Below, one piece after another: positions 1 through 26,357 of a DNA stretch of 26,357 nt. The position numbers and the translations under genes are program-made. This stretch comes from a virus. The notes beneath the pieces are model-generated. The model was not told the origin of the DNA and searched no databases. It saw nothing but the letters and a program-made list of their open reading frames with translations. Positions within the stretch are counted from its first letter, which is position 1. The number at the start of each line of letters is the position of its first letter. The DNA is taken from positions 1 through 26,357 of the IMG/VR virus record IMGVR_UViG_3300029319_000133; one strand, 5' to 3'.

Positions 1-29
1 TAGCAGTTTGAAAAACTAAGATGCAAGTG

Positions 30-2285
30 TTAAGATTGCTCGTTTCTACCTACGTCTTCTCTTGTTTTTTTCATATCAGACTGCATTTCGTCTCTCATTT
101 TCTGAAACTCAACTTTTAACATTCCTCTTAGGAGTTTCTGTTGTGCTTCAGTTTCAAGAACATCTTTTCGTATTTCGTTACCAGCATCTCCAACTTTCAT
201 CTTAATACCCGCTTGTACTAATTGACGTTGAAGAGTTTCGATTGTTCCGTCTTTTTCTTTTACTAATTCTTGTATAGATTGTAATTGACCTTGCATTTGC
301 GACAACATAGACTTTCTTTCTACTATTTTGTCTTTGTTTCTAATGTCTGTTTCAGCTAACATTGCAACATCATCAATTAATCCAGATTGATACCACCTAA
401 AGTATTCTTCTAATAATGCCCATCTATTCAATGGTAATGTTGCACCAGCAATGATTCGTACATCAAATCTAGCAGCTGCATAATCTTTATATTTACCAAT
501 TGCTTTTCCATAATCATTATATAGATTAACATTAATTCTTACTTCTTTTTCTTCTTGGTTGCCACCCTCTGGTTGCACAATCCTAAATACTTTTTCAATA
601 TTGTAGTGTTTCTGAGCCATCATCTTAAATACTCTACCTATATGTTCTAGTGATGGTTCTACAATACTATTCATCCATGCTTTTAATCTTCTAGTTCCAA
701 ACTCATCATTTGCTAGTAATCCACGATATGTTTCTGCTTGGTCTTGAGAAAATCCCATCATTGCAGATGGTACTCCACTAATATATTCTGCATCTGTCTT
801 ACCTTGTTGAACTACTGTAAAAAATGCATTATTGATAGGTGCTGGTTGTATTGGTGTGGGAGGGGAAAAACCTGGCCTGTACTTTAACAATGCGCCTGGC
901 GCTGATGAATACTTTTCCCACTCATCTTCTGGTACAGAACCTTCTTCATACATCCATCTAAGATTAGAAGAAAGGTTTGCATTATGTAACATTATTTGAT
1001 GAGCTTTGTTTATTTCTTGTTGTTTTCCTATTAATGGAGTTACAGCACTCATAGCGAATGGAGTTCCTGTGTACATATATGGAATAGGTATTATAGGATA
1101 CTCACTAATTGGTATTGTTTGTTCAAACAAAAATGTATCATCTCCTACACTACAAGTCTTTATTATTCTATTTTCATAAAACTCTATTGAATCAACAATG
1201 TTCTTTTTAAAATTTTTATCTTTTTCAAATTCAAGATACTGAGATTCAGACATTACTTGTTCTTTAATTATAGTAGCTTCAGACCTTGCTTGAGATATTA
1301 ATTCCATCTCTTTTTCTTGTATTCCTTGAGCTGCCATTCTTTGAGAATTTTCAATCATTAACTTTGCTCTTTCTGGAATTACCTCACCTTCTTGAACTTG
1401 TTGTTCTATCTGTAATTGTTTTTCAACTAACTGAACTTCTATTTCTTGTTTAAATGCCTCTAATTGTTCTTGAACTGCTTCTTTTAACATTAATAGTTCA
1501 GATTCACTAGGTTCAATTTTTATATAAACATTGCGATATTTAAATTTTTTCTTTGAGTATGTTTCGTAGTATGGAATAATATCGTCATCCTCTGCATCCA
1601 TATTAACACCATAAGTTAAATCTTCTGGTTGTATACTATCCGTAAATTCTACGTCTCTCTGAGAATACGATACGACATCACTTCCTTTTGTTACTTTTTT
1701 AATCTTTGCTTGAAATTGAGGTAACATATTCATGAGCCTTGCTCTTGATATGTTTTTTCTTATCTGTATAAAAGCTGCGTCTCTAAATAAAAAATCTCTA
1801 CTCGCTGGGTCTACAAATACATCGTATGGGTCTATTCTATTAAATCGGACCTCCCCCATTCCTCTATCTGCATCTTTATCTATATCTACAAGGAAATATC
1901 CCAATCCTTTTGTAAGTGAGTCTAGTATAACTTGACTATACAAAGACTTACCATTTGATAAATACCAACAATAATCTGCAACATCTGAATGTACTTGCGC
2001 TACGTCTACGTCATCTCCTGTTGCTCCTACAGCTTTCCATTTAGGGTTATTGGCAGTAACAAAGTATTTCATTATCTCTATAATAGGAGTTATTCTATTT
2101 ATAGTAAATGTTGGCATACCAGATTCTTCCAACATAGTTTTTTCGTCTTTAGTTAGTTGTTCATTAAGATAAAAATCATATCCTTTCTGACTAACTGTTT
2201 GCCATCTCTGTCTATGAGAGTTATTTGCTTTATCCCATATCTGTTTGTTTACTTGTGCTTTTGATTTTTTAGTTATTCTTGCCAT
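30..2285 (-). CDS. Portal protein
   Basis: Probable portal (head-tail connector) protein of 751 aa, the dodecameric ring through which DNA enters and leaves the capsid. The N-terminal third has the P22-like portal pattern: an INRITPIIE block near residue 63, then KGLGYFLVDID and FNRIDPYDVFVDPASRD, the usual order of a wing/stem sheet region followed by the conserved DP-DVF turn. A long Glu/Gln-rich coiled-coil insertion covers about residues 255-345, and the last 80 residues are again helical, as expected for a barrel or crown. It is the last gene of the packaging operon in this window. Its ATG overlaps the peptidase stop as TAATG, and a GGAG lies about 11 nt upstream. Terminase large subunit two genes upstream supports the call. 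Identity rests on pattern and synteny, not on a search. Confidence 0.85.
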   Translation of the reverse strand: MARITKKSKAQVNKQIWDKANNSHRQRWQTVSQKGYDFYLNEQLTKDEKTMLEESGMPTFTINRITPIIEIMKYFVTANNPKWKAVGATGDDVDVAQVHSDVADYCWYLSNGKSLYSQVILDSLTKGLGYFLVDIDKDADRGMGEVRFNRIDPYDVFVDPASRDFLFRDAAFIQIRKNISRARLMNMLPQFQAKIKKVTKGSDVVSYSQRDVEFTDSIQPEDLTYGVNMDAEDDDIIPYYETYSKKKFKYRNVYIKIEPSESELLMLKEAVQEQLEAFKQEIEVQLVEKQLQIEQQVQEGEVIPERAKLMIENSQRMAAQGIQEKEMELISQARSEATIIKEQVMSESQYLEFEKDKNFKKNIVDSIEFYENRIIKTCSVGDDTFLFEQTIPISEYPIIPIPYMYTGTPFAMSAVTPLIGKQQEINKAHQIMLHNANLSSNLRWMYEEGSVPEDEWEKYSSAPGALLKYRPGFSPPTPIQPAPINNAFFTVVQQGKTDAEYISGVPSAMMGFSQDQAETYRGLLANDEFGTRRLKAWMNSIVEPSLEHIGRVFKMMAQKHYNIEKVFRIVQPEGGNQEEKEVRINVNLYNDYGKAIGKYKDYAAARFDVRIIAGATLPLNRWALLEEYFRWYQSGLIDDVAMLAETDIRNKDKIVERKSMLSQMQGQLQSIQELVKEKDGTIETLQRQLVQAGIKMKVGDAGNEIRKDVLETEAQQKLLRGMLKVEFQKMRDEMQSDMKKTREDVGRNEQS

Positions 2286-2665
2286 TAATCTTTTATCTCC
2301 ACATGAACTAGGTCGTCAAATCTATTATCGTTAATATCTCCATCAGAATCCCAATCTCCACCCCAACGAATATTGACACCCATTGCTTGACCTAATCCTC
2401 TTAACATTCCACCCATGTAGTGAAACATTTCTCTGTCTTCCCAGTTTATCGGGTAAGGAGCGAGGTCAACAGCTTTTCCTTCTATGTGTTTGGAATACTT
2501 AGTTTTAGTTTTCCCTTGTGCTAACAATTGCTCTTGCCGCTCCTTACTCCGTAATCCTTCGATAATAGTAACATCCATTATCTTTATCAATTCATTAAGA
2601 ACATTAACAAGTCTAGCATCAACACCTTTAAGTCTTTCTCTACTTCTCTTACCAAATTTGTACAT
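2285..2665 (-). CDS. M15-family D-Ala-D-Ala carboxypeptidase / L-Ala-D-Glu endopeptidase (endolysin-like)
   Basis: Small zinc peptidase of the M15 (VanY / T5 endolysin-like) family, cleaving peptidoglycan stem peptides; likely the lysis enzyme or a virion cell-wall hydrolase. Zinc ligands are visible: H60 and D67 in SKHIEGKAVDL, and H121 with catalytic E123 in LVHVEI. RWGGDWD near residue 101 is also typical. The chain is 126 aa and single-domain, with no cell-wall binding domain or signal peptide. I chose the ATG at 2665 because it overlaps the terminase stop as TAATG, the same arrangement used at the next junction. The open frame extends only five codons further, to a TTG at 2680. Sitting between large terminase and portal suggests late expression with the packaging genes. 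Confidence 0.85.
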   Translation of the reverse strand: MYKFGKRSRERLKGVDARLVNVLNELIKIMDVTIIEGLRSKERQEQLLAQGKTKTKYSKHIEGKAVDLAPYPINWEDREMFHYMGGMLRGLGQAMGVNIRWGGDWDSDGDINDNRFDDLVHVEIKD

Positions 2666-4233
2666 TATGCCACCAACCAACTTTTCGCTTTTCTTTTTGG
2701 TTTAAACCAACTTTTTTTCTCCTTATCTTTTTTCATATTAGGAGGAAAAGCGTGTATTTGTGAGTAATAAAGGCTCTCAATTGTATCATCGTGAGCCATT
2801 TTAGGGCCGAAAGTAAGGATTTCGTTAATTAAATCAAACATATTTTTCCTTAAATGCACAGTTCCTGTACTAAAACGTGCTGAAAGTCCAGAATAAATGC
2901 GATTTCTTTTCTGAGTTCCGCCAGGTTTTTCTGGAATAACAGAAATATCAAACTTATTTAGTCTTCTTCTTTCATCGTTTAATGCTTGAAATATACTTCT
3001 ATTCATCGCTACGTCTTCTACAGTTGATGACATACAATTATATTTTTGATGAAGTTCTAGTATAATATCCACCACTCCTTTCTTACCTATTATTTCTCCT
3101 GTCTCTGGATTCTTAGAACCAATCGTAGGAATACTTCGATGTCTTTCATATTCTAATACATATAGTTCATTGTTTGCATCAATAGCTATTACAGTAATAA
3201 CAGAAAAGTCACTATGCTTTGTGTCAATATCCGTAGCGGGGTCACAACCAATGAATGTATTAACAGGTATATCAATACTATCTTTAACAATATAATTAAC
3301 GCCATCTTCATGTTTATAGTATCCATTCCAATACTGTATATGTTCTCTTCTCCATATTGCATCCTCTTCTGATTGTACTTCCATCATATATTCTTGGTAG
3401 AACTTTTGAGGTTGTCCAGAATCTGCATAGAACTTTTTCTTTTCTTCTATTTTAGAATATGGAAACCATCCTTCCCACAATGGTGTTTTATCATCTATTA
3501 ATGCTTTGTATGTAATTACTTTCCAAGCAAACTCTTTGTTTTCTTTCTTTGCTTTAGCATACTTATTTATTAATTGATTTATAAATGAGTCGTAATGTAC
3601 AGGAGTACCATTAACACGCAACCGACCAGTATGAGGTTCAATAGCAGGATACACAACAGCAGTAACAAGGTTAGCGTTCTTATCTCTGGCTTCCTTCGTA
3701 ATAGTGTTGGCCTCATGCTCGAAGTCATCGAGTACGATAAGGTCATATCTTTTATGTAGTTTCGCACCTCCTCTAATTCCCGCCACATTGCTCTTACTAA
3801 TAAGTTTACACCCATTTGCTAACTCTATATCTTCTTCTGTCCATTTCTTTCCTTTCATCTGTCCAAAGTAATATTTTATGGAGTCGTTGTTTTCTAAGTG
3901 GTATTTAATATAATCCATGTTACCCACACTAAGTTTCTGTGTAGCGGATACCCATGCATAAAATAAAAAGTTTTCTTTTGTTGCAAATACAAAGTCTTTT
4001 ATAATAGATGCTTTTGTAAGAACTGTTTTTCCATGTCCTCTAGGAACAATGATTGCAGTTTGCTTTATGTTCTTGTCATCTATTGCATCTGCAATCTCAT
4101 AATGAAAGAATGGAGTTTCAGACCTCATAAAGTCATCTGGTAAAAATAACTTACCAAACGATATAAGGTCTTTATATGCTAATCGTAATGCTTCTTCAGC
4201 TTTGCTTACGTTCTGACTGTTTATATTTGCCAT
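2665..4233 (-). CDS. terL: Terminase large subunit (ATPase and nuclease)
   Basis: DNA-packaging motor of 522 aa. The ATPase domain has a Walker A at residues 64-70 (PRGHGKT) and a Walker B at 165-172 (LIVLDDFE, with E172 the likely catalytic glutamate). The C-terminal RNase H-like nuclease has acidic residues D331 (GCDPATD), E406 (STVEDVAM) and D482/D483 (AHDDTIES), the normal D-E-D order. Length is normal for the family and no key residue is missing. It cuts concatemers and pumps DNA through the portal encoded two genes downstream. The start overlaps the preceding small gene by 38 nt and has no clear Shine-Dalgarno, so translational coupling is likely. No earlier or later Met gives a better start. 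Confidence 0.95.
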   Translation of the reverse strand: MANINSQNVSKAEEALRLAYKDLISFGKLFLPDDFMRSETPFFHYEIADAIDDKNIKQTAIIVPRGHGKTVLTKASIIKDFVFATKENFLFYAWVSATQKLSVGNMDYIKYHLENNDSIKYYFGQMKGKKWTEEDIELANGCKLISKSNVAGIRGGAKLHKRYDLIVLDDFEHEANTITKEARDKNANLVTAVVYPAIEPHTGRLRVNGTPVHYDSFINQLINKYAKAKKENKEFAWKVITYKALIDDKTPLWEGWFPYSKIEEKKKFYADSGQPQKFYQEYMMEVQSEEDAIWRREHIQYWNGYYKHEDGVNYIVKDSIDIPVNTFIGCDPATDIDTKHSDFSVITVIAIDANNELYVLEYERHRSIPTIGSKNPETGEIIGKKGVVDIILELHQKYNCMSSTVEDVAMNRSIFQALNDERRRLNKFDISVIPEKPGGTQKRNRIYSGLSARFSTGTVHLRKNMFDLINEILTFGPKMAHDDTIESLYYSQIHAFPPNMKKDKEKKSWFKPKRKAKSWLVA

Positions 4234-4396
4234 CTAAGTATTTACTAAACTTATCATCTAACTTTTGCATTTCAATAAAATCATTCAATAATGTTTCTGT
4301 TATTCTAAGTCTTTCTGTAACAAATTGCAATTGAGTATATATGCTTTGTATAGAACGTCTCATATCGTGTTTTGTTATTGTATTTTTCTTTTTCAT
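4196..4396 (-). CDS. Small coiled-coil protein, unknown function
   Basis: A 66-aa, charged, mostly helical protein with heptad-like spacing (QLQFVTERLRITETLLNDFI). No signal peptide, membrane segment or metal motif is seen, and I do not recognise a family. The ATG has a GGAG seven nt upstream and overlaps the stop of the gene before it as ATGA; its own 3' end runs 38 nt into terL. The dense coupling suggests it is made together with the terminase. A structural or packaging accessory role is only an inference from position. Confidence 0.6.
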   Translation of the reverse strand: MKKKNTITKHDMRRSIQSIYTQLQFVTERLRITETLLNDFIEMQKLDDKFSKYLDGKYKQSERKQS

Positions 4397-4602
4397 GTTG
4401 TCTCCATCTTTTCTGGTACTTCAATTATGTCTATTACTTTACGAATCCTTAATATATCGTAATATGTTTTTGATGACATATCATAAAGTATGTATTCTTT
4501 TTTTACTCTATTGTTTAATTTTTTTAATAATATAATAGCTTCGTCTAGTTCCATCTTGTCTGGAACATCATCTAATGCATCAGTCCATTTTTCTCTATTC
4601 AT
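4393..4602 (-). CDS. Small hypothetical protein in packaging operon
   Basis: A 69-aa acidic/basic helical protein (LDEAIILLKKLNNRVKKEYILY) with no recognisable domain, cysteine pair or membrane segment. The start overlaps the phosphoesterase stop as ATGA, and its own stop overlaps the next gene as ATGA, so three consecutive genes are translationally linked. Tight coupling on both sides is the best evidence that it is real. Function unknown. Confidence 0.6.
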   Translation of the reverse strand: MNREKWTDALDDVPDKMELDEAIILLKKLNNRVKKEYILYDMSSKTYYDILRIRKVIDIIEVPEKMETT

Positions 4603-5672
4603 GATTTTCTTAAAAACTTTAAATATTCACAAGCAATTTCTGGATTAAATATTGTAGTTACTAATCTATTGTCATCGTCATCGTATCTAGGGTCTATAAT
4701 AGTAACTGGGCAATTAAATATATTTTTATCGTCTAATCCTAGTTTGTCTGCATAACTATCCATTATTTTAAATGATGCTACTTGCAATGCATGAGATATA
4801 AGTCCTGATGATGGGTCTTTCAATACTTGATACCCTGAAACATGAGTATGTCCACAAGTAAGTATGTGGTCTTTCCATCCCATCTGAGCTGCTTTTGCAA
4901 CACCATGAGCAGTATTCCACATAGAATTACCTTTAAATGTATGCCTAGCATTTATAGTAACTTCTTTACCATTGGGAAAAATAAGGTTCATTCTTGCACC
5001 GAACCTTTCATATAAACCCTTATGGTCTCTCATAATAAATTCTAGTGGGTCTCCATCTCCACTCCATACATCATGATTACCAGCTACTAAGTATAACCAA
5101 TTTAATTTATTAACAAAGTATTCAGTAAGTTTCCATGATTCTTTTGCAGACGTAGATTGTTGTCCATACAATGCTTGTAGCCTTCCTATCCAATTGTTTT
5201 GTATGTCTCCTAAATTACCAGCAAACATTCCTTCCGTATCATTGATAAGGTCTATATACATTAATATTTGAGATAAATCTGTGCCATCGTCATCTACATG
5301 AGGGTCTCCAAAATGTGCAATACCGATTGGACCGTCAATATTTATTCTTATATCTACAAGTCTTCTACTTTCTTTTGATTTCTTTTTTTGTCTGTATGCC
5401 TTTTTTCTAAAATCTATAATATCTTCTATAGGCATTAACTCTGGGTCTCTATCGGCAACTTTAAATGGTGAGGGTTCAATTATAACAGGATTCAATGTTT
5501 TTCTACCACAAGAATTACATTGCCATTGTTGTTTTTTTATATCTTTTCTATAATGGAATCCATCTTTTCTTATATTTCTAGCACCGCACTTAGGACATCC
5601 TATAATATTACCATCGTCATCTTTTCTAAATTCATCAACTGTTTGTTTAATTGTCGTGTTTGAGTTCCCCAT
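4599..5672 (-). CDS. Zinc-ribbon metallophosphoesterase
   Basis: A 357-aa two-part protein. Residues 26-55 form a zinc ribbon (CPKC at 26-29, CNSC at 52-55) of the transposase/InsA type, which usually binds nucleic acid. A basic linker (KKAYRQKKKSKESRR, about 90-104) follows. The rest is a calcineurin-like phosphoesterase with its metal-binding motifs: D123/H125 in GDPH, D156 in NLGD, GNHD at 198-201 and GHTH at 274-277. The active site looks complete, so a metal-dependent nuclease or phosphatase is expected. Substrate is unknown; the zinc ribbon makes DNA or RNA plausible. It lies between small and large terminase, overlapping the small-terminase gene by 26 nt, which hints at a role in packaging or DNA end processing (inference). 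Confidence 0.85.
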   Translation of the reverse strand: MGNSNTTIKQTVDEFRKDDDGNIIGCPKCGARNIRKDGFHYRKDIKKQQWQCNSCGRKTLNPVIIEPSPFKVADRDPELMPIEDIIDFRKKAYRQKKKSKESRRLVDIRINIDGPIGIAHFGDPHVDDDGTDLSQILMYIDLINDTEGMFAGNLGDIQNNWIGRLQALYGQQSTSAKESWKLTEYFVNKLNWLYLVAGNHDVWSGDGDPLEFIMRDHKGLYERFGARMNLIFPNGKEVTINARHTFKGNSMWNTAHGVAKAAQMGWKDHILTCGHTHVSGYQVLKDPSSGLISHALQVASFKIMDSYADKLGLDDKNIFNCPVTIIDPRYDDDDNRLVTTIFNPEIACEYLKFLRKS

Positions 5673-6438
5673 TTCCGCCCTCTGATATTTGTTTTCTAGA
5701 AGCGCCTTCTAATTGTTCTTGTGAAAAACCTTCAAATACACCTAGAAGACCTACTTCTTTTTGTTTAACATTGTTACCTGACGTTCCAACTATCTTACCT
5801 AGTTCTTTGACAGATTGCAATGTTATGTTATCATCTTCACTATAATCAGCAAGATGTTTTAGTTTACTAAGTATATACTCGTGGTCTATACCTAATCCTT
5901 TTGCGACATCTAACACAGACTTTTGTATTTCTTCCATTACCCTTTCCTGTTTTAATAATACAGTTGCTTTCTTTCTTGCTTTTTGGTCGTTTACTTCTTT
6001 GTAGGCATTTTTGTATGCTTCTACAGCCCCCATACCTACTACGACATTTGTAGCAAATTGTCTTTCTTTGTTTGTTACTTTTGTTCTTTTATGTATTCTT
6101 TCTGATGTGTTTTTAATTTTAGTGGAGAATGTATATCTATTTGGATGATTATCAAAGTCTGTATCCATCTTTGTAGATTCTTTGTTTATAAAACTACCTA
6201 CAATAGTACGAACCCATCCTTTTGCATAATTGTAGTTTTTTGAATCTCCATGATGACTTACGCCATTTTTTACTTTTAGCAACTGGACTATCCTATCATC
6301 ATCACTATATACCCAATCGCCTTCGTTAGCTTTTCGCCAATCTGGATGAACTACTGTATTTGGATATGTCTCTCTAAACTCGTCTATATCTTCGTAGACA
6401 TAATGTTCTACGTCTTTAATTTTTCTTTTTTCCGCCAT
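5647..6438 (-). CDS. terS: Terminase small subunit (Terminase_2-like)
   Basis: A 263-aa protein whose central part (about residues 122-175) matches the small-terminase DNA-binding pattern: TNKERQFATNVVVGMGAVEAYKNAYK, then a run of basic residues and VLLKQERVMEEI. This corresponds to the 'RQ-F--Y-----A--AYK-A' helix-turn-helix of Terminase_2 proteins. A helical oligomerisation segment and a charged tail follow. The N-terminal 110 residues (YVYEDIDEFRETYP, WVYSDDDRIVQLLK) are not part of that family as I know it and make the protein longer than usual; they may be an extra recognition domain. The gene precedes the phosphoesterase and terL on the same strand, which fits. No strong ribosome binding site is visible. 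Confidence 0.75.
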   Translation of the reverse strand: MAEKRKIKDVEHYVYEDIDEFRETYPNTVVHPDWRKANEGDWVYSDDDRIVQLLKVKNGVSHHGDSKNYNYAKGWVRTIVGSFINKESTKMDTDFDNHPNRYTFSTKIKNTSERIHKRTKVTNKERQFATNVVVGMGAVEAYKNAYKEVNDQKARKKATVLLKQERVMEEIQKSVLDVAKGLGIDHEYILSKLKHLADYSEDDNITLQSVKELGKIVGTSGNNVKQKEVGLLGVFEGFSQEQLEGASRKQISEGGNGELKHDN

Positions 6439-6626
6439 TCTAATGTTGATTTTGTTAATAACAATACTTGAGCAGATAAGTCGTCAATTAAGTCTCCTAC
6501 TTCTTTAGGTACAAAAAATATCTCGTCATCTATTTCTAGAGGAACTAAATCCATAGATAATCTCTTCAAAATCTTTTCTTGTTCCGTTAAGGATAAGTTT
6601 GATAGTCCTTCTATTAACTGCGACAT
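6408..6626 (-). CDS. Small hypothetical protein, first gene of leftward operon
   Basis: A 72-aa helical protein (LSNLSLTEQEKILKRL, VGDLIDDLSAQVLLL) with no recognised domain. It is the first leftward gene after the divergent control region and overlaps terS by 31 nt. An AAAGGTG lies upstream of the ATG as a modest ribosome binding site. The amphipathic N-terminus resembles short DNA-binding or adaptor proteins, but this is not enough to name it. Confidence 0.6.
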   Translation of the reverse strand: MSQLIEGLSNLSLTEQEKILKRLSMDLVPLEIDDEIFFVPKEVGDLIDDLSAQVLLLTKSTLEWRKKEKLKT

Positions 6627-6733
6627 TTATACACCTTTTATTTTATCCCGACCCAACCACCCATTAAGTTAAACTATTAGTCAATACTATACAAGTAAAA
6701 CCCCCAGTTATTTAGTAGAAAAATTGTAGGATT

Positions 6734-6762
6734 TTGATATGTAGCCTTTTTCCCATTATATA
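6734..6762 (+). promoter_or_regulatory. Candidate rightward sigma70-type promoter
   Basis: TTGATA at 6734-6739, a 17-base spacer, then TATATA at 6757-6762: a near-consensus -35, ideal spacing and an acceptable -10. The start site would fall inside the palindrome that follows. It would drive the early rightward genes from 6863. Seen directly; function is inferred, and AT-rich DNA yields such matches by chance. Confidence 0.4.
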
Positions 6763-6777
6763 CCCCCTATAAGGGGG
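6763..6777. repeat. GC-rich perfect palindrome (6-bp arms, 3-nt loop)
   Basis: CCCCCT-ATA-AGGGGG is a perfect inverted repeat and the only strong GC block in an otherwise AT-rich control region. It overlaps the expected start site of the candidate promoter just upstream. It could be an operator, an extruded-hairpin element or an RNA 5' hairpin. Confidence 0.7.
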
Positions 6778-6862
6778 ATTTGCTAAATAACTTTTCAGTT
6801 ATTTTTCATTTTGATTATTACTTTAGTAATTAATTAATTAACAGTCTAATAAGGAGAATATT

Positions 6863-7153
6863 ATGACGAATGGCAAAGTAACAGAACTTCGACCCTTAGT
6901 TACAAGGCAAGATTTTCTTAATGAAGCTACTAGGCTTAGAACCATTGCAGTTCACAAGCACCAACTTGCTCCGATAAGCAATAAAGGTACTTGGGATAGA
7001 TACAGTGGGCAAACTTCTTTAACCAAGAATCAAATCATGGGTGGTTTACAATCTGATTTGCAGTTTCTTGACAGCATGTGCAAACAAGCTGGTGAAGGTA
7101 GTATCTTCGCTGAAGAAGAGCCTATTGTAATCCAGCCATTAGCAGCTGAGTAA
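6863..7153 (+). CDS. Hypothetical early protein
   Basis: A 96-aa protein, the first rightward gene after the control region, with a strong AAGGAG about seven nt before the ATG. It is soluble-looking, with a basic first half (LRPLVTRQDFLNEATRLRTIAVHKHQ) and an acidic, hydrophobic tail (FAEEEPIVIQPLAAE). No recognised domain. Being first from the early promoter suggests abundant early expression, perhaps a host-takeover or regulatory factor (inference). It is followed at once by a terminator-like hairpin. Confidence 0.75.
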   Translation: MTNGKVTELRPLVTRQDFLNEATRLRTIAVHKHQLAPISNKGTWDRYSGQTSLTKNQIMGGLQSDLQFLDSMCKQAGEGSIFAEEEPIVIQPLAAE

Positions 7154-7154
7154 T

Positions 7155-7198
7155 GAGGATGGGAGTGAAGTTTAGTAGCTCCCACAACCTCTTTAATT
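7155..7198 (+). terminator. Terminator-like hairpin after first early gene
   Basis: GAGG(AT)GGGAG at 7155-7165 pairs with CTCCC(ACAA)CCTC at 7179-7191, a two-part GC-rich stem with a 13-nt loop, followed by TTTAATT. It sits two bases after the stop codon. It fits a Rho-independent terminator or attenuator, although the T-tract is interrupted. Confidence 0.5.
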
Positions 7199-7234
7199 AA
7201 TCTATTACATTTAACTGTGTGATATAAAGTGTAT

Positions 7235-7360
7235 AACTGCTCAAGTGTCGTGAGAATATGATGTGTATCTACTAAATAATATAAAGTCTAACATACAGAC
7301 AATAGGGATTATTACTTCTATTTTTACGATAACTTGGGTATTAACTTATAAGGAGCAGTT
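7235..7360 (+). ncRNA. Candidate structured element 1a (long-range stem)
   Basis: AACTGCTC (7235-7242) is the exact reverse complement of GAGCAGTT (7353-7360), enclosing about 110 nt. A small GTCT/AGAC hairpin at 7286-7300 lies inside. No open frame with a ribosome binding site is present here. Together with element 1b it fills the 297-base gap 7154-7450. The single 8-bp stem makes this one of the weaker members of the set. Confidence 0.3.
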
Positions 7361-7372
7361 CAAGAGTCTAAA

Positions 7373-7422
7373 GCGTAGATATGACACGGCATCCACTTCG
7401 CCTAAAGTAATGTGGTCTATGC
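7373..7422 (+). ncRNA. Candidate compact pseudoknot element 1b
   Basis: GCGTAGA (7373-7379) pairs with TCTATGC (7416-7422), one G-U. Inside, GGC/GCC (7388-7390/7400-7402) closes a 9-nt loop whose CCAC (7393-7396) can pair with GTGG (7412-7415), directly abutting the outer stem. AAAAATTTT follows, then the AAAGGAG of the next gene. Architecture resembles the elements at 7674-7790 and 8456-8535. Pairings are read by eye. Confidence 0.4.
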
Positions 7423-7450
7423 AAAAATTTTAATTAAAGGAGAAGTAAAT

Positions 7451-7609
7451 ATGTACACAGGAAATTGGTTTAAAGATAATTATCCAGACTTAGTAGTTGA
7501 TGCTTATAACGAGGGGAATGTATTAGTTATAGAAATTCCTCATGGCAGGATAAAGATTATGCCAGAGCATCGCAAGCCTAGGCGTAACAAAAAGAACCTT
7601 CGTAGCTAA
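7451..7609 (+). CDS. Small hypothetical protein, basic C-terminus
   Basis: A 52-aa protein beginning MYTGNWFKDNYPD and ending in a very basic tail (HRKPRRNKKNLRS). I chose the ATG at 7451 because AAAGGAG lies about eight nt upstream; the longer frame starting with GTG at 7412 would run through structured element 1b. Short beta-rich centre (VLVIEIPHGRIKIM) plus cationic tail suggests nucleic-acid or RNA polymerase binding, but no family is recognised. Confidence 0.65.
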   Translation: MYTGNWFKDNYPDLVVDAYNEGNVLVIEIPHGRIKIMPEHRKPRRNKKNLRS

Positions 7610-7627
7610 GTTGGTTCTTAGGTTTTT
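7592..7627 (+). terminator. Terminator-like hairpin overlapping a stop codon
   Basis: AAGAACC (7592-7598) and GGTTCTT (7613-7619) are exact reverse complements with a 14-nt loop, followed by AGGTTTTTAA. The 5' arm is the end of the preceding coding sequence. Shape and T-run fit an intrinsic terminator or attenuator. Confidence 0.5.
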
Positions 7628-7635
7628 AATGTAGT

Positions 7636-7660
7636 GTAGTTTTCCCTCTAATAAAACTGC
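7636..7660 (+). other. Short intergenic hairpin
   Basis: GTAGTTTT (7636-7643) pairs with AAAACTGC (7653-7660), one G-U, 9-nt loop. It lies between the terminator-like hairpin and structured element 2 and may be part of the same RNA. Confidence 0.3.
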
Positions 7661-7673
7661 ACGATGACAATAT

Positions 7674-7790
7674 AAAGAGCAAGGTCGCTCACTCTGATAG
7701 TTACTCCATTCTATCTGATATGACTTAGTTACGGCTATAACTGATACAGTAAATGCCGATTCGCAATGGCTTTGGAATGTCTTGCTCTTT
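7674..7790 (+). ncRNA. Candidate structured element 2
   Basis: A perfect 10-bp closing stem, AAAGAGCAAG (7674-7683) with CTTGCTCTTT (7781-7790), encloses three neat hairpins. These are GATAG/CTATC (7696-7715, loop TTACTCCATT), AGTTA/TAACT (7727-7742) and GCC-G-ATT/AATGGC (7755-7770). The first loop (TCCA or CATTC) can pair with TGGA or GAATG at 7773-7779, just before the closing stem. A TTAATTTT tail and the next gene's AGGAGG follow. No coding frame runs through it. Confidence 0.5.
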
Positions 7791-7809
7791 TTAATTTTAG
7801 GAGGTTACT

Positions 7810-8103
7810 ATGACAAATCAAGAAATTCATCCACATAGTTGTTCCTGTGGAGACCCTGTGATAAATCATGCTCACGAGCATCCAGAGTTAGGATGTGTTT
7901 GCTTGACTTGTGGATTAGGTGAAGAAGTAGTGTTTGATGAAGATTTGGTAAAATATTTAGAAATGATGATAAAGTTGGTTGAAGACCCTAAAACAACAAC
8001 AAGATTTGACCATGTAAGAGGAGCTGTAGAGCAGAGAGAATTGATGGTATTATATCTAAATAAAGCAATAGAGATAATTACGTTAGGAAAACCTAAGAAA
8101 TAA
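7810..8103 (+). CDS. Cys/His-rich small protein, probable zinc binder
   Basis: A 97-aa protein with a Cys/His-rich N-terminus: HPHSCSCGDP, INHAHEHPELGC and VCLTCG give at least five Cys and several His in the first 45 residues, likely one or two zinc sites. The rest is helical (LVKYLEMMIKLVEDP, RELMVLYLNKAIEIIT). Strong TAGGAGG before the ATG. Family not recognised. Its isolation between two structured elements suggests an independently controlled early gene (inference). Confidence 0.7.
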   Translation: MTNQEIHPHSCSCGDPVINHAHEHPELGCVCLTCGLGEEVVFDEDLVKYLEMMIKLVEDPKTTTRFDHVRGAVEQRELMVLYLNKAIEIITLGKPKK

Positions 8104-8105
8104 TA

Positions 8106-8216
8106 TTTGAGTGTACTTCGGTGGTTAACGCGTAACCAGCTGTAGAAAAACGGCTCCCTACATTGCGCAGGGTCATGTACCGAATTCATGTGAGGATAAG
8201 GCCGAAGGCACTCAAA
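8106..8216 (+). ncRNA. Candidate structured element 3 (cloverleaf-like)
   Basis: Closing stem TTTGAGTG (8106-8113) with CACTCAAA (8209-8216). Inside, TTCGGT (8117-8122) pairs with ACCGAA (8179-8184) around three consecutive hairpins: GGTTA/TAACC (8123-8137), AGCTG/CGGCT (8138-8155, one G-U) and CCCT/AGGG (8156-8172). CTTCGG (8116-8121) can instead pair perfectly with CCGAAG (8202-8207), so two states compete. The layout recalls a cloverleaf but lacks tRNA consensus. It starts two bases after the preceding stop. The 461-base gap 8104-8564 contains only such elements. Confidence 0.5.
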
Positions 8217-8227
8217 GATTTTAAAAA

Positions 8228-8301
8228 TGGCTCAACAATTGTTTAGATTGATGTTTCAGAATATTAACGACGTGAAATTAAAATACACAAAGGTTGAGCC
8301 A
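8228..8301 (+). ncRNA. Candidate structured element 4
   Basis: A perfect 9-bp stem, TGGCTCAAC (8228-8236) with GTTGAGCCA (8293-8301), closes a 56-nt AT-rich interior with a TTTCA/TGAAA hairpin (8254-8277). No open frame is evident. It abuts the next element. Confidence 0.4.
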
Positions 8302-8310
8302 GAAGTTTAC

Positions 8311-8453
8311 AGGCACTGTTCTCTTTCTTATATCCACAACTACAGTATACAGAAAAGGACTCCGCATCCTTAGAGCAGTGCCTTATCTTTAAGAAAGAGT
8401 AGCACTAAGTCATATGGATATGTAGTGTGAAAAAGGTCAGACCTCTCTTTCTT
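8311..8453 (+). ncRNA. Candidate structured element 5, pseudoknot with alternative pairing
   Basis: Two perfect long stems interleave in A-B-A'-B' order. AGGCACTG (8311-8318) pairs with CAGTGCCT (8376-8383). CTCTTTCTTA (8321-8330) pairs with TAAGAAAGAG (8390-8399). This is a pseudoknot if both form. AAGGA/TCCTT (8355-8371) and a CACTA...CATAT-GG-ATATG-TAGTG hairpin (8403-8427) are also present. TCTCTTTCTT recurs exactly at 8444-8453, so 8391-8399 could pair upstream or downstream, a switch-like arrangement. Confidence 0.5.
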
Positions 8454-8455
8454 TA

Positions 8456-8535
8456 TTGCCTATCTAACGCAACAGTTTACTTACTCCATTGGTGCTGTGG
8501 CTCCGTTACTATCCGTTGGAGTCGGATGTAGGCAA
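8456..8535 (+). ncRNA. Candidate structured element 6 (ACTCCA-loop pseudoknot)
   Basis: TTGCCTA (8456-8462) pairs with TAGGCAA (8529-8535). Inside, ACAG/CTGT (8472-8498) closes a loop whose ACTCCA (8483-8488) is exactly complementary to TGGAGT (8517-8522). TGGAGT also overlaps a rival CTCC/GGAG pairing (8501-8504/8518-8521). AAAAATTTTTAA follows, then the next gene's AAAGGAG. It shares TTACTCCATT in a loop with element 2. Confidence 0.45.
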
Positions 8536-8564
8536 AAATTTTTAACACATACAAAGGAGAGCAA

Positions 8565-8648
8565 ATGAACATAATAGTAGCACTATTTATAGCAGTCGCA
8601 TTTGTATATGGACTGTATCAACTAACAATAGGAGATGAAAATGAGTAA
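8565..8648 (+). CDS. 27-aa single-membrane-span microprotein
   Basis: MNIIVALFIAVAFVYGLYQL followed by TIGDENE: almost the whole chain is one hydrophobic helix with a short acidic end. AAAGGAG lies seven nt before the ATG, a strong ribosome binding site that has no other use. Its last codons overlap the next gene's start, so it is probably a translated leader and membrane peptide. Role unknown; an inhibitor or holin-like peptide is possible. Confidence 0.6.
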   Translation: MNIIVALFIAVAFVYGLYQLTIGDENE

Positions 8649-8856
8649 AGCATTATTACACCTTATGCATAAAGACGAAATATTCTTGTATATGGTAGAT
8701 AAACAAGAGTTATTAGTCCATGCACAAAAGAATCCAGAAGCAAACAAGATGTTAATACCAAAATTGCAAGGTGCAATAGAAACTTGTAAGTATGTATTAG
8801 GTTTTGACTACATAAACAAAAAAGGAGAAGAAAATGCAGAATCAAGTGATAAGTAA
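8641..8856 (+). CDS. Small hypothetical helical protein
   Basis: A 71-aa protein (MSKALLHLMHKDEIFLYMVDKQELLV...) with no recognised domain. The ATG at 8641 is preferred to the one at 8635 because the AGGAG lies only a base or two before 8635 but about seven before 8641. It overlaps the membrane microprotein gene by 8 nt and the following gene by 23 nt. Helical and charged, with a Lys/Glu-rich end. Confidence 0.65.
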   Translation: MSKALLHLMHKDEIFLYMVDKQELLVHAQKNPEANKMLIPKLQGAIETCKYVLGFDYINKKGEENAESSDK

Positions 8857-9385
8857 AGGAGTAGCAAGTACGAGTAAAGAAGCTTATATAGAGCTTAATG
8901 AGAGTGGTGTTGGTGATACTCAAAGAGAAAGAATACTTTATCAAGTAAATAGTCATTTTAGAATTCATGATGAAGGATTAACAAACAGAGAAATTTGTAA
9001 TTTGACTGGATATGAAATAAATGCGGTTAGTGGAAGAGTAAATGATTTAAAGAAAGATGGTATGTTGGAAGTAGATAAGAAAAAAAAGTGTTCAATAACT
9101 GGTAAAAAAGTAAATACTGTTATACCAATGAACGTAATGCTTCAAGAAAGTTTCAATAAAATGAGACTATTACTTGGCATATACAAGTATAAAAGAGTAA
9201 AGATAGTAAAAGATGAGCATGGAGATTGGATACTAAGTATATCTAGACATCAACAGCTAGAAGAAAAACACTATCTTAGTATTCAAGTCAATACTGGATT
9301 GAGATTAATACAAAATCGTTGGGAAGACTCTTGTACTGGATACTGTTACAACTACACAATACAAAAAGTAAGAGGAGAGATATGA
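8834..9385 (+). CDS. Winged helix-turn-helix protein
   Basis: A 183-aa protein. Residues about 30-95 read as a winged helix: RERILYQVNSHFRIHDEGLTNREICNLTG, then INAVSGRVNDLKKDGMLEV and a wing with KKKCSITGKKVNTV. The pattern 'LT--EI---TG--I--VSGR---L--DG' is typical of phage MarR/ArsR-like wHTH proteins. The C-terminal half is a separate alpha/beta region (ILSISRHQQLEEKHYLSIQVN) I cannot place. Strong AAAGGAG before the ATG; overlaps the upstream gene by 23 nt. Likely a transcription regulator or a DNA-binding adaptor. Confidence 0.65.
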   Translation: MQNQVISKGVASTSKEAYIELNESGVGDTQRERILYQVNSHFRIHDEGLTNREICNLTGYEINAVSGRVNDLKKDGMLEVDKKKKCSITGKKVNTVIPMNVMLQESFNKMRLLLGIYKYKRVKIVKDEHGDWILSISRHQQLEEKHYLSIQVNTGLRLIQNRWEDSCTGYCYNYTIQKVRGEI

Positions 9386-9726
9386 AGTATGAACAACTAA
9401 ATGGTATTAAGAGAGCATTAGCAGATGGAAGTAGTTTGATTGGTCATGTGGATTTGATACCTATAAGTCTTGTAAGAAAGTTTGGAGAACCATCGTGGAG
9501 TGGAAATGGTAAGTCATCTGGAGAATATATATTTAGGTCTACAAACAATGACGATATTATAATCACATTGTATGAATGGAAATGGACAAAATATTACGAA
9601 GAAGACAATCCGTATACTGTAAAACAATTTTGGAAACATTGTTATCCAATAAGGTTCAATGTCGCTGGATTCAAAAAGTCACATCTTATTGATTTTGAAC
9701 AATGGATTAAGCGTGCTGTAAAGTAA
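9382..9726 (+). CDS. Hypothetical protein
   Basis: A 114-aa protein, start set at the ATG at 9382 (AGAGGAGAG just upstream; ATGA overlap with the wHTH gene stop). Aromatic-rich centre (LYEWKWTKYYEEDN, KQFWKHCYPIRFNV) and a basic end. It looks like a small globular alpha/beta fold; no family recognised. Coupling to the wHTH gene suggests a functional link. A structured intergenic element follows it. Confidence 0.65.
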   Translation: MKYEQLNGIKRALADGSSLIGHVDLIPISLVRKFGEPSWSGNGKSSGEYIFRSTNNDDIIITLYEWKWTKYYEEDNPYTVKQFWKHCYPIRFNVAGFKKSHLIDFEQWIKRAVK

Positions 9727-9734
9727 TGGTATGT

Positions 9735-9809
9735 GGACAGATATGGCGGCTAATTAACACTTCATCTAGTACGGGGCCCTCACGAAGTCACTTAATTAGT
9801 CGTCTGTCT
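9735..9809 (+). ncRNA. Candidate structured element 7 (long hairpin, palindromic loop)
   Basis: An extended hairpin with stacked helices. GGACAGA (9735-9741) pairs with TCTGTCT (9803-9809), one terminal G-U. CGGCTAATTAA (9747-9757) pairs with TTAATTAGTCG (9792-9802), one G-U. ACTTC (9759-9763) pairs with GAAGT (9784-9788). The apical loop holds the self-complementary GGGCCC (9774-9779), which could form a loop-loop dimer. It starts nine nt after a stop codon and precedes the next gene's AAGGAG. Confidence 0.55.
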
Positions 9810-9863
9810 GTTGACTATAAGTATTGATATTATTAAATTTAGGAGACATATAAGGAGAGAAAT

Positions 9864-10640
9864 ATGGACATTGAAAGCATTTATAATGCCTACCTAAAAG
9901 AAGAAGAAAAGACTAAGCAAAGAGATAAGAATGTATTTCATGCTTCGTCTGCTGGTTCTTGTTACAGAAAACAAATGTATTCTTATTATGATTATCCATC
10001 TGATGTAAAAGATGATAAGTCATATAGATTGTTAAGACTTGGAACTATTGTGCATAAAGATGTTGAAAAAGCATTAATGAGTTATGCTGCTAAAGTAGGA
10101 GAGATGAATCCTAATACTGATGTACCAATAACTAGAGGTATCCATTTTGAAGAAAAAATTAAGTTAGAACAATTAGAAGTATCTGGTACATTTGATGCTG
10201 GTGAAAGAATAGTAGATACTATCAATGATACTGTTGAATTTAATTTATATGATTTGAAGACAGCAGCTGCTTACAAGTGGACTACTAAGTTTGGTAGAAA
10301 ACAAAATAGAGTTGCTGATTCTGATTTGAATTACAAACTTCAATTAGGTACTTATGCTTTAGGAATAAGGCATAGATACAATCCAGATAGAATCAATATG
10401 TATCTAGTGTGGTACAACAAAAATACATCCCAGATGAGAGAACAACTAGTTTCTCCAGAATGGATAAACAAAGCTCTTGAGTATTGGGAAGAAGTATATG
10501 AAATAAAAGAAGACTTAGGCAAAGCATTTGAAACAGAACTAGAACCTATGATTACATACGGAGTACCTATGCAAGATTGGGAATGTAGTTACTGTCAATT
10601 TGAAAGCATATGCCCAAGCACATTATCTAAAAAGAAATAA
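9864..10640 (+). CDS. Cas4/RecB-like PD-(D/E)XK nuclease with Fe-S cysteines
   Basis: A 258-aa nuclease of the PDDEXK_1/Cas4 group. Motifs in order: C33 in GSCYRKQ, H64 in TIVHKDVEKAL, D111 in SGTFDAG, D130-x-K132 in LYDLKTA, and Q160-x3-Y164 in QLGTY. C241, C244 and C250 follow in CSYCQFESIC. The H-D-DxK-QxxxY series is the RecB-type active site, and one early plus three late cysteines is the Cas4/AddB 4Fe-4S arrangement. It probably resects DNA ends to produce single strands for the Rad52-like protein encoded next. Strong AAGGAG before the ATG. No CRISPR array or other cas gene is near, so this is a phage recombination nuclease. Confidence 0.9.
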   Translation: MDIESIYNAYLKEEEKTKQRDKNVFHASSAGSCYRKQMYSYYDYPSDVKDDKSYRLLRLGTIVHKDVEKALMSYAAKVGEMNPNTDVPITRGIHFEEKIKLEQLEVSGTFDAGERIVDTINDTVEFNLYDLKTAAAYKWTTKFGRKQNRVADSDLNYKLQLGTYALGIRHRYNPDRINMYLVWYNKNTSQMREQLVSPEWINKALEYWEEVYEIKEDLGKAFETELEPMITYGVPMQDWECSYCQFESICPSTLSKKK

Positions 10641-10653
10641 CAAAGGAAACACA

Positions 10654-11286
10654 ATGGAAAACAACACACCTATCATAGTTGATGAGTCTATGTTGTCAAC
10701 TACTGATGAAATAAGAAAAGCAATCACAATAAAACACAAGAAAGTTTCATTTATGAAAACTCCTAAACCATATGTTAAACAAAAACAAGGTATGGATTAT
10801 GTAGAGTATTCGTATATGAGAGAAGTTGCTGATAAAGAATGGCCAGGTTGGTCTTGGGAGATTATAAATACCGAAATGCATGGCAGTGCTGCTTATGTAG
10901 TACATGGAAGATTGAAGTGGTACGATGAGGGTATTTGGCGTACAGGAGATATGGTAGCAGGTCACAGGATACAAGTAAAAAGAGGAACTGGAGAGTTTGT
11001 AGATATTGGTAACGATGTTAAAGCTGCTAATACAGATGCAATAAAGAAAGCATTTAATATGTATATGAATATTGCGGATGATGTGTATAGAAATCAAATA
11101 GAAGATATGGAACTGTCAGATGAAGAAAAGAATGATATACTTGTTCTTGCTTCAGAACTAGGAGATGACAGAATGGCATCTATACATAAACTAATCAATG
11201 ATGGACAATTGAACAAAGCAAACTACAAAGGTTCAGTAAACAAACTACAAAGAGAGATAGACAATGCAAAGAATACAAACAAATGA
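10654..11286 (+). CDS. Rad52-like single-strand annealing protein
   Basis: A 210-aa protein, start at the ATG at 10654 with CAAAGGAAAC upstream (the frame is open further upstream but runs into the nuclease gene). The core resembles the Rad52/Rad22 fold: VEYSYMREVADKEWPGWSWEI, a beta stretch (YVVHGRLKWY...TGDMVAGHRIQV), then the hallmark helix block DIGNDVKAANTDAIKKAFNM about residues 117-137. That block parallels the 'AVTDALKRALRTFG' signature of Rad52. A charged C-terminal helical region follows. With the adjacent Cas4-like nuclease and SSB-like protein it forms a phage recombination set. ERF or Sak subfamily assignment would need a search. Confidence 0.7.
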   Translation: MENNTPIIVDESMLSTTDEIRKAITIKHKKVSFMKTPKPYVKQKQGMDYVEYSYMREVADKEWPGWSWEIINTEMHGSAAYVVHGRLKWYDEGIWRTGDMVAGHRIQVKRGTGEFVDIGNDVKAANTDAIKKAFNMYMNIADDVYRNQIEDMELSDEEKNDILVLASELGDDRMASIHKLINDGQLNKANYKGSVNKLQREIDNAKNTNK

Positions 11287-11554
11287 TGACGAGTATTTGG
11301 TAGAAGGTGAAGTTTATTCTGTAGGTACATCAGATGGAAGAGAGTTCAATCAGATGGTATTTACAGGAAAGAAAAACTTCAATGGTAAACCAATGATGAC
11401 TTTCAAGAGATTGCAAACTGGTAAATCACTTGTGATTAATCCTTCATATCATGCTTTCAGTATGGAAGAAGAACCAGAACCATTGCCAGAAGACTTGGAA
11501 TCAAGAATAGACGTAAACATACAAAACCGAATAAAAGGAGACTACAATGGGTAA
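11264..11554 (+). CDS. Hypothetical beta-rich protein in recombination cluster
   Basis: A 96-aa protein overlapping the Rad52-like gene by 23 nt. The first 65 residues alternate hydrophobic and polar residues (YLVEGEVYSVGTSDGREFNQMVFTG then MMTFKRLQTGKSLVINPS), suggesting a small beta-barrel (SH3 or OB-like). The tail is acidic (EEEPEPLPEDLESR). Not recognised; position suggests an accessory factor for single-strand annealing or DNA binding (inference). Confidence 0.65.
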   Translation: MQRIQTNDDEYLVEGEVYSVGTSDGREFNQMVFTGKKNFNGKPMMTFKRLQTGKSLVINPSYHAFSMEEEPEPLPEDLESRIDVNIQNRIKGDYNG

Positions 11555-11816
11555 AATCAAACAAAGTGACCTAGATAAACTTAAGGAGGCTGGCAAATTG
11601 TCAGCTTCTGCCGAAAAAGCACTTAAGAAAACTAAGTCAGTATCAAAGAAAACAACCACTACAAGAAGGTTTATTAAGACAAAGAATGGAACATATGTTT
11701 CACCTAGTCTTTACTTTCGTGGTGGTAGAGGACTTGAACCATCAGATGAGATGATTAAGTTTCAAGCAGAATACGACAAACTAGTAACTAAATACACAAC
11801 AACGAATACTAAATAG
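11547..11816 (+). CDS. Lys/Thr-rich basic protein
   Basis: An 89-aa protein with a strongly basic N-terminal half (LKKTKSVSKKTTTTRRFIKTKNG) and AAAAGGAG before its ATG. The composition suggests nucleic-acid binding through a flexible tail. Overlaps the previous gene by 8 nt; the next starts 9 nt later, so it is within the recombination operon. No family recognised. Confidence 0.65.
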   Translation: MGKIKQSDLDKLKEAGKLSASAEKALKKTKSVSKKTTTTRRFIKTKNGTYVSPSLYFRGGRGLEPSDEMIKFQAEYDKLVTKYTTTNTK

Positions 11817-11825
11817 GAGAATACA

Positions 11826-12458
11826 ATGGCAAAAGAACTAGAAAATGTTCTATTCGATAGCAACAAGAAAGAAGCATTTGTACCAGTAGAAGAAGGTACA
11901 TACTTTGCTCACATCTCAGAACTTACTACTAAAGAGATGAATACAAAGGCTGGGCCTGCTATCATTGTAAACATGGGATACACATTGGATGATAAGTGTG
12001 CTACGTTAGACCAACCAGCATATGAGATGGTAGGATACAAGCATAGATTAGATGTCAATGGTAAAAAGATTCCATTATTAGATTCAGATGGAAAACAGAA
12101 ATTGATACCTTGCACTCATTTGCCGGGTAAGAAATTTTACGACAATGGTTTCTTTATCTTTACTAACAATGAATCTGCTAACAAAAATAGCAAATACTTC
12201 AAATTGCTTGATTCTTTAGGTATCGAACTTGAAGAAGTAAATGGTATGAAGAAACTAGTGTTAGTAGAAGAAGAAGATGTAATAGGTCTTCCTGTTCAGA
12301 TTACACTTGAAACTCATACATATGTTACAAGAGATACAAAAGACTTGCCTATTGACCAACAAGAGAAAAGGTCTTTGTTAAAAGCAAATGAAGTAACATC
12401 ATGGGAAGGTGGAGAACGTATTAGTCAAGAAGAACTTGACGACGATGTTCCTTTCTAA
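11826..12458 (+). CDS. SSB-like single-stranded DNA-binding protein
   Basis: A 210-aa protein ending in EELDDDVPF, nearly identical to the bacterial SSB C-terminal tip (DDDIPF) that docks partner proteins. The body is beta-rich with extended strands (GPAIIVNMGYTL, NGFFIFTNN, VIGLPVQITLETHTYV) compatible with an OB-like fold, and is longer than a standard SSB OB domain. Position after the nuclease and annealing genes supports coating of single strands during replication and recombination. I infer that the tip recruits host or phage repair proteins. The alternative is another phage family that borrowed the tip. Confidence 0.65.
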   Translation: MAKELENVLFDSNKKEAFVPVEEGTYFAHISELTTKEMNTKAGPAIIVNMGYTLDDKCATLDQPAYEMVGYKHRLDVNGKKIPLLDSDGKQKLIPCTHLPGKKFYDNGFFIFTNNESANKNSKYFKLLDSLGIELEEVNGMKKLVLVEEEDVIGLPVQITLETHTYVTRDTKDLPIDQQEKRSLLKANEVTSWEGGERISQEELDDDVPF

Positions 12459-12469
12459 ATAAGTTGCAA

Positions 12470-12565
12470 CCGAGAGATATTACTTGTTAATTTTGAGACG
12501 AGGGTGGTGTGTATTCAACCCGTATACTCTCCATATATACTCGTCTCTCTCTCGGCATCACCCTC
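12470..12565 (+). ncRNA. Candidate structured element 8 (contiguous-helix pseudoknot)
   Basis: Three exactly abutting helices. CCGAGAGA (12470-12477) pairs with TCTCTCGG (12548-12555). GAGACGAG (12495-12502) pairs with CTCGTCTC (12540-12547). The following GGTGGTG (12503-12509) pairs with CATCACC (12556-12562, one G-U), extendable to 10 bp if 12500-12502 is released. The third helix crosses the others, giving a pseudoknot with no spacer between the 3' strands. A GTATA/TATAC hairpin (12522-12540) also fits inside. It lies 11 nt after a stop and just before the next gene's AAGGAG. This is the most convincing structured element in the window. Confidence 0.65.
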
Positions 12566-12584
12566 AAACAATTAAGGAGAGACA

Positions 12585-12842
12585 ATGAAAGAATCAACTG
12601 CTTTAATTAAACTAACAAAATCTGAAATAGATTTAATAATAAATTCTTTAGAACTTACTGAAAAGTTATCTGAGCATTTCAATGGATATGATGCAGATAA
12701 TATGTTTACATATAAAGTAAAACATGATTTCATTAAAATAAGAAAAGACATAATAGAAGGAGAGAACAACAATGAAACACAAAACAAAGTGGAACAGGAA
12801 ACTCAAGGAAATAAAAGAGCTTGTGTTATCTGCGATGACTGA
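12585..12842 (+). CDS. Small hypothetical helical protein
   Basis: An 85-aa protein with a strong AAGGAG before the ATG. The first 60 residues are helical (LTKSEIDLIINSLELTEKLSEHF, FIKIRKDIIEG); the end has CVICDD, a lone CxxC. Its last 71 nt are also covered by the next frame, so the true ends of one or both may differ. No family recognised. Confidence 0.6.
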   Translation: MKESTALIKLTKSEIDLIINSLELTEKLSEHFNGYDADNMFTYKVKHDFIKIRKDIIEGENNNETQNKVEQETQGNKRACVICDD

Positions 12843-13053
12843 TAAACCAATTTGGAAACCATCTAAAGGTTTGTCTTACATAAAAGATGTTCCTGTTGGT
12901 CAACTAGTTAAGGTTGGAAACCAAACAGCAATTGTTGTAGAACATACTGATGTATCAACAGTTATTCATTGTGTCGAATATGAAGGAGAAGATAAATCTT
13001 TTTATGTAGGTAAACATAGATGGGCAAATACAACGGAGGTCCAAACAATATGA
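12772..13053 (+). CDS. Hypothetical protein with small beta domain
   Basis: A 93-aa protein. AAGGAGAG lies about 10 nt before the ATG at 12772, inside the preceding gene, so an overlapping start is plausible; an alternative ATG at 12835 has no ribosome binding site. The C-terminal 70 residues look like a small beta-barrel (VPVGQLVKVGNQTAIVVEHT then VIHCVEYEGEDKSFYVG). The basic N-terminus (KHKTKWNRKLKEIKEL) could be an artefact if the later start is used. Unknown function. Confidence 0.55.
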   Translation: MKHKTKWNRKLKEIKELVLSAMTDKPIWKPSKGLSYIKDVPVGQLVKVGNQTAIVVEHTDVSTVIHCVEYEGEDKSFYVGKHRWANTTEVQTI

Positions 13054-13259
13054 GACAAGTTAAGTACAAACAAAATGAATATGATGCTAAAAAAGCAGAT
13101 GGGTCTATAAAGTATTGTACTAAATGTAAAAAGTGTTGGGAGATAACTGTTGGCTCAGCTCAATCTAATGGTAAAAAAAGAAGAAACTTATTGTATTATG
13201 ACAACTTTGTTTCTTATGGTAAAGAAAGAGAAATTTGTAAAATGTGTAAAGGAGAGTAA
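13050..13259 (+). CDS. Zinc-ribbon-like small protein
   Basis: A 69-aa protein with two cysteine knuckles, CTKCKKC near the start and CKMC near the end, spaced as in a small zinc ribbon of the kind found in phage HNH-associated or RNA polymerase-binding proteins. I chose the ATG at 13050 (ATGA overlap with the previous stop, ACGGAGG about nine nt upstream) over 13020, which lies inside the preceding gene. Basic between the knuckles (NGKKRR), so DNA or RNA binding is likely. Confidence 0.65.
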   Translation: MRQVKYKQNEYDAKKADGSIKYCTKCKKCWEITVGSAQSNGKKRRNLLYYDNFVSYGKEREICKMCKGE

Positions 13260-13260
13260 A

Positions 13261-13506
13261 ATGGGAAATATAAAAGATGCAATAGAAGACATAAATAAAA
13301 TGAAAGAACAAATGAATAAAGATGATTATTACGAAAAGTTGCAAATAGAACAAGAGTTGCAGATGAGGATAGATTGGTTAGAAAAAGGTTTGAAAGAAAT
13401 AACTGAGCAAGAAGGTTCAAGTTATAATGAATTTGAAAATTTAAAACAAATTGCTCAATTGTATTTAGATGGAGAACCTACAACTGCTGATGAATTCAAT
13501 GAGTAA
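13261..13506 (+). CDS. Small acidic coiled-coil protein
   Basis: An 81-aa, strongly helical acidic protein (INKMKEQMNKDDYYEKLQIEQ, RIDWLEKGLKEITEQEG). The ATG at 13261 has AAAGGAG seven nt upstream and follows the previous stop by one base, so it is preferred over the longer frame from 13150. No metal motif or membrane segment; unknown function, perhaps an antagonist or adaptor (inference). Confidence 0.6.
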   Translation: MGNIKDAIEDINKMKEQMNKDDYYEKLQIEQELQMRIDWLEKGLKEITEQEGSSYNEFENLKQIAQLYLDGEPTTADEFNE

Positions 13507-13870
13507 GTGTCCAGCCTGTGGATTCATTCCACCAAAAAGAGGCGAAAACATAAGTCTTAAAATGAGAAACTTGATGTCAAAAAGGAGTAAGAAAACAATC
13601 GAGTCTCTCAATAAGATAGCAAAACTTATTATAAACAATGTACCTCAAGACAACAGAAATACATACTATAATTTTCTTTATGGTATTAGAGACTGTAAGG
13701 ATGACATTGTGACATATTGCATAGAATCATACTATGATACTAAGGCATTTGAAAGAAATAAAGGATTTGCATATCTTAGAGTAATTATACAAAATCAATT
13801 CAAGAATAACGATAAAATACTAGAAAATGAGAGACGGAGACTTGGTTCTGTACCACCAATAATAGATTAA
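13499..13870 (+). CDS. Hypothetical protein with N-terminal CPACG knuckle
   Basis: About 123 aa from the ATG at 13499, which overlaps the previous stop by 8 nt; ATGs at 13469 and 13490 are alternatives with no better ribosome binding site. It starts MSKCPACGFIPPKRGE, a single CxxC knuckle. A basic helical body follows (LMSKRSKKTIESLNKIAKLI) with aromatic helices (TYYNFLYGIRD) and a basic C-terminus (NERRRLGS). This resembles small phage nucleic-acid-binding proteins, but no family is recognised. Confidence 0.6.
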   Translation: MSKCPACGFIPPKRGENISLKMRNLMSKRSKKTIESLNKIAKLIINNVPQDNRNTYYNFLYGIRDCKDDIVTYCIESYYDTKAFERNKGFAYLRVIIQNQFKNNDKILENERRRLGSVPPIID

Positions 13871-13959
13871 AGGCTCCCCATCATAGTTAAATCTTTTTTA
13901 CAATGAAATAGAAAGAGGGTTATAAATGAAAGATATAATGTTGGCGCATTGGGGAGCTT
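13871..13959 (+). ncRNA. Candidate structured element 9
   Basis: AGGCTCCCCA (13871-13880) pairs with TGGGGAGCTT (13950-13959) in a 10-bp stem with one G-U, enclosing 69 nt with a TTATA/TATAA hairpin (13920-13938). It begins right after a stop codon and is followed by TTATAAAAGGAG, the next gene's ribosome binding site. The GC-rich closing stem stands out in this AT-rich DNA. Confidence 0.45.
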
Positions 13960-13978
13960 TTATAAAAGGAGAAGTAAA

Positions 13979-14128
13979 ATGATTATGATAGATTTAGCAG
14001 AATGGATAATAAATTTCTTTATATTCAGCGCAGCGGTGTTGTGTTCTGGTGTAGGAATTTTTATATTTTGTTTGATTCTTCATGCAGTATTAGACTGGAT
14101 GACTATAACAATAAAGAAAGGAGGTTAG
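13979..14128 (+). CDS. 49-aa membrane microprotein
   Basis: A short protein with an amphipathic start (MIMIDLAEWIINFFIF) and a hydrophobic helix (VLCSGVGIFIFCLILHAVL), ending TIKKGG. AAAAGGAG lies nine nt before the ATG. The next gene starts one base after the stop, with this gene's GGAGG serving as its ribosome binding site. One or two membrane spans; holin-like, spanin-like or superinfection-exclusion roles are all possible, none shown. Confidence 0.6.
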   Translation: MIMIDLAEWIINFFIFSAAVLCSGVGIFIFCLILHAVLDWMTITIKKGG

Positions 14129-14129
14129 T

Positions 14130-14306
14130 ATGAGATACTATTGGGAAGTTTTGTTTAGCACAGAATATTTTCCTTATTGGGAGTTTACAATGCTAATGAT
14201 GTTGTTAATGTTGTGTAGTATATTATGGAGACTACATAGGATTGAACAAAAATGCGACATCTTAAATGAAACAATGAATGAAAGTTTAGATGAAATATTA
14301 AGTTAA
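14130..14306 (+). CDS. 58-aa membrane microprotein
   Basis: Aromatic N-terminus (MRYYWEVLFSTEYFPYWEF), one hydrophobic helix (TMLMMLLMLCSILW), then a charged coiled-coil end (RIEQKCDILNETMNESLDE). It directly follows the 49-aa membrane protein with an AAAGGAGG spanning the junction, so the two are made together. A single-span protein with a cytoplasmic or periplasmic helix; function unknown. Confidence 0.6.
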   Translation: MRYYWEVLFSTEYFPYWEFTMLMMLLMLCSILWRLHRIEQKCDILNETMNESLDEILS

Positions 14307-14325
14307 CATAAAAAAGGAGAGAGAT

Positions 14326-15108
14326 ATGTTACAAGAAGCTAAGTTTCCTGTAAAGGAAGTACCAGCAATAGGAGTTGATTCTGAGAGAGAGATAGACTCC
14401 ACAGGTTATAAGTTTATAGTAAGAGAAGATACTGGTAGAGTTCTTAGTTGTATGACTAATAACTACAAACTAGTAAAGAACGAAACTATAATCAAAGCAG
14501 CTAACCCTCTTATCAAGAAGATGGGTGGCAAATTGTCAAATGTTGATGTACTAAGAGAAGGTGCAAAGACTATGATGAAGTGGACATTCCCTGACAATAA
14601 AGTCAAGATGTCTAAGAATGATGAGATGATACCAGAGATTAACATTGTTAATAGTTATGATGGGACCGTAGGTCTCAACATACTTGGTGGTGCATTTAGA
14701 ATTATATGTTCTAATGGTTTGGTTATTGGATTCATAGCATCTAAGTACACGAACAAACATATCAAGACTAACATAGCATTGAATGATTTAGATAGGATTG
14801 TTGAAGAGACTGTTAATAATACTTCTATGATATTCAATGAAGAGTTTCCTATTCTTGCAGAAACAAAGTTCCAAGAAAGGCATCTATTGGATTTTATTAG
14901 ATTGTTTCCAGAGTATGCAAATACAATGGTTACTGATAAGATAATCATAGAGAACCCTAAGACATTTTGGGATTTGCTAAACGTAGGTACTAACATACTT
15001 ACACATCACATGAATAGAGACATGGATTCTACTCACAATCTTGAAAGCAAACTTTACCCTAAAGTAAAGAAGATGGCATTGAAAGAGGCGAAAGTTGCCG
15101 TCGCTTGA
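14326..15108 (+). CDS. DUF932-family phage/plasmid-like protein
   Basis: A 260-aa protein matching the DUF932 (phage/plasmid-like) pattern: FIVREDTGRVLSCMTNNYKLV, a central block INIVNSYDGTVGLNILGG, then FRIICSNGLVIGF, the typical 'SYDG...R-IC-NG' pair, and a helical C-terminal half. The family's biochemical role is not established; members occur in phage and plasmid replication regions and some have been linked to anti-defence loci. Strong AAAGGAG before the ATG. It overlaps the methylase gene by 14 nt, so the two are coupled. Confidence 0.8.
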   Translation: MLQEAKFPVKEVPAIGVDSEREIDSTGYKFIVREDTGRVLSCMTNNYKLVKNETIIKAANPLIKKMGGKLSNVDVLREGAKTMMKWTFPDNKVKMSKNDEMIPEINIVNSYDGTVGLNILGGAFRIICSNGLVIGFIASKYTNKHIKTNIALNDLDRIVEETVNNTSMIFNEEFPILAETKFQERHLLDFIRLFPEYANTMVTDKIIIENPKTFWDLLNVGTNILTHHMNRDMDSTHNLESKLYPKVKKMALKEAKVAVA

Positions 15109-15925
15109 TTGGTACGATTGTCCTATAGTTATACCTTATTATGGTGGGAAGTATGAGTTGAGCAAAAAGTTTGTTCCTCTCATACCTCACCATGAAAGGT
15201 ACTTCGAAGTTTTCTCTGGTGGATTATCTATGTTCTTCCGTAAGTCAAAAGCAGAATGGAATGTGCTTAATGACAAAGATAACAACATAGTCAATCTGTA
15301 TATGTGCATCATACATAAGTTAGATGACCTTGTAAACGAACTTAATTGGATGCCTAAATCCAGAGAACTCTTTGAGAACTTTAGAACAGACGTAAGAGAA
15401 AAGAAACCTATTAATATTCCAGACCCACATCAAGCTGCTAAATACTTTTATTGTATAAGGCATAGCTTTAACAAACTAATTCACACGCCTATGTCTATGG
15501 GAAAGGATTGGTCTAGAGATTGGAAAGATGAGTTTGAGTATTCAAGAGCTAAAATCAATGGTGCAACTATTGAGAACTTAGATTTTGAAGAACTTATTGA
15601 TAGATACAAAGCCAACAGCAATGATTTTTGGTACTTAGACCCACCTTATTTTGTCGCAACAGACAGAGGTGATTACTATGCACACAACTTTACTGCTAAA
15701 GACCATCTAAGGCTCAAAGAAAAAGTAGATGAACTAGATTCTAAAGGTGCTAAATTCATGGTCTCATACGACTACAGAGACGAGGTGTATGAGTTGTACA
15801 AAGATTACAATGTAAAGACCATTGATTTAAAGTACATGGGTGCTACCGATGAAGCTAGGGCAAAGAAAAGAAAAGAATACTTAATATTAAACTACGAACC
15901 TGTCAATCAGACAAGTTTGTTTTAA
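15095..15925 (+). CDS. D12-class (Dam-like) N6-adenine DNA methyltransferase
   Basis: A 276-aa methyltransferase of the D12/Dam group. It shows YYGGKY at 15-20 (the GGK N-terminal motif), FEVFSGG at 37-43 (AdoMet-binding motif I), LNDKDNNIVNLY, and the catalytic DPPY at 182-185. Circular order is alpha class and the length is normal. The start is a TTG at 15095 with GAGG six nt before it, inside the end of the DUF932 gene. It likely methylates adenine in GATC or a similar site on phage DNA to evade restriction or time replication and packaging. No cognate restriction enzyme is visible, so it is an orphan. Confidence 0.92.
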   Translation: MPSLDWYDCPIVIPYYGGKYELSKKFVPLIPHHERYFEVFSGGLSMFFRKSKAEWNVLNDKDNNIVNLYMCIIHKLDDLVNELNWMPKSRELFENFRTDVREKKPINIPDPHQAAKYFYCIRHSFNKLIHTPMSMGKDWSRDWKDEFEYSRAKINGATIENLDFEELIDRYKANSNDFWYLDPPYFVATDRGDYYAHNFTAKDHLRLKEKVDELDSKGAKFMVSYDYRDEVYELYKDYNVKTIDLKYMGATDEARAKKRKEYLILNYEPVNQTSLF

Positions 15926-15935
15926 AGGAGATTAT

Positions 15936-17261
15936 ATGAAAGAAATACCTAAAGGAGAGAGTATCAAATCTGCTCCTTCAAATGTTGAAGCCGAGGAGGC
16001 AATGCTTGGTAGCATACTTCAAGGTGGAGATGTTGAAATGGAAATAGCAATGGCTTGGATACGAGAAGATGAAGCAATGTATTCTACTAAATGTATGCAA
16101 GTCTTTCAATGCATGAAGGAAATGTACAATAATAAAATACCAATTGATACAATTACACTATCAGATACAATGATGGATAAGTATGGAGTAAGAGATACTG
16201 TATATTTGATGGATTTGGAAGACAGAAGTCCTAGTAAGGTTAAAGTAGAACATTATGCTAGGATTGTATGGGAAAGGTATGTGCAAAGAGAAACAACTAA
16301 GTCAGCTCAAGAACTACTTAATGCTAGTTACGATAACTACAATGAGGTAGGGAAGATAATCGAAAATCATAGCAGACTTATTGAAGAACTAAGACACATA
16401 CAACCTTCTAAATCTAGAGACATATCTGATATTGTTGAAGAAACTAACGTAGCATTGCAAGAACAATCTAATACCATACAGTTTGGTCTTGGTAAACTTG
16501 ACAACTTCGCAGGAGGTATGACTCGTAAAGAAATTACTGTACTAGGTGGTAGACCTGGCCATGGTAAAACTACATTGATGTTGAACATTGTAAGAGGTTT
16601 GATTGAACAAGGATACAATGTAATGCTATTCAATCGTGAAATGAGTAATGTAGAAACAATGAAGAAGTTGTACGTTATGGAATCCAGAGACATTACATAT
16701 TCTATGATTCGTTCTGGCATTACCGATGATAAGAAACCAGCTCTTACTAGCGTATCTGAATACGTCAAAGATAAGTATGCAAATCTTACAGCATTTGACG
16801 ACATACGGAATCTTGATGATTGTATTCGTGAGATTAACAAACACAAACCAGATGTAGTTATTGATGACTATATTCAATTGATAGACGTTGGTCTAGGAAA
16901 TAAAGACAGACGATTCGAGATTGAAAAGATTGTACAAGACTACAAATGGGCAGTCAAACAAAACAATTGTTCTGCATTGTTAGTATCACAACTTAATCGT
17001 GACATAGAAAAACGATTCGACCCTAGACCCAGAATGAGTGACTACGCAGAGTCGGGTGTAATTGAACAGACTGCTGAATCAGCAATGTTTGTATTCTATG
17101 GATACAACTTTGATAGCGAACGATACAACAGATACAAGAGTGAAGTCATTGTAGCTAAAAGCAGATATGGTACTATCGGAACTTATCCTATGGGTTTCAA
17201 TGGTAACAAGTGCAAGTTCTACAACGACCACAAAGAGGCGGAAAGAGACACAGTTGCATAA
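15936..17261 (+). CDS. dnaB: Replicative DNA helicase, DnaB family
   Basis: A 441-aa hexameric helicase. N-terminal domain SNVEAEEAMLGSILQ (about 15-29) matches DnaB. The RecA-like core has Walker A GGRPGHGKTT at 204-213, FNREMS at 232-237, Walker B VVIDDYIQL at 308-316, and motif 4 LVSQLNRDIEKR at 349-360 with the following RPRMSDYAESGVIEQ. All motifs are intact. No primase domain is fused and no separate primase or DNA polymerase is in the window, so these must be elsewhere or from the host. AAAGGAG precedes the ATG, 10 nt after the methylase stop. Confidence 0.95.
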   Translation: MKEIPKGESIKSAPSNVEAEEAMLGSILQGGDVEMEIAMAWIREDEAMYSTKCMQVFQCMKEMYNNKIPIDTITLSDTMMDKYGVRDTVYLMDLEDRSPSKVKVEHYARIVWERYVQRETTKSAQELLNASYDNYNEVGKIIENHSRLIEELRHIQPSKSRDISDIVEETNVALQEQSNTIQFGLGKLDNFAGGMTRKEITVLGGRPGHGKTTLMLNIVRGLIEQGYNVMLFNREMSNVETMKKLYVMESRDITYSMIRSGITDDKKPALTSVSEYVKDKYANLTAFDDIRNLDDCIREINKHKPDVVIDDYIQLIDVGLGNKDRRFEIEKIVQDYKWAVKQNNCSALLVSQLNRDIEKRFDPRPRMSDYAESGVIEQTAESAMFVFYGYNFDSERYNRYKSEVIVAKSRYGTIGTYPMGFNGNKCKFYNDHKEAERDTVA

Positions 17262-17550
17262 ATCTTGTAGGGGATGTTACTACGGCATTGATAGTAAATG
17301 CTATTGGTTTAAAGATGTTCAAGGTACATCCCCACAGGAAATCCCTGTATCCGTTGAAGACGTAGGGTGCAAACATTATAAGAATACTAATCTGGTAAAG
17401 TCGGAATGGGAACAACTTCGCCTTGTACTAGATAAGTTTGACGGAGAGATACTTAGTGATAAGTATGATGTGTATAAATACAGAAAACCTTATAAAAAGA
17501 AGTGGGTTAAAAGTCCACATAAATATTCACACAGAAAGGATGCTCAATGA
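17254..17550 (+). CDS. Cys-rich small protein
   Basis: A 98-aa protein if started at the TTG at 17254. It has CRGCYYG, KCYWF and GCKHY, four or five cysteines suited to one zinc or iron-sulphur site, then a basic tail (YRKPYKKKWVKSPHKYSHRK). The frame is open back to an ATG at 17167, but that would overlap dnaB by 95 nt and the extra residues read like a shadow of dnaB. The TTG start has AAAGAGGCGGAAAG upstream, similar to the methylase's TTG start. Start uncertain; overlaps the resolvase gene by ATGA. Confidence 0.55.
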   Translation: MHKSCRGCYYGIDSKCYWFKDVQGTSPQEIPVSVEDVGCKHYKNTNLVKSEWEQLRLVLDKFDGEILSDKYDVYKYRKPYKKKWVKSPHKYSHRKDAQ

Positions 17551-18032
17551 AAACAATAATAGGTATAGACCCTGGCGCTAGTGGAGCTATTACTTTTACT
17601 AACCCAATAGACAAAAAACTTTATACTCACAAATGTCATCCAAGCATATCTGGTAGAGCAGTTATAGTAGAAATGGCTAAGAGTGCTTTTAAAGGAGATG
17701 ATATAGTAGCATACATAGAAAAGGTTCATGCAATGCCACATGATGGTAGGAGTTCTTTGTTTAAGTTTGGAGTAAATTATGGTGCATGGCTTGGAATACT
17801 TCATTCTAAACAAATACCAGTAATAGAAGTATCACCACAAAAGTGGATGAAATTTTGGGAAGTCAAATTAGGACAAAAACTTCCTAAAGTAAAAAAAGAT
17901 AGAAAAAATAAACTAAAAGAAATAGCTTCTATCTACACAGAAAAACCAGCGACATTATGGAACGCTGATTCAGTTTTAATAACAATGTACGGAGTACATC
18001 AAGAAGAGGAGATTAGTAATGATAGAAAATAA
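17547..18032 (+). CDS. RuvC-like Holliday junction resolvase
   Basis: A 161-aa RNase H-fold nuclease. Catalytic acids: D8 in IIGIDPGASGAI, E58 in VAYIEKVHAMP, D141 in WNADSVLI, with the basic KKDRKNKLKE segment before it. This is the phage RuvC/poxvirus-type resolvase pattern. It would cleave four-way junctions made during Rad52-like recombination so that DNA can enter the capsid. The start overlaps the preceding gene as ATGA with AAAGGATG just upstream. No key residue is missing. Confidence 0.85.
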   Translation: MKTIIGIDPGASGAITFTNPIDKKLYTHKCHPSISGRAVIVEMAKSAFKGDDIVAYIEKVHAMPHDGRSSLFKFGVNYGAWLGILHSKQIPVIEVSPQKWMKFWEVKLGQKLPKVKKDRKNKLKEIASIYTEKPATLWNADSVLITMYGVHQEEEISNDRK

Positions 18033-18207
18033 AGACAGTATAGATATGTGGATTAATACTTGCAAGGGTATGTCAAAATCTGTATTGATAACAGCAGAAC
18101 AAAACAACGTAGACAAGTTATTACAAATGTTAAAATTATTTAGGAGAGCAACTAAAAAGTTGGAAATAATTATTGAAATGAGTAAGGAAGAAAGATTTAC
18201 AGCATAA
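18019..18207 (+). CDS. Small hypothetical protein, last rightward gene
   Basis: A 62-aa helical protein (VDKLLQMLKLFRRATKKLEIIIE) with AGAGGAG before the ATG, overlapping the resolvase end by 14 nt. It is the last gene of the rightward block; the giant leftward genes converge on it 37 nt later. No domain recognised. Confidence 0.6.
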   Translation: MIENKDSIDMWINTCKGMSKSVLITAEQNNVDKLLQMLKLFRRATKKLEIIIEMSKEERFTA

Positions 18208-18244
18208 TCTCCTTTGCTGACTGAAAGGATGAGGGGGTAAGTTT
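18208..18244. terminator. Convergent junction with weak hairpin
   Basis: The gap between converging operons contains TCCTTT (18210-18215) and AAAGGA (18224-18229) with an 8-nt loop, followed by GAGGGGGTAAGTTTTT on the plus strand. A short bidirectional terminator is plausible but the T-run is distant. Confidence 0.3.
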
Positions 18245-21100
18245 TTACTTACCTCTTCGTTCTAGTTCTTTTAATGAGTTTTGTATCTCTATTGGTAATC
18301 CAGTATATCTTTTCTTTTTAGACCTAGTTTTTCTTTCTAATCTATCAAAGTAATATGTAGGAAACGCCTCTTTAGTTGTAGGTTCTATAATATCCCTATA
18401 TATAGTTCTTTCATCTTTTTTCTTAGGATATAATGTAAGTTCTTGCATAGCAGCTGCACCAAGACCATAAGGAGTTTTAGCAGTCATAGGTATATATCTA
18501 TCATATGTTCTTCCACCCATTTGATTCAATAACCTAGCATATCTACCATAGGTTTCCATAGTATCATCATTAGCATAATCACCAACAGTAAATAATATAT
18601 TATCTAGGTATTCACTATCTGCGTTTATTAATTCTGTCATTACACCTATGTCCATCATAGTTGCAAATGTAGGGCCTAACTTAGAACCAATAATACCTTT
18701 ACCATAAAATTCTCTGTTTATTTTTTCTATAGCATCTGGGTCATCATAGTCTGATGTAAACAATAACCATAAGTCATCTAGAAATTCTTTTCCTGTATGT
18801 TCAATAAGTGTTTGATTATATCCAGAAACGTAACTTATCAATAATGGAGCCATAAAGTATGCAACAGATACATTCATTGCTTTATGTACGCCTCTAGCAT
18901 CTTTAACCCAATTAGAAAAACTATCTTCTCCCAATGCACTTAAATCACCTTTTGCTTCTTTATATATAGACCAATTTCTTTCTAAAAATTCCATACCATA
19001 ATGTTGGAACTGAAACAAAAATTGACCTACACCTTCCCTCATATTTCTTGCTTTTGCATAACCTTCATAATCAAAATGATTAAGTAAGACCATATTCTTT
19101 GCATAGTTTTTAGTAATACTTCTTCTTAAACCTTGTACTGTAAGTTTTGATTCTGGATTATTTTCTTTTTCAGTTCTTACTTTGTTTTCTAAATATTGTT
19201 GAAACTTAGGATTGCCATCCATTATCTTTTGTATCTGAGCAAATGCAATTTCAGCAGTTAGTTTTCTATTAGCATTTTCTACACTCCTATGTAAACCAGC
19301 ACTTATGTTTGCAATCTGACCCATCTTAGTAGCGAATATTTTAGAACCTTTATATAAGAAACTTTCTTCATCTGCATAAACTATCTTACCATTTTCATCC
19401 ATCCTTCTTATTCTGTTAAAAGAAGCAGACTCACTACTTATACCAGATTCTATAAGAGCTTCTGATGTATCCATAAAAAGATTTTCTTTTTTCATAAAAT
19501 CATCTAAGTCACCACCAAATATTTCCGTAGCTCTTTTTTCCTGTAAATACTTTCTTGATTCTCTAACTGCTGAATAACCAAATGTTGCAAAGTTCATCAA
19601 ATACTGAGTAGCGTTTCTAGCTGCAGAACGTACACTAAAACCTAGTTTATTAGTAAATTGGTATGAGAGTAAGGCTTTTTTAATTTCGTGCATTGAACCA
19701 GCATTCTTTACCCTACCATTTACAGAACCGTACAAGCTATTTATTATATCAACAATCTTGCCTGCGTATTGAGATTCCTTGTTATACATTGACCTTGCTT
19801 TATTTAAAGAATCAATCAATCCACTTTTAACAAACACTTGAGTATTAAATTTATTAACATCATTAATGTATGTGTTTATAACATCAATAAAATTCATACT
19901 GTATTCATTGTAACCATCTCTTTGTCTAGACTTACCATAATCTGGTATTGCTACCTTAATATCTCTAATAATCTCATCTATAGATTTACTGTCATGTTTC
20001 ATATCTATTAATGCTGTATCTAATTCATCAAAGTGTTTCATCATTCCATCCATCATCTTAGCATTAAGTTGTTTTGTAAAATGGGGAAAGTAACCTTCTG
20101 AATATCTAGGCATTAATCTAGAACGTAAGTTTTCTTTTAACTGATTTAAGTTATCTACAGTAAGTTTAAAACCTTTTTTGTTTTCTATTTGTTTAATAAC
20201 AATATTTATTTTTTCATCAATACCATTTCTTAATACTCTATAGGAATCTTCCATCAAAGAATTGTATTTTATCAATGGACTAATTACGTCAGAAGATACT
20301 CCCAATTGTTCTAAATATGTGCGAGTTTCAGAATCAGTTAATCTTACAAGTTTTTTACCACTATCATATTGCTCAACTCTATTAATAGCATCTCTATCTC
20401 CACTATCTGCTAATGCCTTTTCTGCCTTGTATTTAATATCTATAGCTTTAGGCATTTTATCTTCTACTACTTTTATAAAATCAACAAAAGTTTTTACAGA
20501 ACCACTATTTTCAAAATCTTGCAATATCTTTCTTGCTTCGTTTTGTTCTGTTTCTGTTCCACTATCTAATGCTTTTATATAATCTATTTCTAATTGTCTG
20601 TGTTTCTTTAATGCAGAATTAAGTTTTGAAGTGCTAAATACACCAGTTATGCCACCAGATGCTCTTATTTGGTCAACTACATCTTTAAATTGTTTGTTAA
20701 GATTATCTTTTCTTTTGTTATCATTGTCAACTATCTTTCTAAGATTCTTTAAACTTTCTGCTAATACTGGGTCTCGTTTACCCAATACTGTTCCAACCAT
20801 AAATCCTTCAGTAGTTTCAAACTGTGTAAACTTTCCACTATCTACCCTTTGAGCATATCTATTTAAGTCTCTTATAAAAGAATTTATATTGCCACTAGTA
20901 AGAAATGCACCACCCTGTTCTGGACTTAACAACATGGCATATTCCATTTCTATATTAAATCTTGATTCAAACATTGACATAGCTGCTTGGTATGGAGATT
21001 GTATATTACGAGCAACCATATCTGTACTCGCCCATTTTTCTATACCATCAAGTAATTTTAATGCTTTTCTATTATATGTTTTATCGCAATCTACTTGCAT
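18245..21100 (-). CDS. Large internal virion / DNA-ejection-type protein (951 aa)
   Basis: A very long, mostly helical protein directly downstream of the giant polymerase and overlapping it by 10 nt (AAGGA about nine nt before the ATG). It has many charged coiled-coil stretches in the first 500 residues and basic helical stretches. About residues 741-760 contain a hydrophobic segment (YFMAPLLISYVSGY). The last 100 residues are basic (PKKKDERT, RKTRSKKKRYTG). It lacks any enzyme motif I recognise. Size, late strand and pairing with a giant polymerase match the internal, ejected proteins next to the RNA polymerase in crAss-like phages, or 'large polyvalent protein' fragments. Role inferred: capsid cargo that escorts DNA or polymerase into the cell. 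Confidence 0.55.
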   Translation of the reverse strand: MQVDCDKTYNRKALKLLDGIEKWASTDMVARNIQSPYQAAMSMFESRFNIEMEYAMLLSPEQGGAFLTSGNINSFIRDLNRYAQRVDSGKFTQFETTEGFMVGTVLGKRDPVLAESLKNLRKIVDNDNKRKDNLNKQFKDVVDQIRASGGITGVFSTSKLNSALKKHRQLEIDYIKALDSGTETEQNEARKILQDFENSGSVKTFVDFIKVVEDKMPKAIDIKYKAEKALADSGDRDAINRVEQYDSGKKLVRLTDSETRTYLEQLGVSSDVISPLIKYNSLMEDSYRVLRNGIDEKINIVIKQIENKKGFKLTVDNLNQLKENLRSRLMPRYSEGYFPHFTKQLNAKMMDGMMKHFDELDTALIDMKHDSKSIDEIIRDIKVAIPDYGKSRQRDGYNEYSMNFIDVINTYINDVNKFNTQVFVKSGLIDSLNKARSMYNKESQYAGKIVDIINSLYGSVNGRVKNAGSMHEIKKALLSYQFTNKLGFSVRSAARNATQYLMNFATFGYSAVRESRKYLQEKRATEIFGGDLDDFMKKENLFMDTSEALIESGISSESASFNRIRRMDENGKIVYADEESFLYKGSKIFATKMGQIANISAGLHRSVENANRKLTAEIAFAQIQKIMDGNPKFQQYLENKVRTEKENNPESKLTVQGLRRSITKNYAKNMVLLNHFDYEGYAKARNMREGVGQFLFQFQHYGMEFLERNWSIYKEAKGDLSALGEDSFSNWVKDARGVHKAMNVSVAYFMAPLLISYVSGYNQTLIEHTGKEFLDDLWLLFTSDYDDPDAIEKINREFYGKGIIGSKLGPTFATMMDIGVMTELINADSEYLDNILFTVGDYANDDTMETYGRYARLLNQMGGRTYDRYIPMTAKTPYGLGAAAMQELTLYPKKKDERTIYRDIIEPTTKEAFPTYYFDRLERKTRSKKKRYTGLPIEIQNSLKELERRGK

Positions 21101-24100
21101 TTTGCATATTCCTTCATCATTCTAAATGATTCATATCCAGAGTCTCTCATAGGATTTTGCCTAACTCCAGTCATTAAATCCTCATGTACTTGATTAACAC
21201 TTTTAAGCATATTAAGTAAAGTATTTGAAGACTTAATTTGTTTAGGTTTAAACTTTAAATATTTCAAATGAGTAAACATAGGATTATCTTTTACATGACG
21301 AGGTAATCCATTTTCATCAGCCATAGTAAATATATCTTTTTTAATTATTTCTAAAAGTTGTTCATCATTATCCAATCTTTGTTTTAAATATTTCATAGGA
21401 TTTAAATAATCTTTCCTAGATGAAAGTTCATCTAAATCATTTATTGAATCAATAAATTTTCTATAATCTTCTTTTGACTTATCTGGCATCATATCTGCGT
21501 AACTCATGTAAAATTGAGTTACTGATTTATTTATAGTTGATAGTGGATTAGATGGCAACATCTGAGATAACCAATCAAAATCAGAATTATCTTGTCTCAT
21601 TCTATTTTCTACATTTTTAGTAAAAGGCATTAATCCAAATCGTTCCATATTGGAATCTGTTAAATTCATCATAGAAATATCTTTGTCAAAAAATCTTCTA
21701 TAATGTTCATTAGACTCTATCATTCCACTCAATATCCACTCACCCCATTTTTGAGATTGTTCTTTAGCATCAATAGTGTCGCCTAATTCTAATTTTCCAT
21801 TCGCCAATCCAACTATAGTTTGTAATCCATGTCTGTATCTAGCACTTTCTTTGTAAGGCATTGCTACTGGTCTATTGTTAAATATTCCTATGTCATCTCT
21901 GTTTCTAATCGGTTCCATATATGCATAAAGAAAATTTATTCCATGCTTTTCTATCATTGATATTAAATAATTTTGTCTTAACTCAAAAACACTACTCATG
22001 TCACCTTTATGTTCTTCAACATATTTAAATACTTCATTGTTTGTTATAAGAGATTCTTTTCCATATGGAAATATTTCATCAAGTAATGTATTAGAACCAT
22101 AAGTCTGTTTGTTAAATTCTTTTATTGCCTTCAAGTCTGTCATTGCAATATCATCTAATGTTTCAGTCCAACTATCATATCGAGTTCCATGAAAGTTTCT
22201 TAACATTGCATTCATTGTATTTGCATGAATAATGCTTGTTTTTAAGTCACTATCTTCTATAGCAACATACTTTTTATATTTTAAATCTTTAGGATGTATT
22301 TTTCTTTTAACAGATTCTGGGTATTTTTCTCTAAGTTCATTAGTTAATTTGTTTATAACCCAATCTATGTTTGATATTTTTTTCTTTTTCCACTTCCAAG
22401 AATAATTAGTTTTTTCTATTTGTTTCTTTTTCTTATCTAAGTTTTTAATTATTGCTACTTGCCTATTAAACCTTTGAGTGTCGTCTTTTATTCCTTTCGA
22501 TATTTCATCGGACCTCTCAACAAAAGCATCCTGTTCTTCCTGTGTATTTCCTGTAGGTTCCTGTTGGTCAAATGGGTCTTGCAATCTTGCATAGTCTTCA
22601 AATCTAGAAGGACTAGATACTAGTCTATTATACCAATTATCTATTTCTTGAAATGTTTCTATATCTAAGTTGTATTCTTTTTTATTTTCTAATAAATCTC
22701 TTGTACCTATCTGAACAGCGATTCTATCTAAATAATTGCCGCCATCGCCTTTAGCAACATTTTCAACTGCATCTGCTATTGGTTCAAATCTATTTTGTTT
22801 TTTATCTAATAATGTTTCTAAATATTCTTTATTTTTTATATCAGACTTTTTATATGCTAAGAATCTATTTAATCCATCATATACATCTTCATGGAAACTT
22901 TTAAATACTTTACTAGCCATATTCATATCATAAAAACTAGTTTTTCTTTTTTCACCAGCAACATACTTACTATCACCAAAAGCATTAAGAAGTTTATTCT
23001 GTTGATTCAAAAACTCTTTTATAATCAATTTATCTGCATCATTTAAATCTTTTGTGCTTTCTTGATACTTACCATCTACTAATTCATATTTAGAAAATAT
23101 CCTCACTCTTTGACCGTTAGCGGTTCTTCCATTTTTTAATATATCTTTTAAGTCTTGAGAACTAGCATCTGTAGGAGATATTGAATCTGCATATTTTGGA
23201 AATAAAAAATTATCCGCCCATTCATATATATTCCCTGCTATATTTTTATTTAATTTATTTGCACCATCAATAATATATTGAACCTCTAAAGCTGCTCTTT
23301 GATAATAAGCAAGAGATTCTGTATCAATTGTAACAACTTCTGTTGTTTTTCCATTTGCATCAACATCAGAATTATAAAGAATCGAAGGTCCTATTAAGTT
23401 TCCTTCATCATCTTCTGTAACTACATTTTCCCATGCTTTTACTTTTTTTGTTAAATGATTTCTATTCGCTAGGTTTTGTAAATAATTTAATTTTCTAGGA
23501 GTTTTCTGTGCTAATCCAATTGCTTTTTTAAATGCTATGCTTTGACCCATCTTTTGCAATGTAGCTTTTCTAGAATCTGTAGCATTCATTTGAAATGTAA
23601 AAGAAGGTTTCTCTTGTAAGTCATTAGGGTCTATTCCTTGAACATAAAATGCTTGATTTCTTTTGATATAATCAAACATATAGTCACTATGTGCAAAGAA
23701 GTAATCTACTTTATCAGCATCGTAATCACCTTCATATACATTAGCAATATCATAACTGTTAATCTCCACACCCAATCCCTGTTCTTTATCTAAGAAACCT
23801 TTTAATCCCAATAAGGTTATATCATTAGGTCTTGTTCTTGGATTTCTTCTTGATACTATTCCAATTTCATATCTTGTATTTACTAATTTAGATAATTTTT
23901 CTAAAAAATCGTGAACACTTCCTATTGTTCCATTACTAAATATATCATCTAAATTTTCAATAACTTTATTATCTGCATCTTTTATTTTTAAAAGTTTTGC
24001 TAATCCTTCAGTATCTTTTATTTGTTTAGCAAACTCTTCTTTAAATTGTTCCAATGTTAATACTTTAGTATTTTGGACTATTCTAATATTTTTATCGTCA

Positions 24101-26357
24101 GGCAATTCAGATAAACTAGTATCTCTTTCTTTATGTGGAAGGGCTATTTGACCTCTTAATATCATTTTATTATTAGAATCAAACAATGTAGGAAACAATC
24201 TAGTTTTTAATCCTTCACCTAAAAATGACTTAGCAGATTGAACTAGTGGAGCTTGCCCTCCATATCTATTAGATTGCAATGCTAGGTTTTTATCTTCTTC
24301 AGAATAAACTCTATTAGTAATAGACCTTCTTGTGCTAAACAATGTGTCTATATATTGTTGTGCTAAATACTTTTGAACTTGACTTGAACTATAATCATAT
24401 GGATTAGCCGCATCATTTAATTGCAAGTAATACATCATATTGCTAAGATTAGATAAAGCTCCTTGTTCTGGGGAATCTGGTATATTATTTTTTTCCAATT
24501 GTTCCCTCATAAAAAAGTTCATTTTATAAGGGTCCGCCATTATAGATTCCATTTGATTTAAGTTAGCAGTTAACTCGTCTATCAATCCTTTAAATGCATC
24601 TCTATGCTCATCTCTATTCATATAATTATAATCAGCGTCAGACTCACTTGCAGATAAAAGGTCAGCATCTTTTTCTGGTCTAAAACCTATAGCATCTAAA
24701 TCTATCTCTCTTATAAATGTATTCCTATCTGTTATCCTGTAATCTTTTAAATCATTCCACTCCAATCCCTTAAGAATACTATCTTGTTCTTCTCCATCAA
24801 CTATCTTAGGGTCGTATATTTTTGCACCAGAATCGCTTAATAATATATCTACAGGGTTTTTATCAAAGAACCCATCTAATGCTGGGCTATAGACAAAAAG
24901 GGTTTTACCATATAGTAATGTTTTACCTTCTCCTTGAGATGATATTATTGGTTTAATTGGATTTTTAGAATCTGGACTGTGACCCATCATTGTATGATAT
25001 TCAGACATAGCACCTTTAGATAAAAATGCTATACTATCAAAGCCAGAAACTTTTTCATGCGCTCTTCCTACAATATTTTTTCTATCGTATCCTTCTAGTT
25101 CTGGTATCTGGTCTTTAAATTCATTAACAACATCATCAACAATCTTTGCCATATTTTCTGTGCTATCATCCCATATAGCTACTCTATGTTTTCCATCTCT
25201 CAATCTTTCTTTTAACAACTCAGAAACTGGGTCTGCAAAATCTCGTTCAATAGCTGCTCTAGATTGTATAATAGATTCTAAATAAGTTTTTGTTGGTCTT
25301 ATAAAGTTTTTAGTAGTTACTAGTTTAATTCTTTTAATGTATTTATCTACCTCAACTGCATCTTTAGAATTAAGAACTCTTAATAATTCAGTATCGCTAT
25401 CACTTTTCAATGCAGTTTCAAGTATTAAATATTTCATAGCAGTTTCAATACTTGCTTCGTCATAAGAATGCTCGTTCTTAGTTCCATCAAAAGTATCTTT
25501 TAATGCTTGTATTGGTTTTTTGTTTTCAAGTAAATCTTTATATTGATTATAAAATCTTTCAAAGTCTTCAACAACCTTAACCATATCGCTACGATTAATT
25601 ACTATACTGTCCATCCCATCATAAATATCTAATTTCACTATACCAGTTTCAATACTAGATAATCCTTTTTCATTCAAACCAGTATCTAGGTTAGCCATTG
25701 AAATATTTACATTTTTTAATTGATTAGCAACTCTACTCCTTACTTCATTTATTTTTTTTATTTCTAATTCGCTTAATCCTTCCGTACTTAGTATGTTATA
25801 AGTTCTTTCTTGTATGTAATCTTTAAAATCTGTATAAACTACATTATTATCAAAAATTGAATAATTTAATTTTAAACTATTAAGTTTTTGAAATACTGGA
25901 TTATCTTGAAAAAATTCTTTTTCTTTGTCAGGGTCATATTTAATAGTTGAATTTCTAATAGACATTACAGGAACTTCTATCCTGTCTTTTAAACTAAAAA
26001 CTACTTGAGTTACATCCTCTATTACCGCACTTCTTTTTTTATCATTTAAGTCTTTAAACTCTACTCCATCTAAAACTACATCTCTTTGTAATCTATTTAT
26101 AGATTGTTGATTAAGATTTCCAAAATCATCTAACATATACTGTTGACTTTTAAATCTATTTGATTTTTCAAAAGGAGTTTCATTGGAATAATCAACATAC
26201 TTAACAGTTCCATCTTGGTTTTCTATTCTAAAATTATATTTTCTATAAAAGTCATCTATTCCAATCGAAGGATTTTTTACTTCATCCCTTGCTTCTTTAA
26301 CATATCTCCTATCAATCTTTTGCCTTTCCTCTATTTCTCTTAATATAAATTCATCTG
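21091..26357 (-). CDS. Giant single-chain DNA-dependent RNA polymerase (two double-psi beta-barrels), 5' end outside window
   Basis: The frame is open to the window edge, so the Met at 26136 is probably internal; at least 1754 aa are encoded. Numbering from that Met, a beta-like barrel shows EGKTLLYGKT (K405, K411), SPALDGFF, then PVDILLSDSGAKI. This parallels RpoB's lysine pair, NPIEDMPY and PVDIVLNPLGVPSRM. A beta-prime-like barrel shows RPNDITLLGLKGF (R769) and, exactly 35 residues later, D804-Y-D806-A-D808 followed by KVDYFFAHS. This parallels RpoC's RAPTLHRLGIQAF and NADFDGDQMAVHVPLS. Both barrels in one chain is the layout of YonO-like and crAss-like phage polymerases. Late strand and size suggest that it is packaged and injected to transcribe early genes (inference). 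Alignment was done by eye against RpoB/RpoC from memory. Confidence 0.8.
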   Translation of the reverse strand, partial: DEFILREIEERQKIDRRYVKEARDEVKNPSIGIDDFYRKYNFRIENQDGTVKYVDYSNETPFEKSNRFKSQQYMLDDFGNLNQQSINRLQRDVVLDGVEFKDLNDKKRSAVIEDVTQVVFSLKDRIEVPVMSIRNSTIKYDPDKEKEFFQDNPVFQKLNSLKLNYSIFDNNVVYTDFKDYIQERTYNILSTEGLSELEIKKINEVRSRVANQLKNVNISMANLDTGLNEKGLSSIETGIVKLDIYDGMDSIVINRSDMVKVVEDFERFYNQYKDLLENKKPIQALKDTFDGTKNEHSYDEASIETAMKYLILETALKSDSDTELLRVLNSKDAVEVDKYIKRIKLVTTKNFIRPTKTYLESIIQSRAAIERDFADPVSELLKERLRDGKHRVAIWDDSTENMAKIVDDVVNEFKDQIPELEGYDRKNIVGRAHEKVSGFDSIAFLSKGAMSEYHTMMGHSPDSKNPIKPIISSQGEGKTLLYGKTLFVYSPALDGFFDKNPVDILLSDSGAKIYDPKIVDGEEQDSILKGLEWNDLKDYRITDRNTFIREIDLDAIGFRPEKDADLLSASESDADYNYMNRDEHRDAFKGLIDELTANLNQMESIMADPYKMNFFMREQLEKNNIPDSPEQGALSNLSNMMYYLQLNDAANPYDYSSSQVQKYLAQQYIDTLFSTRRSITNRVYSEEDKNLALQSNRYGGQAPLVQSAKSFLGEGLKTRLFPTLFDSNNKMILRGQIALPHKERDTSLSELPDDKNIRIVQNTKVLTLEQFKEEFAKQIKDTEGLAKLLKIKDADNKVIENLDDIFSNGTIGSVHDFLEKLSKLVNTRYEIGIVSRRNPRTRPNDITLLGLKGFLDKEQGLGVEINSYDIANVYEGDYDADKVDYFFAHSDYMFDYIKRNQAFYVQGIDPNDLQEKPSFTFQMNATDSRKATLQKMGQSIAFKKAIGLAQKTPRKLNYLQNLANRNHLTKKVKAWENVVTEDDEGNLIGPSILYNSDVDANGKTTEVVTIDTESLAYYQRAALEVQYIIDGANKLNKNIAGNIYEWADNFLFPKYADSISPTDASSQDLKDILKNGRTANGQRVRIFSKYELVDGKYQESTKDLNDADKLIIKEFLNQQNKLLNAFGDSKYVAGEKRKTSFYDMNMASKVFKSFHEDVYDGLNRFLAYKKSDIKNKEYLETLLDKKQNRFEPIADAVENVAKGDGGNYLDRIAVQIGTRDLLENKKEYNLDIETFQEIDNWYNRLVSSPSRFEDYARLQDPFDQQEPTGNTQEEQDAFVERSDEISKGIKDDTQRFNRQVAIIKNLDKKKKQIEKTNYSWKWKKKKISNIDWVINKLTNELREKYPESVKRKIHPKDLKYKKYVAIEDSDLKTSIIHANTMNAMLRNFHGTRYDSWTETLDDIAMTDLKAIKEFNKQTYGSNTLLDEIFPYGKESLITNNEVFKYVEEHKGDMSSVFELRQNYLISMIEKHGINFLYAYMEPIRNRDDIGIFNNRPVAMPYKESARYRHGLQTIVGLANGKLELGDTIDAKEQSQKWGEWILSGMIESNEHYRRFFDKDISMMNLTDSNMERFGLMPFTKNVENRMRQDNSDFDWLSQMLPSNPLSTINKSVTQFYMSYADMMPDKSKEDYRKFIDSINDLDELSSRKDYLNPMKYLKQRLDNDEQLLEIIKKDIFTMADENGLPRHVKDNPMFTHLKYLKFKPKQIKSSNTLLNMLKSVNQVHEDLMTGVRQNPMRDSGYESFRMMKEYAKCK

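Follow-up and report, generated by a model that had tools for sequence, protein, structure and literature searches.

The question raised by this locus is what lies between two genes of a viral genome, where the first-pass annotation had described a pseudoknot of three helices with perfectly abutting strands and had read it as one compact, mechanically stable fold. The window considered here, the whole stretch of 26,357 nucleotides that was analysed, belongs to a 40.7-kb virus record (IMGVR_UViG_3300029319_000133), and the element itself is a real pseudoknotted RNA of ~100 bases situated between two phage genes. The features needed to follow its architecture are given below, with primes denoting 3′ strands.

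11826..12458, + strand: upstream SSB-like gene, an open reading frame of 210 aa with the conserved C-terminal tip DDDVPF
12470..12477, + strand: helix A, 5′ strand, CCGAGAGA (read directly; covariation)
12478..12494, + strand: AU-rich linker between A and B, which in many relatives holds a hairpin (D) plus GTAAATTA
12495..12502, + strand: helix B, 5′ strand, GAGACGAG (covariation)
12500..12502, + strand: shared GAG, with partner CTC 12540-12542 (in B) or CTC 12563-12565 (in 10-bp C)
12503..12509 (12500-12509 in the 10-bp form), + strand: helix C, 5′ strand, GGTGGTG (covariation)
12510..12539, + strand: loop that contains a small hairpin, formed locally around 12510-12514/12522-12526 (from sequence and folding)
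12540..12547, + strand: helix B, 3′ strand, CTCGTCTC (covariation)
12548..12555, + strand: helix A, 3′ strand, TCTCTCGG, abutting B′ (covariation)
12556..12565, + strand: helix C, 3′ strand, CATCACCCTC (covariation)
12574..12579, + strand: Shine-Dalgarno AAGGAG of the downstream gene (sequence)
12585..12842, + strand: downstream gene, an open reading frame of 85 aa whose start lies 19 nt after C′

Direct reading of the sequence bears out the proposed layout, in which the 3′ strands of A, B and C are contiguous, as are the 5′ strands of B and C. Specifically, helix A comprises 8 bp, all matched (12470-12477 CCGAGAGA with 12548-12555 TCTCTCGG), as does helix B (12495-12502 GAGACGAG with 12540-12547 CTCGTCTC). 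Helix C, which does cross both A and B as had been claimed and is the best supported of the three, pairs GGTGGTG (12503-12509) with CATCACC (12556-12562) through 7 bp that include one G-U (12507 with 12558). A longer form of C runs to 10 bp (GAGGGTGGTG 12500-12509 with CATCACCCTC 12556-12565), and the GAG at 12500-12502 is therefore common to B and C. This exact arrangement of the three helices was found a single time in the window and in 0 of 300 shuffled windows, these being first-order Markov resamplings that keep dinucleotide content on average, with a descriptor that was fixed after the fact. The earlier contention that the arrangement is not due to chance is thus upheld, with covariation providing the stronger evidence.

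With respect to covariation, homologue searches in which the SSB-like protein, the downstream protein and DNA patterns served as queries yielded 53 listed members with 49 distinct cores; of the loci that the first DNA pattern had returned, about half lacked the element under a stricter search and were counted as chance hits. The approximately 50 distinct homologues reside in contigs of related uncultured phages. In a 34-sequence alignment, 97.2% of cells are paired across B (9 pairs) and C (7 pairs), and slid registers of the two helices pair only 40-60%. Double-sided changes are found in 8 of these 16 pairs, and the B + C covariation is reached by 0 of 500 shuffles, a statistic that, like the others of its kind given here, overstates independence because the members are related. 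Taken alone, helix B is paired in 96.4% of cells over 9 pairs, 3 of which have changed on both sides. The corresponding figures for the 10-bp form of C, which RNAalifold picks independently, are 98.8% and 6 of 10 pairs (0/500 shuffles), and examples from homologues given with this helix include GAGGGTGGTG/CATCACCCTC, GAGGGTAGTC/GACTACCCTC, GAGGGCGGTT/AACCGCCCTC, GAGGGTACTC/GAGTACCCTC and GAGGGTGCCA/TGGCACCCTC. The B and C pairs contain 45 G·U versus 0 A·C combinations, a bias which indicates that RNA of the + strand is the functional form.

The sequence of helix A turns over too freely for column-wise alignment, as seen in the strand pairs CCGAGAGA/TCTCTCGG, GCACTAAGG/CCTTAGTGC, AATACTAAGGA/TCCTTGGTATT, TGGTAGTA/TACTACCA, AATAGATAA/TTATCTATT and others. 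The tract directly after B′ nevertheless pairs with its own upstream region at a score of 15.5, versus 11.8 (sd 0.39) when permuted among members (0/5000 permutations). Covariation of A is present in most subfamilies, and there was no detectable helix A in L104, L108, L110, L112, L117 and L119. A covariance model of the core, which the first-pass annotation had put forward as a check, recovered left-out subfamilies at E values of 2e-10 to 3e-4 with one copy per record, and B, C and A all covary. Comparison of these homologues thus shows the three helices, with C crossing A and B, to have been kept through compensatory change.

Whether the three helices exist at full length at the same time is a separate matter. 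The linkers at 12502/12503 and 12555/12556 have zero length in the window, and a zero linker is also seen within the window's own subfamily (e.g., L003, L005, L012 and L067); the A′-to-C′ linker is 4-16 nt in most other subfamilies. We estimated the geometry from A-form coordinates, for which a deep-groove distance of 10 Å at 7 bp served as calibration. In this rigid-helix estimate, which is not a 3D model, an A–B stack of 16 bp needs 55.9 Å to be bridged between its open 3′ ends, and the 5′ ends of 7-bp C are 10 Å apart. Closure of the full A+B+C structure with zero linkers accordingly falls short by ~46 Å for A stacked on B, a gap that a free hinge narrows to ~1 Å without removing it, and becomes possible for a 5-bp B plus a 10-bp C with A kinked, or for B and C with A open. 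With linkers of zero length, therefore, the full helices of 8, 8 and 7 bp cannot coexist within this geometry, and the molecule would either shift to 5-bp B and 10-bp C or open A. The proposal that seamless packing amounts to one compact fold is not borne out by this calculation, and we suggest that such packing points more to strand exchange than to a rigid fold.

In terms of the shared GAG, one homologue, L111, carries AAG at this position, and both of its partners have followed, with CTC changed to CTT in B′ and CTC changed to CTT in C′. This single case suggests that both pairings of the shared bases are under selection. Nested energies for the window are -31.6 kcal/mol for the A+B state and -24.4 kcal/mol for the state with 10-bp C, which places A+B ahead by about 7, and in the A-less homologues L108 and L112 the 10-bp C is favored over B; all of these energies refer to nested folds.

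The genes around the element include those for a terminase large subunit, a DnaB-like helicase, a Cas4/RecB-like exonuclease and the SSB-like protein. The assignment of the latter is suggestive, as the protein has a DUF669 match under the cutoff (E 0.022) and its predicted fold gives weak Foldseek matches, mostly to OB-fold ssDNA-binding proteins (best E 0.014). Searches with this protein found no relative in bacterial and archaeal genomes and no match in isolated phages, which likewise gave no DNA match to the region, and the terminase shares just 22-25% identity with those of isolated phages. The 85-aa downstream protein has no Pfam or PHROGs match, and a fold search with the downstream protein returned nothing at E <= 0.001; its family is helical (two helices predicted) and keeps a CxxC at the C terminus.

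The placement of the element directly downstream of the SSB-like gene, as initially described, is true of the window and not of the family, in which the distance from the SSB-like stop to the element ranges from about 40 to 1100 nt. What is kept is the distance to the next start codon, which lies 17-32 nt from the end of C′ in 49 of 53 members and 49-51 nt in three, with no start codon found after C′ in one of the 53. This combination of constant start-codon spacing and variable SSB distance gives the element the appearance of a 5′ leader. The short spacing may be partly forced, since phage intergenic regions are compact, and another element of these loci (motif 3, described below) likewise has its end 15-18 nt ahead of an ATG. 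Among the downstream genes, six groups without mutual similarity can be told apart, which weakens the case for a specific feedback loop. In L005 and L006, near-identical elements stand ahead of genes that are not related, a sign that the gene behind the leader may have been replaced.

For the structure demonstrated above, we infer a role in translation. Our tentative reading, which we hold at somewhat less than even confidence, is that of a structured RNA, conserved across a group of uncultured phages, that forms part of the downstream gene's 5′ leader and affects translation of that gene in cis, and the element is probably a translational control element that refolds. In such a scheme, nested A+B would form first, during transcription, after which the C′ strand would enter, take the GAG from B and build the B–C pseudoknot, the formation of which would open or kink A. 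A ligand, the ribosome or a phage protein, perhaps the SSB-like protein, might set the balance between folds, which would alter 30S access to the adjacent start site. A broader version, in which this is a new class of phage leader RNA that switches by branch migration of a three-base strand between crossing helices, and in which the SSB-like gene is followed by several other RNA classes, uncatalogued and arranged in tandem, is conceivable but rather doubtful.

Several other explanations bear on the same observations. Rather than a leader, the element could be a separate small RNA, processed from the operon transcript and acting in trans by binding a phage or host protein or RNA, with its placement near the start codon reflecting genome compactness. 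The unrelated downstream genes fit such an RNA, as do the arrays of other structured RNAs that relatives carry in the same region, as in a small-RNA locus, and an anti-Shine-Dalgarno link that is not above control. However, in relatives with further RNA elements after the SSB-like gene, this element (motif 1) invariably comes last and 3′-most wherever it is present, beside a start codon. Moreover, no intrinsic terminator (a GC hairpin followed by a U tract) was found in or after the element in the window, and promoters ahead of it are no better than shuffles in nearly all members, such that a free RNA would need processing; we regard this explanation as unlikely. Less likely again is a translational operator for the neighboring SSB-like protein in the style of T4 gene 32, where SSB would nucleate on the pseudoknot and spread over an unstructured ribosome binding site. 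In having a pseudoknot immediately ahead of an AU-rich ribosome binding site, the locus follows the T4/RB69 gene 32 design (PMC535899), and an SSB-like gene lies upstream in every member found via the SSB-like protein, yet regulation would fall on a gene other than the SSB gene, up to 1.1 kb can separate the element from the SSB-like gene, and the SSB-like identity is only suggestive.

An expression switch based on Shine-Dalgarno sequestration would have the B′/A′ pyrimidine tract GTCTCTCT (12543-12550) pair with the Shine-Dalgarno region GGAGAGAC (12576-12583), with strand A serving as the anti-anti-Shine-Dalgarno. This pairing extends to 8 bp in the window, 9 bp in L082 and L111, and about 10 bp in L100, and the start region duplicates part of strand A in L082 and L085. 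Nonetheless, the tract pairs with its own Shine-Dalgarno region no better than with those of other genes (median rank 0.26, 0/52 below 0.05), and A+B is far more stable; we rejected this platform and consider it improbable. We give almost no credence to a structured single-stranded DNA element, such as a replication or packaging signal, despite the replication gene neighborhood (helicase, SSB-like and exonuclease genes), as the 45 G-U versus 0 A-C asymmetry is that expected for + strand RNA, and orientation and position before genes are fixed. Two further candidates were set aside. A readthrough or frameshift pseudoknot was rejected because the frame past the SSB-like stop, open for 38 codons in the window and for just 1-16 in most relatives, is not conserved, and ribosome masking of strand A just past the SSB-like stop was rejected on the grounds that this distance is not conserved. 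The cis-acting leader remains the reading that we carry forward.

Other RNA elements were observed at these loci. In the window, a second conserved structure occupies 13870-13965 on the + strand (TTAAAGGCTCCCC...GTTGGCG...GGGGAGCTTTTA), with a Shine-Dalgarno and start codon (13980) directly after it; its fold z-score is -2.3, and its exact pattern recurs in close relatives. Its GTTGGCG is in common with motif 5 of other relatives, a hairpin (AAGGGGAGT...GTTGGCG...ACTCCCCTT) that is often immediately ahead of motif 1 and is located after the SSB-like gene in L109, L113, L115, L118, L121-L124 and L129. Motif 2 (AAGGTGTTGAAGCG...GTTCGCCTT) is a structured and uncatalogued element that lies after the SSB-like gene and ahead of motif 1 in L108 (about 4750-4830) and L110 (about 4632-4740), and also in L116 and L119. 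Motif 3 (CTGAGGAGCTGACCGAAGTATGA...GGAGGCTCCTCAG), with variable closing pairs, sits just after the SSB-like gene in L100, L101, L105, L107 and L114, and had no Rfam match for L100, L101 and L105. Motif 4 (AAGGCTAGGTATTGCCA...TATGGCTCTAGCCTT), whose closing helix differs from member to member in a compensatory manner, occurs after the SSB-like gene in L108, L112, L116, L117, L119, L126 and L127.

Strongly covarying phage leader RNAs are still few in catalogues, and this element is absent from Rfam. Specifically, Rfam 15 at the gathering score gave 0 matches in the window and 0 in 20 relative loci, and the element alone, searched at E<=10, returned one irrelevant match only. A literature search, with most subscription journals outside its scope, found no description of the element. 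Its crossing helices, together with about 50 natural variants, offer a clear system for testing how a pseudoknot close to a start codon controls initiation, and the element also flags a phage locus where unknown structured RNAs are abundant.

The closest functional parallel is the T4 gene 32 operator, in which a ~28-nt pseudoknot in the SSB gene's own leader is followed by a less structured 3′ part of >40 nt (PMC535899). As in the T4/RB69 operator, a phage mRNA pseudoknot lies immediately ahead of the ribosome binding site (19 nt separate C′ from the ATG at 12585), with an SSB gene involved or nearby. The present element differs in having three helices, in heading other genes, 17-32 nt before the start, and in that SSB binding is only conjectured; it follows the SSB-like gene instead of forming the leader of a repressed one. 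The closest described motif is STAXI, a pseudoknot often near SSB genes that comes as 2-3 repeats with frequent UUCG loops (Weinberg et al. 2010, PMC2864571). The two share a pseudoknot near an SSB-type gene, and in place of the at least two tandem repeats of STAXI, one match per record was found. As the T4 gene 32 operator and STAXI each have a defining feature that is absent here, we file the element under neither. The tandem repeats before a ToxN-like gene that mark type III toxin-antitoxin (ToxI-like) systems were likewise not seen, with a single copy per record and no toxin match for the 85-aa protein. Pseudoknot riboswitches and ribosomal-protein operators (preQ1-II, rpsO) illustrate that a pseudoknot near a start site can gate initiation; the present element differs from these in its A/B/C topology, its exchangeable GAG and a Shine-Dalgarno pairing that is not above control. 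Compensatory changes on + strand pairs, the general mark of a structured RNA, are present, and the element represents an RNA family that is new in itself but belongs to a broad kind already known, the structured leader or intergenic RNAs of phages; its shared-strand topology is unusual.

Follow-up and report, generated by a model that had tools for sequence, protein, structure and literature searches.

A giant phage protein predicted to be a single-chain two-barrel RNA polymerase and probably carried in the virion

The window analyzed here is a stretch of 26,357 bases out of the 40,706 bases of a record from an unclassified small phage. It contains the C-terminal 1754 codons and the stop codon of a giant gene in the ORF list (21091..26355, minus strand). 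Based on structure modelling, the core of the encoded protein is predicted with high confidence to be a two-barrel RNA polymerase (RNAP) related to the RNAPs of crAss-like phages. Judging from the gene position, it is also likely that this RNAP is packaged in the virion. The protein most likely represents a new family of virion RNAPs with two barrels in a single chain, in phages that are not recognizable as Crassvirales. We call the family new, as a variant of the known virion RNAPs, because the phage group, the length, the N-terminal half and, possibly, the domain arrangement differ. By analogy with known systems, these viruses would probably deliver an RNAP of their own into the host cell.

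Such a family would mean that single-chain two-barrel virion RNAPs also occur in small phages (approximately 40-55 kb) that are not recognizable as Crassvirales. The group of the crAss-like and QDE-1-type polymerases would gain a divergent branch. Many unclassified viral contigs may start infection without the host RNAP. Furthermore, the compact predicted catalytic core (approximately residues 310-1240) is expressible, and a candidate template is defined.

The giant gene, its relatives and its predicted catalytic motifs

The RNAP frame is open at its 5′ side within the window because a scaffold gap interrupts the gene: a 10-base run of N lies directly past the window edge (G000:C1 26358-26367, which corresponds to L029 5559-5568). 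Beyond this gap the RNAP gene resumes, and the N-terminal part of the protein is outside the window. In complete relatives, the gene is a single uninterrupted ORF of 2,851-3,003 amino acids. Thus, the window holds roughly the C-terminal 60% of the protein. A first-pass annotation of this DNA had counted at least 1754 amino acids for the protein, and neither this length nor the idea of a start inside the window was borne out. Its residue numbers began at the first in-window Met, and the addition of 73 converts them to the 1754-residue frame used here. Because of the gap within the giant gene, two shorter proteins would be annotated in this record.

The gene was found at about 90 IMG/VR loci of uncultured relatives. 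Successive IMG/VR searches gave 27, 51, 70 and 78 loci per round, in overlapping sets, with identities down to 25%. The dN/dS values of the RNAP gene were 0.10-0.23. Therefore, the gene is under purifying selection. No stops interrupt the ORFs of this family when they are read with the standard code. In two crAss-like records (L101 and L103), stops interrupt the RNAP ORFs, and these were read with TAG as Gln. Reading of TAG as Gln has been reported for some crAss-like phages. In two relatives (L078 10001-12361 and L079 10001-12352), about 100 residues are inserted between the catalytic regions, at the place expected for the clamp connector.

All motif strings quoted in the first-pass annotation were located on the minus strand; PVDILLSDSGAKI corresponds to residues 501-513 and RPNDITLLGLKGF to residues 842-854 of the 1754-residue frame. 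The beta-like (DPBB-B) segment comprises residues 458-524 (24784..24984, minus strand), and the beta-prime-like (DPBB-A) segment comprises residues 827-889 (23689..23877, minus strand). The latter contains the DYDAD metal-binding triad, D877, D879 and D881 (residues 877-881; 23713..23727, minus strand).

The DxDxD motif alone is at chance level. When the protein was shuffled, DxDxD occurred 1.35 times per protein on average and at least once in 72% of the shuffles; with an Arg 35 residues upstream, it was still found in 6% of the shuffled proteins. Since an Asp-rich protein readily contains DxDxD, the case depends on the homologues. Conservation of the triad had been named beforehand as a test, and DYDxD is invariant in all homologues examined. 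In an alignment of 49 sequences, which extends down to approximately 25% identity, K468, K484 and K512 are invariant together with DYDxD. The same is true for P469, T485, D503, P839, T841, D845, F854, G860, E875, G876, Y878, Q1026, D1030 and R1085. Over the entire 2,881-residue reference, conservation has its two highest peaks at the two catalytic motif blocks. Because these residues are conserved across homologues, we take the motifs as real.

K468, K484 and K512 are lysines of the beta-like region, N-terminal to the triad, and are candidate catalytic residues from the alignment. Two lysines had been proposed earlier. K411, which is K484 in the present frame (codon 24904..24906, minus strand), is a candidate active-site lysine and is invariant across the 49 sequences. 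In contrast, K405 (K478) varies among homologues and is not retained as a catalytic lysine. It had also been proposed that DYDAD lies 35 residues after an Arg, as in E. coli RpoC. The string is present at this distance. However, some members have K, T or S in place of the Arg in question, R842. Thus, the spacing that matches E. coli R425 is coincidental. Another arginine, R837 in RRNP (codon 23845..23847, minus strand), lies 40 residues ahead of the triad and aligns with the invariant RxP arginine of the crAss-type RNAPs. It is shared by 48 of the 49 sequences.

Relationship to known RNA polymerases

Searches at the sequence level detected no known RNAP. The protein gave no RNAP match against Pfam, PHROGs and PDB sequences, where only chance matches such as caspases appeared, and a profile of 39 sequences gave no RNAP match against PDB. 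No match was obtained by tblastn against 50,697 phage records, and a contig search of other genomes did not find a relative. The family is thus invisible to Pfam, PHROGs and the named-phage collection. The motifs had originally been aligned to RpoB and RpoC. No sequence match to them was found, and the PDB profile search returned neither; support for a resemblance to QMAVHVPLS was likewise not found. The phi14:2 genome also gave no match, either with the family profile or by tblastn. The link to phi14:2 is visible only through profile-profile and fold comparison. We did not find a published account of this RNAP family in the literature searched, and it may already be listed in the tables of a phage RNAP survey.

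The profile of 49 sequences was compared with ten crAss-type RNAPs. The triad region alone was aligned (E 3e-4 for the whole profile), so that homology was detected exactly at the triad. When the DPBB-A segment was used in hhalign, the E value was 2e-5, and its score was reached by none of 100 and none of 60 column shuffles. For DPBB-B, homology to the crAss-type RNAPs was not significant by sequence alone. A parallel can be drawn by eye between KP...GKT.F...(V/L)DIL...SxxK of this family and LKP...K.SEF...ID...SAVK of the crAss type, and it is not statistically significant.

The RNAP core (residues 310-1240; 22636..25428, minus strand) was modelled by AlphaFold2 with 39 homologues, with pLDDT 83.4 and pTM 0.84. 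In a Foldseek search of 350,542 PDB chains, the sole match with E ≤ 0.001 was 6VR4, the phi14:2 virion RNAP (E 4.3e-7, probability 1.00). The next match had an E value of 0.012. Among the matches listed, ranks 2-30 were weaker and were all two-barrel polymerases or complexes with them, including RDR2, an RNA-dependent enzyme. PolD, T7-like RNAP and P23-45 gp96 were not among the PDB matches listed. The global superposition on 6VR4 was poor (TMq 0.28, rmsd 26.9). This means that either the domain arrangement differs or the inter-domain placement in the model is uncertain. In the BFVD viral library, the first two fold matches were unnamed proteins, A0A516M3R5 (TMq 0.78, 22% identity) and A0A516L9L2 (TMq 0.68, 18% identity). 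Further unnamed proteins and several crAss-like phage RNAP proteins occupied the lower ranks.

The fold match, the ordered motifs and the conserved triad agree with the initial proposal of one chain in which a beta-like region is followed by a beta-prime-like region. Two double-psi beta barrels (DPBB) are expected in this superfamily, and the whole-core match to a solved two-barrel RNAP would be in line with them. The proposal had also named the phi14:2 RNAP among the known relatives, and by the single significant PDB match this RNAP is the nearest one with a solved structure.

For the N-terminal half, 1,140 residues of a complete relative were modelled likewise (pLDDT 76, pTM 0.54). The model was mostly helical, and its fold search gave no significant match. 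Since this half was modelled in the same way and found no match, it serves as a negative control for the core match. No resemblance of the N-terminal region to a known ejection protein was found. Homology to Zobellviridae internal virion proteins was also considered for this half, and the comparison gave no support. In the full-length protein of approximately 2,880 residues, the RNAP motifs are located near residues 1,600-2,010.

Similarities to and differences from the known systems are as follows. Like this protein, the phi14:2 RNAP has within one chain a Lys region and then a DxDxD region. It is the best PDB fold match, the profile homology is at DPBB-A, and both genes are among structural genes; the phi14:2 gene (Phi14:2_gp077, KC821624) is in a block annotated as structural from MS/MS. 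However, phi14:2 is a crAss-like phage with a genome of about 100 kb, whereas this record is 40.7 kb, its relatives are up to 54 kb, and this phage is not recognizably Crassvirales. Furthermore, the present RNAP is approximately 2,880 residues long with an N-terminal region of about 1,100 residues of unknown fold, unlike the phi14:2 type, and its triad is DYD(A/V/I/F/Y)D instead of DFD(I/V)D in the crAss type.

In P23-45, the virion RNAP is fused to the tape measure protein (PMC10770324). P23-45 gp96 thus also joins a two-barrel RNAP to a large phage protein, but the RNAP is N-terminal in a tape measure protein of 5,002 residues, whereas here it extends from the middle of the chain towards the C-terminus. 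For the present protein, the family searches gave no tape measure match. The N4 virion RNAP of Schitoviridae (PMC12633501) is likewise a giant single chain (approximately 3,500 residues), in which an N-terminal region precedes the RNAP domain. It is injected, as would be the case here, but it has a T7-like palm fold, whereas the fold matches indicate a two-barrel enzyme here. In YonO-like and QDE-1-like RNAPs, a single chain contains both barrels (PMC7824862), as is predicted here, and YonO would be a distant relative.

Phage context, proposed packaging and alternative explanations

The phage genes of this record include portal (phrog_156), TerL (phrog_38), TerS, endolysin, DnaB helicase, a Cas4-like exonuclease, a methyltransferase, a Holliday junction resolvase and a DUF932 protein. 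TerL is approximately 23% identical to the nearest named phages, among which Zobellviridae ranked first. For TerL and portal, on which the Crassvirales comparison rests since the capsid protein is beyond this record, the nearest relatives listed are not Crassvirales. The TerL and DnaB comparisons gave no informative host signal. Between TerS and TerL, a predicted metallophosphoesterase (DNA repair exonuclease PHROG; 4599-5672, minus strand) with an apparent N-terminal zinc ribbon is conserved in relatives.

The giant gene is on the structural strand, at its end, and is preceded by genes of 639, 341, 424, 165 and 329 amino acids. It is followed by a gene of 951 amino acids (18245..21100, minus strand), with an overlap of 10 bases at the 3′ end of the RNAP gene. 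This gene is a conserved neighbour in the ORF list and in relatives, and its product is a candidate co-packaged protein. A family match was not found for it. The early gene module is on the plus strand, at about 6.9-18 kb of the window.

The packaged-and-ejected model is based on analogy with phi14:2, crAss001 and P23-45. In crAss001, the RNAP-associated proteins are capsid cargo, and their extrusion through the tail in a partly unfolded state has been proposed (PMC10172136). The gene product would be a DNA-dependent single-chain two-barrel RNAP with a mainly helical N-terminal region of about 1,100 residues. It would be made late and packaged in the head together with the neighbouring structural proteins. 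It may then be extruded, partly unfolded, into the host before or with the DNA. After refolding in the host, it would transcribe the early module without the host RNAP.

An active two-barrel RNAP might instead be made in the infected cell and not packaged. Non-virion two-barrel RNAPs are encoded by P23-45 and many other viruses (PMC10770324), and packaging is here a matter of inference. However, the gene is in the structural module and not in the early module. Moreover, it is fused to a long helical region, and large fused regions of unknown function are a feature of the crAss-like and N4-type virion RNAPs (PMC10770324). We consider a non-virion enzyme improbable.

It is much less probable that the protein has the two-barrel fold but is an inactive ejection or structural protein, or another polymerase (RNA-dependent or PolD-like). 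The weaker match to RDR2 would fit an RNA-dependent enzyme. However, the three Asp residues and the lysines are invariant to 25% identity, which argues for catalysis. In addition, the best match among solved structures is a virion RNAP that is DNA-dependent, and PolD is absent among the matches listed. Finally, a chance resemblance of the motifs in an ordinary large phage protein is hardly credible and is largely refuted: the DxDxD frequency in shuffled proteins and the silence of all family libraries would allow it, but the invariant motif residues, the purifying selection, the specific fold match and the conservation peaks exactly at the motifs contradict it.

The early promoter candidate and the adjacent non-coding region

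Between TerS and the first early gene, which are oriented divergently, lies a conserved intergenic element (6731..6777, plus strand). This 47-bp block can be aligned in eight genomes, including distant ones. Within it, ATTTTG and CCTTTTT are invariant, and there is a short inverted repeat rich in GC. In two distant relatives, the stem of the repeat remains complementary despite changed bases (CCCGT/ACGGG and CCCCT/AGGGG). The pattern of its first 32 positions was detected in 29 IMG/VR contigs, once each, and always beside the TerS of this group. A sigma-70 type sequence, TTGATA-N17-TATATA, is present in the region of the element. From these sequence features, the element may be an early promoter, used by the virion RNAP or by the host sigma-70 RNAP, or a packaging signal. 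The element was also considered as a multi-copy promoter set, and further copies were not found; it occurs as one copy per genome where found.

As a speculative extension of the packaged-RNAP reading, this single hairpin-bearing promoter might start the whole early programme, with an ejection-protein-like helical region and the RNAP combined in one polypeptide. We regard this as unlikely. If true, the single-promoter mode would be convergent with the hairpin promoters of the N4 virion RNAP, on a cellular-type catalytic fold.

At 7150-8550 (plus strand), there is an early region of which about 1 kb is largely non-coding, with several segments closed by hairpins. A search of this region against Rfam gave no match. 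The folding z-scores were -3.6 at 8095-8225 and -3.4 at 7150-7200. The nearest relatives, L115 and L116, share much of the region at the DNA level, and it is possibly a set of small structured RNAs.
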